Source: Paracoccaceae bacterium (GTDB lineage Bacteria > Pseudomonadota > Alphaproteobacteria > Rhodobacterales > Rhodobacteraceae). Taken from it: a stretch of 64,000 bases of DNA. Position 1 is the first letter of the stretch, and each line of letters starts with the position of its first letter. The position numbers and the translations under genes are program-made. Under the pieces are notes generated by a model that was given only the letters and a program-made list of their open reading frames with translations, was not told the DNA's origin and searched no databases. The DNA is taken from the NCBI GenBank assembly GCA_022448925.1, contig JAKVCP010000002.1, positions 3,630 through 67,629 of the forward strand, read 5' to 3'. This document shows positions 1 to 64,000 of this stretch, in pieces.

Positions 1-294
1 ATCGCAGACCAGATCAAAAGATTCCAACACGCCATCACTACCTGGAAGACGCGCATGCCCGACCGAATCTTCGAACTGCATTACGAAGATCTTGTCAGTG
101 CACCGGAAAAAACGGCCCGCGGTTTGCTTGACTCCGCCGGGCTGGACTGGGATCCCGGCTGTTTGCACACTGATCGAAAAGACGGGCAGATCAAAACGCT
201 TAGCGTTGCTCAGGCTCGCGCGCCGATCAACACGGGGTCAAAGGCGGCGTGGAAAAAGTATGAGGCCGACATGGCCCCCTTTCTAAAAGCATGA
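1..294 (+). CDS. Sulfotransferase family protein, C-terminal fragment
   Basis: The reading frame is open from the first base, so the gene begins outside the window and only about 97 residues are visible. The segment YEDLVSAPEKTARGLL, followed by an acidic-aromatic stretch and the motif RAPINTGSKAAWKKYE near the end, resembles the C-terminal region of PAPS-dependent sulfotransferases of the Sulfotransfer_3 type, often fused to TPR repeats. The PAPS-binding P-loop would lie upstream and cannot be checked. The stop codon is one base before the next start, which suggests co-transcription with the PLP protein gene. The substrate is unknown. Confidence 0.7.
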   Translation: MADQIKRFQHAITTWKTRMPDRIFELHYEDLVSAPEKTARGLLDSAGLDWDPGCLHTDRKDGQIKTLSVAQARAPINTGSKAAWKKYEADMAPFLKA

Positions 295-295
295 G

Positions 296-952
296 ATGGG
301 ATTGAAAGAGATCAACGACCGCATAGCCAAGGCCGTCGCTGAAGCTGGACGGGTGCCGGGATCTGTCAAACTGCTTGCGGTTTCCAAGGTTCAGCCTTTG
401 GAGCGGGTTGAGGCCGTGCTGGAACAAGGGCACAGGGTGTTCGGCGAAAACCGCGTGCAAGAAGCCGCGGGAAAGTGGCCCGACTTCCAGAAACGTTTTC
501 CCGATGCCCAGGTACATCTGATAGGTCCCTTGCAAACCAACAAGGCCCGGCAGGCGATGGAATTGGTTCAAGCTATTCACGCACTGGACCGGCCCAAGCT
601 GGCACAGACATTGGCACGGTTGGCGCAGGATCTTGGGCAGTGCCCTGACCTATTCATTCAGGTCAACACCGGCGAAGAGCAGCAAAAGGCCGGAATACTT
701 CCGGCGGATGCCGATGAATTTGTGGCCCAATGTCGGGCTCTCGATCTGCCGGTGGTTGGATTGATGTGCCTACCTCCGGTCGAAGAGACGCCGGCGCTGC
801 ATTTCTCATTGTTGGCCAAGATCGCGGCACGCAACGGTCTGACGGGTTTGTCGATGGGGATGAGTGGCGATTTTGAACAGGCGATTGCCTTCGGGGCGAC
901 CCATATTCGAGTCGGGTCGGCGATTTTTGGTGAACGGGTAAAACCCGCCTAA
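296..952 (+). CDS. YggS-family pyridoxal phosphate homeostasis protein
   Basis: The protein has 218 residues, the usual size of the YggS/PROSC family, a single-domain alanine-racemase-like TIM barrel that binds PLP without known enzymatic turnover and buffers vitamin B6 and amino/keto acid pools. LLAVSKVQP places the PLP-binding lysine at residue 31. FGENRVQE, HLIGPLQTNK, the QVNTGEE..KAG segment, LSMGMSGDFEQAI and THIRVGSAIFGER are all family hallmarks. The start ATG follows the sulfotransferase stop by one base. I leave the symbol empty because naming varies. Confidence 0.93.
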   Translation: MGLKEINDRIAKAVAEAGRVPGSVKLLAVSKVQPLERVEAVLEQGHRVFGENRVQEAAGKWPDFQKRFPDAQVHLIGPLQTNKARQAMELVQAIHALDRPKLAQTLARLAQDLGQCPDLFIQVNTGEEQQKAGILPADADEFVAQCRALDLPVVGLMCLPPVEETPALHFSLLAKIAARNGLTGLSMGMSGDFEQAIAFGATHIRVGSAIFGERVKPA

Positions 953-1455
953 CCCGCCAGCGCCTGTGGAACAATCAAGCGATGCCCCGGACGGATCGCA
1001 CGTATCAGTTTCCCCAGATGATCAGGCCGCAGGGCAATGCAACCCTCAGTCGGGTGGCCCGGGCGCCGCCAGCGATGTAGAAAAATCGCCGAGCCTCGGC
1101 CAGGTGTTGCCTTGGGCCAGTTCCAGTCAGTCAAAAGGACCACATCGTACAATCGGTCAGCCCGGCGCAAGACTTCGTGCCGTCCCGCATATGGCCCTTT
1201 GACCAAGCTGTTGTAGTCTGGGCGTGTCTCATCATCGGACCAAAGATCGCCCGGCCGGATCGGGGTCGCCCAATCCACCGGCAAGGCCAGCCGGTCCGGG
1301 CGATAGAGCAGCCCAACAATGTGATGACAACCAACAGGCGTGGCGCCGTCGCCTTCGCGCTTGTCTGACCGAATGCCACCCCGGCCAATCGTACAGGGCC
1401 AACACCGCCTTCCAAGTCGTAAGCCAACGCGCGTTAGGACCAGGTCTGTTGTCAC
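949..1455 (-). CDS. L,D-transpeptidase (YkuD domain) family protein
   Basis: The 168-residue protein carries the YkuD signature with a histidine (FLHRW) and TEGCIALR, whose cysteine is the predicted nucleophile. Family members form 3-3 peptidoglycan cross-links or attach proteins to peptidoglycan. Few residues precede the catalytic domain and no clear signal peptide is visible, which is common for the short YkuD proteins of alphaproteobacteria. The start is GTG in a GTGA overlap with the ribA stop codon, so translation is probably coupled to ribA. The gene converges with the YggS gene, overlapping it by four bases. Confidence 0.85.
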   Translation of the reverse strand: MTTDLVLTRVGLRLGRRCWPCTIGRGGIRSDKREGDGATPVGCHHIVGLLYRPDRLALPVDWATPIRPGDLWSDDETRPDYNSLVKGPYAGRHEVLRRADRLYDVVLLTDWNWPKATPGRGSAIFLHRWRRPGHPTEGCIALRPDHLGKLIRAIRPGHRLIVPQALAG

Positions 1456-2540
1456 AGAAAATGCCCCGATTTGCGCGATTTCGTCGCCAGATAATTCACA
1501 TTGTGCGGGTTTTCACCGACCTTGAGCGGTACGCGTTCTGAAACGGCGATTCCGCGCGCTTCCATCATCGAAATCTTGTTGGGGTTGTTGGTCATCAACC
1601 GAACCTTGGAAATTCCCATTCGGCCAAGGATCTCAGAGCCGATACGAAAATCTCTTTCGTCATCTTCGAAACCAAGCCTGTGGTTCGCCTCGACGGTGTC
1701 AAAGCCCTGATCCTGCAGCGAATACGCGCGCATCTTGTTGGCCAGACCGATGCCGCGCCCTTCCTGGTTGAGGTACAACAAGACCCCAGCGCCCTCCTCC
1801 CCCATCTGTGTCAGGGCGGCATTCAACTGTGGGCCACAATCGCATTTCAAGCTTCCCATAATGTCCCCGGTAAAGCAGGCCGAGTGCAAACGCGCCAGCA
1901 CCGGCGCCTCTGGATTGGGGCGGCCGACCTCGATGGCGTAATGTTCCTCACCCCCGTCACAGGGACGGAACACATGGACGCGGGCCTGTTCGGCAGCGCG
2001 CAGAGGGACACGTGCGGCAACGACGCGCGCCAGCGGGCTGAGAGCGCCAAGCTGAGGCTCGGCGTCCTGCGCGGCAATGGCCGTCAGGTTGTTGGCAGCG
2101 GCAAAAGCCCCTCCGTCTTGCAGGGGCGCCACCAAAACCGCCGGCAGCAACCGGGCGGATTTGGCAATGGCAATGGCAATGCGGTGTAGCCGAGGGGACC
2201 CGTCACGACGGGTCTCCAGAGGTCCCTTCATCGGCTTCATCAGATCATCAGCTGGATCCGCGACACCCCGGATCCACTCCAGTTGGGCCTTGGACGGCAA
2301 GACAATCCGCGCCACATCATCGTCATAAGCACGGGCCTTCAACGTCTCAGCGCGCCGTCCAGTTATCACAAGATCGACGTCATCCGTCATTTCCAGCAAC
2401 CGGCCAAGCCGTCGATTATCCAACGTCTCAACCGCAAGTATCAACGCGTCCTGGTCCCCGGTCAGGACCGCCGGCACCCCCATTCGAAGGTCGGATCGTA
2501 CCCGTGCAAGAATTTCAACAAGATCAGGAGAGAAGAACAT
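1452..2540 (-). CDS. ribA: GTP cyclohydrolase II
   Basis: This enzyme opens GTP to 2,5-diamino-6-ribosylamino-4(3H)-pyrimidinone 5'-phosphate, the first step of riboflavin synthesis. The zinc site is seen as HSACFTGDIMGSLKCDCGPQL with three cysteines. The catalytic and GTP-binding segments YLNQEGRGIGL and LMTNNPNK are intact. About 150 N-terminal residues precede the RibA domain, an extension I associate with the alphaproteobacterial form; it resembles no active DHBP synthase site. The frame is open up to 2663, but I chose the ATG at 2540 (MFFSPDLVEILARVR, 362 aa) because homologous N-termini start near there. No strong Shine-Dalgarno sequence supports either choice. Confidence 0.9.
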   Translation of the reverse strand: MFFSPDLVEILARVRSDLRMGVPAVLTGDQDALILAVETLDNRRLGRLLEMTDDVDLVITGRRAETLKARAYDDDVARIVLPSKAQLEWIRGVADPADDLMKPMKGPLETRRDGSPRLHRIAIAIAKSARLLPAVLVAPLQDGGAFAAANNLTAIAAQDAEPQLGALSPLARVVAARVPLRAAEQARVHVFRPCDGGEEHYAIEVGRPNPEAPVLARLHSACFTGDIMGSLKCDCGPQLNAALTQMGEEGAGVLLYLNQEGRGIGLANKMRAYSLQDQGFDTVEANHRLGFEDDERDFRIGSEILGRMGISKVRLMTNNPNKISMMEARGIAVSERVPLKVGENPHNVNYLATKSRKSGHFL

Positions 2541-2692
2541 AGCCCCGGTTTGCCCAACGCATTTCTGCAACAATTTGGTGTTTTTCCGTAACATTTGCCG
2601 CAAAGAAACACGAGCCCGTGAACCCGTTGCAGCAAAGCTTGAGGAATTGGACAGTGCCCACATCTTGAGTTCAAACGCAAGGAGAGGACGCC

Positions 2693-3379
2693 ATGGCCCA
2701 GCTCAAAAACATTCTTTTGGTCGATGACGACGATGATCTGCGCGAAGCACTTGCCGAGCAGTTGATCATGACCGAGGACTTCGAGGTCTTTGAGGCCGAC
2801 AATGGGACCGGAGCCATGGCGCGGGTCAAAGAGCAAAACTACGATCTGATCATTCTGGATGTTGGCCTGCCCGATACAGATGGGCGCGAGCTGTGCCGGA
2901 TCATGCGCAAACAGGGTGTGAAAGCACCAGTTCTTATGCTGACTGGTCATGACACCGACGCGGATACCATCCTTGGCCTTGACGCCGGCGCCAACGACTA
3001 TGTGACCAAGCCGTTCAAATTTCCGGTGCTGCTGGCCCGGATCCGCGCACAGCTGCGCCAGCATGAACAATCTGAAGACGCGGTCTTTACGCTTGGGCCA
3101 TACACTTTCAAACCCTCGATGAAGCTGCTGAACACAGAGGACGATCGAAAGATCCGTCTGACCGAAAAAGAGACAAACATCCTCAAGTTTCTGTACCGCT
3201 CAAACGATGGTGTGGTGGCCCGCGATGTGCTGCTCCATGAGGTTTGGGGCTACAACGCAGGGGTTACGACACACACACTTGAAACGCATATCTACCGGCT
3301 TCGGCAAAAAATTGAGCCGGATCCGTCCAATGCCCGCCTTCTTGTGACCGAATCTGGCGGATATCGTTTGGTGTCCTAA
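2693..3379 (+). CDS. OmpR/PhoB-type response regulator
   Basis: The 228-residue protein has an N-terminal receiver with the acidic cluster VDDDDD, phosphoacceptor Asp56 (LIILDVGLP), the conserved Thr (LTGHD) and Lys (TKPF). The C-terminal winged-helix domain (about 130-228) ends with THTLETHIYRLRQKIE and the wing ESGGYRLV. Such proteins bind direct repeats as phosphorylated dimers. No histidine kinase is adjacent, so it is an orphan in this window. The start follows AAGGAGAGGACGCC, a strong ribosome site. It is divergent from ribA and is followed by a Rho-independent terminator. Its target genes are unknown. Confidence 0.93.
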   Translation: MAQLKNILLVDDDDDLREALAEQLIMTEDFEVFEADNGTGAMARVKEQNYDLIILDVGLPDTDGRELCRIMRKQGVKAPVLMLTGHDTDADTILGLDAGANDYVTKPFKFPVLLARIRAQLRQHEQSEDAVFTLGPYTFKPSMKLLNTEDDRKIRLTEKETNILKFLYRSNDGVVARDVLLHEVWGYNAGVTTHTLETHIYRLRQKIEPDPSNARLLVTESGGYRLVS

Positions 3380-3491
3380 AAGTTTTCTGCCAGACTCATC
3401 CCCAAGCTGCGGTCGCATGGACCTGGCCCGTTTTGAAGATAAGGCACCCCGTTGCATGTGCGGGTTATCACATGCACCTCCCTGTTGGACT

Positions 3492-3522
3492 GACCCGGGC
3501 ACAGACCCGGGTCCTTTTTTTT
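3492..3522 (+). terminator. Rho-independent terminator between response regulator and xth
   Basis: A perfect 8-bp stem GACCCGGG/CCCGGGTC encloses the loop CACAGA and is followed by C and eight T residues. It lies 113 bases after the response regulator stop and 94 bases before the xth start, so xth probably has its own promoter in the stretch after it. Confidence 0.9.
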
Positions 3523-3615
3523 GAGAGTCTCTTTGCGGCACTCATTGCACAGAGACCGGGTTGCACGCGCCACGTGTTCCCGGCAGTTTGCGCGTCACAC
3601 AGACAGGAGCATCCC

Positions 3616-4404
3616 ATGCCTTTCACCCTCGCCACATGGAACATCAACTCGGTCCGCCTGCGCGCCAATCTGGTGTCCAGGCTTTTGACAGAGGAGGCCC
3701 CCGACGTGCTGTGTCTACAGGAATGCAAATCGCCGGTCCCCAAGATCCCGGTCGAGGTCTTCGACGCCATCGGCTACCGACATATGGTGGCACGCGGTGA
3801 AAAGGGCTATAACGGCGTGGCCATCCTGTCAAAACTGCCGATCGAAGATATCGGCGACAAGGATTTCGCCGGACTGGGACATGCGCGCCATGTTGCAGGG
3901 CGCCTTGAGAACGGCGTTACCATTCACAATTTCTATGTGCCAGCCGGTGGCGATATTCCGGATCGGGAAAAGAACATCAAGTTCGGTCAAAAGCTCGACT
4001 ATCTGTCTGACATGCGTGATTGGTTTCATGCCGAGGCTCCGGAAAAGGCGATCTTGGTGGGCGATTTGAACATCGCCCCGCGGGAAGACGATGTCTGGGA
4101 TCACAAGAAAATGCTAAAGGTGGTGAGCCACACTCCGATTGAAGTCGAACGGCTGGCGGATGTCATGGATGCCGGAAAGTGGTTGGACGTCACTCGCAAC
4201 GACATTCCCGAAGGACAGCTGTACAGCTGGTGGAGCTACCGCGCCCGTGATTGGGATGCCGCGGACAAAGGGCGCCGCCTGGACCATATTTGGGCCACGG
4301 CGGACATTGCCGGGGCGGCGCATTCAAGCCGCATTCTCCGCGCCGCCCGCGGATGGGAAAAGCCCAGCGACCACGCACCGGTATTTGCCAGCTTTGACCT
4401 GTGA
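3616..4404 (+). CDS. xth: Exodeoxyribonuclease III
   Basis: The 262-residue protein belongs to the AP endonuclease/exonuclease III family of DNA base-excision repair, cutting 5' to abasic sites and degrading 3' ends. All family blocks are present: WNINSVR near the N-terminus, LQECKS, GYNGVAILSK, VGDLNIAP with the metal-binding Asp and Asn, YSWWSYR, RLDHIWA and the C-terminal SDHAPV catalytic histidine. The frame is open from 3433, but the ATG at 3616 is preceded by ACAGGAG and matches the family N-terminus, so the longer form is not supported. Confidence 0.95.
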   Translation: MPFTLATWNINSVRLRANLVSRLLTEEAPDVLCLQECKSPVPKIPVEVFDAIGYRHMVARGEKGYNGVAILSKLPIEDIGDKDFAGLGHARHVAGRLENGVTIHNFYVPAGGDIPDREKNIKFGQKLDYLSDMRDWFHAEAPEKAILVGDLNIAPREDDVWDHKKMLKVVSHTPIEVERLADVMDAGKWLDVTRNDIPEGQLYSWWSYRARDWDAADKGRRLDHIWATADIAGAAHSSRILRAARGWEKPSDHAPVFASFDL

Positions 4405-4614
4405 AAATGCAACAGACCGGGAACACACGAAATTGGTGCTCCCAAAGTTAAAGGACAGGGCAAAAATGCAGCCCAGGACGCCAAGTCAACCACTGCATCA
4501 ACAGCGAAATCGCCCCGCACAGCGATCCAAAGACGGTTACTGGCAGTCGCAAGGGTTGGCATGACCAAAACAGAGGTCCATATAAGGCCAAACGGCATTT
4601 TGGGATAAAAGCAC

Positions 4615-5544
4615 ATGTTGGAACTTGGCGGAGCCGCTGCACCCCCGGCAGCTGACCTGATAAAAGACGTATCCGAAGCAAACTTCATGGCAGAGGTCGT
4701 CGAGGCCAGCCAGACGGTTCCGGTGATCGTCGATTTCTGGGCGCCTTGGTGTGGTCCATGCAAAACACTTGGGCCTCAACTGGAAGATGCGGTCACCGCA
4801 GCACGTGGTGCGGTCCGCATGGCCAAGATCAACGTGGATGAGAATCAGATGCTGGCCCAGGCGTTGTCGCAACAAGGCTTGCCTTTGCAATCCATCCCGA
4901 CCGTTGTCGCTTTCTTCGAAGGACGCCCGGTCGACATGTTTCAGGGGGCTGTACCACCATCCGAGATCAAGGCCTTTATCGACCGTCTGATTGCGGCCTC
5001 GGGTGGAGACGCCAGTGGCGGTCTGGATGATGCAATCGCGGCTGCCGAAGAGATGCTGGATGCAGGCGCTGCAGCAGACGCAGCCCAGACCTTTGCGGCC
5101 GTCATCGACGAGGATCCCGCAAATGCGGCGGCCTATGGCGGACTGGTGCGGGCACATCTTGCACTGGACGATCTGGATCAAGCCGAGGCCATCCTGAACG
5201 GCGCACCAGCAGAACTATCAGACACGCCTGAGCTCGAAGCCGCGAGCGCGCAATTGGAACTCGCGCGACAGGCTTCTGATGCCGGCCCTGTTGCGGAGCT
5301 TCGCAGCGCCGTGGACGCCGATCCGACCGATCTTCAAGCCCGGTTCGATCTGGCCCAAGCACTTCACGCAGGCGGCGATACCGAGGCTGCGGTCAACGAA
5401 TTACTGGAGCTGTTCCGTCGCGATCGTGACTGGAACGACGGTGCAGCCAAGGGTCAGTTGTTCACTATATTCGATGCGCTTAAACCCAATGATCCCGTGG
5501 TCTTGAATGGGCGACGCAAATTAAGCTCACTGATATTTGCCTGA
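4615..5544 (+). CDS. Thioredoxin-TPR protein (CnoX/YbbN family)
   Basis: The 309-residue protein has a thioredoxin domain (about 18-115) followed by TPR-like helical repeats, the architecture of the co-chaperone CnoX (YbbN), which hands oxidised or unfolded proteins to GroEL or DnaK. The active site is an intact WCGPC (residues 45-49), whereas E. coli CnoX lacks the first cysteine, so this form should be redox-active. The 210 bases upstream contain no convincing gene. The gene lies 27 bases upstream of the Lon-substrate-domain protein and probably shares a transcript with it. Confidence 0.9.
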   Translation: MLELGGAAAPPAADLIKDVSEANFMAEVVEASQTVPVIVDFWAPWCGPCKTLGPQLEDAVTAARGAVRMAKINVDENQMLAQALSQQGLPLQSIPTVVAFFEGRPVDMFQGAVPPSEIKAFIDRLIAASGGDASGGLDDAIAAAEEMLDAGAAADAAQTFAAVIDEDPANAAAYGGLVRAHLALDDLDQAEAILNGAPAELSDTPELEAASAQLELARQASDAGPVAELRSAVDADPTDLQARFDLAQALHAGGDTEAAVNELLELFRRDRDWNDGAAKGQLFTIFDALKPNDPVVLNGRRKLSSLIFA

Positions 5545-5570
5545 GGTCCCGTGAGGTCTAAGTATACCCT

Positions 5571-6215
5571 ATGCTAAGAACTCCTGATTTGCCCGAAAAG
5601 GTGGCGGTGTTTCCGCTGCCAGGGGCCTTGTTGCTCCCACGTGCGCGGCTGCCGCTGCATCTCTTTGAACCGCGATACCTGGCGATGCTTGACGATGCTC
5701 TCAAGACCGAGCACCGATTGATTGGTATGATCCAACCCAGCACCCATCCCGGGCATGACGGACAGGGTCTGCTGCGTATCGGCTGCGCAGGCAGGATCAC
5801 ACAGTTTTCTGAAACCGAAGACGGCCGCTACATGATAACACTGAGCGGCATTTCGCGTTTTCGGATCCGGCAAGAAATCTCGGGGTTCACGCCTTATCGG
5901 CAATGCGAAGTCAGCTGGGACGGCTTTGAAGCCGATTTGAAGGGCAGTGAAACAGACGAGATGTTTTCAAGGGAATCCTTCCTGGATCTTCTTGGCCGCT
6001 ACTTCGAAGCACGCGACTTGTCAGCAGATTGGCAAACCCTGAAAGAGGCCGATGACGAGTTGTTGATAAACTCGCTTTCAATGCTTTTGGAATTCAACCC
6101 AGAAGACAAACAAGCCTTGCTCGAAGCTCCATCGTTGTCGACAAGACGCGAAACGCTCATAACGCTCATTGAATATGCCCTGCTTGGGGGCACCAACGAG
6201 GACCTGATGCAATGA
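5571..6215 (+). CDS. LON peptidase N-terminal (substrate-binding) domain protein
   Basis: The 214 residues form a stand-alone Lon N-terminal domain. [26 protein letters not shown], residues 10-35, is the classic opening of this family. No AAA+ or protease domain follows. The biological role of the stand-alone bacterial proteins is not settled; a substrate adaptor or sensor is a family-based guess. The stop codon overlaps the start of the next gene (ATGA). Confidence 0.9.
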
Positions 6216-6394
6216 GCCAATCACTTGGATTTGACCGGCGTATGCTTGAAACATTGATATGTCCGAAAACTCAGGGCCCTCTGGAGTACGATGCCGAAGC
6301 ACAAGAGCTGATCAGCAAGCGCGCCAATCTGGCCTTTCCGATTCGCGACGGCATCCCGATCATGTTGTTGGACGAGGCCCGCCCTTTGGCCTGA
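6212..6394 (+). CDS. Trm112 family protein
   Basis: The 60-residue protein has the Trm112 fold signature: [16 protein letters not shown] near residues 13-28 and [16 protein letters not shown] at the C-terminus. Eukaryotic and archaeal Trm112 activate methyltransferases; the bacterial short form has no firmly assigned partner. Only one cysteine is present, so zinc binding is doubtful. Translation is coupled to the preceding Lon-domain gene by a four-base overlap. The gene ends four bases from the convergent fliP. Confidence 0.88.
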
Positions 6395-6398
6395 CCCA

Positions 6399-7130
6399 TC
6401 ACGAATAGCCACGCACCAGGCTTGCCGCCACCAACGACCAACCATCTGCGACAACGAAAAATGCCAATTTAAATGGCAACGAGACAATCGCTGGCGGGAC
6501 CATCATCATACCCATCGACATCAGAACGGCGGCAACCACCAGATCGATGACAAGGAATGGCAGAAAAACAAGAAATCCGATCTGAAAAGCCCGTGCAATT
6601 TCCGACAACAAGAAGCTGGGCACCAAAACCGACAATGACACGTCTGGGGTCGCAGCCTCTGCTGTCACATCAGGACGCAGCTCTGCCATAGCGATAAAGG
6701 TGTCGGGATCAACCCGCGCCGCCATGAAAACGCGAAATGGTTCCAAAGCGGCTTGCAATCCTTGCGCCAAATCAACCTCTTCTGCCAGCAGTGGCTCTAT
6801 TCCAGCAGCCCAGGCCTCAGCGAAGACAGGCTCCATGACGAAATAGGTCAGAAACAATGCCAGCGTGATCAACAGCATATTTGGCGGTGATTGCTGCAAT
6901 CCGATTGCCTGTCTCAGAATCGACAGCACGGTCACAATAAACGGAAAACATGTGATCATGATGGCCAGACCCGGTGCAAGGCTCAGCACAGTGATCAAGG
7001 CGATCAACTGCAGGCTGGTGGCCGTAATTGACCCCCCTTCACCAAGCGATATCGAAAGACCTTGTGCGGCTGTTGTTGCGGGCAGCAACATCAACAACAA
7101 CATTGCCAGCCCGCGGATCATGATGGCCAT
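6399..7130 (-). CDS. fliP: Flagellar export gate protein FliP
   Basis: This is a core subunit of the FliPQR export gate in the inner membrane. The 243-residue protein starts with a cleavable-type hydrophobic segment ending LLPATTAAQG. The FliP blocks follow: ALITVLSLAPGLAIMITCFPFIVTVLSILRQA, then LFLTYFVMEPVF, and the C-terminal SEIARAFQIGFLVFLPFLVIDLVVAAVLMSMGMMMVPP membrane hairpin. It is the last gene of the minus-strand unit fliF-fliH-fliN-fliP. Its ATG overlaps the fliN stop (TGATG). Confidence 0.96.
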   Translation of the reverse strand: MAIMIRGLAMLLLMLLPATTAAQGLSISLGEGGSITATSLQLIALITVLSLAPGLAIMITCFPFIVTVLSILRQAIGLQQSPPNMLLITLALFLTYFVMEPVFAEAWAAGIEPLLAEEVDLAQGLQAALEPFRVFMAARVDPDTFIAMAELRPDVTAEAATPDVSLSVLVPSFLLSEIARAFQIGFLVFLPFLVIDLVVAAVLMSMGMMMVPPAIVSLPFKLAFFVVADGWSLVAASLVRGYS

Positions 7131-7429
7131 CAGGGTGACGGTGTTTGCAGAGCAACAACTTCGGTTACACGCACAGCCAATGTCTGCTGGTCATCATCTT
7201 CGACCACTTCAAGCGTGCCGATTCCAATCAGTCGATCGCCAACATACAATTCGACCGGATCTTCCAGCCTTTTGTCCAAAGCAAGCACCGAGTCCCGTTC
7301 CAGCCTTAGCAAGTCCTTGACCAAGGGGCGCGCACGGCCTACCGAAACAAGGATTTCTATTGGAACTGACGTCAACGGATTGCCGAGGTCCAAGCCGGTC
7401 TCAGTCAATTGGGCATCATCCATCAGCAA
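7130..7429 (-). CDS. fliN: Flagellar motor switch protein FliN
   Basis: The 99-residue protein is a single SpoA (surface presentation of antigens) domain. VPIEILVSVGRARPLVKDLLRLERDSVLALDKRLEDPVELYVGDRLIGIGTLEVVEDDDQQTLAVRVTEV is the full domain. FliN forms the lower C-ring that carries the CheY-P response and docks the export ATPase complex. It overlaps the fliH end by 14 bases and the fliP start by one base. Its usual partners FliG and FliM are not encoded in the window. Confidence 0.95.
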   Translation of the reverse strand: MLMDDAQLTETGLDLGNPLTSVPIEILVSVGRARPLVKDLLRLERDSVLALDKRLEDPVELYVGDRLIGIGTLEVVEDDDQQTLAVRVTEVVALQTPSP

Positions 7430-8018
7430 CCTCCTTCATAGCTTCATGTTCAAATCCAGCGATCAACGACCTGACGTCAGCCAACGCGTCAGGCAGATCG
7501 ATCTGCAATTCACGATCGGCAATCCTGAGATCGGCCTGACCTTCACTAAGGCGGGTGTCCGCCACGACACTGACCGCCAAACCCGAAGTTTCTGGAATCG
7601 CTGCTCGGGTTTGTTCCGCGGCATCAGGGGCCACGCGAATTTCGATTGCTTCATCGATTGCTTGTTGGGCATATCGTTCAAGCTCTTGAACGATGTGACC
7701 GGTCAACGCGCCCCGCGCCATCTCCGGTAGGAGCACATCCGTTAACTGTCGGAACACGGGGACCAACGCCTTCATCGTCTGCGCGTGAACCTCTGCCCGC
7801 GTGAAACTTAAGTCCATCAAGTTCTGAGCAAGCGTACCATTGATTCGCTGTGTTTCATCAATATGGGCTTTGGCTGCATCGTCCCAACCAGCCTTGTATC
7901 CATTCTCAAAAGCCTCAAGTCTTTCAGTTTCTAGATCCGCATCCGATATGGCCGGGGATGACGATGCTACGACGTTCAGACTGGCAAAATCCGGAAGAAT
8001 ATCTACGAGTGAGGTCAT
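7416..8018 (-). CDS. fliH: FliH-like flagellar assembly protein
   Basis: The 200-residue protein sits between fliF and fliN, the usual place of fliH, which regulates the FliI ATPase. Visible features are an acidic N-terminus, a central helical stretch beginning AFENGYKAGWDDA, and a C-terminal domain ending ADLRIADRELQIDLPDALADVRSLIAGF. Sequence conservation in this family is low, so the call depends partly on position. Its ATG overlaps the fliF stop. Confidence 0.8.
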   Translation of the reverse strand: MTSLVDILPDFASLNVVASSSPAISDADLETERLEAFENGYKAGWDDAAKAHIDETQRINGTLAQNLMDLSFTRAEVHAQTMKALVPVFRQLTDVLLPEMARGALTGHIVQELERYAQQAIDEAIEIRVAPDAAEQTRAAIPETSGLAVSVVADTRLSEGQADLRIADRELQIDLPDALADVRSLIAGFEHEAMKEVADG

Positions 8019-9619
8019 TTTGCATCCTGTGGATCATCAAGCCAAGAGCGCAGAATTTCGACCGTTTCACCGCGGCGCTCGGCGATCAGGCCCTTCAGTC
8101 GCTCGACCGGATCCTGAGATCCCTCACCATCCAGTGTGGCAAGCATTGCCTCTGGAGAAGCAGCCATCATGGGCAAATCCTGCAGTTCATCGTTGGTCTC
8201 AATCTCTCCTGTCAGCGCATTCCCGATCTCTGGGTACTCCATCGCATCAGTTTGCAGCGTGCGGTCTTCCGGGGCAGGCAAGGCGGACAGCCCATCCGAA
8301 GGTTGCTTGGACAAAAGTGGGCGCACGACAAAAAGCCCCAAGCCCAATGCGACAAGCCCCAAAACAACCATTTGCGCCAAAGTTTGCCAGTCAAAAAGGC
8401 TTGCCAACCAAGGCGCCGGACTGGCTGCCGTACCGGCAGGCTCTATCACCTCAAATGGCATTGCACGAATCGTGATCGCATCGCCGCGGGCCTCATTGAA
8501 ACCCACAGCTGACGCGACAAGATCACGCAGAGCATCGAGATCCGCTTGAGCAATGGCATTTTCGCCGGTTGTCGCACCATTGACCAGAACGGCAACTGAC
8601 ACACGCCTGATGTCCCCAGGTGCACGTGAAATTTCACGCATGGTTTCAGAAACTTCATAGTTGATTCGCTCACGCGTTTCGCTGCCCTGGCTCGAAGATC
8701 CATCGTTGGCGCCGGTTTCGCCATCTGGCAAATTCGACGCCACAGTTACGGCCCTCGTTTCACCACCTTGATCGCGATTTGAGCGTTCTTCAGTGTCAGT
8801 GCTGATCGCGACCCGTCCCTCTGGATCGAAAAGGCGTTCTCTTATCACCTCGGTTTGGGTAACCGTTTCGACGCTGACCTCCACAACCGCGTTGCCGCGC
8901 CCAACGCGTGCATCAACCAATCGCTGCACCCGGTCACGCAAGCCGTTTGAACGATCACCGCCCAATGGCAAAACGGTTGCCTGGTCATCGCCAGAAACAA
9001 GCTGGCCGCTCGCATCGACAACCGTGACAGAAGCCGGCTGCAATCCGGGGACCGCTGCGGCGACAAGGTGTTTCAAAGCCTTGGCCTGCTCAGCCGTGAA
9101 GGTCGCACCACTTGCAGTTACGACAACGGATGCCGTGGGATTCGCAGACGGCTGAAAGGGGCCTTGGGCACCGTTTGCAATATGCACGCGGGCGGCCGAC
9201 ACATGTGGGCTGGACACAATGGTTCTTGCTAACTCGCCCTCTTTCGCGCGCCAATAGGCTGCATCAAACATCTGCGAGGTGGTGCCGAAGCCACTGAGCG
9301 AATCAAGCAACTCGTAGCCTTGTACGCCGTTTGCTGGAAGACCCTCACTGGCCAGCGTCATGCGCAATTCGTCTCGCTGCGCGCCTTCGACATAAATCGC
9401 GCCGCCGCGCACTTCGTATTGAACAGAACGGCTCTCAAGGGCCTGCACAACATCCCCGGCAGCACCCGGTTCCAGACCCGCATAGAGCAACGAAAATGAA
9501 GGCGCTGTCGCCATACGCGACAAGCCAAGGATCGCCACAAATACAGCAACAGTTGCCGCTATGACGATCACACGCCTCCGTAAGTCCAATGCGGACCAGA
9601 CTTCAATGACCTGATTCAA
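8015..9619 (-). CDS. fliF: Flagellar MS-ring protein FliF
   Basis: FliF forms the membrane ring on which the motor and export gate assemble. The protein has a first membrane helix (RRRVIVIAATVAVFVAILGLSRM), the secretin/TadG-like ring modules (YVEGAQRDELRMTLASEGLP), the ring-3 region and a second membrane helix (MVVLGLVALGLGLFVVRPLL). The C-terminal tail normally binds FliG. The frame is open to 9685, but the TTG at 9619 is preceded by GGAGGT and gives the expected N-terminus LNQVIEVWSALD, 534 residues. The use of TTG is inferred. Confidence 0.93.
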   Translation of the reverse strand: MNQVIEVWSALDLRRRVIVIAATVAVFVAILGLSRMATAPSFSLLYAGLEPGAAGDVVQALESRSVQYEVRGGAIYVEGAQRDELRMTLASEGLPANGVQGYELLDSLSGFGTTSQMFDAAYWRAKEGELARTIVSSPHVSAARVHIANGAQGPFQPSANPTASVVVTASGATFTAEQAKALKHLVAAAVPGLQPASVTVVDASGQLVSGDDQATVLPLGGDRSNGLRDRVQRLVDARVGRGNAVVEVSVETVTQTEVIRERLFDPEGRVAISTDTEERSNRDQGGETRAVTVASNLPDGETGANDGSSSQGSETRERINYEVSETMREISRAPGDIRRVSVAVLVNGATTGENAIAQADLDALRDLVASAVGFNEARGDAITIRAMPFEVIEPAGTAASPAPWLASLFDWQTLAQMVVLGLVALGLGLFVVRPLLSKQPSDGLSALPAPEDRTLQTDAMEYPEIGNALTGEIETNDELQDLPMMAASPEAMLATLDGEGSQDPVERLKGLIAERRGETVEILRSWLDDPQDAK

Positions 9620-9740
9620 TATTACCTCCGACGCGCAAACTTTCTGTTCGGGTCGCAGGCACATTGACAGTGTTTGTTTTAACAATCGGTTAGCTCATGC
9701 CAAGTAAAAATGGCCGTCAGGGAGCAGGAGGTCCCGAACA

Positions 9741-10247
9741 ATGGCTGAAGCTATCAAAGACACAGGATCAGAAGACGTAAAGTCGTCAAAAACACCTTTG
9801 TTTCTTGGCCTTGTGCTTGCTTTGGCGGGCGCAGGCGGGGGGTACCTTGCTGTTAGCTCTGGGCTGATTCCATTTGGATCAACCGCAGACCAGGCAGCTG
9901 CAGACGGCATCGCCTCATCCAACAACACCGCACCTGAACCAATCGGTGATGTTGTCTTTGTTCCGATGCCTCAAATCGTCGTGTCACTTGGTCCCAACGC
10001 CAGAGCAACTCACCTTCGTTTCACGGCACAACTCGAAGTTCCCGAGCCCCATGCAAGCGAAGTTACAAAGATCATTCCGCGGATTGTCGATGTACTCAAT
10101 GACTATCTTCGAGCTCTCGACTCCAGCGATGTGGAGGCCCAGGGCGCTCTTTTCGGCCTACGCTCACAAATGCTGCGCCGAATCCAGATTGTGACCGGGG
10201 AATCACGAGTAAAGGATTTGCTGGTCATGGAATTCGTTTTGAACTGA
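9741..10247 (+). CDS. fliL: Flagellar basal body-associated protein FliL
   Basis: The 168-residue protein has a short cytoplasmic N-terminus, one membrane helix (residues about 22-45) and a periplasmic FliL domain: VFVPMPQIVVSLGPNARATHLRFTAQLEV, with the C-terminal LRSQMLRRIQIVTGESRVKDLLVMEFVLN. FliL forms rings around the stator and supports torque under load. AGGAGG precedes the ATG by eight bases. It is the first gene of the plus-strand unit that contains motE and motA, and is divergent from fliF. Confidence 0.93.
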   Translation: MAEAIKDTGSEDVKSSKTPLFLGLVLALAGAGGGYLAVSSGLIPFGSTADQAAADGIASSNNTAPEPIGDVVFVPMPQIVVSLGPNARATHLRFTAQLEVPEPHASEVTKIIPRIVDVLNDYLRALDSSDVEAQGALFGLRSQMLRRIQIVTGESRVKDLLVMEFVLN

Positions 10248-10260
10248 AGAGGGGACTCCC

Positions 10261-10623
10261 TTGAACTTGATTGCCGATATCTTGCTGGTTGCAGGCGCAC
10301 TGGGAGCCGGTTTTTACTGCTATATCCTGGCGCGGCGCCTGAGTCGTTTCACCGATCTTGAAAAGGGTGTCGGTGGGGCAGTTGCGGTACTATCCGCCCA
10401 GGTGGACGACCTGAACAAAGCTCTGAAGTCCGCGCAAGCGACTGCTGATACGTCGACTGGATCGCTAAAGGACATGACAGAACGCGCCGAGGATGTTGCG
10501 CGTCGACTGGAGTTAATGGTCGCCTCGATGCATGATCTACCAAGTGATCCGCCAGACAGCAGCGACACGCAGCAAGAGGAACCAGTATTTGTCAGGCATC
10601 CGAAAGCCGGTGGCGCGCGATGA
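10261..10623 (+). CDS. Unrecognised membrane-anchored coiled-coil protein in the stator operon
   Basis: The 120-residue protein has one N-terminal membrane helix (LIADILLVAGALGAGFYCYILA), then a predicted helical/coiled-coil region rich in Ala, Asp and Leu, and a disordered acidic tail. The start is TTG preceded by GAGGGGACTCCC. It ends in a four-base overlap with the motE-like gene, and the fliL stop is 13 bases upstream, so it belongs to the flagellar operon. I do not recognise the family. A stator or basal-body accessory role is only an inference from position. Confidence 0.75.
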   Translation: MNLIADILLVAGALGAGFYCYILARRLSRFTDLEKGVGGAVAVLSAQVDDLNKALKSAQATADTSTGSLKDMTERAEDVARRLELMVASMHDLPSDPPDSSDTQQEEPVFVRHPKAGGAR

Positions 10624-11204
10624 CCCGTCGGCCTCACAAAAAACCCCGTGGAGCACTGGCATTGATTGCTGGCCTTTTGGTTTTGTCAGCATTTATTCGC
10701 ATTGGACTGAGGGCAGGCGAAGCCATTGCCAGTCAACCAGAGTCTGCCGCTATACATGATCCTGTGACAAGCGCCCCTCTGGTCTGCGACACGCCCGAAG
10801 ACTACAATACCGTGATAGCGCTCATGAAAACGCGGGAAGAGCGTCTAGACCAAACTGAGCGTGATCTGGAAGTACGACTTAAAGCTTTAAATATTGCGGA
10901 ACAACAGATCGAAGATCGAATAGCACTTCTTGAAACAACAGAGCAAAAGCTTCGGCAAACGATCGAGTTGGCGAAGGGCGCAGCCGAAGAAGACGTTACA
11001 CGTCTGACTGACGTATATGCCCGGATGAAGCCAAAGCAGGCTGCAGCGCTGTTTGAGGAAATGGCACCGGATTTCGCCGCAGGTTTCCTAGCGCGTATGC
11101 CGGCGGATGCCGCAGCGGCCATTATGGCTGGCATGACTCCGCAGTCCGCTTATACGCTAAGTGTCGTATTGGCCGGCAGAAATGCAAAAGTTCCAAAAGA
11201 ATGA
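10620..11204 (+). CDS. MotE-like periplasmic chaperone (MgtE N-domain fold)
   Basis: The 194-residue protein has an N-terminal signal or membrane segment (GALALIAGLLVLSAFIRIGL), a long coiled coil (about 70-130) and a C-terminal MgtE-intracellular-N-like domain, VYARMKPKQAAALFEEMAPDFAAGFLARMPADAAAAIMAGM. This layout matches MotE of rhizobia, a periplasmic chaperone that protects the stator protein MotC. No canonical motC sits here, but a 702-residue exported protein of unknown family lies two genes downstream and is a candidate client. Its ATG overlaps the previous stop codon. Confidence 0.82.
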   Translation: MTRRPHKKPRGALALIAGLLVLSAFIRIGLRAGEAIASQPESAAIHDPVTSAPLVCDTPEDYNTVIALMKTREERLDQTERDLEVRLKALNIAEQQIEDRIALLETTEQKLRQTIELAKGAAEEDVTRLTDVYARMKPKQAAALFEEMAPDFAAGFLARMPADAAAAIMAGMTPQSAYTLSVVLAGRNAKVPKE

Positions 11205-11245
11205 TAGCGGTCCTGAGCGAATCTTAAGGGTTTCGCGGCAAACCT

Positions 11246-11261
11246 TGGTGGGAAACCACCA
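11246..11261 (+). promoter_or_regulatory. Hairpin abutting the motA start codon
   Basis: TGGTGG, GAAA tetraloop, CCACCA ends on the first base of the ATG at 11261. The only G-rich bases near the ATG are within the stem, so the hairpin could hide the ribosome site or enforce use of the second ATG at 11273. Confidence 0.4.
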
Positions 11262-12142
11262 TGGGGCAAAATATGTTCGGACTTATCGGAATAGTCATCA
11301 TTTTCGCGATGGTCTTTGGCGGCTACCTCTTATCTGGGGGTAAACTCAGCATCATCTTGAAATCATTACCTTTTGAAATGATGATGATTGGCGGCGCTGC
11401 CACTGGCGCTTTCCTGATCAGTAACAGTGTTTCAACAGTGAAACACGCTTCAAAAGATATCGTCAAGGTTTTCAAAGGACCAAAATGGTCAGCCTCTGAC
11501 TTCAAGGATTTGCTCTGCCTGTTGTTTGAATTGATTCACTTGTCACGTATCAATCCAGTGGCGATCGAAGAACATATTGAAGACGCCCAAAACTCCAGAA
11601 TTTTTCAAAAATATCCTAAAATTCTAAAGGATGAAGAAGCAATCGCACTTGTATGCGACACGCTGCGGTCGGCATCTATGAACTACGATGACCCCCATCA
11701 GGTCGAAGAGGTTCTTGAAAAACGGCTTGAAACATCCACGCATCATGCCATGCATTCAAGTCACGCACTTCAAACAGTAGCCGATGCACTGCCGGCACTT
11801 GGAATCGTTGCAGCAGTTCTTGGCGTGATCAAGACTATGGGCTCCATCGACCAACCGCCCGAAGTTCTAGGAAAACTGATTGGAGGTGCCCTTGTTGGCA
11901 CCTTCCTTGGGGTTTTTCTCGCTTATGGAATGGTTGGTCCCTTCGCGACACGTCTAAAGGGCATAGTCGAAGACGAGGCCCATTTTTATCAATTGATCCG
12001 AGAGGTCCTCGTGGCCAATCTGTACAATCATGCAACGAATATATGCATCGAAGTAGGGCGCCAAAATACACCGGCCGAACTCCGCCCATCTTTTGAAGAT
12101 CTAGAAGACTCTTTGAAATCAATCAAACAGGCAGCCGCATGA
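11261..12142 (+). CDS. motA: Flagellar motor stator protein MotA
   Basis: The 293-residue protein has the MotA arrangement of four membrane helices: two at the N-terminus (IGIVIIFAMVFGGYLL and FEMMMIGGAATGAFLI), a large cytoplasmic loop with conserved charged residues, and two near residues 180-235 (ALPALGIVAAVLGVIKTMG, IGGALVGTFLGVFLAYGMVGP). With MotB it forms the proton-driven stator. MotB is not encoded in the window. The start may be the ATG at 11261 or the one at 11273 (MFGLIGIV); the second fits homologous N-termini. Confidence 0.95.
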   Translation: MGQNMFGLIGIVIIFAMVFGGYLLSGGKLSIILKSLPFEMMMIGGAATGAFLISNSVSTVKHASKDIVKVFKGPKWSASDFKDLLCLLFELIHLSRINPVAIEEHIEDAQNSRIFQKYPKILKDEEAIALVCDTLRSASMNYDDPHQVEEVLEKRLETSTHHAMHSSHALQTVADALPALGIVAAVLGVIKTMGSIDQPPEVLGKLIGGALVGTFLGVFLAYGMVGPFATRLKGIVEDEAHFYQLIREVLVANLYNHATNICIEVGRQNTPAELRPSFEDLEDSLKSIKQAAA

Positions 12143-14247
12143 TGCGATTTTGTTTTTGTCTTGCTTTCGGAGTCGTTCTTGCTTCTGCCGCATCTGCTGA
12201 AGACGTGACAATAAGAGGCGGCGAGCACAATGGATTCACCAGACTTGTTTTGAGCGCTTCAGAAGACTTTGAATGGTCTGAACGTAAAACCGCAAATCAA
12301 CGCTTTGAAATTCGTTTACCCAAATCGTTTCGACTTAATCTTAACGAAGCTTTCTCTCGGATTTCGCGTGCACGGGTTGCAGAATTGGTTGCTGTGGACA
12401 GGGCCACTTTGCAGATTTCCCTCGCATGCGATTGTCCTGTGCGCATTGAAGACGTTGGGAGGGGGTTGGTGGCTATTGATGTGCTTGACCGTCGCGCAAG
12501 CCTTTTGAGCCTTGCTGCGGTTAGGCCCGTTGCGAGGCCGATACCCAAACAGTCACGTCAAATCGCAGCCCCGGAACTTCCACTTGTGTTCGGTCACCGA
12601 GACCTAAGGTCAACCATACCTAAAGCTGTAGCGCTTCAACTGGATTCGCTTCTTACGGTCGCCACACCAAAAGCTGAAACATTTCAAGATGACCTTATCG
12701 TACAACTTTCAGAAGCTGTGGCAGAGGGCGTTCTTTCAGCCAACGCACCTTTGGTCGATCTCAATAGGGCTAAAAACATCAAGCCTGAAAAACTTGACAA
12801 AGAAAAGACCAATGCACAGCCACTAACAGGGTGTCTTCCTTCATCTTCTTTGAAAATTCATGATTGGTCGACCAAAGACAGTTTCGTCAGCCAACTTGCT
12901 TACTTGCGGGGCAAGCAAGCATCCCAATTTGAGGGCTTGCATGACGCAGATCTCACACAACTTGTACAGCTGTATCTTCATTTTGGCATGGGGGCTGAGG
13001 CGCGCTTGATTACAAACGAGCATACTCTGGAAGGTGCCGTAATATACAATGCGATTGCCGCTATTTTTGATGGCAAGCCCGAAGCTTCCTTCATGGCATT
13101 TGGTGCTCAAACCAGTTGTGAAACACATGCAGCATTGTGGGGTATTCTATCGCAACCTGACGATGCAAAAATTGACTTTGTAAGTGAGATATCTGTGTTG
13201 GGTGCCTTCGATCATCTGCCTGATCACTTGCGCAGGATTGTCGCCCCTGAGTTGGTGCGCAAGCTTTCCAAATGGGGTTTCAAACCAGCAGCCCAGGCAA
13301 TTTTGACCCGAATGTCACGCATGAGCGAGGAGTTCGCTCCAGAACTTGAACTATCTGCCGCTGCACTCTTGAGCAAAAATCAAAAACAAGACCAAGCCCA
13401 GCTTATTTTAAAAGAGTTGGCACGTCACAGTGACGGCGTTTCCGCGGAAGCACTAAACGCTCTTATAGCAGGCGGTTTCGATCCTGACCCAGAGGTAGAT
13501 GCTGATCTGATTGCGCTGGCAACGGCGCACGCCACCGAGCGAAGAAATACGTCCTCAGCACAGGATGCCATGTTTACAGATCTTATATCCGCGTTGCGCG
13601 CAAACGAGTTTGAACGCGCTTTTCAGGGTATCCAGGACAACAATGTCCAGTCTGAAAAAGTGTTGAACGAAGCCTTGCTGAGAGTCTCACAAGACGCTGA
13701 TCCCGCGCGCTTTCTCCGCCATATTGAACTGTGGAGACAGGACAATGGGCCAAAGCCTGCACCAAAGGCTGCAGCAGCGGCAGCGCGCCGACTCCTGGAT
13801 CTTGGCTTTCCTGAGCTCGCCATCCAAATAGTTGCAACGTCCGATGCGGACCCAGAGGAGCGAGAACTCAAACTTTTGCTGGCCGAGGCTCATCTTGCTC
13901 TTGGTGCCCCTGAAGAGGCCGAGCTCGCTTTGATTGGCTTGAGTGGGCAGAGTGCAGACGCCCTTCGATCCAGGATTCGCGCAGCAATGGGCGATCATGC
14001 TTATGTTGTTAATACCACTTCAGAGGTGGCACCAGCCTTCCAAAACAGATCAGCCTTTCTTGCTGAGGATTGGGCGCGTCTCATGACGGCTGACGCAGGG
14101 ATCTTGAGTGACTTTGCATCCTGGGCTGCCTCCGACGTCCCTGATGACGACGACTTGACCCTCAGATCTGCGCAAACCCAACTGACCAACAGCGCTGTTG
14201 CGCGCGAGCAGCTTGGCGCATTGCTAAATTTGACTCGGATCGACTGA
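12139..14247 (+). CDS. Large exported protein of unknown family beside motA
   Basis: The 702-residue protein has a signal peptide (MMRFCFCLAFGVVLASAASAED). Residues about 24-115 (VTIRGGEHNGFTRLVLSASEDFEW..RFEIRLPKSF) resemble an AMIN-type beta module, a periplasmic fold in cell-wall and secretin proteins. The rest, from about 300 on, is alanine- and leucine-rich helix typical of TPR/Sel1-like solenoids, for example LAEAHLALGAPEEAELALIGLSG. It overlaps the motA stop by four bases. By position and export it could be a stator or basal-body partner comparable to rhizobial MotC, but I see no direct sequence match. Codon use has more A/T in places than the neighbouring genes. Confidence 0.8.
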   Translation: MMRFCFCLAFGVVLASAASAEDVTIRGGEHNGFTRLVLSASEDFEWSERKTANQRFEIRLPKSFRLNLNEAFSRISRARVAELVAVDRATLQISLACDCPVRIEDVGRGLVAIDVLDRRASLLSLAAVRPVARPIPKQSRQIAAPELPLVFGHRDLRSTIPKAVALQLDSLLTVATPKAETFQDDLIVQLSEAVAEGVLSANAPLVDLNRAKNIKPEKLDKEKTNAQPLTGCLPSSSLKIHDWSTKDSFVSQLAYLRGKQASQFEGLHDADLTQLVQLYLHFGMGAEARLITNEHTLEGAVIYNAIAAIFDGKPEASFMAFGAQTSCETHAALWGILSQPDDAKIDFVSEISVLGAFDHLPDHLRRIVAPELVRKLSKWGFKPAAQAILTRMSRMSEEFAPELELSAAALLSKNQKQDQAQLILKELARHSDGVSAEALNALIAGGFDPDPEVDADLIALATAHATERRNTSSAQDAMFTDLISALRANEFERAFQGIQDNNVQSEKVLNEALLRVSQDADPARFLRHIELWRQDNGPKPAPKAAAAAARRLLDLGFPELAIQIVATSDADPEERELKLLLAEAHLALGAPEEAELALIGLSGQSADALRSRIRAAMGDHAYVVNTTSEVAPAFQNRSAFLAEDWARLMTADAGILSDFASWAASDVPDDDDLTLRSAQTQLTNSAVAREQLGALLNLTRID

Positions 14248-14322
14248 CCAAGCGGATGTGAACAATTTTGCAAGCATTGGACGTGTACAAGGTAAAAATA
14301 CTGAATGGCGGCGGAGGACAGA

Positions 14323-14985
14323 ATGTCCCTTTCGATCCTGGCTCTTGCCTTTTTGCTTTGGACCTCCATCGCGATGGCACCAGCATTTGCAACGACTTGC
14401 GACTCAGCTGCGGAAGCCGCGGCCCGGCGGCATGAGATTCCCATACGCTTGTTAAAAGCCCTCGCAAGGGTTGAGACCGGGCGCACAATCAAAGGACATT
14501 TCCAGCCATGGCCTTGGGCGGTCAACCTTGAGGGGCGCGGGTCCTGGTTTCCCAGTCGCGCGGCGGCCTTTGCGTTTCTTCATGCAGCGCAATCGCAAGG
14601 TCAGCGGAATTTTGATGTTGGGTGTTTTCAAATCAACAATCTATGGCATGGCGCAGCATTTGGCGGGATCGACGATATGCTTGATCCATCACAAAACGCC
14701 GATTACGCAGCGAGGTTTTTAAAAAGTCTCTATGAGGAAACCGGCTCATGGGACACGGCGATCGGTCACTTTCACAGCCGTACGCCTGAAAAGGCTGCGC
14801 AGTATAAAACGCGCTTTGACTTGGTCTATGCAAAGCTTCCCGCAGATATTGACATGGTTCAACAGTCCCAAAGGCTTACATTTTTTGACAGCGGTGGGTC
14901 CGTAACCGGCGGGTCTCTTGTTCCCTTGTCCTCAAGAGGCATGCGGTTTTTCACCTCGGCGCAACCACTTTTCGGATCCCAATAA
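14323..14985 (+). CDS. Lytic transglycosylase (SLT domain) of the flagellar cluster
   Basis: The protein has a signal peptide (about residues 1-25, ending APAFATTC) followed by an SLT domain: EIPIRLLKALARVETGR with the predicted catalytic glutamate, NFDVGCFQINNLWHG, and the substrate-groove segment AIGHFHSRTPEKAAQYKTRF. In alphaproteobacteria a flagellar transglycosylase (SltF type) opens peptidoglycan for the rod. I chose the ATG at 14323 because GGAGGA lies just before it; an upstream ATG at 14305 has no such site. The stop overlaps the flhA start by one base (TAATG). Confidence 0.88.
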   Translation: MSLSILALAFLLWTSIAMAPAFATTCDSAAEAAARRHEIPIRLLKALARVETGRTIKGHFQPWPWAVNLEGRGSWFPSRAAAFAFLHAAQSQGQRNFDVGCFQINNLWHGAAFGGIDDMLDPSQNADYAARFLKSLYEETGSWDTAIGHFHSRTPEKAAQYKTRFDLVYAKLPADIDMVQQSQRLTFFDSGGSVTGGSLVPLSSRGMRFFTSAQPLFGSQ

Positions 14986-17066
14986 TGAGTGCGCTAGACG
15001 GAATTCTTCGACCCACTGTACTTCTGGCAATCGCCCTAATGGCGATTATCGTAATGATGATTCTGCCTGTGCCCGCATGGGTACTGGACATCGGTCTTGC
15101 CGCATCTTTCTCGCTTGCCATCTTGATTTTTACAGTCACGCTATTTGTAGAAAGGCCGCTAGATTTCTCGGCATTTCCAACAATTTTGCTTGCGTCGCTG
15201 ATGTTGCGTTTGTCGTTGAATGTTTCATCCACGAAGCTGATCATCGGAGAAGGACATACGGGCCCCCATGCTGCTGGAAACGTCATCGAGGGATTCGCTG
15301 AATTTGTAATGGGGGGAAGCATCTTCCTTGGTCTGGTTGTCTTTGGCGTCTTGATGATTGTCAACTTTGCGGTGATCACAAAAGGGGCGACCAGAATGGC
15401 CGAAGTCGGTGCACGCTTTGCACTGGACGCCATGCCTGGAAAGCAATTGGCCATTGATAGTGACGTGTCTGCCGGGGCCATTGATCACGATGAAGCGCGC
15501 CGCCGGCGCGAGCTGGAGCAACAGGAAACCACCTTTTTCGGATCACTGGACGGTGCATCCAAATTCGTGAAAGGGGACGCAGTTGCCGGGCTTCTGATCA
15601 CATTGTTGAATCTTGTCATGGGCATGATCATGGGTGTAGCGGTGCATGGCATGCCCTTTGGTGCTGCATTTGAAACCTATGCGATCCTCACAGTCGGTGA
15701 TGGACTGGTGTCCCAGATTCCAGCCGTGATCATCTCGATTGCGTCGGCGTTGTTGTTGTCTCGAGGTGGCGCACAGGGATCCACGGATTTGGCAATCGTT
15801 GCACAATTGGGACGATACCCTGCGGCGATTGCGACAGTGGCTGTGCTTATGGCGCTGTTCGCTCTTGTACCCGGTCTGCCCTTTGTGCCGTTCCTTGCCG
15901 GCGCTCTTGTGTTGGGTGGCGCCGCGCTGGCTACCAGCCGAGCGCAGACAAATCAGACGGAACAGGCAAACAAGGATCTGCCAGAACCTGAGGCGCAGTC
16001 CAACAAAATCTTGGCAGATGTGCTCGACCTCGACGACATCCATGTCGAATTTGCTCCGGATCTGGTCAACATGGTGCTGGATCCGGGTACAGGTTTGGAT
16101 GTGCGTATTTCAAATATGCGATCGCATGTTGCCTCGGCTTTCGGGGTTATCATGCCAGAAATTCGCCTGACAGATGAGGCGGGACTGCCAACAGGCACAT
16201 ACGTTGTGCGTATACATGGGGTCGAAGTCGCCCGAGGCGTCTTGCATGCAGATCTGATTCTGATGCTAACCCCAGAAGCTCCTACAGCCTTGCCATCCGG
16301 CCAGGACGTAAGCGAACCAGTCTACGGAGCGCCAGCGCGTTGGATCACCCCCGACACCCGGGATCAGGCGGCGCTGGCCGGCGTGACAATCGTGACGCCA
16401 GCCGAGGTTCTGGCAACCCATATCCTGGAAATCACAAAGCGGAACTTCAGCCGCCTTCTAACGCTCAAAGCCCTGCGAAGGTTGCTGGACGAAATGACAC
16501 AATTGTCCGATTCCAGTCGTGCGGAGGCCAACCGCAGGCTTCTTGACACACTGATCCCAGACCGTGTCCCGATGGAAAGCCTCCATGCCGTCTTGCGCCT
16601 CCTGCTGGAAGAGCAGGTGTCAATTCGCAACTTGCCCCTGATCCTGGAAGCTATCGCCGAAGCGCGAACTGTGACCAGTCAGCCTGATGCGATCTGCGAA
16701 CATGTTCGCCAAAGGCTTGGCTTTCAGATTGTCGCAACCCTGCGACGAGACGACGGCACAATCCCGTTGCTGCAACTGGCGCCCGAATGGGAAGAGACGT
16801 TTCAAACATTCCAGATCGAGACCGACCGCGGAGGTTTGGATGTCGCTCTGCCACCCGACGCTTTCGAGCGCCTGACAAGCCAGGTGGCAACCGAAGTATC
16901 AGAACTTGGCGCGAAAGGAATTTCTCCTGCTGTTGTGACGTCTGCCCGCAGGCGACGGTTCATACGAACAATGGTGGCTGCCAAGGGCATATCCGCTCCG
17001 GTTCTTTCCTTTGAGGAAATAGGTGTCGATGCAAAGCCCAGTCTGGTTGGAGTCGTTGCTGCATGA
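14985..17066 (+). CDS. flhA: Flagellar export protein FlhA
   Basis: The 693-residue protein is complete. The N-terminal half has eight predicted membrane helices, with the FHIPEP-type conserved blocks FVERPLDFSAFPTILLASLMLRLSLNVSSTKLIIGEGH and GARFALDAMPGKQLAIDSDVSAGAIDHDEARRRR. The C-terminal half (about 330-693) is the cytoplasmic ring that receives chaperone-substrate complexes. It is the proton-coupled core of the flagellar type III secretion machine. Its end overlaps fliR (ATGA), so flhA-fliR-flhB are translationally coupled. Confidence 0.97.
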   Translation: MSALDGILRPTVLLAIALMAIIVMMILPVPAWVLDIGLAASFSLAILIFTVTLFVERPLDFSAFPTILLASLMLRLSLNVSSTKLIIGEGHTGPHAAGNVIEGFAEFVMGGSIFLGLVVFGVLMIVNFAVITKGATRMAEVGARFALDAMPGKQLAIDSDVSAGAIDHDEARRRRELEQQETTFFGSLDGASKFVKGDAVAGLLITLLNLVMGMIMGVAVHGMPFGAAFETYAILTVGDGLVSQIPAVIISIASALLLSRGGAQGSTDLAIVAQLGRYPAAIATVAVLMALFALVPGLPFVPFLAGALVLGGAALATSRAQTNQTEQANKDLPEPEAQSNKILADVLDLDDIHVEFAPDLVNMVLDPGTGLDVRISNMRSHVASAFGVIMPEIRLTDEAGLPTGTYVVRIHGVEVARGVLHADLILMLTPEAPTALPSGQDVSEPVYGAPARWITPDTRDQAALAGVTIVTPAEVLATHILEITKRNFSRLLTLKALRRLLDEMTQLSDSSRAEANRRLLDTLIPDRVPMESLHAVLRLLLEEQVSIRNLPLILEAIAEARTVTSQPDAICEHVRQRLGFQIVATLRRDDGTIPLLQLAPEWEETFQTFQIETDRGGLDVALPPDAFERLTSQVATEVSELGAKGISPAVVTSARRRRFIRTMVAAKGISAPVLSFEEIGVDAKPSLVGVVAA

Positions 17067-17836
17067 CCGCTGATCTGACCCAACTTGTCCAAGGTCTCAA
17101 TGAACTTGGCTGGCAAGGGCTGCTGGTTTTTCTGCGGATTGGCGCAGCCATGGCGCTGCTGCCTGCGATGGGTGAGCGCAATCTTTCAGTCCGGGTCAGG
17201 CTGTTGGCCGCACTGGCCTTGACTGTCGTGATCACCCCGTTGGTAGCAGGTCCTCCCCCCGAACCTTCATTTGTTGTTTTTTCACAGTATTTGGCAACCG
17301 AAACGCTGGCCGGATTGGCTTTGGGCGCAATGCTCAGGCTGGTCTTGCTTGCGTTGCAAACAGCAGGGTCGATCGCCGCACAATCCACATCCCTATCGCA
17401 ATTGCTTGGCGGATCTGCCACCGAGCCATTGCCCGCGATCGGCCACATCTTAACGGTTGCAGGCCTTGCACTGTTGATGATGACCGGCTTTCACATCAAG
17501 GCGGCCGAATTTCTAACAGGATCCTACACGGTGCTGCCCGCAGGTGAGTTTCCAAAACCATCAGACCTTACCCGTTGGGGCGTGGCAGGAGTTGCCCGCA
17601 GTTTCAGCCTTGCCTTCCAACTGGCTGTCCCCTTTGTCATTCTCTCTGTGCTCTACAATCTGGCCATAGGCGCCATCAACCGGGCCATGCCGCAGTTGAT
17701 GGTCGCATTTGTCGGCGCTCCGCTGATTACGTTTGGTGCAATTGCAATGCTGATGCTGGCGGCACCAACGATGCTGCAAGTATGGTCGGCAGCCCTTGAC
17801 GGTTTTCTACGCGCACCTTTGGACCTTTCACCATGA
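17063..17836 (+). CDS. fliR: Flagellar export gate protein FliR
   Basis: The 257-residue protein has about six hydrophobic segments and the FliR blocks LVFLRIGAAMALLPAMGERNLSVRVRLLAALALTVVITPL and ALQTAGSIAAQSTSLSQLLGG. FliR joins FliP and FliQ in the export gate. Both ends overlap its neighbours by four bases. Confidence 0.96.
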   Translation: MTADLTQLVQGLNELGWQGLLVFLRIGAAMALLPAMGERNLSVRVRLLAALALTVVITPLVAGPPPEPSFVVFSQYLATETLAGLALGAMLRLVLLALQTAGSIAAQSTSLSQLLGGSATEPLPAIGHILTVAGLALLMMTGFHIKAAEFLTGSYTVLPAGEFPKPSDLTRWGVAGVARSFSLAFQLAVPFVILSVLYNLAIGAINRAMPQLMVAFVGAPLITFGAIAMLMLAAPTMLQVWSAALDGFLRAPLDLSP

Positions 17837-18930
17837 GCCAAGCGCAGGACACATCAGACAAGACACATGAGCCCACACAGCGAAAGCTGGATGAGGCGAG
17901 AAAGAAGGGCGACATAGCCCGGTCCAATGATGTCTCGGTCACAGCTGCCTATCTTGGTCTTTTGATTGCCCTGTCGACCATTGGCGTTGCGAGTGTACAT
18001 ACAGCAGGTGACTTCCTGACGAGGTTTCTTGAATTCCCTGATCAACTGCGGCCCTTGATATTCTCCGAAACTTCGGATGCGACGCTAGGCTGGTTTTTGT
18101 CCGGATCAACTGGCCCTGTGATGTCCTGGTTTGCGATCCCCGCTGCCAGCGTTTGCCTTGCAATCCTGGCACAACGGGGATTTGTCTTCGCACCGTCGAA
18201 ACTGGCGCCAAAGGTCAGCCGAATTTCCCCACTGTCCAATGCCAAGAACAAGTTTGGGCGTACAGGACTGTTCGAATTCGCAAAAAGTTTTACCAAACTG
18301 ATGCTGTACTCGACTGTTTTGGGCGTTTTCCTGTCACACAATCGGCAAGCTATCGTTGCAGCCGTCATGCTTGATCCAAGGCTGTCTCTGGCGGCCCTTT
18401 GTGAACTGCTGGTTCAGTTTTTGCTGGTCATTTGCCTTGTCTCTGCAAGCATCGCAACAATCGACTACGCCTGGCAAAAACAGGATCATCTCCGCCGCAA
18501 TCGCATGTCTCACAAAGACATGCGCGACGAACATAAAGAGGCTGAAGGCGATCCCGAATTCAAGCACAGACGCAAGGCGCGCGCGCGTGAAATTGCAACC
18601 AACCAGATGATGGCAGAGGTGCCAAAAGCCGACGTGGTGATTGTGAACCCCACACACTATGCGGTTGCGCTGATATGGGACCAAAAGCCAGGAAGCGCGC
18701 CCAAGTGCGCTGCAAAAGGCACGGATGCAATCGCTGCACGCATCCGGCAAACCGCTCAGGAAGCGGGGGTGCCAATTCAGAGTGATCCGCCGACCGCCCG
18801 GGCACTTTACGCCGTCGTCGAGATTGGGGAAGAGATCAGACCAGAACATTACAAACCCGTCGCCGCTGCTATCCGTTTTGCACAGGACATGCGCGCTGTG
18901 GCCAAAGCACGAGGGCGATTTGGACGCTGA
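17833..18930 (+). CDS. flhB: Flagellar export switch protein FlhB
   Basis: The 365-residue protein has four membrane helices and a C-terminal cytoplasmic domain with the autocleavage site NPTH inside VIVNPTHYAVAL (about residues 273-284). Cleavage after Asn switches substrate specificity from rod/hook to filament with help from FliK, which is also encoded in this cluster. DKTHEPTQRKLDEARKKGDIARSNDV is the typical N-terminus. The flhB stop lies inside the start region of the FliJ-like gene. Confidence 0.97.
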   Translation: MSQAQDTSDKTHEPTQRKLDEARKKGDIARSNDVSVTAAYLGLLIALSTIGVASVHTAGDFLTRFLEFPDQLRPLIFSETSDATLGWFLSGSTGPVMSWFAIPAASVCLAILAQRGFVFAPSKLAPKVSRISPLSNAKNKFGRTGLFEFAKSFTKLMLYSTVLGVFLSHNRQAIVAAVMLDPRLSLAALCELLVQFLLVICLVSASIATIDYAWQKQDHLRRNRMSHKDMRDEHKEAEGDPEFKHRRKARAREIATNQMMAEVPKADVVIVNPTHYAVALIWDQKPGSAPKCAAKGTDAIAARIRQTAQEAGVPIQSDPPTARALYAVVEIGEEIRPEHYKPVAAAIRFAQDMRAVAKARGRFGR

Positions 18931-19333
18931 ACACCTCAAAAAACTCCGGATGATTGCAGATGCGTTGGCCACGCATGCGCAACACGCCCTCAGGGATGCG
19001 CGTCTGGCAGAACGCGGATTGCGCGACGAACTTACTGAAATGTCGCATCTGCGCACGCAAGCACAGAGTTGGACCGAACAGGCCCATCTTGGCCTTGACG
19101 CGCGCTGGACGGAATACCTCGATCAAAGGCGGATCATACTGAACGCTGAGCTTGCTCAAAACCTCGCGATGCAAGACCCTCTTGCACGTACGGCAGCGCA
19201 AGCAGTTGGACGCCTATCTGCTTTCGCAGATCTGGAAACGGAGGCACGGCACACCGAAACCACCATCCGGCGGAAAAAGTCGGAATTGGACTTGATGGAG
19301 CTCGCCGTGCACAAAAAGCGCAAGTCATCCTAA
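18920..19333 (+). CDS. Probable FliJ-like coiled-coil protein
   Basis: This is a small, highly charged, fully helical protein of about 137 residues (LDAEHLKKLRMIADALATHAQ..AVHKKRKSS). Length, coiled-coil nature and location right after flhB suggest a FliJ-type export stalk, which would otherwise be missing from the cluster. Sequence similarity to FliJ is not obvious to me. I chose TTG at 18920, preceded by GAGGGC and overlapping the flhB stop, because a continuous frame reaching back into flhB has no ribosome site. An ATG at 18950 is the alternative. Confidence 0.65.
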   Translation: MDAEHLKKLRMIADALATHAQHALRDARLAERGLRDELTEMSHLRTQAQSWTEQAHLGLDARWTEYLDQRRIILNAELAQNLAMQDPLARTAAQAVGRLSAFADLETEARHTETTIRRKKSELDLMELAVHKKRKSS

Positions 19334-19335
19334 GA

Positions 19336-19830
19336 TCAAATGGCGTCCTGCCGTGCTATCTCGGTGATCAACACATTTTCAGCGGCATCACCAAGTATGC
19401 GTTGGGCCGAACGGCTGAGTTCTTGGCGCAACACATCCAGACTGGACGATTTCGTAAATGCACCTTCGAAACCACCCGCATGAGCGTGATCAAACATGAT
19501 TTGCAGAAACACGTCCCGCAACTTTGGTTCACGCGAGTAGACGGTTTCCGTACTCCCAGCGTCGATTTCTATACTCAAGCCCATGACGATCAAGCTGTCG
19601 ATGCGACCATTTTCTATGATCGGCACAACGAACTGATTGTTCAATTTGACGTACTCGAAGTCCTCAGGTGCATGGTCTTTCTTGACAACATCCAAAGCCA
19701 CCCCGGGATCTGGGCAGTCATGGACACCGGCCGCCGCCTCTGGCTCCGGCTTTTGGAGAACGACGGCCGCTCCGATCCCGGCGCCGGTTCCAACCAATGT
19801 TAGTATCATGGGTACAAGTAGCTTCAGCAT
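19336..19830 (-). CDS. Second FliL-like membrane protein
   Basis: The 164-residue protein has an N-terminal membrane helix (LLVPMILTLVGTGAGIGAAVVL) and a periplasmic domain with the FliL pattern: YVKLNNQFVVPIIENGRIDSLIVMGLSIEI, then a helix LRQELSRSAQRILGDAAENVLITEIARQD. It differs clearly from the FliL at 9741, so the cluster encodes two FliL-type proteins. It is the last gene of the flgB-to-flgH unit. Its exact role is inferred from fold and position. Confidence 0.75.
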   Translation of the reverse strand: MLKLLVPMILTLVGTGAGIGAAVVLQKPEPEAAAGVHDCPDPGVALDVVKKDHAPEDFEYVKLNNQFVVPIIENGRIDSLIVMGLSIEIDAGSTETVYSREPKLRDVFLQIMFDHAHAGGFEGAFTKSSSLDVLRQELSRSAQRILGDAAENVLITEIARQDAI

Positions 19831-19841
19831 GGCTGACCTCT

Positions 19842-20573
19842 TCAGAATGGCAACAAAATATCCAGCATCTGCTGTCCGTAACGCGGTTGTTGCACATCAG
19901 ATATTTGCCCACGACCTCCGTAGGAAATGCGCGCTGACGCGATTTTGTCGTAGGTGATTTCATTTTGGCGAGAGATATCCTCGGGACGGACAAATCCGCT
20001 GACCAGAAGTTCCCGCAACTCGAAGTTGACACGCACTTCCTGGCTACCTGTGATTTCAAGCACACCATTTGGCAGGACGTCGACAACAGTCGCTGCGACA
20101 CGAAGAGCGAGTTTTTCACGCCGCTTCACAGAGCCGTCGCCGGCCGAGCGGCTTGCGCCATCAATAGAAACAGCATTCCCCAGCGTTGCGCCTTCTGGCA
20201 ACTTGGGATCCACACGCTGCGGAAGGCCGAATAGCTCAGGTATTGCAAGGCTTTCAGAGCCTTTGCGCGATCGAGACGTGGAGTTGGAGATTTCAGCGTT
20301 TTCATCGATTTCAATCACAACCGTCAGGATGTCACCGCTTTGCAGTGCCCTTCGATCCCCAAGCAGGGAATCCCGGTTGCCGCTCCACAGTGAAGAGGTG
20401 TCGACCCGTCGTGATGCCAAGGCATGTTTGGGGAGCCCAGCATAGATCATGGCCCGGTGTTCATTTTTTTGCCGTGTCGGAGAGAATTCCGGCTCGCTCC
20501 CCAGATGGTCCAGCCGCGCACAGGCTGACAGGCCAAAACCCAGAACTGCAAGACTTGCAAACAGAAAACGCAT
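19842..20573 (-). CDS. flgH: Flagellar L-ring lipoprotein FlgH
   Basis: The 243-residue protein begins with a lipoprotein signal with lipobox LSAC (Cys18). The FlgH core is clear: SLLGDRRALQSGDILTVVIEIDENAEISNSTSRSR and the C-terminal LEITGSQEVRVNFELRELLVSGFVRPEDISRQNEITYDKIASARISYGGRGQI. It forms the outer-membrane L-ring bushing. The P-ring gene flgI, often nearby, is not in the window. Confidence 0.95.
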   Translation of the reverse strand: MRFLFASLAVLGFGLSACARLDHLGSEPEFSPTRQKNEHRAMIYAGLPKHALASRRVDTSSLWSGNRDSLLGDRRALQSGDILTVVIEIDENAEISNSTSRSRKGSESLAIPELFGLPQRVDPKLPEGATLGNAVSIDGASRSAGDGSVKRREKLALRVAATVVDVLPNGVLEITGSQEVRVNFELRELLVSGFVRPEDISRQNEITYDKIASARISYGGRGQISDVQQPRYGQQMLDILLPF

Positions 20574-20578
20574 GAAGA

Positions 20579-20998
20579 TTACCTTTTGACGTGAACGGTG
20601 CCGTCGGAATGAACCACGCCAAACAGGCTGGCGCGAGACGTGAGGTTCATAACCCGCACGCGATCGCCAACAGCACCGCGTGACAGCGATCGCCCCTCTG
20701 AAGTGATCCGAAGACCTCCTCCTTCGAAAACCAGCAAAACAAGCGCATTTCTCTGGACCAATGCCGGCCGTCCGACATCTCCGACTCGCATGGGATGACC
20801 CGCATAAACGGTCGCTCTCATCTCTTGACCGATGACCTGCGCGGGATCGCTATAGGAGCCTGGCCGATCCGGCCGTCGCAATACAAGATCTTGGGGCGCG
20901 ACAATCTCCCCAACCCGCATGGTGCGCGTGGCATAGAGCGTCTCGGCCGACAATGGAGCCGCACAAAGAAGGATGAAAACGGACGTCCAGAAACGCAT
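20579..20998 (-). CDS. flgA: P-ring assembly chaperone FlgA
   Basis: The protein of about 139 residues has a signal peptide (LLCAAPLSAE) and a SAF/FlgA domain with RTMRVGEIVAPQDLV, VIGQEMRATVYAGHPMRVGDV and the terminal GDRVRVMNLTSRASLFGVVHSDGTVHVKR. FlgA assists FlgI polymerisation around the rod. The ATG at 20998 overlaps the flgG stop by one base; a GTG at 21001 is the other option. It is short because only the C-terminal SAF part is present. Confidence 0.9.
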   Translation of the reverse strand: MRFWTSVFILLCAAPLSAETLYATRTMRVGEIVAPQDLVLRRPDRPGSYSDPAQVIGQEMRATVYAGHPMRVGDVGRPALVQRNALVLLVFEGGGLRITSEGRSLSRGAVGDRVRVMNLTSRASLFGVVHSDGTVHVKR

Positions 20999-21783
20999 CA
21001 CCGCACCTGCGTCGTTGCGCCCAGCATTTGGTCTGCTGCCGTTATGACCTTCGCATTCAATTCATAGCCGCGCTGTGCCTCAATCAACTCCGTAATTTCG
21101 CGGACGGCATCTACGGAACTACCCTCCAGATACCCCTGCCGCAGGGTGCCAAGACCGTCTTGGCCCGCCGTAGACACCACCGGTGGCCCTGAAGCCTCTG
21201 TCGCGAGGAACAAGTTGGAGCCGATCGCCTCCAATCCTTTTGCATTTGTGAAACCGGCAACCGAAAACTGACCCAGAAGTTGTCCGGCAGCGGCATCGGT
21301 AAAATAGGCAAAAACCTCTCCCTCGGCATTGATCGAAATGCTGCGCGCATCTGCAGGAATGACAATCTCAGGTGAGACGGCATGACCGTCAGACGTTACG
21401 ACCAGCCCCTCGGCCGATCGCTTCAAGCCACCGTCCCGCGTATAGGCCATCTGCCCCGAAGGCAGCGCAACCTCAAGGTAACCACTGCCGTCGATGGCCA
21501 GATCAAGATCCCCGTTTGTGGCGGAAAGTGCGCCCTCGGACAGGTGAACCGACACAGCCGTCGGGCGGACCCCAAGGCCAAGTTGAATACCGGTGGGCAG
21601 CACCGCACCGGTCGATGCGTTTACCGATCCGGCACGCGCGTACTGCTGGTAATGCAGATCGGCAAATTCCGCACGCCGGGCATTGTAGCCTGTTGTGCTC
21701 ATATTTGAGAGGTTGTTGGAGATGACCTCAACCCGCATTTGCTGGGCGCTCATTCCAGTGGCAGCTATTTTTAGGGCACGCAT
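20998..21783 (-). CDS. flgG: Distal rod protein FlgG
   Basis: The 261-residue protein has the flagellar rod/hook N-terminal motif (MRALKIAATGMSAQQMRVEVISNNLSNMSTTGYNARRAEFADL) and the C-terminal motif (EGSSVDAVREITELIEAQRGYELNAKVITAADQMLGAT). This length matches FlgG. A GAGG ribosome site lies upstream of the ATG. It is co-transcribed with flgF and flgA. Confidence 0.97.
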   Translation of the reverse strand: MRALKIAATGMSAQQMRVEVISNNLSNMSTTGYNARRAEFADLHYQQYARAGSVNASTGAVLPTGIQLGLGVRPTAVSVHLSEGALSATNGDLDLAIDGSGYLEVALPSGQMAYTRDGGLKRSAEGLVVTSDGHAVSPEIVIPADARSISINAEGEVFAYFTDAAAGQLLGQFSVAGFTNAKGLEAIGSNLFLATEASGPPVVSTAGQDGLGTLRQGYLEGSSVDAVREITELIEAQRGYELNAKVITAADQMLGATTQVR

Positions 21784-21792
21784 GTGAAGACC

Positions 21793-22506
21793 TCACTTGA
21801 AAAGGGTTTGCAGCGCGGTTCGGGCGCGCTCAGATTCAGTTTCCAGAAAGCTCTGCCCCATCTCGTAGGCCCTCTGGACCTCGATCATGCGGGCAATCTG
21901 ACCAACAGGGTCGACATTCGAAGATTCGAGAAACCCCTGGTTCAGGCTGGCATCCAACACCACCTCAAACGGCACGTCAGAAGCAAACATCACACCGTCT
22001 TCGCGTCGAAGACTGCTGCGGTCGGGAACATCAAAAACACCAATTTGACCAAGGGCACGACCCTCTGCGCTCAGCGTGCCATCAGCAGCAATGTGAAAAC
22101 CGGTACCATTTGGCGGCACAAAAATCGGGGCTTCACCAGGGTCAAGAACGCGGAAGCCCTGCGCATTCACCAGTTCACCATTGGCATTTTGTGAAAACGC
22201 CCCTGATCGCGTAGCGCGCGGTCCATTCGGTGTTTCCACCAGAAAAAAACCATCGCCTTCGATTGCCAGATCAAGGGCACCTCCGGTTTGGGTCAATGTG
22301 CCTTGGACCATCGAGGTCAAGCCGATGCGCGCAGCTGCCATCGAAACGGACTGTCCCTGATCAAGACCGGCAACATATTCCGAGAACATCAGCCCTTCTT
22401 GTCGGTATCCGGTCGTCGCCATGTTCGCGATGTTGTTTGCGATGATACGCATTTCGTTGGCCAAGCCAGTCTGGCGCGTCAACGTTGTGTAGCCTGTATT
22501 TTCCAT
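21793..22506 (-). CDS. flgF: Proximal rod protein FlgF
   Basis: The 237-residue protein has the N-terminal motif TLTRQTGLANEMRIIANNIANMATTGYRQEGLMFSEYV and the C-terminal motif ESSNVDPVGQIARMIEVQRAYEMGQSFLETESERARTALQTLFK. It lies between fliQ and flgG. GGAGGCTGAT precedes the ATG, overlapping the fliQ stop. Confidence 0.95.
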   Translation of the reverse strand: MENTGYTTLTRQTGLANEMRIIANNIANMATTGYRQEGLMFSEYVAGLDQGQSVSMAAARIGLTSMVQGTLTQTGGALDLAIEGDGFFLVETPNGPRATRSGAFSQNANGELVNAQGFRVLDPGEAPIFVPPNGTGFHIAADGTLSAEGRALGQIGVFDVPDRSSLRREDGVMFASDVPFEVVLDASLNQGFLESSNVDPVGQIARMIEVQRAYEMGQSFLETESERARTALQTLFK

Positions 22507-22507
22507 A

Positions 22508-22777
22508 TCAGCCTCCTGCTATGAGCGGGATCAGATGGGTCTGAAAGAAGGTAACCAGCGTTCGGGTCATGAAGCTCATCGAGATCCAGAAAACCGCAAC
22601 AATGGCCACCAGTTTTGGTACAAAAGTCAGCGTCATTTCCTGAATAGACGTCAGAGCCTGAAAAAGGCCGACAATAACGCCTGCAACCAAGGCAACCCCG
22701 AGAATAGGCACCGACGTGATGACGGCCACCCACAAACCTTGCCGCAAAGTATCAAAGAAAACGGCTTCGCTTAGCAC
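22508..22777 (-). CDS. fliQ: Flagellar export gate protein FliQ
   Basis: The 89-residue protein has two membrane helices. The block FFDTLRQGLWVAVITSVPILGVALVAGVIVGLFQALTSIQEMTLTFVPKLVAIV is diagnostic for FliQ. The start is GTG, three bases after the fliE stop, with no clear Shine-Dalgarno sequence, so it probably depends on translation of fliE. Confidence 0.96.
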   Translation of the reverse strand: MLSEAVFFDTLRQGLWVAVITSVPILGVALVAGVIVGLFQALTSIQEMTLTFVPKLVAIVAVFWISMSFMTRTLVTFFQTHLIPLIAGG

Positions 22778-22780
22778 GGG

Positions 22781-23068
22781 TCAGATCGGCATCCGCAGGA
22801 TTTCCTGGTACGCCTCAACGACTTTGTCGCGGACCGTGACCACGGTTTCGACCGCCAGTTCAGACTGAGCCAGGGCCTGAACCAACATATGAGGATCAGC
22901 ATCACTGACCATAGCGTCCATCGCGAGGTTTTCGGTCTCTTGAAGGGTTGCCTTGAAGTCATTCAATGAGGTTTCGATTTGGCTGCGCCCCTGCGCGGCG
23001 GCCTCTGGCTCAACCGCTGCGACCTGTCGCTTATAGCCCTGCGCGGCAAGGATTGATTGGATGTCCAT
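22781..23068 (-). CDS. fliE: Hook-basal body adaptor FliE
   Basis: The 95-residue protein has the FliE helix (FKATLQETENLAMDAMVSDADPHMLVQALAQSELAVETVVTVRDKVVEAYQEILRMPI). FliE connects the MS ring/export gate to the rod. AAAGGAGACCAG precedes the ATG. It follows flgC by 23 bases. Confidence 0.95.
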   Translation of the reverse strand: MDIQSILAAQGYKRQVAAVEPEAAAQGRSQIETSLNDFKATLQETENLAMDAMVSDADPHMLVQALAQSELAVETVVTVRDKVVEAYQEILRMPI

Positions 23069-23091
23069 TCTGGTCTCCTTTGAAATTCTGT

Positions 23092-23478
23092 TTAACGGCG
23101 AAGCAATTCGTAAAGCCGCGACGACATCTGCCGAGCTTGGTCAAACATTTTCAGATTGGCCTCATAGGTCCGCTGCGCTTCGCGGGCGTCGGCAATTTCG
23201 ACTATCAAGTTGACGTTGGATCCCTCGAAATAGCCGCTTGCATCCGCCAAGGGGTGCGACGGATCGTGGATTCGATCGAGTTGAGATTTGTCTGCCGTTA
23301 CCTTTCCCATCGACACGGTCGACATGCCCTCGGTCGACTGCATTTCGAACGGTGCAATCTTGCGCCGATAACCCGGTGTATCGCTGTTGGCGATGTTCTC
23401 GGAAACAAGTCGCAGGCGCGCTGACTGGGCTCTCAAGCCACTTGCAGATACTTCAAGGGCGTCACTGAAACCACTCAT
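23092..23478 (-). CDS. flgC: Proximal rod protein FlgC
   Basis: The 128-residue protein has the motifs DALEVSASGLRAQSARLRLVSENIANSDTPGYRRKI and, at the C-terminus, EGSNVNLIVEIADAREAQRTYEANLKMFDQARQMSSRLYELLRR. AAAGGAGTATATC is its ribosome site. Co-transcribed with flgB. Confidence 0.96.
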   Translation of the reverse strand: MSGFSDALEVSASGLRAQSARLRLVSENIANSDTPGYRRKIAPFEMQSTEGMSTVSMGKVTADKSQLDRIHDPSHPLADASGYFEGSNVNLIVEIADAREAQRTYEANLKMFDQARQMSSRLYELLRR

Positions 23479-23489
23479 GATATACTCCT

Positions 23490-23891
23490 TTATCGGCGCC
23501 CCAAACTGGTTCGCAGGATTGTCAAATTTGATTTATAAATCGCCAGAGAGCGGTCGTGCTGACGTCGCAATTCGACTGCGCGCAGCATCTGCTCTTCGAC
23601 AGAAACAGCATTTCCATTGGGATTCTCAGACACCGTTTCAGCGACGGTCGCCTCAATGAAGCCGTTCTCTCGCGCACCATGCAGATGCCCAGGACGGCTT
23701 GCGCGCAGCGCCTTGGACACCGACAAGCGCGTCATCTCATTGCCAATGATGTCTTTGAAAGGCATCAAGTCCCGCGCGGCATATCCAGGCGTGTCCGCGT
23801 TCGCGATATTTTGCGACACAAGCGCCTGACGCGCACCCGAATGCCGGGCCGCAGCCATCGCGATCTGGAAAACATTCAGTTTTGCAAACAC
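23490..23891 (-). CDS. flgB: Proximal rod protein FlgB
   Basis: The 133-residue protein has the rod N-terminal motif ARHSGARQALVSQNIANADTPGYAARDLMPFKDI and a central AVSVEEQMLRAVELRRQHDRSLAIYKSNLTILRTSLGRR end. It is the first gene of the minus-strand rod unit and is divergent from fliI. The 84 bases between them show no promoter that I can call. Confidence 0.95.
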   Translation of the reverse strand: MFAKLNVFQIAMAAARHSGARQALVSQNIANADTPGYAARDLMPFKDIIGNEMTRLSVSKALRASRPGHLHGARENGFIEATVAETVSENPNGNAVSVEEQMLRAVELRRQHDRSLAIYKSNLTILRTSLGRR

Positions 23892-23975
23892 CGGGTTTCT
23901 CCCTCGGTTGGTCTCAACTCCGGATTAACGGTGATTCCTTTAAAAACAGTTCTCGAAGGCTTGAAGGAGCGGACA

Positions 23976-25325
23976 ATGACACGATCACAGTTGCAGGCCA
24001 TGACACGCAGCCTGGACGATTTGCAGGTGGTGCGCCCGATTGGACGCGTTGCGGCAGTACAGGGCGGGACCGTACAGGTCACCGGTTTGTCTAATCAGGT
24101 TGCGATTGGCGATACGCTCCGAATCGCCAGGCGCGGTCGGGGTTGGCTGGACGCAGAAATCTTGAATGTGTCAGAGACGGGTCTTGTAGCTTTGACTGAC
24201 GGCACACCAGACGGTGTCACCAAGGGGGATCGTGTGATCGCTCGGGGGGCCGCACGTATTGCCCCATCCAGCGCTTTGATCGGACGCGTGATTGATCCCA
24301 TGGGATTGCCATTGGATGGAGCGCCTTTGTTGCCTGGGGAACAGGACAGACAACTTGCAGCATCGCCCCCGCCAGCAGCGACCCGGGGGGGGTTTGGAAC
24401 ACGGCTTGAAACAGGCATAAACCTTTTCGATACACTGCTGCCAATCGTTCGGGGGCAACGCCTGGGCTTGTTCGCCGGTTCAGGCGTCGGCAAGTCTCAT
24501 CTTCTATCAGACCTTGCCAAGAGCTGTGACGCCGACGTCGTGGTCCTCGGTTTGGTCGGCGAGCGGGGACGCGAGCTTGGCGAGTTCGTTAACCATGTTC
24601 TTGGACCTGACGGCATGAAGCGAAGCGTTGTTGTTGCCGCGACTTCAGATCGGTCTGCATTGCAACGGCGGCGGTGCGCGCAAACGGCAATGACAATCGC
24701 AGAGCACTTTCGCGATGATGGTGCGCAGGTGCTGTTACTCCTTGATTCGATCACACGCTTCGCCGAAGCACATCGAGAAGTGGCAATCGCAGCCGGTGAA
24801 CTTCCGGCGATGCGCGGGTTTCCAGCCTCTGTTGCGCACAGCATCATGTCACTTTGCGAACGTGCAGGTCCTGGGGCGGGCGACACTGGCGACATTACGG
24901 CGATATTCAGCGTTTTGGTCGCTGGTTCAGATATGGAAGAACCCATTGCCGACATATTGCGAGGAGTGTTGGACGGCCATGTCGTTCTGGATCGCAAAAT
25001 CGCAGAACGCGGCAGATTTCCGGCAATCGATGTAGGAAGATCGGTCTCTAGGAGCCTGCCCGAAGCCGCCAATGACAAGGAAAATGCACTGATCAAAGAG
25101 ACCCGAAAATTACTTGCAAGTTATGCACAGGCCGAAACACTCATACAAGCCGGTCTATATCGAGAAGGGTCAGATTCCGTAATCGATCAGTCAGTACGCG
25201 CCCAAGAACCCTTAGAGAGTTTCTTTTCCGAAACAAGCGGACGCGGCAGCACTGAAGCCTTCAGACAGTTGGCCTTGATACTGCGCCGCGCATCCTCACA
25301 AGGATCCAGCGCGCAACGGCGATAG
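23976..25325 (+). CDS. fliI: Flagellar export ATPase FliI
   Basis: This is the F1-beta-like ATPase of flagellar protein export, 449 residues from the ATG at 23976, which follows AAGGAGCGGACA. The P-loop GSGVGKS is at about 168-174. Walker B is VLLLLDSITRFAEAHRE, followed by the FPASVAHSIMSLCERAG and DGHVVLDRKIAERGRFPAIDVGRSVSRSLP blocks. The N-terminal beta barrel and C-terminal helical domain are full length. A longer open frame back to 23556 is not supported. The gene stands alone and converges with the DUF1217 gene. Confidence 0.96.
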   Translation: MTRSQLQAMTRSLDDLQVVRPIGRVAAVQGGTVQVTGLSNQVAIGDTLRIARRGRGWLDAEILNVSETGLVALTDGTPDGVTKGDRVIARGAARIAPSSALIGRVIDPMGLPLDGAPLLPGEQDRQLAASPPPAATRGGFGTRLETGINLFDTLLPIVRGQRLGLFAGSGVGKSHLLSDLAKSCDADVVVLGLVGERGRELGEFVNHVLGPDGMKRSVVVAATSDRSALQRRRCAQTAMTIAEHFRDDGAQVLLLLDSITRFAEAHREVAIAAGELPAMRGFPASVAHSIMSLCERAGPGAGDTGDITAIFSVLVAGSDMEEPIADILRGVLDGHVVLDRKIAERGRFPAIDVGRSVSRSLPEAANDKENALIKETRKLLASYAQAETLIQAGLYREGSDSVIDQSVRAQEPLESFFSETSGRGSTEAFRQLALILRRASSQGSSAQRR

Positions 25326-25328
25326 TCT

Positions 25329-26117
25329 TTAAGACTGAAGCAAGGTCAAGGCTATGGATGCCGAACTGACATTTAAAGACTGGCTGACCTGTTGGCGTAA
25401 CAAGAATGTGCGGACGATGTTCTCCATCACTTCTGGTTGGGCCAGAACGTCAATATCAGAGCTTCCGAAACGCTGTTCGGCCTTGTCGCGAAACATCTCG
25501 AGTTGTTTGTCAATGTCCAGTCTCCCAAAAGACTGCGGCAAACCCAACGCCTGTTCCATCACCGTGCGCAATGGCCGATCGCCCATCAGCTTGAACCAGC
25601 GACTGCTGTCTGATGATGCACCCTGCGCGAGCTCTGGCATCTGCCTTTCGAAATAGAGTGCCTGGCGTAACGTATCGTCTTGAACGCCAACCGCTTCTTC
25701 AAACCTCTGCTCTTGCGCTCGTGTTAATATTTCTGTGGCGAAACCCGAGAGTTTTGTCCGCGGTGTCGGAGAATCGCCAAATCCAAATGCCTGAGAAAAC
25801 GCAGTGTAACGACTGTCAGCCAAGCGATTTGCCAAGGCACCTGTATCTTGGGTGCCTTCCTCCAGTATTTTTTGCAAAAAGAACGTGTTTTGCAGATCGT
25901 TCGATAGACCAAAGGCCTGCAACGCAATCGACAGAAGACGGCGATCTGAAACAAGGTCCGCTGCTGTGTCGATTGATCCGATGGTTTCGCGAAAATACTG
26001 ATCTTCGCGCTGGGAAACAGCATCTGCTTTATGAGCTGTGCGCTGGCTTTCTTGGGTTGCCTTCAGAAACGACCATGCACCCAGCCCTACACCGACCACA
26101 ACTGGCTGAAAGCTCAT
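25329..26117 (-). CDS. DUF1217 flagellar protein
   Basis: The 262-residue protein (from MSFQPVVVGVGLGAWSFL) matches what I know of DUF1217, which is found in alphaproteobacterial flagellar clusters and is thought to be a flagellar component. Typical segments are FRETIGSIDTAADLVSDRRLLSIALQAFGL, LADSRYTAFSQAFGF and DDTLRQALYFERQMPELA. The start is the ATG at 26117, preceded by GAGG and overlapping the flbT stop. Its biochemical role is unsettled. It is the last gene of the fliC-flaF-flbT string. Confidence 0.85.
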   Translation of the reverse strand: MSFQPVVVGVGLGAWSFLKATQESQRTAHKADAVSQREDQYFRETIGSIDTAADLVSDRRLLSIALQAFGLSNDLQNTFFLQKILEEGTQDTGALANRLADSRYTAFSQAFGFGDSPTPRTKLSGFATEILTRAQEQRFEEAVGVQDDTLRQALYFERQMPELAQGASSDSSRWFKLMGDRPLRTVMEQALGLPQSFGRLDIDKQLEMFRDKAEQRFGSSDIDVLAQPEVMENIVRTFLLRQQVSQSLNVSSASIALTLLQS

Positions 26118-26521
26118 ATGCCGGGCCTCGCTGCGAGCAACCGATCCTCTCTTGGGATTAGGGCGCGCAGTGACTTCAGGCAATGGTAAAAACGGTCTTC
26201 CAAAAGCGCCTCAGTTGCGTTTGCAAGGTGCCTTTGACTATCGCCATCCGTGAGAATCCGGCTCAACTCTTCGATGCGGCGCAACAGTGTTTGACTTGTT
26301 TCCTCCGCGTCCGCGTCACCGGTCAGCACTAATTGAGCTGCATAGCATACTCTGCGAACAGGCGTCTTTGCGTCACCTGGATGAATGGCATCTTTCAATC
26401 GCAGAATATGTGCGTTCGGCGATACAATCGAAAACCTGCTGCGGCGGTCGCCATTTTCGATAACTGCTCCATTTACGAGGATACGCTCTCGGGGAGCCAG
26501 CTTAAGAACCAACCCACTCAT
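26114..26521 (-). CDS. flbT: Flagellar biosynthesis repressor FlbT
   Basis: The 135-residue protein has the FlbT opening (GLVLKLAPRERILVNGAVIENGDRRSRFSIVSPNAHILRLKDAI) and the helical C-terminal half. In Caulobacter FlbT binds the 5' leader of flagellin mRNA and destabilises it until the hook is finished. It lies two genes downstream of fliC here. The flagellin leader in this window contains stem-loops that could be its target. It overlaps flaF and the DUF1217 gene by four bases each. Confidence 0.92.
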   Translation of the reverse strand: MSGLVLKLAPRERILVNGAVIENGDRRSRFSIVSPNAHILRLKDAIHPGDAKTPVRRVCYAAQLVLTGDADAEETSQTLLRRIEELSRILTDGDSQRHLANATEALLEDRFYHCLKSLRALIPREDRLLAARPGI

Positions 26522-26895
26522 ATCGCTGGACTTTCGGAATTCAGGCCGCGCAAAATCGCCGCGTTGATCTCAAGCAATGGCTTGACAGTGGCTTGACCAT
26601 TCAAGACCTTGCCTGTGTGCACATGTGTGAATTCTGCCAAATAGACGATGCGGGCCCTAAGGTCGGGGGGCAAGGCGTTGGCGCTATCGGCAACATCAAC
26701 AGCCAAAGTCGTCCAGAGGCGTCTATTGTCATGCAAAGCTTCAGCCAGAGCGGGAAAGCCGATTTTTCCGCGTACCGCCGCGGAACGCATACGATGCGTG
26801 ATTTGGGCGATGACACTGTATTCTGTGGCCCGGGGCGTCCTGGTCGGGGCAAAAGACTGCGAGTAACCACGTAGAGCATTGGTGTGAACGTTCAC
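26518..26895 (-). CDS. flaF: Flagellar biosynthesis regulator FlaF
   Basis: The protein of about 125 residues has the FlaF signature APTRTPRATEYSVIAQITHRM and a helical remainder. FlaF promotes flagellin translation or secretion in opposition to FlbT. I chose the GTG at 26895, since GGAAGGA lies six bases before it; another GTG at 26910 overlaps that site. The gene starts 79 bases after the fliC stop. Confidence 0.9.
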   Translation of the reverse strand: MNVHTNALRGYSQSFAPTRTPRATEYSVIAQITHRMRSAAVRGKIGFPALAEALHDNRRLWTTLAVDVADSANALPPDLRARIVYLAEFTHVHTGKVLNGQATVKPLLEINAAILRGLNSESPAI

Positions 26896-26938
26896 GTCAC
26901 ATCCTTCCACTTCTGCAAAAGTTTGAAGTCAGGGCTTG

Positions 26939-26966
26939 CCCTCGGGCGCTGGATGGCGCCCGAGGG
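26939..26966 (-). terminator. Strong stem-loop after fliC
   Basis: CCCTCGGGCGC/GCGCCCGAGGG is an 11-bp perfect stem with loop TGGATG (plus strand), starting eight bases after the fliC stop. No T-run follows, so it may stabilise the fliC 3' end or act as a partial terminator before flaF-flbT. Confidence 0.6.
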
Positions 26967-26973
26967 TCCTACT

Positions 26974-28185
26974 TTACCGGAACAGCGACAGCAGAGACTG
27001 TGGAGCCTGGTTGGCAATCGACAGCGCCTGTGTGCCCAGCTGTTGCTGCACCTGCAAGGCTTGCAGGCGGGCCGATGCCTCTTCCATATCGGTGTCAACC
27101 ATGGCCCCGATCCCCGACTTAAGAGAGTCTGTCAGGCTCGAAATGAAATTGGATTGGGTATCAATTCGACCAGCAACCGAGCCAAAAGCAGCAGCCGCAT
27201 CAATCGATCTATCTATCAGTGTCTCGATGGTTCCCAAAGCTGACGCGGCACCACCCGAGGTCCTCACATCAATCCCGGTCATGGCACCCAGGCCACCGGA
27301 TCCGGCATTGATGAATTGCCCCGTTACCGTCATGTCCACGGCCCCGCCATTTGTAAAGGCCAGTTCACCCGGGCTACCGCTGTCATAATCCACGACCAAA
27401 CCCGAGATATTCAGGGCGTCGATCGCATTTTTCAGACCAACGGCGACGATGTCTGATGTCGTTGTCGCCGCAGCGTCAGAGGCGCTCACAGTATAGCTGA
27501 CAGTTTTGTCCCCAAGGCGCAGTTCCACACGGTCACCCGCAGCAAATGCAGCGCCAGCCGAATCGTCAATTACGATGTTGTCAGTACCCGTGTTAGCATC
27601 CAGTGACAGAGCAACGGTGTCACCATCATTGGAAGGTGTACCACCGGACGAGCCGAAAACATCGTTCGCAGTGTAACTCCCGGTAGAGAGGTCCTGCGCA
27701 GCCACCGTAATGTTCGTGGGTGTGACATTGCCAGAACTGTCACGATCCAGTGATGCGAGGATATCCGCAGAGGGGCCCCCATTGATGAGGTTCAACCCGT
27801 TGAACTGCGCAGCCGATACAACTGATGTGATCTGGTTCTTGAGCGCTGTTACATCGGTATTGATTTTGTCCCGATCGACATTGTCCTCTTGAGCCGCGAC
27901 GATCTTGCCTTTCATCTGGGTCAAAAGGTCAGTGATGGTCTCAGAAGCCGAGCGGGCTACAGAAACGCTGGATTGACCCAGCGAAAGGCTGTCCGAGATG
28001 GCTTTGAACCCTTGAACATCTGCCTCCATAACCTTGGAAATGGCCCAGACAGCCGAGTTGTCAGACGCGGAAGCGACCCTTTTGCCGGTCGAAATCTGGC
28101 TCTGAGTATCGGTCAGATTGGAGTTGATTGATTTCAGGGTTTGCAGCGCCACCATGGCGCCGTTGTTGGTCAGAATGCTTGACAT
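26974..28185 (-). CDS. fliC: Flagellin
   Basis: The 403-residue protein has conserved terminal D0/D1 helices: TNNGAMVALQTLKSINSNLTDTQSQISTGKRVASASDNSAVWAISKVMEADVQGF at the start, and RIDTQSNFISSLTDSLKSGIGAMVDTDMEEASARLQALQVQQQLGTQALSIANQAPQSLLSLFR at the end. The middle (about 140-320) is variable and low in aromatics, as in surface-exposed D2/D3. AGGAAAGC precedes the ATG. The leader carries several hairpins and a possible small ORF. It is the only flagellin gene in the window. Confidence 0.97.
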   Translation of the reverse strand: MSSILTNNGAMVALQTLKSINSNLTDTQSQISTGKRVASASDNSAVWAISKVMEADVQGFKAISDSLSLGQSSVSVARSASETITDLLTQMKGKIVAAQEDNVDRDKINTDVTALKNQITSVVSAAQFNGLNLINGGPSADILASLDRDSSGNVTPTNITVAAQDLSTGSYTANDVFGSSGGTPSNDGDTVALSLDANTGTDNIVIDDSAGAAFAAGDRVELRLGDKTVSYTVSASDAAATTTSDIVAVGLKNAIDALNISGLVVDYDSGSPGELAFTNGGAVDMTVTGQFINAGSGGLGAMTGIDVRTSGGAASALGTIETLIDRSIDAAAAFGSVAGRIDTQSNFISSLTDSLKSGIGAMVDTDMEEASARLQALQVQQQLGTQALSIANQAPQSLLSLFR

Positions 28186-28196
28186 GCTTTCCTGAT

Positions 28197-28254
28197 CCTC
28201 GAAGTCGAGGGCGCATTATGCGCCAATTGCACTAGCTACGCCCCAAAAGGGCGT
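28197..28254 (-). promoter_or_regulatory. Three consecutive stem-loops in the fliC mRNA leader
   Basis: On the plus strand these are CCTCG-AAGT-CGAGG (28197-28210), GGCGCA-TTA-TGCGCC (28210-28224) and ACGCCC-CAAAA-GGGCGT (28238-28254). All stems are perfect. They lie 12 to 69 bases before the fliC start in the transcript. A leader structure is the known type of target for FlbT. The binding itself is inference. Confidence 0.6.
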
Positions 28255-28328
28255 TCGAAGCGGTCTTCTGAACCCTGCGGTTGGCGTTTTGGGCCACCCG
28301 CGCCATCCATGAGGATGCACGTCAACAC
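28236..28328 (-). CDS. Possible 30-residue leader ORF upstream of fliC
   Basis: A GTG at 28328 lies eight bases after AGGAGGAG, one of the best ribosome sites in the window, and opens a frame of 30 codons (MLTCILMDGAGGPKRQPQGS then EDRFERPFGA) that ends within the third leader hairpin, 50 bases before the flagellin ATG. An internal ATG at 28310 would give 24 residues. I do not recognise the peptide. It could be a leader peptide affecting hairpin formation, a small protein, or a ribosome-loading site without a functional peptide. Confidence 0.45.
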   Translation of the reverse strand: MLTCILMDGAGGPKRQPQGSEDRFERPFGA

Positions 28329-28398
28329 TAGTCGTTCTCCTCCTAATGCAATCCTAATTGCAGAATGCAGTGTATTTTCGATTTGACATAAATTCCGA

Positions 28399-28755
28399 TC
28401 ACGCACGACGTTCCAACTGACGTTTGCGATCGAGAGGAAGTGACGTCCGTTGACCATTGCATGTGTAGGTATCGAGGGAGCGGCGCAGTTGTTGCAGCTC
28501 CCGCAGACGATCGACCACACCGCGGATTCCCTCCATCGCGCTCAACAGCATGACGCGGTTGCGATCAAGCCGTTCGTTGACCTGTTGCAAGTCGCGCGCA
28601 GCGTCCACATCGATGTCCCGAAGATCGGACAAGAGCGCCTCCTTTTGTTCGGCCAGAGGCTCCAGCGCGCGCAGGTCACCGCCAAGCAATGCTGCGTATT
28701 CCCTATCAAGAAGCCCATTCAGCGCTTCGAGCTTTTGAAGGGCCAACTCACTCAT
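28399..28755 (-). CDS. flgN: FlgN-like flagellar export chaperone
   Basis: The 118-residue all-helical protein (MSELALQKLEALNGLLDREYAALLGGDLRALEPLAEQKEALL) has the FlgN pattern and a C-terminal NGQRTSLPLDRKRQ. FlgN chaperones the hook-filament junction proteins FlgK and FlgL, which are not encoded in the window. The ATG at 28755 follows GGAGCGAACCA. It overlaps the rod-binding gene by eight bases. Confidence 0.8.
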   Translation of the reverse strand: MSELALQKLEALNGLLDREYAALLGGDLRALEPLAEQKEALLSDLRDIDVDAARDLQQVNERLDRNRVMLLSAMEGIRGVVDRLRELQQLRRSLDTYTCNGQRTSLPLDRKRQLERRA

Positions 28756-29023
28756 TGGTTCGCTCCAGCAGGGATTGATAGATGGCGTCACTCAATCCCA
28801 ACCCGCCGCCAGCAACCATTGACCGGGCTTGGGCCTCTCGCAGGTAAGACGCAAAATGCTCTTCACCGGCACCACCACCAAACTCGGTGCGGGCCTCGCC
28901 GATTCCAGCCGATTGCAGCATCTCAGACAAAAATTGAACTTCCAATTCGCGGGCTGCGACGCGAATGGGATCTTCTGTATCACGTGCTGGTGTCACGCGG
29001 GGCAATTCCATGGGCAGTTCCAT
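28748..29023 (-). CDS. Rod-binding protein (FlgJ N-terminal domain)
   Basis: The 91-residue protein matches the rod-binding domain of FlgJ: AARELEVQFLSEMLQSAG, then FGGGAGEEHFASYLREAQARSMVAGGGLGLSDAIYQSLL. The muramidase domain of enterobacterial FlgJ is absent, as is usual in alphaproteobacteria; the SLT enzyme at 14323 could supply that activity. The ATG at 29023 follows GGAGAGG; an upstream in-frame TTG overlaps that site and is unlikely. Confidence 0.88.
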   Translation of the reverse strand: MELPMELPRVTPARDTEDPIRVAARELEVQFLSEMLQSAGIGEARTEFGGGAGEEHFASYLREAQARSMVAGGGLGLSDAIYQSLLERTNE

Positions 29024-29132
29024 GTTCCTCTCCAATTCGATCTAGTTTTCACAAGATGGCGGGTTTGGGGTAAGGAAAGGTAAAGGGGCATGGTCTAGAT
29101 CTGAACAAGACGGAAGAACTCCAGAGAACCTC

Positions 29133-30764
29133 ATGATCTCGATACAGCTTGAAAACCCTTCACGTGTCTCCGTTCGATCTGGAGCACACCGAAACGTTGG
29201 CTCGGACACGCACCAAAAAGACCAGAGCTTCGCTCAGGTTATGGCAAAATCCAGTGACCGAACTGACAAAAGCGACGCGAAAAGGCACCTTTCTCAAACA
29301 CAGGAAAAGGCAGCTTCAGAGAGGCATCCCGAAGAGCGATCTGACATTGCCGATGATATGCGGGATGCGCGGATCCCAGATGAAGAGTCGTCTGCGAGGG
29401 AAGACCTGCATCCAGCGCATCCCACGGCACCAGCGGATTTGTCCAAGGCGCGTTCGCAGGCCGGGCTGGATGAATTTGACCTTGGTGCAAAGCCCGGGTC
29501 CCTGGACAGCGCAGATTACGGTCGTCTCGCAGATCCAGATCAGGACGCGCAAGTACCGGGAACTCCGCAAAAAGTTGGGACTCGCACCGCTGCAAAGCAT
29601 TTAGATCCTGAGTTAGCGCTCAAACAGACATTGTCGCCAACACAACCACGCGACAAATCGCAGGAATCGAACCTCCGTTTTTCGATTGGGCAGGCACATT
29701 TGGAACCCGGGATGATAGCAGGTCATTCTGGAGGCGATCTGCATGGACAAACCATCGGACAGGCTGCAGCCGCAACGCAACGGGCCGCAGCCTTTACGCC
29801 CGCATACGCAAACGATGCAGACAAACTCAGGTTTCTTGAGCAGCATGCAAAAGCCGGTGTTCAAGGAGAGGAAGCAAAGCGCCTCACACCACAGGATGCG
29901 GGCCTTGAGCCAATACGACAATCCGCCGCCAAGTCGCAAAATACTGAGTCTGTGATCAAAGGCCTTGGGGCAGACCCCGGCCTGTCCGGGCTTCGCGCGA
30001 ATGTGTACGTCAAGACAAAAGGCGAAAAGCCAATCGTGCTGCACGCAGACGAACGTGGTGTGTCTCAGGGCCGGCAGGCAGAACCGGTTTCTGACACTCT
30101 TGCAGAACGTCTTTCAGTCACAGCAGATCGAACGCAGCAGCGCACTGGCGCAAGATCAGGTGAAAATCATTTCGTTGCAGGAGTTGACAGTGGCATCCGG
30201 CGCAATCCGGCGCCCACGTCTGGCATGAACGTGGCACAAGCCCAAACCGGGCTTCATTCAGACGGTGCGCCCAGTGGTCCTGGCGCGTTCGCCTTGCATG
30301 AGATGGATATCGGTCCTGAAAGCCTGCGCCCAGTGCAGGGATCGAGTTCGACGATACCCGAAGCCCAGATCACTCAAAAACCGCCCCCTGCACCAATCTC
30401 ACGTCAAATTGTAGATGTGGCCAGCGCCCTGAGGGAAGGGCAAATTACGGTGCGCCTTGCCCCCGAGGAACTTGGCCACGTCAAATTATCGATGACGATG
30501 AATGATGCAACACTCGTGCTGAACGTTCAGTCAGAACGCCCTGAAACACAGGATTTGATTCGCCGTCATATCGATCAACTCAAATCCGAATTGTCAGACA
30601 TGGGATTGGGTAACGTCGAGGTGAACTTCGGCGGACAAGATGAAAAGAAAAATGACAACGAGGCACCACAAGGTGCAATCGATACGGACACCGCCGAGCT
30701 TCATGAAAGTGAAGGCGAGCGATCACCCACCGTCGGAAGATCCGGCATAGACCTGAGGCTTTGA
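29133..30764 (+). CDS. fliK: Flagellar hook-length control protein FliK
   Basis: The 543-residue protein has a long, charged, low-complexity N-terminal part (about 1-420), typical of the FliK molecular ruler, and a conserved C-terminal domain: ALREGQITVRLAPEELGHVKLSMTMNDATLVLNVQSERPETQDLIRRHIDQLKSELSDMGLGNVEVNFGG. It switches export specificity through FlhB. No strong ribosome site is seen at the ATG at 29133. It is followed directly by flgD. Confidence 0.92.
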   Translation: MISIQLENPSRVSVRSGAHRNVGSDTHQKDQSFAQVMAKSSDRTDKSDAKRHLSQTQEKAASERHPEERSDIADDMRDARIPDEESSAREDLHPAHPTAPADLSKARSQAGLDEFDLGAKPGSLDSADYGRLADPDQDAQVPGTPQKVGTRTAAKHLDPELALKQTLSPTQPRDKSQESNLRFSIGQAHLEPGMIAGHSGGDLHGQTIGQAAAATQRAAAFTPAYANDADKLRFLEQHAKAGVQGEEAKRLTPQDAGLEPIRQSAAKSQNTESVIKGLGADPGLSGLRANVYVKTKGEKPIVLHADERGVSQGRQAEPVSDTLAERLSVTADRTQQRTGARSGENHFVAGVDSGIRRNPAPTSGMNVAQAQTGLHSDGAPSGPGAFALHEMDIGPESLRPVQGSSSTIPEAQITQKPPPAPISRQIVDVASALREGQITVRLAPEELGHVKLSMTMNDATLVLNVQSERPETQDLIRRHIDQLKSELSDMGLGNVEVNFGGQDEKKNDNEAPQGAIDTDTAELHESEGERSPTVGRSGIDLRL

Positions 30765-30767
30765 TCC

Positions 30768-31433
30768 ATGGAAACCGTCACGGCGACATCGCAATCAACA
30801 CAAGCATCCAAAAACACTGCGCAGCCACAGGCGGGTGACGCGGTGCTAAGCTCTGACTTCGAAACCTTTCTGACAATGCTGACCGCGCAAATGCAAAATC
30901 AAGACCCCCTGAACCCGGTCGAAGCCTCTGAATTCGCCGTACAGCTGGCGACGTTCTCATCTGTCGAGCAACAGGTGCGTACAAATGAATTGCTGGAAAC
31001 CTTGACGTCACATATCGGCGGCAATTCACTGCAATCGATGGGCTCTTGGGTAGGGATGGAGGCCTTGGTCAATGGTGCCGTACCCTTTGATGGGTCGCCG
31101 GTGTCCGTGCACTACGATGCTCCTACTGCTGCGGATAAGCTGCATCTGATAGTCCGAAATGCAGATGGCGCCATTGTTGATCGGACTGAGATCGACGCGG
31201 GGCAAACACGTGTTGCTTGGGACGGAATTGGATTGGACGGAACTCTGCAAGATCCGGGCCTGTATAGGTTCTCCATCGAACCCAGCAAAGATGGTGTGGC
31301 AGAAGCTGAACAGCCAGTGCGTGCCTATGTAGAGATTGAGGAGGTCAGATTGGATGGTTCTGACACGATCCTGCGTTTGGCCAGTGGTGAAGAAATATTG
31401 TCGTCACTCGCGTCTGGCCTGCGTGCTCCCTGA
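30768..31433 (+). CDS. flgD: Flagellar hook cap protein FlgD
   Basis: The 221-residue protein has the FlgD N-terminal motif DFETFLTMLTAQMQNQDPLNPVEASEFAVQLATFSSVEQQVRTNELL and the FLG-D Ig/tudor-like C-terminal domain with VAWDGIGLDGTLQDPGLYRFSIE. It caps the growing hook. The hook protein FlgE that it assembles is not encoded in the window. Three bases separate it from fliK. Confidence 0.95.
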   Translation: METVTATSQSTQASKNTAQPQAGDAVLSSDFETFLTMLTAQMQNQDPLNPVEASEFAVQLATFSSVEQQVRTNELLETLTSHIGGNSLQSMGSWVGMEALVNGAVPFDGSPVSVHYDAPTAADKLHLIVRNADGAIVDRTEIDAGQTRVAWDGIGLDGTLQDPGLYRFSIEPSKDGVAEAEQPVRAYVEIEEVRLDGSDTILRLASGEEILSSLASGLRAP

Positions 31434-31690
31434 AGCGGCCCACGATGCCCGAATGATGATGTCAGCTTTGGCAAAAACTCGCCTTAGCTGACAGCGTTGC
31501 AAAGCACTTCGCCAGAAATTTGACATAACCTACCGCTTTTCTTGATCAAATCTGTGTTGCAGATGACGGTATCGGCCCACGCCGGATTCTTGAACGCCGG
31601 AAAATTGGCCGTTTTGGACATCATTGTTGCGATTCTGCCGCGATCTTTGGCGACATGTCGGCAGTTTCTGCGAATGCAAAAAAACAAGGT
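31434..31690. other. Gene-free stretch after flgD
   Basis: I see no convincing gene or hairpin with a T-run here. The flagellar genes motB, flgE, flgK, flgL and flgI that often follow flgD in relatives are absent. The stretch is richer in A and T than the flanking genes and leads to a sigma-70-type promoter. Confidence 0.6.
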
Positions 31691-31719
31691 TTGCGTGCCT
31701 CGTTTTCAGGCTGTATACA
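31691..31719 (+). promoter_or_regulatory. Sigma-70-type promoter of the small exported protein gene
   Basis: TTGCGT and TATACA are separated by exactly 17 bases. Transcription would begin near 31727, about 46 bases before the ATG at 31773. Confidence 0.7.
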
Positions 31720-31772
31720 CTACCCCTATAGGCGTATAGATGCGCCATATTTGGTTACGTCTGGAGAACATT

Positions 31773-31973
31773 ATGAAAAAGCTTTCACTGTTTGCTGTTG
31801 CGGCTACCCTGGCCGTATCAACAGCTGCACCGCTTGCCGCAGAAAATGCGGAAGTAAATGACCCCTTCCTGCTGACTCAAGGAATGGAAACGATGCCATT
31901 GTTGATCATTGGTGGAACAGCAGCCACGATTGTGATTGTCGGAACGTCGTCTGGTTCTGGCTCTGGTACCTGA
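31773..31973 (+). CDS. Small exported protein of unknown function
   Basis: The 66-residue protein starts with a signal peptide (MKKLSLFAVAATLAVSTAAPLAA). The mature part is only about 43 residues: a polar stretch, a hydrophobic segment (MPLLIIGGTAATIVIVG) and a Ser/Gly/Thr tail (TSSGSGSGT). GGAG precedes the ATG. An upstream in-frame ATG at 31740 is less likely. With its own promoter and terminator it is a monocistronic gene. It could stay in the membrane or be assembled at the surface. I do not recognise the family. Confidence 0.75.
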   Translation: MKKLSLFAVAATLAVSTAAPLAAENAEVNDPFLLTQGMETMPLLIIGGTAATIVIVGTSSGSGSGT

Positions 31974-32012
31974 ATTCCCCCGCTGATCGCGATCATAAAT
32001 AAGACTTTCGTT

Positions 32013-32042
32013 GGCTGCTTTGTAAAAAGCAGCCATTTTTTT
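32013..32042 (+). terminator. Rho-independent terminator of the small exported protein gene
   Basis: GGCTGCTTT/AAAGCAGCC forms a 9-bp stem with loop GTAA, followed by A and seven T residues. It separates this gene from the convergent ubiB. Confidence 0.93.
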
Positions 32043-32085
32043 GTCTCGGATATTTGTCCCGAACGAATTTATGGTCGGTACCGCA

Positions 32086-33615
32086 CTACGTCAGGTACAA
32101 CACCACCGAGGCTGCGATCATACCAACAAGCAGCCCCACGACGAATAATGCAGCCCCCCGCCGCCAGGTTCTGCCTGCAGGAGCAGTCGTTTGGGTTTCG
32201 CGTAGAAGCGCAGTTTCAACGAGAGTTGGTAAGCGCGGACCAAAGCGCATCAACACCCTGACAGTTTTGGCCAGATCTCCGGCCAGGGCCTTTGGACCGA
32301 TGGATTGGGCGATGTAGTCCTCAACCACAGGCCTGGCGACGTCCCAGATGTTCATCTGCGGATTGAGCGACCGCGATACTCCTTCGACCACCACCATGGT
32401 GCGCTGCAAAAGGATCAACTCTGTCCGCGTTTCCATCCCAAAGCGTTCCGTGACCTCAAAGAGATAGCTGAGCAGCCGACCCATCGAGATGCGTGTGGAA
32501 TCCATTCCGAAAATGGGCTCGCCCACCGCGCGCAGCGCTCGTGCGAACTCATCCACGTCACGGTCTGCAGGCACATAGCCTGCTTCGAAATGCACTTCTG
32601 CAACGCGCTTGTAGTCGCGACGGATGAAACCAAACAGAATTTCCGCATAAACCCGACGGGTGTATTCGTCGATGTGGCCCATAATTCCGAAATCCAGCGC
32701 AATTATGTCGCCGTTGGGAGCAACCTTCAAATTGCCTTGATGCATGTCGGCATGAAAGTAACCATCCCGCAGCGCGTGTTTCAGGAAGAGCTGCAACACG
32801 CGCTCACTCAACTGAACTCTGTCGTGACCAGCGGCGTCGATGGCCGCATTGTCCCCCATGGGCAATCCTTCGGCCCATTCAAGTGTCATCACACGGCGTC
32901 CCGACAGTGGCCAAACCACATCGGGCAACTGAAACCCCTCGTCGTTGCGTGCGTTGGACGCAAATTCTGAGGCGGCAGCAGATTCCAGGCGCAAATCAAG
33001 TTCGCCCATGACCACGCCCTCAAAATGTTGAATCACATCAAGAGGACGCAAGCGGCGCGACGCCGGCGAAAGCAGCTCTATCGCCCGCGCTGCAAAGTAG
33101 AACGCATCGATGTCACGCTGGAAGGCGCGTTCAATGCCGGGTCTCAAAACTTTTACAGCAACGATTTGACCGTTGTCAGCTTTGCAGGCCTTGTGCACCT
33201 GCGCAATCGAGGCGGCGGCGACAGGCTCGCTGAAGTCAGAAAACAGAGTGTCGGCCTCTGCCCCGAACTCACTTGCGATCGCGGCTTTGGCTTCATCAAC
33301 TGAAAAAGGGGGCAGTTTGTCCTGCAGCACCCGCAACTGCTGCGCCAGCTCATCCCCAACGACATCCGGACGGGTCGACAGGATTTGACCAAACTTGATG
33401 TAGGCTGGTCCCAATGCGGTCAGTGCGCGGGGAACGGGCGGCATCTTGGGGTCACCGCGCAGGCCCAGCCAGGCAAAGGGCCTGGCAATAATTCGCGCCG
33501 CGATCCGAAGCGGACGCGGCGCATCCATCTGCTTGAGCACCACGCCCATCGCGCCCGACCGCTCCATCGTGGCGCCAGTGCGCACAAGGCGCCAGATATT
33601 ATGCGGGCCTCGCAC
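32086..33615 (-). CDS. ubiB: Ubiquinone biosynthesis kinase-like protein UbiB
   Basis: The 509-residue protein is an atypical (ABC1/ADCK) kinase. The KxGQ motif is seen in LGPAYIKFGQILSTRPDVVG, followed by VAAASIAQVHKA (the A-rich loop and QVH), AVKVLRPG with the lysine, the catalytic ADMHQGNLKV, and DFG in IALDFGIMGH. A hydrophobic C-terminal helix (AALFVVGLLVGMIAASVVLYL) anchors it. UbiB family members support ubiquinone synthesis as ATPases. It lies four bases downstream of ubiE on the same strand. Confidence 0.95.
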   Translation of the reverse strand: MRGPHNIWRLVRTGATMERSGAMGVVLKQMDAPRPLRIAARIIARPFAWLGLRGDPKMPPVPRALTALGPAYIKFGQILSTRPDVVGDELAQQLRVLQDKLPPFSVDEAKAAIASEFGAEADTLFSDFSEPVAAASIAQVHKACKADNGQIVAVKVLRPGIERAFQRDIDAFYFAARAIELLSPASRRLRPLDVIQHFEGVVMGELDLRLESAAASEFASNARNDEGFQLPDVVWPLSGRRVMTLEWAEGLPMGDNAAIDAAGHDRVQLSERVLQLFLKHALRDGYFHADMHQGNLKVAPNGDIIALDFGIMGHIDEYTRRVYAEILFGFIRRDYKRVAEVHFEAGYVPADRDVDEFARALRAVGEPIFGMDSTRISMGRLLSYLFEVTERFGMETRTELILLQRTMVVVEGVSRSLNPQMNIWDVARPVVEDYIAQSIGPKALAGDLAKTVRVLMRFGPRLPTLVETALLRETQTTAPAGRTWRRGAALFVVGLLVGMIAASVVLYLT

Positions 33616-33618
33616 CGT

Positions 33619-34371
33619 TCAGAGTTTCCAACCAGAGTGCAGGCACGCGATTCCAAGGCTCAGGTTGCGGTACTTGGCCTGTTCAAACCCTGCCTTGCGT
33701 ACCATACCCAGGAACGTGTCTTGATCCGGAAACTTGCGGATTGACTCGACCAGGTACTGATAGCTGTCACGGTCCCCGGCGATGGCCTGTCCCATAGCCG
33801 GTATCACATTGAAGGAATACCGATCATAGGCCCACTGCATCGCCGGATTGGGAATTTGGCTGAATTCAAGCACCATCAATCGGCCTCCGGGGCGCAAAAC
33901 GCGGAAGGCCTCGTTGATCGCATCTTGCGGCCGAGTGACGTTCCGGATGCCAAAGCTGATCGTGTAGACATCAAAACTATTATCAGGAAAAGGCAGCGCC
34001 ATGGCATCACCCACAACCCAATCCAAACTGTCGGCCATGGCATCAGCCTCGGCGCGCTGACGGCCTTCGACCAGCATCGGCTCTGTCAGATCGAGAACGG
34101 TGGCGTGCCCTGAGCCAGCGCGTTTGAGAAACCTGAACGATATGTCACCCGTGCCTCCGGCCACGTCCAGCAACGTTTGGCCGGGCCGTGGCGCAAGCCA
34201 ATCCATCATTGCGTCCTTCCAGAGCCTATGAATGCCCAGCGACATCGCATCGTTCATCACATCGTATTTTGAGGCCACCGAATTAAAGACCCCCTGCACA
34301 CGGCCTGCCTTTTCGTTCTCGGGCACATCCTGGAAACCGAAATGTGTGGTTTTTGTCTGTTGGTCATTCAT
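33619..34371 (-). CDS. ubiE: Ubiquinone/menaquinone methyltransferase UbiE
   Basis: The 250-residue SAM-dependent C-methyltransferase acts in ubiquinone synthesis. [33 protein letters not shown] and [15 protein letters not shown] (SAM motif I) are diagnostic, as is [39 protein letters not shown] chose the ATG at 34371 ([13 protein letters not shown]); the frame is open to 34590 but the upstream part runs towards the divergent mutM and has no homology. It forms an operon with ubiB. Confidence 0.96.
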
Positions 34372-34468
34372 GTGTTTGACTCTTGGGGGCTTGCCGTTTT
34401 CATGCGTCTTAAATGACTTATAGTCTGCTGGGCGGCGATACAATGCGCCCCTTTGACAAGGTAACAAG

Positions 34469-35320
34469 ATGCCCGAACTGCCAGAAGTGGAAACCGTGCG
34501 CCGAGGATTGGCCCCCGCGATGGAAGGCGCCGTCATCACACGCGCGCAAATCAATCGCCCTGACCTGCGCTGGCCGTTTCCACAGAACATGTCAGAACGT
34601 CTTACAGGCGCACGAATTCAAACGCTGGGGCGGCGGTCAAAATACATCCTGGCCTCCCTTGATACGGCCGAAACTTTGCTGATTCATCTTGGAATGTCTG
34701 GCCGCATGCTGATTTCGGGCGACCCGCTGGGACAGTTCGTGCATGAACATCCCGCCGCGGAAAAGCACGATCATGTCATTCTCGACCTCGACAATGGCAG
34801 CCGGATCACCTTCAATGACCCTCGCAGGTTTGGCGCGATGGATCTGATCGCCTCTCACAGGATTGCCGCACACACGCTGATTGCCGGCTTGGGGCCAGAA
34901 CCGTTGGGCAACGCGTTCAGCGAATCTTATCTGGCGGATCAGCTAAAGGGTCGTAAGTTGCCCATGAAATCGGCGCTTCTTGATCAAAAAATAGTCTCTG
35001 GGCTAGGCAACATCTATGTCTGCGAGACACTTTTTCGTTGCGGAATTCACCCAACCCGCAAGGCCGGACAACTGTCAAAAGCGCGCATTTCACGGCTTGT
35101 GCCCGTCATACGAGACGTCCTGTCAGAGGCGATCGAAGCGGGGGGATCCAGCCTCCGCGATTTCCGCCAAGCCGATGGCGAACTTGGATATTTTCAGCAC
35201 AGCTTTGATGTATACGGCCGCGAAGGCGCCCCGTGCAGAACGCCAGGATGCACAGGAACAATAAGGCGAATGGTGCAATCGGGACGATCGACGTTCTATT
35301 GTCCCCAATGTCAAAGATAG
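34469..35320 (+). CDS. mutM: Formamidopyrimidine-DNA glycosylase
   Basis: The 283-residue protein begins with [10 protein letters not shown], where Pro2 is the catalytic nucleophile after Met removal and Glu3 is required. [23 protein letters not shown] holds the conserved lysine, and the C-terminal zinc finger has four cysteines (CRTPGC..YCPQC). It excises 8-oxoguanine from DNA. It is divergent from ubiE, with 97 bases between starts. Confidence 0.97.
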
Positions 35321-35383
35321 CTTGAAACACCGTTTTGAACGGATTAGCACCAAACCCTGACTGAAACATCCGGAGCCACTTAC

Positions 35384-36160
35384 ATGGCCTATGAGACGAT
35401 CATCGTTGAAACCGAAGATCACGTCACAACCATAAAGCTCAACCGTCCCGACGCGTTGAACGCATTGAACTCTCAGTTGCTGACAGAATTATGCACCGCG
35501 CTTGAGGACGCTGACAAAAACGACAAAGTGCGTTGTATCGTCCTGACGGGATCCGCCAAGGCCTTCGCTGCGGGTGCTGACATCCTCGAGATGTCCGAGA
35601 AAAGCTTCGTCGAAATGTACATGACGGATTTCTTCGGGGCAGAGGCCGACCGTTTGGCCCGCGTGCGCACGCCGGTGATCGCCGCCGTGTCTGGCTATGC
35701 GCTTGGCGGTGGGTGCGAACTGGCGATGATGTGTGACTTCATCATCGCGTCTGAAACCGCAAAGTTTGGTCAGCCAGAAATCAATTTGGGCGTCGTCGCC
35801 GGGATCGGCGGAACTCAACGCCTGACCCGCTATGTTGGCAAGTCCAAAAGCATGGACATGCACTTGACCGGACGGTTCATGGACGCTGCCGAAGCCGAAC
35901 GCGCGGGTTTGGTAAGTCGTGTCGTGCCTGCAAAACAGCTTATGGAGGAAGCGCAGGGCGCGGCCTCCAAGATTGCTGAAAAATCAATGCTGACAGCCCG
36001 TGTCGTCAAAGAAGCCGTGAACCGCGCCTACGAGACCACCCTGACCGAAGGCCTGTTGTTCGAGCGCCGCGTGTTCCATTCGTTGTTCGCAACTGAGGAC
36101 CAGAAGGAAGGCATGGCGGCATTCGTCGAAAAGCGAGAGGCGCAATTCCGCGACAAGTGA
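35384..36160 (+). CDS. Enoyl-CoA hydratase
   Basis: The 258-residue crotonase-family protein has [11 protein letters not shown] (oxyanion hole), [12 protein letters not shown] with the first catalytic glutamate and [20 protein letters not shown] with the second. Both glutamates are present, so hydratase activity in fatty acid beta-oxidation is likely, with short-chain substrates. It lies 63 bases after mutM. Confidence 0.94.
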
Positions 36161-36334
36161 CCGCGCGGCTGCAAAAAGAATCAGCTTGGCAGCGGCGCGA
36201 CTCTGTCGTAACAGGCTGCCAGACATGCGCGTGGTGCCCGCTTTGGCAGGATCGATTCGAACAGGGCAAGTTTGCTCCTGTTGGACTTAGCCTCTGGTGT
36301 GCATCACAGAACACTACGGTTAAGGAAAATCACG

Positions 36335-36598
36335 ATGGCAAATTCGCCCCAGTCCAAGAAACGCGCCCGCCAAAACGAAAAACGCTTTGCAATCAACAAG
36401 GCACGTCGCTCGCGTATCCGCACCTATCTCCGTAAGGTTGAAGAGGCCATCGCCTCTGGTGACCCTAAGGCGGCAGCCGCTGCTTTGCAGGTAGCGCAGC
36501 CTGAGTTGATGCGCGGCGTAACCAAAGGCGTTTTTCATAAAAATACGGCCGCTCGCAAGATGTCGCGCTTGGCCGCACGGGTCAAATCCCTAGGCTAA
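36335..36598 (+). CDS. rpsT: 30S ribosomal protein S20
   Basis: The 87-residue protein is basic and helical: [36 protein letters not shown] and [20 protein letters not shown]. It binds 16S rRNA early in 30S assembly. The ATG at 36335 follows TAAGGAAAATCACG; the frame is open upstream but without homology. It is followed by a terminator and then dnaA. Confidence 0.97.
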
Positions 36599-36625
36599 AA
36601 CCCTGAAGCAAATACGTTTTTTAGA

Positions 36626-36651
36626 AGCGCCCCGAGTTGGGCGCTTTTTTT
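36626..36651 (+). terminator. Rho-independent terminator after rpsT
   Basis: AGCGCCC/GGGCGCT forms a 7-bp stem with loop CGAGTT, and its last T continues into a seven-T run. It starts 28 bases after the rpsT stop. Confidence 0.92.
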
Positions 36652-37114
36652 GTGTGTGTTGTTTTCGCACAGGCAATCAGATTCGTTTTGAGAAAGCTCG
36701 AGTCAAGCCAGAAGATAGGTTGCGAGCCTGTGAGACGACTTGATATTTGAGTAGCTGCGAGTCACATCGCTATGGGGGGACAGGTTCGGAGCGGCGCGCT
36801 TATTTCAGCGTCTGTCGTCACGGGGGTCCGCACGGTTTTGGGTAACGGTGTCTGCGGATCCTGATCAGAGATGAAAACATCTCTGGCCAGTCCATACAGA
36901 AGTCGCGGGCTGAGTCGCGGTTGAGGCGTGTCTTTGTGCAAGGCCTTGGCCGATGGGCTGACCCCGGGGAAGGGATTTTTCCTGTCTGCGCGAGGCGTGC
37001 AGGCCCCGGCAAAGACGTGCCTCATGTCGTGATGGTTTGCACCGGCGGCTGGGCGAGCAGAGCTGCCGCGTTGGGCAATGAAAACTGGGGTAACGGATAG
37101 TGGATCAGGGACAG
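36652..37114. other. Leader/intergenic region upstream of dnaA
   Basis: No convincing gene lies in these 463 bases. I searched by eye for TTATNCACA boxes on both strands and found none, so a DnaA-dependent origin here is not supported. TTGAGT and CTATGG, separated by 17 bases near 36755, could be a weak promoter. Open frames on the minus strand here look like chance. Confidence 0.5.
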
Positions 37115-38470
37115 ATGACACGGGACGATTGGGGAAAAATGCAGGATGGGATCTGCGAATCGGTCGGCGAAAACAACTATGCCAACTGGATAAAACCCCT
37201 GGCGTTTGCAGGCATCGAGGACGACATAGCGCATTTTGTTGCACCATCCGCCTTCATCGGGAGCTTTGTGTCGCAAAACTTTGGTGATGTGATCCTGTCG
37301 CGGATCGCAAAAGTCAGCGGTGGCGTGCGCCGTCTGCACTTTAATGTTTCCAAAGGCGACGCAGCCCCAATTGTTGCTGCAGAAACCAAGCGCCTTGCAG
37401 AAAGGCCTGCTACGCCAGTGAATGACACTGTGCGCAGTGCCCCTTTGGACAAGCGATTCACATTCGACACATTCGTGGTTGGAAAACCAAACGAACTGGC
37501 CCATGCCGCAGCGCGCCGCGTGGCCGAAGGTGGCCCTGTGACCTTTAATCCGTTGTTCCTTTACGGTGGCGTTGGTCTCGGCAAGACGCACCTGATGCAT
37601 GCCATATCGTGGGAGCTTAAGGCACGCAGCCCAGATTTGAACGTGCTGTACCTGTCTGCGGAACAGTTCATGTACCGCTTTGTGCAAGCATTGCGGGAAC
37701 GGCGCATGATGGATTTCAAGGAAATCTTCCGGTCGGTTGATGTTCTTATGGTTGACGACGTGCAGTTCATCGCCGGCAAGGACAGCACGCAAGAAGAGTT
37801 TTTCCACACCTTCAACGCCCTTGTTGACCAGAACAAGCAGATCATTATCTCGGCGGACCGGGCTCCTGACGAAATCAAGGACTTGGAAAATCGCATTCGC
37901 AGCCGCCTGCAGTCGGGCCTGGTTGTTGACCTGCATCCGACCGACTACGAACTTCGCCTTGGCATTTTGCAGTCCAAGGTAGAAGCCCAGCAAGCGCAGT
38001 ATCCCGGCCTCGAGATCGAAAGCGGCGTACTTGAGTTTCTGGCACATCGCATATCGACCAATGTGCGCGTCTTGGAAGGTGCCCTGACCCGCTTGTTTGC
38101 TTTTGCCTCGTTGATCGGAAAGCCCATCAACATGGATCTGACGCAGGACTGTTTGGCGGACGTGCTGCGTGCATCAGAGCGCAAGATTTCAATTGATGAG
38201 ATCCAGCGCAAAGTTGCCGAACATTACAACATCCGCCTTAGCGACATTCTGGGCCCACGTCGCGTGCGGACCTTTGCCAGACCCAGGCAAGTTGCCATGT
38301 ACCTGTGCAAACAGCTGACCAGTCGGTCTTTGCCCGAAATTGGTCGACGCTTTGGTGGCCGGGATCACACCACTGTCATGCATGGTGTACGCCGCATCGA
38401 AGAGCTGAAGTTGCAAGACAGCCAGATTGCAGAAGATCTGGAGATGCTGCGCCGCGCACTCGAAGGCTGA
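37115..38470 (+). CDS. dnaA: Chromosomal replication initiator DnaA
   Basis: The 451-residue protein has domain I (WGKMQDGICESVGENNYANWIKPL), a variable linker, the AAA+ domain with P-loop GGVGLGKTH (about 150-158), Walker B VLMVDDVQF (about 210), and the C-terminal helix-turn-helix with the DnaA signature GRRFGGRDHTTVMHGVRRIEEL (about 410-430). ATG at 37115 follows CAGGGACAG; a GTG at 37100 preceded by GGGGT is possible and would add five residues. dnaN follows after 168 bases. Confidence 0.97.
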   Translation: MTRDDWGKMQDGICESVGENNYANWIKPLAFAGIEDDIAHFVAPSAFIGSFVSQNFGDVILSRIAKVSGGVRRLHFNVSKGDAAPIVAAETKRLAERPATPVNDTVRSAPLDKRFTFDTFVVGKPNELAHAAARRVAEGGPVTFNPLFLYGGVGLGKTHLMHAISWELKARSPDLNVLYLSAEQFMYRFVQALRERRMMDFKEIFRSVDVLMVDDVQFIAGKDSTQEEFFHTFNALVDQNKQIIISADRAPDEIKDLENRIRSRLQSGLVVDLHPTDYELRLGILQSKVEAQQAQYPGLEIESGVLEFLAHRISTNVRVLEGALTRLFAFASLIGKPINMDLTQDCLADVLRASERKISIDEIQRKVAEHYNIRLSDILGPRRVRTFARPRQVAMYLCKQLTSRSLPEIGRRFGGRDHTTVMHGVRRIEELKLQDSQIAEDLEMLRRALEG

Positions 38471-38638
38471 TTCCAAGGCAATTCACCGTTATTGGCTGCG
38501 CGAAGGTCACGAGGCTGCATTCCCTGCAGCCCTTGACCTTGACGGGCACCCAAAACCGTCTCACAAAACGACAAACACGCTTGGAGAACGGCCAGCGCCG
38601 GGCTAGTCTGCCCGTCCGGCCACCGGAGGGACTACGGC

Positions 38639-39757
38639 ATGAAAATCAGTATGGAACGGGCGACGCTGCTCAAGGCGATCAGCCAGGCGCAATCGGTCGT
38701 GGAACGCCGCAACACCATTCCGATTCTCGCCAATGTCTTGATCGAAGCCGAAGGCGAAACCGTGCAGTTTCGCGCAACCGATCTGGACATAGAGGTCGTG
38801 GACAAGGCGCTCGCTCAGGTTGAGCGCGCGGGCGCAACAACCGTATCTGCGGTGACCCTGCATGAAATTGTGCGCAAGCTGCCGGATGGCGCGTTGGTGA
38901 CGCTGACAGAAGAGGGCGCATCGGGGCGTCTGACAGTGGAAGCTGGGCGGTCAAACTTTTCTCTGGCGACCTTGCCAAAAGAGGACTTCCCAGTGATGGC
39001 CTCGTCTGAGTACTCATCGAATTTCTCCGCAAAATCAGACGTCTTGCGGCGCCTTTTCGACAAGTCCAAATTCGCGATTTCGACTGAGGAAACGCGCTAC
39101 TATCTCAACGGCGTGTACATGCACGTTGCAGAGGGCGAAGACGGCCCAAGCCTGCGCTGTGTCGCAACCGATGGCCACAGGCTGGCACGGATCGACGCGC
39201 CATTGCCTGTAGGTGCAGAGCAGGCCCCGGGTGTCATTGTGCCACGCAAGACCGTCGGCGAGCTACGCAAGCTGCTAGACGATGATGAACAGGAAATCGC
39301 CGTTTCGGTGTCCGAAACAAAAGTTCGCTTTGCGACCCCTGACATCACCCTGACATCAAAGGTCATTGACGGAACCTTTCCTGACTACACCCGTGTCATT
39401 CCGCAGGGCAACACGCGTCGGCTTGAAGTGGACGCTTCAGAATTTGCCAAGGCCGTGGATCGGGTTGCAACGGTAAGTTCTGAACGCTCTCGCGCTGTGA
39501 AAATGGCCCTCGATGAAGATCGGCTGATCCTGTCAGTGAATGCGCCAGACAGTGGCGCCGCAGAAGAGGAGCTGGCTGTCGCCTACGGCGATGAACGTCT
39601 CGAGATTGGGTTCAATGCAAAGTATCTTCTGGAAATTGCAAGCCAGGTGGATCGCGAAAACGCCGTGTTCATGTTCAACTCGGCCGGGGACCCGACCTTG
39701 ATGCGCGAAGGCAATGACACGACGGCGGTCTATGTCGTCATGCCAATGCGTGTCTGA
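38639..39757 (+). CDS. dnaN: DNA polymerase III beta sliding clamp
   Basis: The 372-residue protein has three clamp domains: FRATDLDIEVV near the start, a central FEKSKFAIS-like segment (LFDKSKFAISTEETRYYLNGVYMH) and the C-terminal LEIGFNAKYLLEIASQV and PTLMREG..AVYVVMPMRV. GGAGGGACTACGGC precedes the ATG. It encircles DNA and tethers polymerase III. Confidence 0.97.
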   Translation: MKISMERATLLKAISQAQSVVERRNTIPILANVLIEAEGETVQFRATDLDIEVVDKALAQVERAGATTVSAVTLHEIVRKLPDGALVTLTEEGASGRLTVEAGRSNFSLATLPKEDFPVMASSEYSSNFSAKSDVLRRLFDKSKFAISTEETRYYLNGVYMHVAEGEDGPSLRCVATDGHRLARIDAPLPVGAEQAPGVIVPRKTVGELRKLLDDDEQEIAVSVSETKVRFATPDITLTSKVIDGTFPDYTRVIPQGNTRRLEVDASEFAKAVDRVATVSSERSRAVKMALDEDRLILSVNAPDSGAAEEELAVAYGDERLEIGFNAKYLLEIASQVDRENAVFMFNSAGDPTLMREGNDTTAVYVVMPMRV

Positions 39758-39797
39758 TGCCGGCATGACGGGCCGCGCCCCTTTGACCTGACATCCG

Positions 39798-40907
39798 ATG
39801 AGCGCGCTTTTCCTCTCGTCTGTGACGCTCTCTCATTTCCGTTCACACAAGCGTATCGCGCTGGAGGCGGATGCCCGCCCTGTGGCGATCTATGGACGTA
39901 ACGGCGTGGGCAAAACCAACCTGCTCGAGGCGGTTTCGCTGTTCTCGCCAGGACGAGGCATGCGCCGGGCAACAGCAGAGCAGATCGCACGCCGTCCAGA
40001 GGCACTTGGATGGAAGATCACCGGCCTTCTGAACCGTGGCAGCACCCAGCATGAGCTTGCAAGCCAATCCGAAAACACGGCAGCGCGCACTGTTCGCATT
40101 GACGGCAAGGCCGCAACCCAATCAGAGCTGGGCCATCTTTTGCGGGTACTCTGGCTTGTCCCGTCAATGGACCGACTCTGGATCGAGGGCACCGAGGGTC
40201 GGCGGCGGTTTCTTGATCGTATGACACTTAGTTTCACACCCGCGCACGCTGATGTGTCGCTGGCCTATGAAAAGGCGATGCGTGAACGCAATCGGCTTCT
40301 CAAGGACCAGGTGCGAGATTCCCATTGGTATCTGGCGCTTGAAACCCAGATGGCAGAGGCAGGCATACGCGTTCAGGCCAACCGAATGGCTGCGCTAGCG
40401 CGTCTGGCCACCGCCCAGCAGAATGCCGAAACATCCTTTCCCGCCGCAGCATTGACCCTGAGCCAACCGGAAACGCATTTGCCAGATACCGCGGCAGAGC
40501 TGCGACAGGCCTTTGCCGATGGGCGACGACAGGATCTTGCTGCAGGGAGGACGCTGATCGGACCACATCGTTGCGATTTATCCGGCGTCTACACGGCCAA
40601 GGGGGTTTCAGCCAAAGAGTGCTCAACCGGAGAGCAAAAGGCTTTGTTGATCTCTTTGATCCTCGCCAATGCACGTGCTTTGGCGGAAGATCTGGGTATG
40701 GCGCCGATCATTTTGTTGGATGAGGTGGCCGCGCACCTCGATGCCGACCGTCGCGCTGCACTTTACGACGAGATTTGCGCACTGGGGTCACAAGCCTGGA
40801 TGACTGGAACCGGGACAGAGCTGTTCGAGCAATTGGGAAATCGGGCGCAATACGTCGAGGTGACCGAAACGTCGGGGATGTCCGCAGTAGCGCGGAAAGA
40901 GGCCTGA
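39798..40907 (+). CDS. recF: DNA replication/repair protein RecF
   Basis: The 369-residue SMC-like ATPase has the P-loop YGRNGVGKTNLLEA (about residues 32-45) and a C-terminal signature and Walker B: STGEQKALLISLILANA, and PIILLDEVAAHLDADRR. RecF loads RecA at gaps with RecO and RecR. It follows dnaN by 40 bases. Its stop overlaps the LysE start by one base. Confidence 0.96.
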   Translation: MSALFLSSVTLSHFRSHKRIALEADARPVAIYGRNGVGKTNLLEAVSLFSPGRGMRRATAEQIARRPEALGWKITGLLNRGSTQHELASQSENTAARTVRIDGKAATQSELGHLLRVLWLVPSMDRLWIEGTEGRRRFLDRMTLSFTPAHADVSLAYEKAMRERNRLLKDQVRDSHWYLALETQMAEAGIRVQANRMAALARLATAQQNAETSFPAAALTLSQPETHLPDTAAELRQAFADGRRQDLAAGRTLIGPHRCDLSGVYTAKGVSAKECSTGEQKALLISLILANARALAEDLGMAPIILLDEVAAHLDADRRAALYDEICALGSQAWMTGTGTELFEQLGNRAQYVEVTETSGMSAVARKEA

Positions 40908-41527
40908 TGACACTGACACTGAGCCAAATGTCACTTTATGCGGGCGCGCTTTTGATCTTGTTCCTGACGCCTGGCCCGGTTTGGGTGGCCCTGACGGCCC
41001 GGGCGTTGTCCGGCGGGTTTCATGCGGCCTGGCCCCTCGCGTTGGGTGTTGTGGTTGGTGACGTACTTTGGCCATTTCTGGCCATCATCGGTGTGAGTTG
41101 GATCCTTGGCGTTTATGGCGGGGTGCTTTCGGCCCTCAAATGGGTTGCCTGCGGGACCTTTTTGATCATGGGGGGTCTGGTCCTGCGAACCGCAGGCAAG
41201 ATCATTTCCGAAGACAGCCGGCTTACCCGCCCAGGGATGTGGGCCGGCTTTCTGGCCGGTTTGGTTGTGATCATCGGGAATCCGAAAGCCATTTTGTTCT
41301 ACATGGGTATGCTCCCGGGCTTTTTTGACCTAAGCGCACTTCACCTCAGCGATATGATTGCCATCGCGCTCGTGTCAGCTGTGGTGCCGCTGATCGGGAA
41401 CCTGATGCTTGCGCTGTCGATCGATCGGGCAAAGCGGTTTTTGACCACGCCCCGTGCAATCAAACGCACGAATATCATTTCAGGCTGCCTGTTGATAGGC
41501 GTCGGCATTGTGATCCCCTTTATCTGA
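40907..41527 (+). CDS. LysE-family amino acid exporter
   Basis: The 206-residue membrane protein has about six hydrophobic helices and the LysE/RhtB opening LILFLTPGPVWVALTARALSGGFHAAWPLALGVVVGDVLW. GNPKAILFYMGMLPGFFD is the conserved central block. Substrates of the family are amino acids and derivatives; this member's is unknown. The ATG at 40907 overlaps the recF stop (TGATG), so it is coupled to recF. It converges with the tetR-type gene, overlapping by eight bases. Confidence 0.9.
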   Translation: MTLTLSQMSLYAGALLILFLTPGPVWVALTARALSGGFHAAWPLALGVVVGDVLWPFLAIIGVSWILGVYGGVLSALKWVACGTFLIMGGLVLRTAGKIISEDSRLTRPGMWAGFLAGLVVIIGNPKAILFYMGMLPGFFDLSALHLSDMIAIALVSAVVPLIGNLMLALSIDRAKRFLTTPRAIKRTNIISGCLLIGVGIVIPFI

Positions 41528-42131
41528 GGACCAACCACTCTCGCAGGAACGGTCCGAGTGCCTTGACCGCACGTCCCGGGTCTTTGGCGTCTGTGCAATG
41601 ATGAAGAGCCAAGACATGGGATTTGAAGGCCAGAATGCCCTCGGCCAAGCGAGCGGGATCAACATCCTGGCGCACCAAACCGTGCTGCGTCATGTGGGTT
41701 GTCCAATCGGTAAAGATCTTGGTGGCACGTTCTAGAGATTGGGCAATCGCTTCATGAGCAGGTCCACGGATCGCGCCAGAGTAGGCGATGAATATGTCAA
41801 AGACGATTCTGTCGGACGCAAGAAACCCTACCAGGGGTTCAAGTCCTGTCATCATGTCATCAAGCGACTCAGGTGCTGGCCGGTTCGTCATGTCATCCAG
41901 ATGGTGCGCCAGGATTTCGCCCGCAAGCACGATCAATATACCATCTTTGTCTTGAAAATGGGAAAAGAAGGTCCCCTTTGCAACTTGGGCACCCGCGACA
42001 ACATCCTCTACTCGTAGCGCGGCAAATCCCTGTTTTTCAACGATTTCTCGAGCAATATCCAACATTCTACCGCGGGTTTGCACTTTGCGTTTTTGTGGGG
42101 CGCGCGTCATCACGAAACCGTTACCAAGCAT
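41520..42131 (-). CDS. TetR-family transcriptional regulator
   Basis: The N-terminal helix-turn-helix is MLDIAREIVEKQGFAALRVEDVVAGAQVAKGTFFSHFQDKDGIL, the TetR consensus. The C-terminal ligand domain is divergent. The start is uncertain: ATG at 42131 (203 aa) or 42110 (MTRAPQKRKVQ, 196 aa). A still longer frame to 42149 would overlap the operator and is rejected. It is divergent from an NAD(P)H oxidoreductase gene and shares a doubled palindrome with it, so it probably represses both. The ligand is unknown. Confidence 0.9.
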   Translation of the reverse strand: MLGNGFVMTRAPQKRKVQTRGRMLDIAREIVEKQGFAALRVEDVVAGAQVAKGTFFSHFQDKDGILIVLAGEILAHHLDDMTNRPAPESLDDMMTGLEPLVGFLASDRIVFDIFIAYSGAIRGPAHEAIAQSLERATKIFTDWTTHMTQHGLVRQDVDPARLAEGILAFKSHVLALHHCTDAKDPGRAVKALGPFLREWLVLR

Positions 42132-42135
42132 TAAG

Positions 42136-42179
42136 TTGACCGCGGTCACTTTTATCCATTAGGAAGTGACCGCGGTCAA
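42136..42179. promoter_or_regulatory. Doubled palindromic operator between tetR and the oxidoreductase gene
   Basis: TGACCGCGGTCA, a perfect 12-bp palindrome, occurs at 42137-42148 and 42167-42178. The flanks make a larger perfect inverted repeat: TTGACCGCGGTCACTT (42136-42151) and AAGTGACCGCGGTCAA (42164-42179), centre spacing 30 bp, or about three helical turns. This fits two TetR-type dimers bound on one DNA face. Confidence 0.85.
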
Positions 42180-42200
42180 TTTAATCCTTCGGAGATCCAA

Positions 42201-42794
42201 ATGTCCAGTCGCAAGATCCTTGTACTGAATGGCCATCCTGGCCAATCCTCGCTCAGCAGCCTGCTCAGTCAAACCTATGCAGATGCCGCCGTAGAGGGCG
42301 GTCATGACGTGCGCCAACACAGCCTGAACGACATGGCGTTTGACATGGACAACGGAACGGGGGGGTACCAGGCGACAAAGGCGCTTGAACCCGATCTTGA
42401 GGCGTTTCTTTCTGATCTTGAATGGGCGGATCATATTGTAATCGCTACGCCTCTATGGTGGGGCGCGGTTCCTGCAAAACTCAAGGGTCTTATCGACCGC
42501 AGCTTTCTGCCAGGTCGGGCATTTGATACACGCAACACCAACCGTCTTGGTCTGCCCCGCCCCATGCTGACAGGCAAGACTGCACGGGTGCTGATGACAT
42601 CGGACACCCCTGCCCTGTTCCTGCGGCTGTTCTATCACAACGCAGTGCGCAAGGTGTTGAGCCGCCAAATTCTTGGCTTTGTTGGCATCCGCCCAACCCG
42701 ATTTTCACAATTTGCCCCAGCATCGCACCCAAAGGACGGCCAAGTCAGCAAGTGGACCAGACAGGTTGCGCGACTTGGCACTCAGGCCGCCTAG
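42201..42794 (+). CDS. NAD(P)H-dependent flavin oxidoreductase
   Basis: The 197-residue flavodoxin-fold protein begins KILVLNGHPGQSSLS (FMN phosphate-binding) and has ATPLWWGAVPAKLKGLIDRSFLPGRAF, typical of the KefF/MdaB/NQO1 quinone reductase group. It probably reduces quinones or electrophiles by two electrons. Its start lies 22 bases after the operator, so control by the divergent TetR-type protein is likely. The natural inducer may be a reactive aromatic or quinone, but that is inference. Confidence 0.9.
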   Translation: MSSRKILVLNGHPGQSSLSSLLSQTYADAAVEGGHDVRQHSLNDMAFDMDNGTGGYQATKALEPDLEAFLSDLEWADHIVIATPLWWGAVPAKLKGLIDRSFLPGRAFDTRNTNRLGLPRPMLTGKTARVLMTSDTPALFLRLFYHNAVRKVLSRQILGFVGIRPTRFSQFAPASHPKDGQVSKWTRQVARLGTQAA

Positions 42795-43027
42795 CGTTCA
42801 CACAAACGTGGTCGGCGATCCAGCTTCAGGAAACGCAGCCTGAGTTGACCTTTCGATCCGGGGCAGCGCAGGATCTTGGCCCTTGCACCTAGTATGCGTC
42901 TTGCCTGCCGCACATCGGTTCGCTCAACAACAGAGAAACCGGGTGATATCTGCGCAAGTGTCGCCAGTGGCCAGCCCCGAAATCTTGTGTCATCTGCGTG
43001 ACATTCCCCGCAATGAGGCGTATACAC
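42791..43027 (-). CDS. Doubtful small ORF upstream of gyrB
   Basis: This 78-codon frame starts with GTG (MYTPHCGECHADDTRFRGWP) and has a basic C-terminal half (QARRILGARAKILRCPGSKG). It ends in a CTAG shared with the oxidoreductase stop. No good ribosome site is visible and I know no homologue. It is the only long frame between the oxidoreductase gene and gyrB, and may be chance. Confidence 0.3.
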   Translation of the reverse strand: MYTPHCGECHADDTRFRGWPLATLAQISPGFSVVERTDVRQARRILGARAKILRCPGSKGQLRLRFLKLDRRPRLCER

Positions 43028-43036
43028 CTTCGGTAA

Positions 43037-45472
<2,436 letters not shown>

Positions 45473-45756
45473 AGCCATTTTCGCGGCGCCGAAACGCTGC
45501 ATAGCCCCATTCAGCGGGCTCGATCCCGATCTCAAGACCACATACGATACGTTTTGAGCGCCCTTTCCAGACGGCCGGCATCGGGGGCTTGTCATGATTT
45601 GGCAGAGCGTTTTCGTGACGTTTGCCTTGCTTTTAAGGCGCGGACACGGGGCCATGACCCAAGTGGTCTTGGTGCGTCTGATCCGGTTAATGCGTTCGAA
45701 TGAGCCTGTTCAGAGGGGGTCGCGCCCACATGCGCGCGTCGAAAAGCCCGTCCGCT

Positions 45757-46194
45757 CTAGAAGACGATTGGCTCAAGTGGATCATAGGCAATGCCATCAT
45801 TCCATGCAATTTCGGCGAGCGCATCAGGCTTGACATGAAGAACGGCCATCTCGTCCTGCGTAAAGAATTTGCGGCGCGTCACGATCGCCTCGGGGTCGGC
45901 CCAGTCATCCGACAACACGCCCCTTTCAAGCCTACAGCGAAAAAAGATCTCAACCTGATGAAACCCGTTTTGTGGATTGTGGAACTCGTTGACCAGGCAC
46001 GGCAGGTCAACACGTATTGTCAGGCCCGTTTCTTCGTATACTTCACGCCTGAGATTGTCCGGCAGGGCGCTGCCCGGCTCAACCCCACCGCCCGGAGCAC
46101 ACCAAAGGTCGCTGCCTGGATTTGCCCAAGCGTTGACAAGAAGCAGGCGATTGTCATGCACAAGAACGGCGCGCGCGGCGAGACGTGGAGACAT
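45757..46194 (-). CDS. Nudix hydrolase
   Basis: The 145-residue protein starts at the ATG at 46194, directly after GGAGGAACAT. The Nudix box reads GGGVEPGSALPDNLRREVYEETGL; the core RREVYEETGL is intact, but the glutamate that commonly follows GxxExG is replaced by SA. The family hydrolyses nucleoside diphosphates linked to another moiety; the substrate is unknown. It is divergent from the PhnM-like gene with 79 bases between starts. An open frame up to 46275 lacks a ribosome site. Confidence 0.88.
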   Translation of the reverse strand: MSPRLAARAVLVHDNRLLLVNAWANPGSDLWCAPGGGVEPGSALPDNLRREVYEETGLTIRVDLPCLVNEFHNPQNGFHQVEIFFRCRLERGVLSDDWADPEAIVTRRKFFTQDEMAVLHVKPDALAEIAWNDGIAYDPLEPIVF

Positions 46195-46273
46195 ATGTTC
46201 CTCCGGTGGGATGGGGCTTTTGTCATCTTGGGAATCGACGTATCTCAACCTGCGTTGCTGGCAAGGGAATGGC

Positions 46274-47419
46274 ATGACACTTGAACTGACGTTTGAAGGC
46301 GCCCAGGTGCTCTGGCCTGATGGTGCTGGCCCGGGGGCATTGGCGATCGCAGGCGGGATGATTGCCGACGGACCGACAGGGCGTTCTGTTGATCTGAGCG
46401 GCTATATTCTGGCACCGGGTTTGGTAGACGTACACGGCGATGGCTTTGAACGCCACATGGCACCGCGACGGGGGGCGCTTCGCGAGGCCTCGAACGGTAT
46501 GGTGGCCACAGCCGCCGAGCTGGCCGCTAACGGGATCACCACTGCCGTCCTGGCCCAGTTTTTCAGCTGGGAAGGTGGGATGCGTGGCCCCGATTTCGCC
46601 GAGCACGTGTTCGAGATCTTGACAGGTGTTGCAGCGACCGTGCCTACGGATTTAAAGCTTCAGTTGCGCATGGAGATAAACCTGCTGGACGAATATGGCC
46701 GGGCCGAAGCAGCGGTTGAACGGTATGGCATTCCCTATGTTGTTTTCAACGATCATCTGCCACACGAACGTCTTGCCGCGGGACGCAAACCGCCTCGGCT
46801 GACGGGGCAGGCGCTCAAGAGTGGGCGCAGCCCCGAACGCCACCTGGCGTTGATGCAGGCCCTTCATGCCAGACGGGACGAGGTGCCGCAGGCTGTGTCG
46901 GGCATGGCTCAACGGTTGCGGGCCCGCGGAGTGCTGATGGGCAGCCATGATGATCGCACCGTCGAAGGGCGCGACGGGTGGCGCGCCCTTGGCGTCGGGA
47001 TCTCGGAGTTTCCAGAAACGGTCGCCGCAGCACAGGCCGCGCGTGCCGGCGGTGACCCTATCGTGCTGGGGGCCCCGAACGTGGTACGCGGGGCCAGCCA
47101 TGCCGGCAATGTGTCAGCCCTTGAGCTGGTCGAGGCCGGGCTATGTGATGCACTTGCCTCTGATTACCATTATCCAGCAATGCGCCAAGCGGTCTGGCGC
47201 CTCGTTGAGCTAGGAATTTGCGATCTTGGATCTGCCTGGAACTTGATTTCCCATGGACCTGCGCGGCTGCTAGGACTGGAGGATCGCGGACAACTGTCGC
47301 CGGGCCTGCGTGCGGATCTTGTTCTATTGACACGCGACAGCCATCGGGTTGAGGGCGTTTTTGCGGCCGGTGTGCCAAGCTATTTGACGGGAGCTCTGGC
47401 GGCGCGGCTGTTGCGTTGA
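46274..47419 (+). CDS. PhnM-like amidohydrolase (phosphonate metabolism)
   Basis: The 381-residue protein starts at the ATG at 46274, after AAGGGAATGGC. The amidohydrolase metal site is modified to LVDVHGDGFERHMAPRRG, and NGITTAVLAQFFSWEGG, LMGSHDD and LASDYHYPAM follow, all typical of PhnM, alpha-D-ribose 1-methylphosphonate 5-triphosphate diphosphatase. No other phn or C-P lyase gene is near, so either the rest lies elsewhere or this acts alone in another process. Confidence 0.87.
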   Translation: MTLELTFEGAQVLWPDGAGPGALAIAGGMIADGPTGRSVDLSGYILAPGLVDVHGDGFERHMAPRRGALREASNGMVATAAELAANGITTAVLAQFFSWEGGMRGPDFAEHVFEILTGVAATVPTDLKLQLRMEINLLDEYGRAEAAVERYGIPYVVFNDHLPHERLAAGRKPPRLTGQALKSGRSPERHLALMQALHARRDEVPQAVSGMAQRLRARGVLMGSHDDRTVEGRDGWRALGVGISEFPETVAAAQAARAGGDPIVLGAPNVVRGASHAGNVSALELVEAGLCDALASDYHYPAMRQAVWRLVELGICDLGSAWNLISHGPARLLGLEDRGQLSPGLRADLVLLTRDSHRVEGVFAAGVPSYLTGALAARLLR

Positions 47420-47458
47420 ATGCTATGCCGCCAGGGTATCCCAGCCCAGTTGGGCCGA

Positions 47459-47519
47459 TGGATGGGGGCGCTGCCCCCATCGCCGAAGGCTCCCCCCCGG
47501 AGTATTTTTCGAAAGATGA
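47459..47519. repeat. Intergenic hairpin element resembling Rhodobacteraceae REP-like repeats
   Basis: GATGGGGGC/GCCCCCATC is a perfect 9-bp stem with a GCT loop at 47461-47481, followed by CGCCGAAGGCTCCCCCCGG and AGTATTTTTCGAAAGATGAAG. Similar G/C-hairpin plus AGTATTTTT modules recur between genes in this family from memory. I see one copy in this window. It may also act as a terminator for the convergent genes on both sides. Confidence 0.5.
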
Positions 47520-47524
47520 AGCCC

Positions 47525-48595
47525 CTAAGACTTCTGGACGATGTTGGCGTGGCCCATTTTGCGGCCTGCGCGGATTTCGGACTTGCCGTAAAGGTGGAGG
47601 GCAGTGTTGGGCTTTTCAGCGAAGCTTGCAATCTTGTTCATGTCATCACCTATCAGGTTTTCCATGACGACGTCGGAGTGGCGCTGGCCATCTCCTAGGG
47701 GCCAGCCTGCGATGGCGCGTATGTGTTGTTCGAATTGGTCAACCGCGCAGCCATTCTGGGTCCAATGGCCTGAATTATGCACCCGTGGTGCGATCTCATT
47801 CACGATCAGTGTTTCTGGGGTGACGAAAAGCTCTACCCCCAGGACACCGACATAGTTCAGAGCGTTCAGAATCTTGGCAGCCAAGAGAACCGCGTCTGTG
47901 CGTTGCGACGGGCTCAGGCGGGCTGGAACAGTGGTGGTGCGAAGAATCCCATCTTGGTGGACGTTCTCACCCGGATCATAACAGGACACGGCGCCATCCG
48001 GACCGCGTGCGGCAATGACAGACACTTCGTGGGTGAACTCTACAAAACCTTCGTAGATCGCTGATGCGCCCTGCATAGCCTCGAGAGCCGAGACGGCGTC
48101 GTCAGAGCATGTCAGTCGGGCTTGCCCTTTGCCATCATAGCCAAGGCGTGTGGTCTTCAAAATGCCGGGAAGACCTATTTTTGCGATCGCGGCCTGCAGG
48201 TCGTCAGCCGTTTCCACAGCTGCAAAGGGCGCTGTTTTGAGGCCGAGGTCTTGAAGAAACTGCTTTTCGATCAGACGATCCTGACTGGTTTCCAGCGCTC
48301 CGCGTGGCGGGTGGTGTGGGACCACGTCAGCAAGTGCATCAAGCGCGGCGGCAGGGATATTCTCAAACTCATATGTCACCACGTCGACCCCGGCTGCAAA
48401 AGCGCGAATGGCGTCCAGATCGTCGAACGCGGCCGTTGTCACATTATCGGCCACCTGGGCGGCCGGGCCGTCCTTGGCGGGGTCAAAGATGTGGCATTTC
48501 AGGCCAAGACGCGCGGCGGCAAGCGCCAGCATGCGACCCAGCTGACCGCCGCCAAAAATGCCTATTGTGGCGCCCGTAGGTAGAGGCTTAGTCAT
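47525..48595 (-). CDS. purK: N5-carboxyaminoimidazole ribonucleotide synthase
   Basis: The 356-residue ATP-grasp protein begins [29 protein letters not shown] and has [39 protein letters not shown] and the C-terminal [14 protein letters not shown]. It uses ATP and bicarbonate to carboxylate AIR in purine synthesis. I chose the ATG at 48595; an open frame to 48670 runs into purE. It overlaps the purE stop by eight bases. Confidence 0.96.
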
Positions 48596-49085
48596 CGACG
48601 GGCACCTCGGGGATCGAGGCCGCCAGATCGCGGCGCCATTGGTCAAGCCGTGCGGCGAGGGCGCTGTCATGGAGTGCCAGTATTCCTGCCGCCATCAGGC
48701 CCGCGTTCTTGGCCCCTGCAGACCCTATGGCCATTGTTGCCACCGGGAACCCACGGGGCATCTGCAGAATGGAGTAGAGGCTGTCGACACCACTGAGAGC
48801 GCGGGTCTGCACAGGCACGCCGATCACCGGCACACGGGTTTTGGAGGCCATCATTCCGGGAAGGTGAGCCGCGCCCCCGGCGCCGGCGATGATGACCTGA
48901 AGCCCACGATCCACTGCTGCCCGACCATACTCCCAGAGCCGATCCGGAGTGCGGTGGGCCGAAACGATGCGGGCCTCATGCGGGACCTCCAGTTCGTCAA
49001 GAATCTCAGCGGCTTCCTTCATCGTGGGCCAATCAGATTGACTGCCCATAATGATACCGACCCGGACTGTGCTGTGGCCTGTCAT
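48588..49085 (-). CDS. purE: N5-carboxyaminoimidazole ribonucleotide mutase
   Basis: The 165-residue protein has [38 protein letters not shown] with the catalytic histidine, [17 protein letters not shown] and [20 protein letters not shown]. It converts N5-CAIR to CAIR directly after PurK, and the two genes overlap in one operon. Confidence 0.96.
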
Positions 49086-49132
49086 GTAACCCTCATCGGT
49101 TGACGAGCGCGCACTATATCCAGATCGTTCCT

Positions 49133-49363
49133 CTACGCAATGATGTCCGGTGTCAGGCGGTCCTCGATAAGGGCAATCAAGTCCTTTAGCCGCAGTTTCT
49201 TTTTCTTGAGACGTTGCACTGTCAATGCATCAGAGGTGCCACGGTCTGTCATCGCCCGGATCGCCTCATCCAAATCGCGATGTTCACGCCGAAACACCGC
49301 CAACTCCACGCGCAGGACTTCATCGGTTTTCATAGAGATGTCGCTTGGGGCATTCATGGCCAT
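49133..49363 (-). CDS. YdcH-family (DUF465) small protein
   Basis: The 76-residue basic helical protein contains [12 protein letters not shown] and [24 protein letters not shown], which match the DUF465/YdcH pattern. Function is unknown. The ATG at 49363 or 49357 could start it; AGGA lies upstream of both. It lies between purE and the divergent hsp20. Confidence 0.88.
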
Positions 49364-49421
49364 CGTTCCTGCAATTGGGGGATTTAGTCAGGTTAGCGTC
49401 TCTGGCCCGTTTCGCAAAGAC

Positions 49422-49450
49422 CTTGCGTTCATTTGACGGTATACCCATAT
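49422..49450 (+). promoter_or_regulatory. Heat-shock (RpoH/sigma-32-type) promoter of hsp20
   Basis: CTTGCG at 49422-49427 and CCCATAT at 49444-49450, spaced by 16 bases, fit the heat-shock consensus (CTTG... and CCCATnT). The inferred transcript starts near 49457, directly before the hairpins of the leader. Confidence 0.65.
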
Positions 49451-49485
49451 CTTGAGGGCGGGTCGCCCCTGAGGGGCCCGCACTG

Positions 49486-49512
49486 GACTGTCGCTTTGAA
49501 ATAGGACGTGTC
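49486..49512 (+). promoter_or_regulatory. ROSE-type RNA thermometer masking the hsp20 ribosome site
   Basis: The leader pairs GACTGTCGCT (49486-49495) with AGGACGTGTC (49503-49512). The TCGCT segment faces the Shine-Dalgarno AGGA with one bulged G, the arrangement (U[U/C]GCU opposite SD) that defines ROSE elements. The pairing covers the ribosome site and reaches the ATG at 49514. A second, GC-rich hairpin (about 49458-49482: GCCCC-TGA-GGGGC with an outer GCGG/CCGC) lies just upstream. Confidence 0.75.
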
Positions 49513-49513
49513 G

Positions 49514-49927
49514 ATGACCAAACTCACGCTTGGCTCATATCCGCATATGCTGGGATTTGAGCAACTGGAGCGCCTTTTGGAGCGCACCGCAAAATCGGGA
49601 AACGAGGGATACCCGCCCTTCAATATCGAACAGACCTCTGACTGTTCTTACCGCATAACACTGGCTGTGGCAGGTTTTGGCGAATCCGACCTGTCAATCA
49701 CGGTAGAAGATCGTCAACTGGTCATTCGCGGCCGTCAGCGCGAGGGCAGCTCTGAACGCGTATTTCTTCATCGCGGGATCGCCTCGCGGCAGTTTCAACG
49801 CTCATTTGTCTTGGCCGATGGCGTTGAGGTGGGCGAAGCTTTGATGGAAAACGGGCTGTTGCACGTCGACCTGTCGCTGTCACGCCCGGACACCGTGGTG
49901 CAGACCATCAACATCAGAAAGGGCTAG
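49514..49927 (+). CDS. Small heat-shock protein (Hsp20/IbpA family)
   Basis: The 137-residue protein has a short N-terminal arm and an alpha-crystallin domain: PPFNIEQTSDCSYRITLAVAGFGESDLSITVEDRQLVIRGRQ and FVLADGVEVGEALMENGLLHVDLSL. It binds unfolding proteins without ATP. I chose the ATG at 49514, seven bases after AGGA; GTG at 49508 lies inside that region. Expression should be heat-induced at both transcription and translation. A DUF1150 gene follows three bases later. Confidence 0.94.
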   Translation: MTKLTLGSYPHMLGFEQLERLLERTAKSGNEGYPPFNIEQTSDCSYRITLAVAGFGESDLSITVEDRQLVIRGRQREGSSERVFLHRGIASRQFQRSFVLADGVEVGEALMENGLLHVDLSLSRPDTVVQTINIRKG

Positions 49928-49930
49928 GAC

Positions 49931-50158
49931 ATGAATACCAAGTACAGCTTTGGACCGCGTTTGGACAATCGTTTGGTCTATGTACGGGCGGTTGATGTGG
50001 CTGACCTGCCCAAGGACCTGCAGGATCAGGCAGATGGCGCCCATCAGATTTATGCCGTCCATTCCGCCGATGGAGAGCGGCTTGCCCTTGTTCGCGACCG
50101 CGAGATGGCCTTTGTTCTTGCCCGCCAGAACGAGTACGCACCGGTAACCGTGCACTGA
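49931..50158 (+). CDS. DUF1150 family protein
   Basis: The 75-residue protein has the DUF1150 pattern NRLVYVRAVDVADLPKDLQDQADG and YAVHSADGERLALVRDREMAFVLARQN. It begins three bases after hsp20, a pairing that is common in alphaproteobacteria, so it is probably induced by heat with it. No biochemical function is known. Confidence 0.9.
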   Translation: MNTKYSFGPRLDNRLVYVRAVDVADLPKDLQDQADGAHQIYAVHSADGERLALVRDREMAFVLARQNEYAPVTVH

Positions 50159-50280
50159 CACCAGTTGATGGATCGCCTTCAAGCTGTCTGTTTTTTGAAT
50201 TGCAGTGCCTTGTGACGCGGGCAGTCGCTTCCCGGCAGCTGCATGTGCCTGGCTGTATGCGCCCTATCAGATGCCTGTGA

Positions 50281-50916
50281 TCACTTGCGATGCGCAGATG
50301 CACGGGCGTTTAGCCACGTAACCGCCTGTTTATAGGCTCTTGGTCTGTTGAGATCCTGCAACCCTTCAGGACCCTCGATCGGTCTGACTGCCATCCGGGC
50401 AATGGGGCTGGCGGTGATTTGCACATGTTGACCAGCGAAGCAGGAAGAAAGATATAGATCGTCGGCGAAAAGGACGGGGTTGGGCACATGGGTGGGTAGC
50501 GCCACATCAGCATCAACCCGGACGCCGGCAAAGCCCTGTGCGACCGTGACACCGGGCAGCCCAACGCGCTGTCCCTCAAAAATCGAGGCCGCCGCAACCG
50601 GTCCGGGCACATCAGACAAGGCGTCAAGCCATCCAGCGCCATAGACGCAATCGTCGTCACAATAGATAATTTGTGCCCCCGGATAGGCTGCACGTGCAGC
50701 GATCACCTTTGTCGCCGGGCCATGGTCCTCGCATGGCAGAAGTGTCACGCCCTCTGGGACCGTGGGCCACAGCCCGTCGCCTTGGAACCGGTGAAACCGT
50801 CGCGGGACTGCCAAAACAACCAAGTCGGGCGCAGGCCTTTGCGCCAAAAGACTTTCAAGAACCGGACCAAGACCGGAAAACCGCGGTGGGATCGATGTAA
50901 GTGAGACAAGGCGCAT
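50281..50916 (-). CDS. Glycosyltransferase-like protein of unknown specificity
   Basis: The 211-residue protein starts RLVSLTSIPPRFSGLGPVLESLLAQRPAPDLVVLAVP, has KVIAARAAYPGAQIIYCDDDCVYGAGWLDAL with a DxD-like metal motif, and ends with a short basic segment. This fits a small GT-A-fold glycosyltransferase. It has no neighbouring polysaccharide genes and no signal peptide. The substrate is unknown. Confidence 0.65.
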   Translation of the reverse strand: MRLVSLTSIPPRFSGLGPVLESLLAQRPAPDLVVLAVPRRFHRFQGDGLWPTVPEGVTLLPCEDHGPATKVIAARAAYPGAQIIYCDDDCVYGAGWLDALSDVPGPVAAASIFEGQRVGLPGVTVAQGFAGVRVDADVALPTHVPNPVLFADDLYLSSCFAGQHVQITASPIARMAVRPIEGPEGLQDLNRPRAYKQAVTWLNARASAHRK

Positions 50917-50971
50917 GCCAAACCCTTCTGCGTCTGGGTGGCTTATCCTTATGGCAATCGATCAAAACGAC

Positions 50972-50997
50972 AAAGGCCGCCCTGCCGGACGGCCTTT
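50972..50997 (-). terminator. Terminator hairpin after the sat-cysC fusion gene
   Basis: AAAGGCCG/CGGCCTTT is an 8-bp stem with a 10-base inner loop that can pair further (CC/GG). On the minus strand it is followed by TTT, G, TCGTTTT. It lies 25 bases after the fusion gene stop. Confidence 0.7.
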
Positions 50998-51021
50998 CAA
51001 TCATCTTTTGAACACGCCCCT

Positions 51022-53094
51022 TTACAGAGCGGCAATCAGACCCATGCTTTCGAGCTTCAAAATGACCTGATGGGCGCAGTTGTCGACATCGGTGCCCTCT
51101 GTCTCGACGCGCAGCTCGGGGTTCTCGGGCACATTGTAGGGATCCGAGATGCCCGTGAACTCCTTGATCTTGCCTTCGCGGGCCAGTTTGTACAGCCCTT
51201 TGCGGTCACGGCGTTCACACTCTTCGATCGAGGTCGCAACATGCACTTCCACAAAGGCCCCAAACGCCTCTACGTCTTCGCGCACAGCACGGCGGGTGGT
51301 GGCATAAGGCGCAATCGGAGCGCAGATTGCGATGCCGCCGTTTTTGGTGATCTCAGACGCGACATAGCCAATGCGGCGGATGTTCAAGTCACGGTGCGCT
51401 TTTGAGAAGCCGAGCTCTGACGACAGGTTCTTTCGCACCAGGTCACCGTCCAGCAAGGTCACGGGACGGCCGCCCATTTCCATCAGCTTGACCATGAGCG
51501 CGTTGGCAATGGTTGATTTGCCCGACCCCGAGAAACCGGTGAAGAACACGGTAAAGCCCTGTTGTGAACGCGGCGGCTTCGTCTTGCGCAGCTCTTTCAC
51601 GACTTCGGGGAATGAGAACCAGTCCGGGATCTCAAGGCCTTCGGCCAGGCGGCGGCGCAGTTCGGTGCCCGAGATGTTCAGGATGGTGACATTGTCACGA
51701 TCTTCAATCTCGTCGTTCGGTTCGTACTGGGCGCGCTCTTGCACATACACCATGTGTTTGAAGTCGACCATTTCGATGCCCATCTCTTCCTCGTGCTCGC
51801 GAAAGAGATCCTGGGCGTCGTAGGGTCCATAAAAGTCTTCACCCGCGCTGTTCTTGCCGGGGCCTGCGTGGTCGCGGCCAACGATGAAGTGAGTGCAACC
51901 ATGATTGGCGCGAATGATGCCGTGCCAGACTGCTTCGCGAGGGCCGGCCATCCGCATGGCAAGCGGCAACAGCGACATCGCAGTGGTCGCAGCCGGGTAT
52001 TTGTCCAAGACCGCCTCGTAGCAGCGCACACGGGTAAAGTGATCGACGTCCCCCGGTTTTGTCATTCCGACAACGGGATGAATCAACAGGTTTGCTTCGG
52101 CTTCGCGTGCAGCGCGAAATGTCAGTTCCTGGTGCGCGCGATGCAACGGGTTGCGGGTTTGAAAGGCCACAACCTTGCGCCAGCCCATCTTGCGGAAATA
52201 GGCCCGCAGTTCATTTGGCGTATCGCGGCGCGCCCGGAAGTCGTAGTGAACAGGTTGCTGTATGCCCGTGACCGGACCGCCCAGATACACCTTGCCCGCG
52301 GTGTTGTGCAGATAATTCACAGCCGGGTGCGCCTCGTCATCGGCGCCAAAGACCTTTTCGGCCTCGCGTGCCTTGTTTGGAACCCAGTTGTCGGTCACGG
52401 TCATCGTTGCCAGAATGACACCCTCCTGATCGCGCAGGGCGATGTCCTGGCCAGGCTCCAACGAACCGGCGAAGTCTTCGGTCACGTCCAGCGTGATCGG
52501 CATTGGCCACAGCGTTCCGTCAGCCAGGCGCATGTTTTCGACAACGCCGTCGTAATCAGCCTCGGTCAGGAACCCTTTCAGCGGGTTGAAACCGCCATTC
52601 ATCAGCAGTTCCAGATCACAGATCTGGCGGGGTGTCAGATCCCAACTGACGAGGTCGGCGGCTTCGACCTTCAGTTTTTGCGCGCTGTCGTATGAGACAT
52701 AGAGTTCGGGGATCGGGGCAAGGTTGTTCTGCATGAGTTTGGTCCTGTGTTTCAATGGATTGAGACCACTGGTTGTGCCGGTAAGTTCTGCGTGCAAGGC
52801 GTCGTATTCGGCGAATTTTCGGGCAAGAAATTGAGTGGTGAGACGGTTTTTTTCACCCGCCCCCCGTAGCGTGATCGCATAGGCGAATTTTTGGCGCTTG
52901 TCGGGGCTGTCGCGATCTACGATCTTGACAAAACCCGCATCGGTTGCGGCGCGAAGTTGCGCGTTGATCCGACCCAAAGAGACGTCCAGAGCCGCGGCAA
53001 TATCGCGCTGCGACGCGTCGGGCGCCAGTTCAAGCTGACGCAGCAGTCGAAAGAGCATATCCTGCTCGTCTGCTGATGCGGGCTTCATGGACAT
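51022..53094 (-). CDS. MarR-type winged helix fused to ATP sulfurylase and APS kinase
   Basis: The 690-codon frame encodes three parts. Residues about 1-105 (SQRDIAAALDVSLGRINAQLRAATDAGFVKI) match the MarR family described for EPS-associated regulators. Residues 121-510 are ATP sulfurylase, with QTRNPLHRAH (about 312-321) and GRDHAGPG (about 406-413). Residues 515-690 are APS kinase with P-loop GFSGSGKST (about 520-528). The last two make PAPS from sulfate. An internal ATG at 52734 (residue 121), preceded by AGGA, would give the usual 570-residue Sat-CysC, so one frame may yield one fused protein, a free enzyme, or both. Two GTTC-N6-GAAC palindromes lie upstream of the first ATG. Confidence 0.88.
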   Translation of the reverse strand: MSMKPASADEQDMLFRLLRQLELAPDASQRDIAAALDVSLGRINAQLRAATDAGFVKIVDRDSPDKRQKFAYAITLRGAGEKNRLTTQFLARKFAEYDALHAELTGTTSGLNPLKHRTKLMQNNLAPIPELYVSYDSAQKLKVEAADLVSWDLTPRQICDLELLMNGGFNPLKGFLTEADYDGVVENMRLADGTLWPMPITLDVTEDFAGSLEPGQDIALRDQEGVILATMTVTDNWVPNKAREAEKVFGADDEAHPAVNYLHNTAGKVYLGGPVTGIQQPVHYDFRARRDTPNELRAYFRKMGWRKVVAFQTRNPLHRAHQELTFRAAREAEANLLIHPVVGMTKPGDVDHFTRVRCYEAVLDKYPAATTAMSLLPLAMRMAGPREAVWHGIIRANHGCTHFIVGRDHAGPGKNSAGEDFYGPYDAQDLFREHEEEMGIEMVDFKHMVYVQERAQYEPNDEIEDRDNVTILNISGTELRRRLAEGLEIPDWFSFPEVVKELRKTKPPRSQQGFTVFFTGFSGSGKSTIANALMVKLMEMGGRPVTLLDGDLVRKNLSSELGFSKAHRDLNIRRIGYVASEITKNGGIAICAPIAPYATTRRAVREDVEAFGAFVEVHVATSIEECERRDRKGLYKLAREGKIKEFTGISDPYNVPENPELRVETEGTDVDNCAHQVILKLESMGLIAAL

Positions 53095-53122
53095 GGGCTG
53101 CTGCCTTTTGAACTCCTAGTGT

Positions 53123-53168
53123 GTTCACGGATGAACGTATTGCACATAGAGTTCGTTCACAAAAGAAC
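53123..53168. promoter_or_regulatory. Two GTTC-N6-GAAC palindromes upstream of the MarR-Sat-CysC gene
   Basis: GTTC ACGGAT GAAC is at 53123-53136 and GTTC ACAAAA GAAC at 53155-53168. The centres are 32 bp apart, about three helical turns. They begin 29 bases upstream of the fusion start. The layout suggests autoregulation by the attached winged helix. Confidence 0.65.
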
Positions 53169-53340
53169 AAACTTTGCCCAAACGCTGCGAATCGGCCAGT
53201 TTTTGCCGCGTTGCAGCAAAAATGCGCCTGGCCGACATAGCTTTCCACACCAGACACCGCCCAGGGCAGACTGATCACCCACCACCTGCCGGGGATCCAT
53301 CAAGATCATCCATGAGCTCAAGATCCGGGTCCGGCCGAAC

Positions 53341-53679
53341 CTAGGCGCCGTACAAGCCCCATCCATCCGGAGTGAAGCCATGGGCAAGGCCCTCTTTTGT
53401 CGCGACTTCTTCGCCAATCCAGATCGACATGGCCGTTACGGCAGTCTCTGCCAACGTAGCGACGAGATATGCAGCCTCGTCCGGAGCGGCTGCCTCGATC
53501 CATTCACAGGCGTACCCGGCGTTGGACAAGGCGTCGGCCAAGGGCCGCCAGTCAGCGCTGTCTGATCCGGGAACAAGAAAATAGTCTATGTCGGCCTCGT
53601 CCGGCAGCCCATGGTCTGACGACAGTTCGGCGAAAGTTGCAAAGGTGTCTTTGCGCTGCGCGTCAAAATCATGGGCCAC
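53341..53679 (-). CDS. RraB-family regulator of RNase E
   Basis: The protein of about 112 residues matches RraB: DFDAQRKDTFATFAELSSDHGLPDEADIDYFLVPG and ADALSNAGYACEW. RraB binds RNase E and inhibits RNA decay. I chose the GTG at 53679, eight bases after AGGAG; a GTG at 53688 overlaps that site. It is coupled to trxB, whose stop it overlaps or abuts. Confidence 0.85.
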   Translation of the reverse strand: MAHDFDAQRKDTFATFAELSSDHGLPDEADIDYFLVPGSDSADWRPLADALSNAGYACEWIEAAAPDEAAYLVATLAETAVTAMSIWIGEEVATKEGLAHGFTPDGWGLYGA

Positions 53680-53684
53680 AGGGG

Positions 53685-54626
53685 TCACTCCTGTTCTGCC
53701 AGAAACCGCTCAGCCTCTAGCGCGGCCATGCATCCCATACCCGCCGACGTGACGGCCTGCCGGTACTTGTGATCGGTCAGATCCCCGGCTGCAAAAACAC
53801 CCGGGATCGAGGTTTCGGTGCTGTCAGGCTTGGTCACGACGTAGCCGCCCATATGGGTTTCCAGCACATCCTTGACCAATTCGTTCGCTGGCGCATGGCC
53901 GATGGCAACAAAAACACCTTTGGCCGGAATCTCAGTGAAGTCGCCGGTTTTCACGTTCTTGACCTTTACGCCCTCGACGCCCAACGGGGAGTCAGAACCA
54001 ATGACCTCTTCCAACTGATGGAACCACAAGGGTTCTATCTTTTCATTCTTGAAAAGTCGGTCTTGCAGGATCTTTTCTGCGCGCAATTCGTCGCGCCTGT
54101 GGATGAGTGTCACCTTGGAAGCAAAGTTCGTCAGGAACAGCGCCTCTTCAACCGCCGTATTGCCGCCGCCGATCACGACGATCTCTTGGCCGCGATAGAA
54201 AAAGCCATCACAGGTGGCGCAGGCCGAGACGCCAAAGCCCTTGAACTTTTCTTCCGACGGCAGCCCAAGCCACTTTGCCCGCGCGCCTGTCGCCAGAATG
54301 ACAGCGTCTGCGGTGTAGGTCGTGCCACTGTCGCCATGTGCTACAAAGGGCCGCTGATTCAGCTCAAGCGAGGTGATTATGTCGCCAATGATCTCTGTGC
54401 CCATCGCGCGTGCGTGGGCCTCCATGTTGACCATCAGGTCGGGGCCCTGAATTTCTGTATTCCCAGGCCAGTTTTCCACTTCAGTGGTGGTGGTGAGCTG
54501 CCCGCCGGGCTCAATGCCCTGAACAAGAATCGGGTTCAGCATTGCACGGCTGGCGTAAACACCGGCAGTATAGCCGGCAGGGCCGGAACCGATGATCAGG
54601 ACTTTGGTGTGGCGGGTCTGGGACAT
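53685..54626 (-). CDS. trxB: Thioredoxin reductase
   Basis: The 313-residue flavoprotein has the FAD motif [33 protein letters not shown], the redox pair CATC inside [13 protein letters not shown], the NADPH motif [14 protein letters not shown], and [31 protein letters not shown]. It transfers electrons from NADPH to thioredoxin. The ATG at 54626 follows AAGGAGGCTTCC; the frame is open to 54770 but without homology. Confidence 0.97.
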
Positions 54627-54838
54627 GGAAGCCTCCTTCAGCTTGCAGCGCATGTATAGGGCAAGCGATCCAAGTTCAATCCGCACAACGCCGACCCGCA
54701 CCGAGGGATTGACACAGATCAGCACGCCAAGATTGCAGGTGTTAGCGCAACCCCATTCAGATTCTTTCACAGAGTTGAAATATTATTGCGCGCCCAGGCT
54801 TTGGTGATATAACATCCGTAAATTCTTAGGAGTGACGT

Positions 54839-55339
54839 ATGCCTAGCAGCCGGCTAGATCCAATTGACCGAAAAATCCTTGCCGAACTTCAGGCAGACGG
54901 GCGCATGACCAATGTTGAATTGGCCAAGCGAGTCGGCATTTCAGCGCCGCCCTGCCTGCGCCGCGTTCGGACGTTGGAAGAACAAGGCTACATTCGCGGA
55001 TACCACGCTGATGTCGATTCCCGCGAACTGGGATTCGAAGTTCAGGTCTTTGCCATGGTCGGCCTGCAAAGCCAGGCCGAATCAGACCTGAGTGCATTTG
55101 AAGAGCGGTGCCGGAATTGGTCACTGGTCCGCGAATGTCACATGTTGAACGGCGAGGTCGACTTTATCCTCAAATGCGTGGCCCCTGACCTGAGCACGTT
55201 TCAGACATTCCTGACGTCCGAGCTGCTGACAGCCGAAAACGTCGGCAGCGTTAAAACATCCCTGGTCATTCGCGGGGCAAAGGATGAACCAGGTGTTCCG
55301 TTCGATGTGCTTGAAGACCGCCTGAGCCGATCAGCCTGA
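54839..55339 (+). CDS. Lrp/AsnC family transcriptional regulator
   Basis: The 166-residue protein has an N-terminal helix-turn-helix (LDPIDRKILAELQADGRMTNVELAKRVGISAPPCLRRVRTLEEQGYIRGYHA) and a C-terminal RAM ligand domain (FAMVGLQSQAESDLSAFEERCRNWSLVRECHMLNGEVDFILKCVAPD). It is divergent from trxB, with 212 bases between starts. The amino acid effector is unknown. TAGGAGTGACGT precedes the ATG. Confidence 0.94.
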   Translation: MPSSRLDPIDRKILAELQADGRMTNVELAKRVGISAPPCLRRVRTLEEQGYIRGYHADVDSRELGFEVQVFAMVGLQSQAESDLSAFEERCRNWSLVRECHMLNGEVDFILKCVAPDLSTFQTFLTSELLTAENVGSVKTSLVIRGAKDEPGVPFDVLEDRLSRSA

Positions 55340-55342
55340 CCT

Positions 55343-56131
55343 TTACAGGGTCAGGTTGTCGATGACCTCTCGCCGGGTGCGCGGGAAAATCAGGCCGCCG
55401 AATTCCTCGAACATCTCAATGCCCGGGAACATCGACAGAAACAGGGCTCTTACGTTGTGGCCCAGCGTTGGGTCGGCCAGCTTTCCGGGATGATAGGTTT
55501 CCACCTCCAAGCCGCTCAAAGTCACAGTGCTGTGATTGGCAAGGGCGAAATTGTACATCTGCACTGGGCTTGGCGGCGTGATGTCAAAGATACGGTCGCC
55601 ATCTGTGTAGTCCTGGATGGGCGCAAGGACTGCGCTTGCCCCAAGAAGCGAACGCAGCTTTTCGCGGCGGACAACCATGCGTGCGCCCGGCCCAATCAAA
55701 AGATCTGTCATCGGAGTGGCCGGGCCAAAAGCCTCGGCTGTGACGCGTGTCAGATGCGACAGGCAGGATACGTCCGCCGCGGTATTGGGGTAAAAAATCG
55801 TTGACCCGATCCATGTGATTTGCGCGGGACCATCACGGGTATCGACAATGTCACCGGGCAAAAGGTCTTCTATAGCCACTGGGCCACTTGGGGTCGCAAC
55901 CAGAGTCCCACGTGCAAAGGCGGCTGTTGCCTCCTCGAACAGATCTATCGCAGGAGCGACAAGCTGTTCATGTGACAGGGTGCCATCGCTTTTGAGAGCG
56001 GCGGCCTCGTATCTGCGCATGAGAGAGGTTTTGCGACGAGGCCGCCCGTCAGGACGAGAAAAATGTTCCCTAGGAACGTGGAGCGCACTCGTACGTGTCA
56101 CGCCTTCGGCGCGTGTATTTAGCCTAGCCAT
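55343..56131 (-). CDS. Hint-domain (intein/hedgehog-like) protein
   Basis: The 262-residue protein has a Hint module beginning AFARGTLVATPSGPVAIEDLLPGDIVDTRDGPAQITWIGS at about residue 72, with HLTRVTAEAFG and the C-terminal GLEVETYHPGKL. The usual nucleophile at the first position (Cys or Ser) appears as Ala or Arg in FARGT, so self-splicing is doubtful. An N-terminal basic stretch precedes it. Such proteins are common in roseobacters; some carry RTX repeats, which this one lacks. Function unknown. Confidence 0.8.
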   Translation of the reverse strand: MARLNTRAEGVTRTSALHVPREHFSRPDGRPRRKTSLMRRYEAAALKSDGTLSHEQLVAPAIDLFEEATAAFARGTLVATPSGPVAIEDLLPGDIVDTRDGPAQITWIGSTIFYPNTAADVSCLSHLTRVTAEAFGPATPMTDLLIGPGARMVVRREKLRSLLGASAVLAPIQDYTDGDRIFDITPPSPVQMYNFALANHSTVTLSGLEVETYHPGKLADPTLGHNVRALFLSMFPGIEMFEEFGGLIFPRTRREVIDNLTL

Positions 56132-56290
56132 GTGATCACCCTTTCAGGTTGGTCACATCCGCGTCGGCCCCCACCAACAACTACAGAAGGACGTGTTTTT
56201 ACTACAAACCAGAGGGAAATTAAGGATGCACATCGGCTGCGTCAACAATTTCAAGCAAATTTGACGCTATTTTGCACCAACGGAAACCCA

Positions 56291-56358
56291 ATGCCGACCG
56301 AGGTCGGGCATTGTGTCCCAGGTGTGCACAGGGCATGCCAGTGTATACCGGCATGCCC
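56291..56358. repeat. Two hairpin-forming inverted repeats upstream of the Hint gene
   Basis: TGCCGACC-GA-GGTCGGGCA (56291-56309) and GGGCATGCC/GGCATGCCC with a 10-base loop (56331-56358) are strong stems without a T-run. They lie 160-227 bases before the Hint gene start. The function is unknown: leader structure, protein-binding site or remnant. Confidence 0.5.
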
Positions 56359-56655
56359 CGAATCAGGTCGTTAGAGCAGAGGTGTCAGGCTGTCCGTTTC
56401 CAGGGATAAGCCACCCGCGTTTTCCGCGACGTGCCTACAACAGCTTTGATGAATCTGGCGCGTGATTGCATCGTTTTGTCCTCGTTTGCCAAGCTCCACG
56501 CCCTGCGGCGTTAATGTATTTATCCCAAACAACTTGGGCCAAGATTTGGCATTTGATTAAAAAACGACCTTTGTTCCCGAACGGCAGAAATAGCCGCGGG
56601 ATTGTCCGGTATCACATTGTTTTTGTTTGATTTTCAGGACGATTATAGACACCGC
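56359..56655. other. Gene-free stretch
   Basis: No open frame with a ribosome site and no recognisable RNA gene is visible here. Base composition is more A/T-rich than the neighbours, with TTTTTG and TATAGA at the right end, spaced by 18 bases, forming a weak promoter-like pair. Confidence 0.5.
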
Positions 56656-56723
56656 CTGTCCTGAGGTCTGCTTGGATTTATGTCATAAATATGGCAGACG
56701 GTTCCCCGTCTGCCTGGGTTTTT
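56656..56723 (+). ncRNA. Candidate small RNA with intrinsic terminator
   Basis: A promoter-like TATAGA at 56644-56649 precedes a stretch with a small stem-loop (ATTTAT-GTC-ATAAAT, 56676-56690) and then a perfect terminator, GGCAGACGG-TTCC-CCGTCTGCC (56693-56714), followed by TGGGTTTTT. No plus-strand gene lies upstream to explain the terminator. It might instead end the minus-strand 47-residue gene, but the minus side has a poorer T-run. Confidence 0.45.
56693..56723 (+). terminator. Rho-independent terminator at 56.7 kb
   Basis: The stem GGCAGACGG/CCGTCTGCC is 9 bp with loop TTCC, followed by TGGG and five T residues on the plus strand. Confidence 0.75.
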
Positions 56724-56830
56724 GTCCGGTGATCCGAAAAGGATCGATGTTTAGTGCTGAACGAGTCGCTCCTGGCGATTCCCTCCATCCCTTACCCATC
56801 ACCGGAAGACTGCCGGTCATAGGCTGGGTA

Positions 56831-56974
56831 TCAGGCGCGCTTCAGTTCCAGAGGCTTCACGGTGCGCGCTGCAACAAAGGCTGCACGACGGGCGCCGCGT
56901 TCCCAAGGCATCGCCACGTGGGTGGTCTTGGCAGTTTTAACGACGGACTTCAGAAAGCGGTTACGCGTCTTCAT
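56831..56974 (-). CDS. Small basic conserved protein
   Basis: The 47-residue protein (MKTRNRFLKSVVKTAKTT, then MPWERGARRAAFVAAR) is very basic and resembles a small conserved Rhodobacteraceae protein that I recall with the motif MPWERGARRAAF. AAGGAG lies seven bases before the ATG at 56974 (four before an ATG at 56977). It is a free-standing gene. Its role is unknown; nucleic-acid binding is only suggested by charge. Confidence 0.75.
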   Translation of the reverse strand: MKTRNRFLKSVVKTAKTTHVAMPWERGARRAAFVAARTVKPLELKRA

Positions 56975-57219
56975 CATCTTGCTCCTTGTTAGGCGACCGC
57001 CACTCTTTTCGGCGCGGACAGGATTAAGATGAAATAACTTTGAGGCGAGTTCTGGGCAAATTTCCGAAAACTTTGGGAAAATTCTTGGCATTTCGTGGCA
57101 GCTGCAGGATCCACATCCAAAGTTATGATTCACTTAAATAATATCGAAAACCATGCAGCGCAGAACGCTGCTTCTGGGCAAATTTGGTCAAAATGAGGCG
57201 CGCAGATGCCGCAATTGCT

Positions 57220-57975
57220 CTACAGTCGGATCATCGAGATCAGGCGCCCATAATCGACTTCACCCAAATGGGTGGAGCGTCGGAATGAATAAAACCGGTC
57301 GGGCTCTGAATAGGTGCAGTGACGGGTCCACTCTGCATCGACCCCGGCCCTCTCCAGACGATGCAATCCATAGGCGGGCAGATCAAAATGCAGACGGTCT
57401 TCGCGACCTCTCGTAAAAAAGCGGAGGTTCTCACCGTCATTGGTCAGAAAGTCCTGCATGAACTCCGGTCCAACCTCATAGGCACGTTGGCTGATAGATG
57501 GACCAATGGTGACCTTGATTGCACGGCGGTCAGCGCCCAGCGCTTCCATGGCCTCAAGGGTGTGTTCCAACACCCCCGTCAGCGCCCCGCGCCAACCCGC
57601 ATGCGCTGCCCCGATCACACGATTTTCCAAATCAGCAAACAAAACGGGCTGACAGTCTGCCGTCAAAATGGCAAGCGCCACCCCGGGTGTGCGTGTCACC
57701 AGGGCATCCGCTTTGGGGCGCTGGCCGGCCACCGGGGCATCGACTGTCAGAACCTCGGCTGAATGGATCTGGTGCACGCTGGCCATGTCCTCGGCCGTTA
57801 CGCCCAGGGCTTGCGCCGCGCGGCTGCGATTTATGGCAACCATTTCGGCCTGGTCAGAGGATCCAAGTCCACAGTTCAACCCTGCAAACACGCCCGAGGA
57901 TGCGCCGCCGCGCCGGGTAAAGAACCCGTGCTTCAGCGGGGCCAGCTGATCAGAGGTGATAATTTCGAGTGTCAT
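57220..57975 (-). CDS. pgeF: Peptidoglycan editing factor PgeF (laccase-domain)
   Basis: The 251-residue protein has the YfiH family motifs: KHGFFTRRGGASSGVFAGLNCG, VHQIHSAEVL, LTADCQPVLFAD and GAAHAGWRGAL. The histidine and cysteine residues that bind metal are present. The family removes misincorporated amino acids from muropeptide precursors in E. coli. Its start overlaps the stop of the MidA-type methyltransferase gene by four bases. Confidence 0.94.
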   Translation of the reverse strand: MTLEIITSDQLAPLKHGFFTRRGGASSGVFAGLNCGLGSSDQAEMVAINRSRAAQALGVTAEDMASVHQIHSAEVLTVDAPVAGQRPKADALVTRTPGVALAILTADCQPVLFADLENRVIGAAHAGWRGALTGVLEHTLEAMEALGADRRAIKVTIGPSISQRAYEVGPEFMQDFLTNDGENLRFFTRGREDRLHFDLPAYGLHRLERAGVDAEWTRHCTYSEPDRFYSFRRSTHLGEVDYGRLISMIRL

Positions 57976-59033
57976 GCCTCAAGCCCAGGTGGTGGAGTTT
58001 GACCGTTCTGGTACAGGCCCAGAACCTTGAACAAGGTCCCCATTTCGTCGGGGTGGGTCAACCGACGATGTGCCGCGATATGTGACTTCAGCGCCTCACC
58101 GGTCAAACCTTTGGCCAGAGAGCTGGCCCGCTGCACAATGCCCAAACGTTCAAGAAAGACACCCTGCGTCGTCAGGCGCGTATGGGCGCACTGCGCGGCC
58201 TTCGCGACAGCCTCAAAGTCGACATGGGCTGTCAGGTCGGCTTGGCCCGGCGCGGCAAGCGGATCGACGCGGGTGTGACCCTGCAGAGCCTGAAAGGTAT
58301 CGCCGAGGCTATGCCAATCACCGTAATCGATGATCAGCGCCGCGCCGCCGTCCGTATCGATCCGCTGCGACAGGGTTTGAACCAGACCCGGCACTTGCGA
58401 AGAGATCTCGATCACGTCCCCCTCGCGGGTTGTCGCCAACCGGGTCGCAAGCAGCGCTTGCGGAATCGGATCGGCCAGGCCGAAGCACAGCGCTTGATCA
58501 TGCAGCCCAATGACCTTTTCGCGCCATTGGTCCCCGCTGCGGACAAACTGCCGGATGGGCAGCGCATCCAGAAATTCATTGGCGACCAAAAACAACGGGC
58601 CCTCGGGCAACGCGGAAACCGTATCATGCCAGGTCACCGGCATATCTTTCAAAGTTTGGGCTTGTATTGCCCTTAGATGGTCTGATGCCTCCACCAGATG
58701 CACCTCTGAAGATGCAAGAAATCCGGGCACGGCCCGGGTCGCACGCAGGATGTCCGCCATCAGGGTTCCGCGGCCGGGGCCAAGCTCGGCCAGAACAATT
58801 CGGTTCGGGGCGCCGGCGTTCATCCAGCTTTGTGCCAGGCACAGGCCAACCAGTTCGCCGAACATCTGACTGATTTCTGGGGCGGTGGTGAAATCACCCG
58901 CCACGCCAAAGGGGTCGCGTGTGGCATAGTAGCCGTGATCTGAATGCAACAGGCATTGTGTCATGTAATCGGCGATGGAAATCGGACCAGACTGCGCAAT
59001 CTGCCTTGCGAGTATTTGGCGCAGCGCTGTCAT
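57972..59033 (-). CDS. MidA/NDUFAF7-type SAM-dependent methyltransferase
   Basis: The 353-residue protein has [53 protein letters not shown] and [16 protein letters not shown] (SAM motif I), [17 protein letters not shown], and [22 protein letters not shown]. Eukaryotic NDUFAF7 methylates a complex I subunit. The role in bacteria is probably similar but unproved. The ATG at 59033 is used; its start overlaps the lgt stop. Confidence 0.92.
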
Positions 59034-59932
59034 GCAACAGCAGAGCGCGACCAGCGCATCGCCCAAAGAATGGCCAGCACACCGCCCATGATCATCGGCA
59101 AGTTCAAGAGTTGCCCCATGGTCAGACCATACCCGTCAACTTGCAGCGCAAGCCCCAACGGATTGCCCGGGGACTGAAACTGAATATCGGGCTGCCGAAA
59201 GAACTCGACGACAAACCGCCCGATTCCGTACCCGGCAAAGAACACACCCGCCACAAGGGCCGGGCGCTTGAAGGCGCTGCGTCGGAAGGCCAGCCATAAC
59301 AGAACAAGGCCAAGAAGCAGCCCCTCCAGAAGCGCCTCGTACAGCTGCGAGGGGTGACGCGCGCAGAGCTCACCAAGCGGCTGACCGCAGTCTTGTGCAA
59401 GCCCGCCAGGGAAAATCACGCCCCATGGGACATCGGTTGGCCGCCCCCAAAGCTCGGCGTTCACAAAGTTCGCAATCCGTCCCAGAAACAACCCAACTGG
59501 CGTGGCCATAGCCAGCATGTCCGCGGTTGATATCTCCGGCAGATGATGTCGGCGACAATACAACAGCGTTGCAAGAACCACCCCCAGCAGACCACCATGA
59601 AAGGCCATGCCACCATTCCAGATCTGGATGATCTGCCCCGGATTGGCAAAGTAATAGCCCGGATGATAAAACAGAACGGCGCCCAGCCGCCCTCCAACAA
59701 CCACACCAAGGATGATCCAGGTCAGAAGGTCTTCAACTTGACGAGGCGTCATCGGCGGCGTGTCATCTGGCCAAAGCGCAGGGCGCCTGACCGCCGCAAC
59801 AGCCAGCCTCCAGCCGATCAAAAGTCCTGCGATATAAGCCAGCGCATACCAGCGCAGCGCAAACTCTATACCAAAGAGCGAGATCGAAAAGATCTCGGGT
59901 GAGATGTCGGGGAATGGAATGCCGGACTGCAT
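59030..59932 (-). CDS. lgt: Prolipoprotein diacylglyceryl transferase
   Basis: The 300-residue membrane protein has seven hydrophobic segments and the Lgt signature [25 protein letters not shown] (with the conserved Asn, Glu and Arg), plus [13 protein letters not shown] and [16 protein letters not shown]. It transfers diacylglycerol to the lipobox cysteine. Its work is needed for the FlgH lipoprotein in this window. I chose the ATG at 59932; the frame is open to 60094 without homology. It forms one unit with the methyltransferase and pgeF genes. Confidence 0.96.
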
Positions 59933-60027
59933 TGCGTCTCTGTGCCTCGGGTTTTGGGGTGAAGTCAACCTTGTGGCCCGGGCCTTTGCTGCCCATATAG
60001 AAAGAGAGCGAAACTGCGGAGAGACCC

Positions 60028-60267
60028 ATGCAAACGCGCAACAAGTTTTTTGATGACATGTCGCAGCTGATGACCAATGCCATGGGCGTTGCACAAGGCG
60101 CGCGGGAAGAGGCGGAAACAGCGCTGAAGTCCATGATGGATCGCTGGCTGGCGGACCGTGATTTCGTCACGCGCGAAGAATTCGATGCCGTCCGTGCCAT
60201 GGCCCAAAAAGCCCGCGAAGAGAACGAAGCTCTGAAAGCACGCATCGCAGCCTTGGAAGACAAATAG
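60028..60267 (+). CDS. ubiK: UbiK-family accessory factor
   Basis: The 79-residue helical protein ([73 protein letters not shown]) matches UbiK (YqiC), a trimeric coiled-coil factor for ubiquinone synthesis. UbiB and UbiE are also encoded in this window. GGAGAGACCC precedes the ATG. It is divergent from lgt. Confidence 0.92.
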
Positions 60268-60279
60268 CCATGCCACAGC

Positions 60280-60304
60280 TGCCCACGCCAACACCGCGTG
60301 GGCA
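60280..60304 (+). terminator. Hairpin after ubiK
   Basis: TGCCCACGC/GCGTGGGCA makes a 9-bp stem with a 7-base loop, 12 bases after the ubiK stop. No T-run follows, so it is a probable 3' end structure rather than a proven terminator. The next 257 bases to ybjN have no gene that I can support. A single TTGTCCACA, similar to a DnaA box, occurs near 60394. Confidence 0.5.
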
Positions 60305-60561
60305 CCGGTTCGATACACAGCCGGGACACCCTGCGGACAGTTCGGCCACGTACAAGTAGGGCATGCGCAGGATGTTGCCTGCTTCGCGGCCTTGTCCACA
60401 ACAAATTGCGGCATTCCCGAAAATATTGCTTTACACGGGGACTCTAACACAGGCACCATATATCGTAAGGGGGGGCGGCAACCTCCGCACCTCCTAGAGC
60501 AGGCACCTAGCGCTTGGGCGCTGCCATGACCCAGGCGCTACATAACAAATGAGGTGGCGCC

Positions 60562-61062
60562 ATGACCCTGTCAGAGCAATATCTGGACGACGATCTTCAC
60601 CCTATAGACATCGTCGAACACATCGCAGAACACCACGAATGGGATTTTGATCGCGTCGGTGAGGACCAGATCGCAATGGCCGTAGACGCCCAATGGCGTA
60701 CCTATTCCATTACACTGGCGTGGTCGGGCTACGATGAAACCCTGCGCATGATCTGTACCTTCGAAATGGAGCCCCCCGAGGATCGCTTGCCAGAAATCTA
60801 CGAGGGCTTGAACCTGGTCAATGACCAGTGCTGGGCCGGGGCATTCAGCTATTGGAAGGCGCAAAAGCTGATGGTTTACAAGTATGGCCTTGTTCTGACC
60901 GGAGGGCAGGTGGCCAGTCCCGAGCAGATCAACACGATGATTTCTGCCGCCGTTCTCAGCGCCGAGCGCTACTACCCGGCGTTTCAATTGATGGCCTGGG
61001 CGGATCGCACCCCCGCTGATGCGTTGCAGGTCGCCATTGCCGAGGCCTTTGGACGGGCGTAA
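60562..61062 (+). CDS. YbjN domain protein
   Basis: The 166-residue protein fits the YbjN family: HPIDIVEHIAEHHEWDFDRVGEDQIAMAVDAQWRTYSITLAWSGYDETLRMICTFEMEPPEDRLPEIYEGLNLVNDQCWAGAF. The fold resembles type III secretion chaperones. The role is unclear; in E. coli YbjN modulates motility and stress. GAGGTGGCGCC precedes the ATG. It is followed by proC. Confidence 0.88.
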   Translation: MTLSEQYLDDDLHPIDIVEHIAEHHEWDFDRVGEDQIAMAVDAQWRTYSITLAWSGYDETLRMICTFEMEPPEDRLPEIYEGLNLVNDQCWAGAFSYWKAQKLMVYKYGLVLTGGQVASPEQINTMISAAVLSAERYYPAFQLMAWADRTPADALQVAIAEAFGRA

Positions 61063-61092
61063 CACGTCCCCATCACTGTAAAGGGGGGACCT

Positions 61093-61908
61093 ATGAACTT
61101 TTCACAGATCAAACATCGGGGTCTGGTTCTTCTGGGCTGCGGGAAAATGGGTTCAGCCATGTTGGCTGGCTGGCTGGACGGCGGCTTGCCTGCTGCCTCA
61201 GTCTGGGTAACGGACCCTCACCCGTCCGACTGGTTGCTGGCGCAGGGTGTGCATCTGAACGAAGATCTGCCCCCTGATCCCGCAATTGTTCTGGTCGCCG
61301 TGAAGCCGCAAATGATGACAGAGGCCTTGCCGACACTTCGGACCCTGGGCAACGGCACAACGATTTTCCTGTCAGTGGCCGCAGGCATCACAATCGCCAC
61401 CTACGAAGATCTGCTTGGGTCAAAGACCCCGATCGTGCGGGCCATGCCCAACACGCCAGCGGCCGTAGGCAAGGGCATCACGGCCATTGTGGGCAACACA
61501 CATACGGATGCCGACGCTCTTGCCATGGCAGAGGCACTGCTGCGCGCCGTGGGGCAAGTGGTCTGCCTTGAGAGCGAAGCGCAGATGGATGCAGTCACTG
61601 GGGTCAGCGGCTCGGGGCCGGCTTATGTGTTCCACATGATCGAATGCCTTGCAGCTGCAGGACAGGCACAGGGATTGACAGCCGATCTTGCGATGGCTCT
61701 GGCAAAGGCGACAGTTGCCGGCGCAGGTGCACTGGCCGAAACCGCGCAGGAAGACCCCGCCCAACTGCGGCGCAATGTGACCAGTCCGAACGGCACCACG
61801 CAGGCCGGTCTAGACGTCTTGATGCATGCCGACACCGGATTGCCATCCTTGATGGGTCGGACCGTGGCCGCCGCCACAAGACGCTCCAAGGATCTTGCCC
61901 GTGGCTGA
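61093..61908 (+). CDS. proC: Pyrroline-5-carboxylate reductase
   Basis: The 271-residue enzyme makes proline from pyrroline-5-carboxylate with NAD(P)H. The Rossmann motif is LLGCGKMGSAMLAGWL, followed by VAVKPQMM, VRAMPNTPAAVGKGITAI, DAVTGVSGSGPAYVFHMIECL and LRRNVTSPNGTTQAGLDVL. AAAGGGGGGACCT precedes the ATG. It overlaps the csaA start. Confidence 0.97.
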   Translation: MNFSQIKHRGLVLLGCGKMGSAMLAGWLDGGLPAASVWVTDPHPSDWLLAQGVHLNEDLPPDPAIVLVAVKPQMMTEALPTLRTLGNGTTIFLSVAAGITIATYEDLLGSKTPIVRAMPNTPAAVGKGITAIVGNTHTDADALAMAEALLRAVGQVVCLESEAQMDAVTGVSGSGPAYVFHMIECLAAAGQAQGLTADLAMALAKATVAGAGALAETAQEDPAQLRRNVTSPNGTTQAGLDVLMHADTGLPSLMGRTVAAATRRSKDLARG

Positions 61909-62239
61909 GATTTCGTTCGATGACTTTATGAAAGTCGATGTCAGGGTCGGGACGGTACTGCGCGCCGAACCCTTCCCCGAGGCGCGCAAGCCTGCGATCA
62001 AAGTGTGGATCGATTTCGGGCCCGAGATCGGTGAACGTAAAAGCTCAGCTCAGATCACGGGACATTATCAACCTCAGGACCTGGTTGGAAAGCAGGTGAT
62101 TGGCGTGGTCAATTTTCCACCACGCCAGATCGGTCCGTTTATGTCAGAGGTTCTGGTTTTGGGCCTGCATGACGCGACCGACGCGGTCGTTTTGCTATCA
62201 CCCGATCATCCTGCCCCAAACGGAGCACGCATGTGTTGA
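61901..62239 (+). CDS. CsaA-type tRNA-binding chaperone
   Basis: The 112-residue protein has the tRNA-binding (OB-fold) domain of CsaA: FDDFMKVDVRVGTVLRAEPFPEARKPAIKVWIDFGPEIGERKSSAQITGHYQPQDLVGKQVIGVVNFPPRQIGPFMSEVLVLG. It may bind tRNA or assist protein export. I chose GTG at 61901, eight bases after AAGGA. The longer TTG start at 61895 is too close to the ribosome site. Confidence 0.92.
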   Translation: MAEISFDDFMKVDVRVGTVLRAEPFPEARKPAIKVWIDFGPEIGERKSSAQITGHYQPQDLVGKQVIGVVNFPPRQIGPFMSEVLVLGLHDATDAVVLLSPDHPAPNGARMC

Positions 62240-63189
62240 AACGCGTATTGATCACCCAAAGGCTGCCTGAACGCGTGATTGATGCTGCCCGTGACCGATT
62301 TGACGTTACCACGCGCGCGGCCCAAGGCGGGTTGTCTGCTGATGAATTGCGCTGGGCGCTGCGGGACTTTGATGCGGTTCTGCCCACACTTGGGGATATG
62401 TTCACTGCCGAAGTCTTTGACGATGTGCCGAAACCCAGGGCGAGGATGCTTGCCAATTTTGGCGTGGGGTACAATCACATTGATGTCGCAGCAGCGGGGC
62501 GCGCGGGGATTGTGGTCTCAAATACGCCCGGCGCGGTCACGGACGCCACTGCCGACATTGCCATGACGCTGATCCTGATGTCCTGCCGTCGTGCCGCCGA
62601 GGGCGAACGGCTGGTACGGTCAGGCAGATGGCAGGGGTGGACGCCTGTGCAGATGCTTGGCCTTCACGTGACAGGCCGAACCTTGGGTATTGTCGGCATG
62701 GGACGCATTGGGCAGGCCATTGCGCGCCGATGCCATTTTGGCTTTGGGATGTCGATTGGCTTTGTCAATCGGTCGGCACGCACGCTTGAGTTCCCGGCCA
62801 CGCGTTTCAACACCATCCAGGACCTCGCTGCCGAGGTTGACATTCTTGTCATTGCCACCCCCGGAGGCGACGAAACGCGGCATTTGGTGGATGCCTCGGT
62901 CTTTGCTGCAATGAAGCCAACCGCCCATTTCGTGAACATTTCACGCGGCGAAGTGGTGGACGAAGCCGCCTTGGTCCTTGCGCTTGAAAACGGAGCGATT
63001 GCGGGGGCGGGCCTTGACGTCTATGAACATGAGCCGCATGTGCCCGACGCCCTGAGGGCGCTCGATAACGTGACGCTCTTGCCGCATCTTGGCACAGCGA
63101 CATTGGAGGTACGAGAAAACATGGGAATGATGGCTGTCGACAACCTGCAGGCGTTCTTTGACGGAAAACCTCCCCCCAATCGTCTGTAA
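62233..63189 (+). CDS. D-2-hydroxyacid dehydrogenase (glyoxylate/hydroxypyruvate reductase type)
   Basis: The 318-residue NAD(P)-dependent enzyme has ARMLANFGVGYNHIDVAAAGRAGIVVSNTPGAVTDATADIAMTLILM, the Rossmann motif GIVGMGRIGQAIARRC, the Arg of NISRGEVVDEAALV, the Glu of GLDVYEHEP and the His of LLPHLGTAT. It overlaps the csaA stop by seven bases and starts with GTG. A 7-bp inverted repeat AGTCATG/CATGACT follows the stop. Confidence 0.94.
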   Translation: MLKRVLITQRLPERVIDAARDRFDVTTRAAQGGLSADELRWALRDFDAVLPTLGDMFTAEVFDDVPKPRARMLANFGVGYNHIDVAAAGRAGIVVSNTPGAVTDATADIAMTLILMSCRRAAEGERLVRSGRWQGWTPVQMLGLHVTGRTLGIVGMGRIGQAIARRCHFGFGMSIGFVNRSARTLEFPATRFNTIQDLAAEVDILVIATPGGDETRHLVDASVFAAMKPTAHFVNISRGEVVDEAALVLALENGAIAGAGLDVYEHEPHVPDALRALDNVTLLPHLGTATLEVRENMGMMAVDNLQAFFDGKPPPNRL

Positions 63190-63268
63190 GTCATGTGATT
63201 CCACCTGCGTCATGACTTGACCTTGGGGCACGGATGGGGAACCCTCATGTACCTGCCCGGGAGTTCCA

Positions 63269-64000
63269 ATGTACCAACCAGCCATCACCGGAAGCGGTGT
63301 TTTCACGCCCACTCAGGTCATCACCAACGACGAGTTGGTCCTGTCCTTCAACGCCTATGCCGACCGCTTCAATTCTCAGCACGCCGAGGCGATCGCCGCC
63401 GGCGAAGTTCAGGCCAAAGCCCATTCCAGTTCTGAATTCATCATGAATGCGAGTGGGATCATGCAACGCCACGTCATGGACAAGGATGGAGTGCTTGATC
63501 CAGAGGTGATGCATCCGTTGCTGCGGCAGCGCACAGATGACGAACCCGGGATCATGGCCGAGATGGCGATGGACGCCTGCTCCAAGGCGCTGGCGCAGGC
63601 CGGACGCGCACCGGACGAGGTCGACCTGGTGATCTGCGCCGCGTCAAACCATGAACGTGCCTATCCCGCGATCGCCATCGAAGTGCAGCAGCTTTTGGGT
63701 GCGGGTGGCTTTGCCTTTGACATGAATGTCGCCTGTTCTTCGGCCACTTTCGGGCTTCAGGCCGCGGCGGACATGATCCGCTCTGGCTCGGTTCGCTGTG
63801 CTGTCGTTGTGAACCCCGAGATCTGCTCTGGGCACCTTGAGTGGCGTGACAGGGATTGTCATTTCATCTTTGGCGATGTTTGCACGGCCACCGTTCTTGA
63901 ACGAGCCGAAGACGCACAAGGCGCCCATTTTCTTGTGACATCGACCCGCTGCGCCACCCAGTTTTCAAACAACATTCGCAACAACAACGGCTTCTTGCGC
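63269..64000 (+). CDS. 3-oxoacyl-ACP synthase III (FabH-like), 5' part
   Basis: The frame starts at the ATG at 63269, after GGGAG, and runs to the window end (244 codons), so the C-terminus is missing. YQPAITGSGVFTPTQVITNDELV is a thiolase-fold N-terminus. ASGIMQRHVMDKDGVLDP and DLVICAASNHERAYPAIAIEVQQLLG follow. DMNVACSSATFGLQAAADMIRSGSV holds the catalytic Cys. The His/Asn residues lie beyond the end. It condenses acyl-CoA with malonyl-ACP. It may be an accessory form, as FabH usually sits with plsX. Confidence 0.93.
   Translation, partial: MYQPAITGSGVFTPTQVITNDELVLSFNAYADRFNSQHAEAIAAGEVQAKAHSSSEFIMNASGIMQRHVMDKDGVLDPEVMHPLLRQRTDDEPGIMAEMAMDACSKALAQAGRAPDEVDLVICAASNHERAYPAIAIEVQQLLGAGGFAFDMNVACSSATFGLQAAADMIRSGSVRCAVVVNPEICSGHLEWRDRDCHFIFGDVCTATVLERAEDAQGAHFLVTSTRCATQFSNNIRNNNGFLR

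Follow-up and report, generated by a model that had tools for sequence, protein, structure and literature searches.

A MarR-ATP Sulfurylase-APS Kinase Fusion of Rhodobacteraceae with a Conserved Internal Start Codon and a Putative Autogenous Operator

Introduction

Trigger enzymes that carry a DNA-binding domain include PutA, BirA, and NadR. To our knowledge, no trigger enzyme of bacterial sulfate activation has been described, and we know of none in which a conserved internal start codon provides a form that lacks the DNA-binding part. In fungal ATP sulfurylase, the P-loop has been lost. This enzyme is described as a hexamer in which the kinase-like C-terminal domain confers PAPS-mediated allostery (PMC4220642). 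A fungal PAPS reductase is reported to activate transcription (PMC4848566). For Rhodobacter capsulatus, long and short forms of AerR have been described, the short form arising from an internal start and having a different regulatory role (PMC6199135).

The window analyzed here is a stretch of 64,000 nucleotides of Rhodobacteraceae DNA in which a MarR-type winged helix is joined in frame to a bifunctional ATP sulfurylase-APS kinase (Sat-CysC). No report of a MarR-ATP sulfurylase fusion was found in the open-access literature searched. The SAT of Ruegeria pomeroyi is listed in a table of sulfate-reduction genes in PMC9769926.

Results

Domain Architecture of the Fused Gene

The MarR-Sat-CysC gene is read in the window as a single frame of 690 aa with no internal stop at 51022-53094 on the minus strand, which would encode the long product. 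An in-frame fusion without a stop codon had been described in an earlier note, and it is confirmed here by matches of the frame to TIGR04176 and PRK05537. The stretch 52735-53094 (minus strand) encodes the EPS-type MarR winged helix, at about residues 10-105, and the linker. Residues 10-105 match TIGR04176 (MarR_EPS) with 84.7 bits in the whole protein and 89.3 bits when the N-terminal part is used alone, the curated cut-off being 88 bits; the fused relative from genome G210 scores 83.7 bits against the same cut-off. The N-terminal part also matches PF13412. The Sat-CysC enzyme occupies 51022-52734 (minus strand), and residues 119-688 match NF004040/PRK05537 with 1044.8 bits (cut-off 669) at model positions 4-571 of 572, so that by score the enzyme part belongs to PRK05537 over the full length of the model. 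Since the TIGR04176 match of the whole protein falls just below the cut-off and PRK05537 spans residues 119-688 only, annotation with these two models is likely to overlook the N-terminal part.

The best solved match of the enzyme part is of the fungal ATP sulfurylase type (1i2d/1m8p, 676.7 bits). The sequences QTRNPLHRAH, GRDHAG, and SGSGKST, which we take to be active-site motifs of Sat-CysC, are unchanged across 41 aligned rows, and both active-site motifs are thus intact. The predicted structure of the fused protein has a mean pLDDT of 58.2 and is poor outside the winged helix, for which the values are 80-89 per ten-residue block over residues 11-90, except for 64 at residues 61-70. The winged helix is the only usable part of this prediction. 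A terminator-like hairpin with a U-rich tail is located 3' of the fused gene at 50972-50998 (minus strand), with a fold z of -3.69; 1 of 200 shuffles was equally stable.

Genome Context

One match to the full protein was obtained in the genome of the window, and no other MarR_EPS domain appears there above the cut-off. A search for PAPS_reduct, which would also catch CysD, returned one member, CysH. This protein scores above the cut-off with PRK02090 and TIGR00434 (phosphoadenylyl-sulfate reductase) and below it with both specific models, APS_reductase (172.9) and PAPS_reductase (150.1). This genome, which is 91% complete, appears to have no ATP sulfurylase other than the fusion. The sulfotransferase fragment at position 1 of the window had been named as the only visible consumer of PAPS; the fragment itself is real (PF13469, E 3e-9), and CysH, which may act on APS or on PAPS, is a second possible consumer in the genome. 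On the minus strand between a trxB-like gene (53685-54770) and the fused gene, a small frame at 53341-53688 has a weak match to RraB (PF06877, 22.3 bits, below the cut-off). A Hint_2 domain protein (PF13403) is encoded at 55343-56131 (minus strand).

Distribution of the Fusion

A match to the full protein is present in at least 375 of 394 Rhodobacteraceae genomes. Profile A1, built from 28 fused MarR parts, matches at least 135 of the 394. With the fused type defined as an A1 score of at least 157 bits, 90 of the 394 genomes carry it among the matches listed. The open frame is at least 690 aa long in 88 of these and ends at contig edges in the remaining two. The other A1 matches among those listed are mostly stand-alone genes with frames of less than 230 aa, the exception being the gene of genome G296 (713 aa).

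The MarR-linker stretch was parsed together for 87 of the 90 fused-type genomes, and the remaining loci, L250, L267, and L269, were read separately. There are no stops in this stretch in any of the 87 or in the other three. The distance from AELTG to the API motif of the enzyme is 27 aa in all 87 parsed genomes. Stops or frameshifts between the two parts in relatives had been put forward in the earlier note as signs of two merely adjacent genes; the 90 fused-type genomes have no such stop, and a frameshift is found in one decayed relative (L116, see below). The median dN/dS, calculated from 1075 to 1458 of 1500 random pairs with dS near saturation, is 0.14 for the MarR domain and 0.27 for the linker. 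The frame is considered to be kept by selection because the fused type is recurrent and free of stops and the dN/dS of the MarR domain is low.

No fusion outside the family of the window was seen in the 385 genomes sampled from the class and the 378 sampled from the phylum; the fused cases in these samples (2 and 13 genomes, respectively) all belong to that family. Carriers among the best 80 matches include Leisingera, Shimia, Phaeobacter, Tateyamaria, Octadecabacter, Aliiroseovarius, and Maritimibacter. The record JAHVJD010000004.1 is titled Nocardioides marinus, and its fused gene groups with a Leisingera gene; it is probably a mislabeled or mixed assembly. In the enzyme trees, unfused Sat-CysC rows are interspersed among fused rows; one such tree contains 57 fused and 18 unfused rows, the latter drawn from among the top-scoring matches. 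Many branches are weak, but given this mixing the idea that the fusion arose once, with a clean history, was rejected. The fusion may have been repeatedly lost, transferred, or repeatedly gained, and recombination may also have contributed. Because the unfused rows are scattered among the fused ones, many relatives live without the control proposed below, which counts against it. Among the matches listed, Sat-CysC genes that match only after the MarR part (H1-H10) are plasmid-borne in Roseobacter litoralis, R. denitrificans, Sulfitobacter pontiacus, and others.

Internal Start Codon

The internal ATG at 52732-52734 (minus strand) is preceded by a Shine-Dalgarno sequence, AGGA, at 52743-52746 (minus strand), which consists of the arginine codon AGG and the following A and ends 8 nt before the start codon. 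The ATG at 52734 and its AGGA are as described in the earlier note, and they are now found to be kept in 88 of the 90 fused-type genomes. The presumed short product from this ATG is the Sat-CysC enzyme of 570 aa. For the comparison of codons, 110 fused loci were used; these are best matches, come partly from the same genomes, and contain 98 distinct linkers. The first linker parse covered 102 of the 110 loci and the codon counts cover all of them; one family read-out parsed 58 of 59 loci, and L244 was read separately.

The codon at the internal site is a legal start in 110 of 110 loci (ATG 102, GTG 7, and TTG 1). AGGA-N8-ATG/GTG/TTG is present in 88 of the 90 fused-type genomes (85 of the 87 parsed together plus the three read separately), and in the other two the exact AGGA is replaced by CGGA (L234) and AGGT (L264). 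A conserved in-frame ribosome site together with a start codon, as expected for a dual start, is therefore found in 88 of the 90 genomes. The arginine codon is AGG in all 110 loci, versus 30 of 5666 other arginine codons there (0.53%). The base after AGG is A in all 110, despite variation of the encoded residue (T 93, N 8, S 7, and M 2). Among 86 conserved degenerate columns, the codon entropy is below 0.3 only at the AGG column. Where valine is found at the internal start, the codon is GTG in seven of seven cases, versus 39% of other valine codons. L262 and L277 retain AGGA-N8-ATG at a shifted residue offset.

Duplex energies at the internal Shine-Dalgarno sequence average -4.27, versus -2.05 for the in-gene background, and 7 of the 110 loci are beyond the 5% tail. 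These energies provide moderate support for the internal start. For the presumed long start, the energies give no sign of a Shine-Dalgarno sequence above background (mean of -1.99, 1 of 108 beyond the tail). Since the frame and the internal start are both kept by selection, two products are argued for. From the conserved sequence features, the long form very probably exists and the short form is likely to be made in the cell.

Variant Loci

Two loci depart from the common arrangement. In L116 (genome G157, 80% complete) the end of the linker, the AGGA, and the ATG are retained, and they are preceded by a short, frameshifted MarR remnant in another frame, ahead of which the sequence is unrelated. 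No GTTC-type palindrome is present over 1186 nt upstream of this locus. The gene of G296 (L199, contig C156, frame from 2065) encodes a divergent MarR-Sat-CysC protein of 713 aa with a longer, different linker; it has two palindromes as well as a separate internal start, AGGA-N7-ATG, and possibly represents an independent fusion event. As judged from their sequences, both loci would fit the two-product autogenous model.

Palindrome Upstream of the Long Start

The palindrome GTTCACGGATGAAC is located at 53123-53136, just before the long start, and is the proposed operator. A second palindrome, GTTCACAAAAGAAC, is located 32 nt upstream of the first at 53155-53168. GTTC-N6-GAAC is found upstream of the fused gene in 109 of 110 loci, the sole miss (L063) being truncated by a contig edge. 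A dyad search using 99 of the 110 loci returned GTTC-N6-GAAC in 98; the top dyad count over 20 shuffles was 7 of 99. The exact GTTCA-N4-TGAAC is present in 107 of 110 loci and in 88 of 90 fused-type genomes; it is missing from L249, at a contig end, and from L171 (genome G081), which has GTTC-N6-GAAC forms with different inner bases. The median distance from the center of the palindrome to the first in-frame ATG is 26 nt in the 92 loci that have one and 35 nt in the window. A second GTTC-N6-GAAC appears 26-49 nt upstream in 26 of 109 loci, with a spacing of 32 in 17 of the 26. Column counts over 109 loci identify promoter-like blocks, which in the window are at 53139-53165 (minus strand): CTTT lies at -29 and TGCRAT lies at -8, counted from the operator. 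Because these blocks precede the palindrome by 29 and 8 nt, the transcript probably begins within or adjoining it. The palindrome was absent upstream of the 18 unfused sat-cysC genes.

With the strict pattern YGTTCAYNNRTGAACR, a site at the fused gene is found in 15 of 20 fused genomes; four have no site, and G081 has just one, located elsewhere. Away from the fused gene, 3 sites are present in 20 fused genomes and 3 in 20 unfused genomes, which is the background. There are seven exact GTTCA-N4-TGAAC sites in the genome of the window. One belongs to the fused gene and the other six are each within a Pfam-domain frame (DUF2852, Mg_chelatase, thioesterase, Tad, YhdP, and transglutaminase); a wider regulon in this genome was rejected on these grounds. 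An extra site, CGTTCATGAATGAACG, is found in G193 and G204 (L216 at 4702 and L217 at 4380), about 440 nt before an FAD monooxygenase-like gene; it may mark a second target, or it may belong to a gene that overlaps it. The conservation and placement of the palindrome suggest that it is very likely an operator bound by the MarR part. With an operator-like palindrome beside the start, the feedback circuit proposed in the earlier note is much more likely than could be argued there from the sequence alone.

Stand-Alone MarR_EPS Genes

The name of the TIGR04176 family implies a place in an exopolysaccharide locus. The upstream regions of 16 of the listed stand-alone MarR_EPS genes of Rhodobacteraceae (L200-L215) were scanned, and GTTC-N6-GAAC is found in 7 of 16 as an exact match and in 12 of 16 under relaxed matching, compared with 0.4% and 1.7%, respectively, in the shuffle control. 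Half-sites related to these, with looser spacing (5-8), appear at seven class-level MarR_EPS genes, a set scanned without a shuffle control. An ops-like GCGG[TC]AGC, which we take to be an RfaH-type recruitment element, is present upstream of 16 of 16 stand-alone genes; of the 110 fused loci, only 2 have GCGGTAGC in the 330 nt upstream. The GTTC/GAAC palindrome is likely a family-wide MarR_EPS operator that adjoins an RfaH-type element.

Discussion

The fused locus is probably one gene with two products under autogenous control. In the proposed mechanism, the winged helix of the long product, a 690-aa ATP sulfurylase-APS kinase, would bind GTTCA-N4-TGAAC at its own promoter and repress transcription. 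The short product of 570 aa would be the enzyme alone, initiated at the internal ATG via the conserved AGGA. The short form would add enzyme without adding repressor, and mixed assemblies of the two forms may occur. Through its ligand occupancy or its oligomer state, the enzyme part would inform the DNA-binding part of the state of sulfate activation. Since the fused gene is apparently the sole ATP sulfurylase and is followed by a terminator-like hairpin, repression would set the supply of APS and PAPS. The P-loop of the kinase is conserved here, and catalysis and sensing could thus coexist. Naming APS or PAPS as the signal is guesswork, and we regard it as somewhat doubtful. By analogy with fungal ATP sulfurylase, the sole enzyme could be a PAPS-sensing autorepressor whose mixed long and short oligomers read APS or PAPS via the kinase domain and set a single promoter; this version is tentative.

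A long form alone, with the AGGA acting as a translation pause site that aids domain folding, would accommodate the modest strength of the Shine-Dalgarno sequence. Internal Shine-Dalgarno-like sites have been proposed before as ribosome pause sites. Against it, a legal start codon stands at the fixed spacing in all 110 loci, and valine is encoded there by GTG in all seven cases, against 39% of valine codons elsewhere; this reading is unlikely. The frame might instead be shared by chance between two adjacent genes, with only the enzyme made from the internal start and the MarR part idle. The conserved internal start with its AGGA, the lack of a Shine-Dalgarno sequence above background before the presumed long start, and the frameshifted MarR remnant ahead of the retained linker and start in L116 are what this reading would expect. 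It is contradicted by the absence of stops in 90 of 90 fused-type genomes, the fixed distance of 27 aa, and the dN/dS values of the MarR domain and the linker. A separate MarR gene would also require a stop codon, and with no stop between the parts the MarR part is not translatable as a separate protein. The conserved open frame across the fused-type genomes led us to reject chance sharing, which is highly improbable.

Two further readings accept the fused protein and assign the palindrome or the winged helix differently. The protein might control mainly other genes, such as those of sulfation or exopolysaccharide, with self-control being minor. The nearest regulator family is called EPS-associated, and the CGTTCATGAATGAACG site is shared by G193 and G204, in both of which it has a matching context close to the FAD monooxygenase-like gene. 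The six other exact sites in the genome of the window are in Pfam-domain frames, and sites of the strict pattern away from the fused gene are as frequent in unfused as in fused genomes, both of which make this reading distinctly unlikely. Alternatively, the palindrome might be bound by another regulator, the winged helix having another role such as oligomerization. The palindrome tracks the MarR_EPS domain through the fused genes, the stand-alone genes, and the divergent G296 fusion, and it is absent before the 18 unfused sat-cysC genes; a different regulator is thus very unlikely.

If autogenous control by two products is correct, DNA binding would be built into a sulfate-activating enzyme, and one gene would combine the enzyme, the repressor, the operator, and a second start that sets the ratio. 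The model gives a testable account of how the supply of APS and PAPS is set in marine roseobacters, and it predicts GTTCA..TGAAC as the operator for the MarR_EPS family.

The whole enzyme part of the fusion is shared with PRK05537 Sat-CysC proteins, for which structures have been solved (2gks and 3cr8). Compared with fungal ATP sulfurylase, the fusion has an intact P-loop, a DNA-binding domain in front, and a second start. The stand-alone TIGR04176 regulators share with it the domain, the core of the recognition helix, and the upstream GTTCA/TGAAC half-sites; they differ in having an ops-like element upstream and no attached enzyme. AerR resembles the fusion in that an internal start leads to a short form, in a bacterium related to the fusion carriers, and differs in its two promoters, its CTG start, and its nature as a photoreceptor that acts through CrtJ (PMC6199135). 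Like the trigger enzymes and the fungal PAPS reductase, the fusion is a metabolic enzyme that would control transcription connected with its own pathway. On the sequence features described here, its expected mode of action is that of a trigger enzyme under the control of an autogenous operator.
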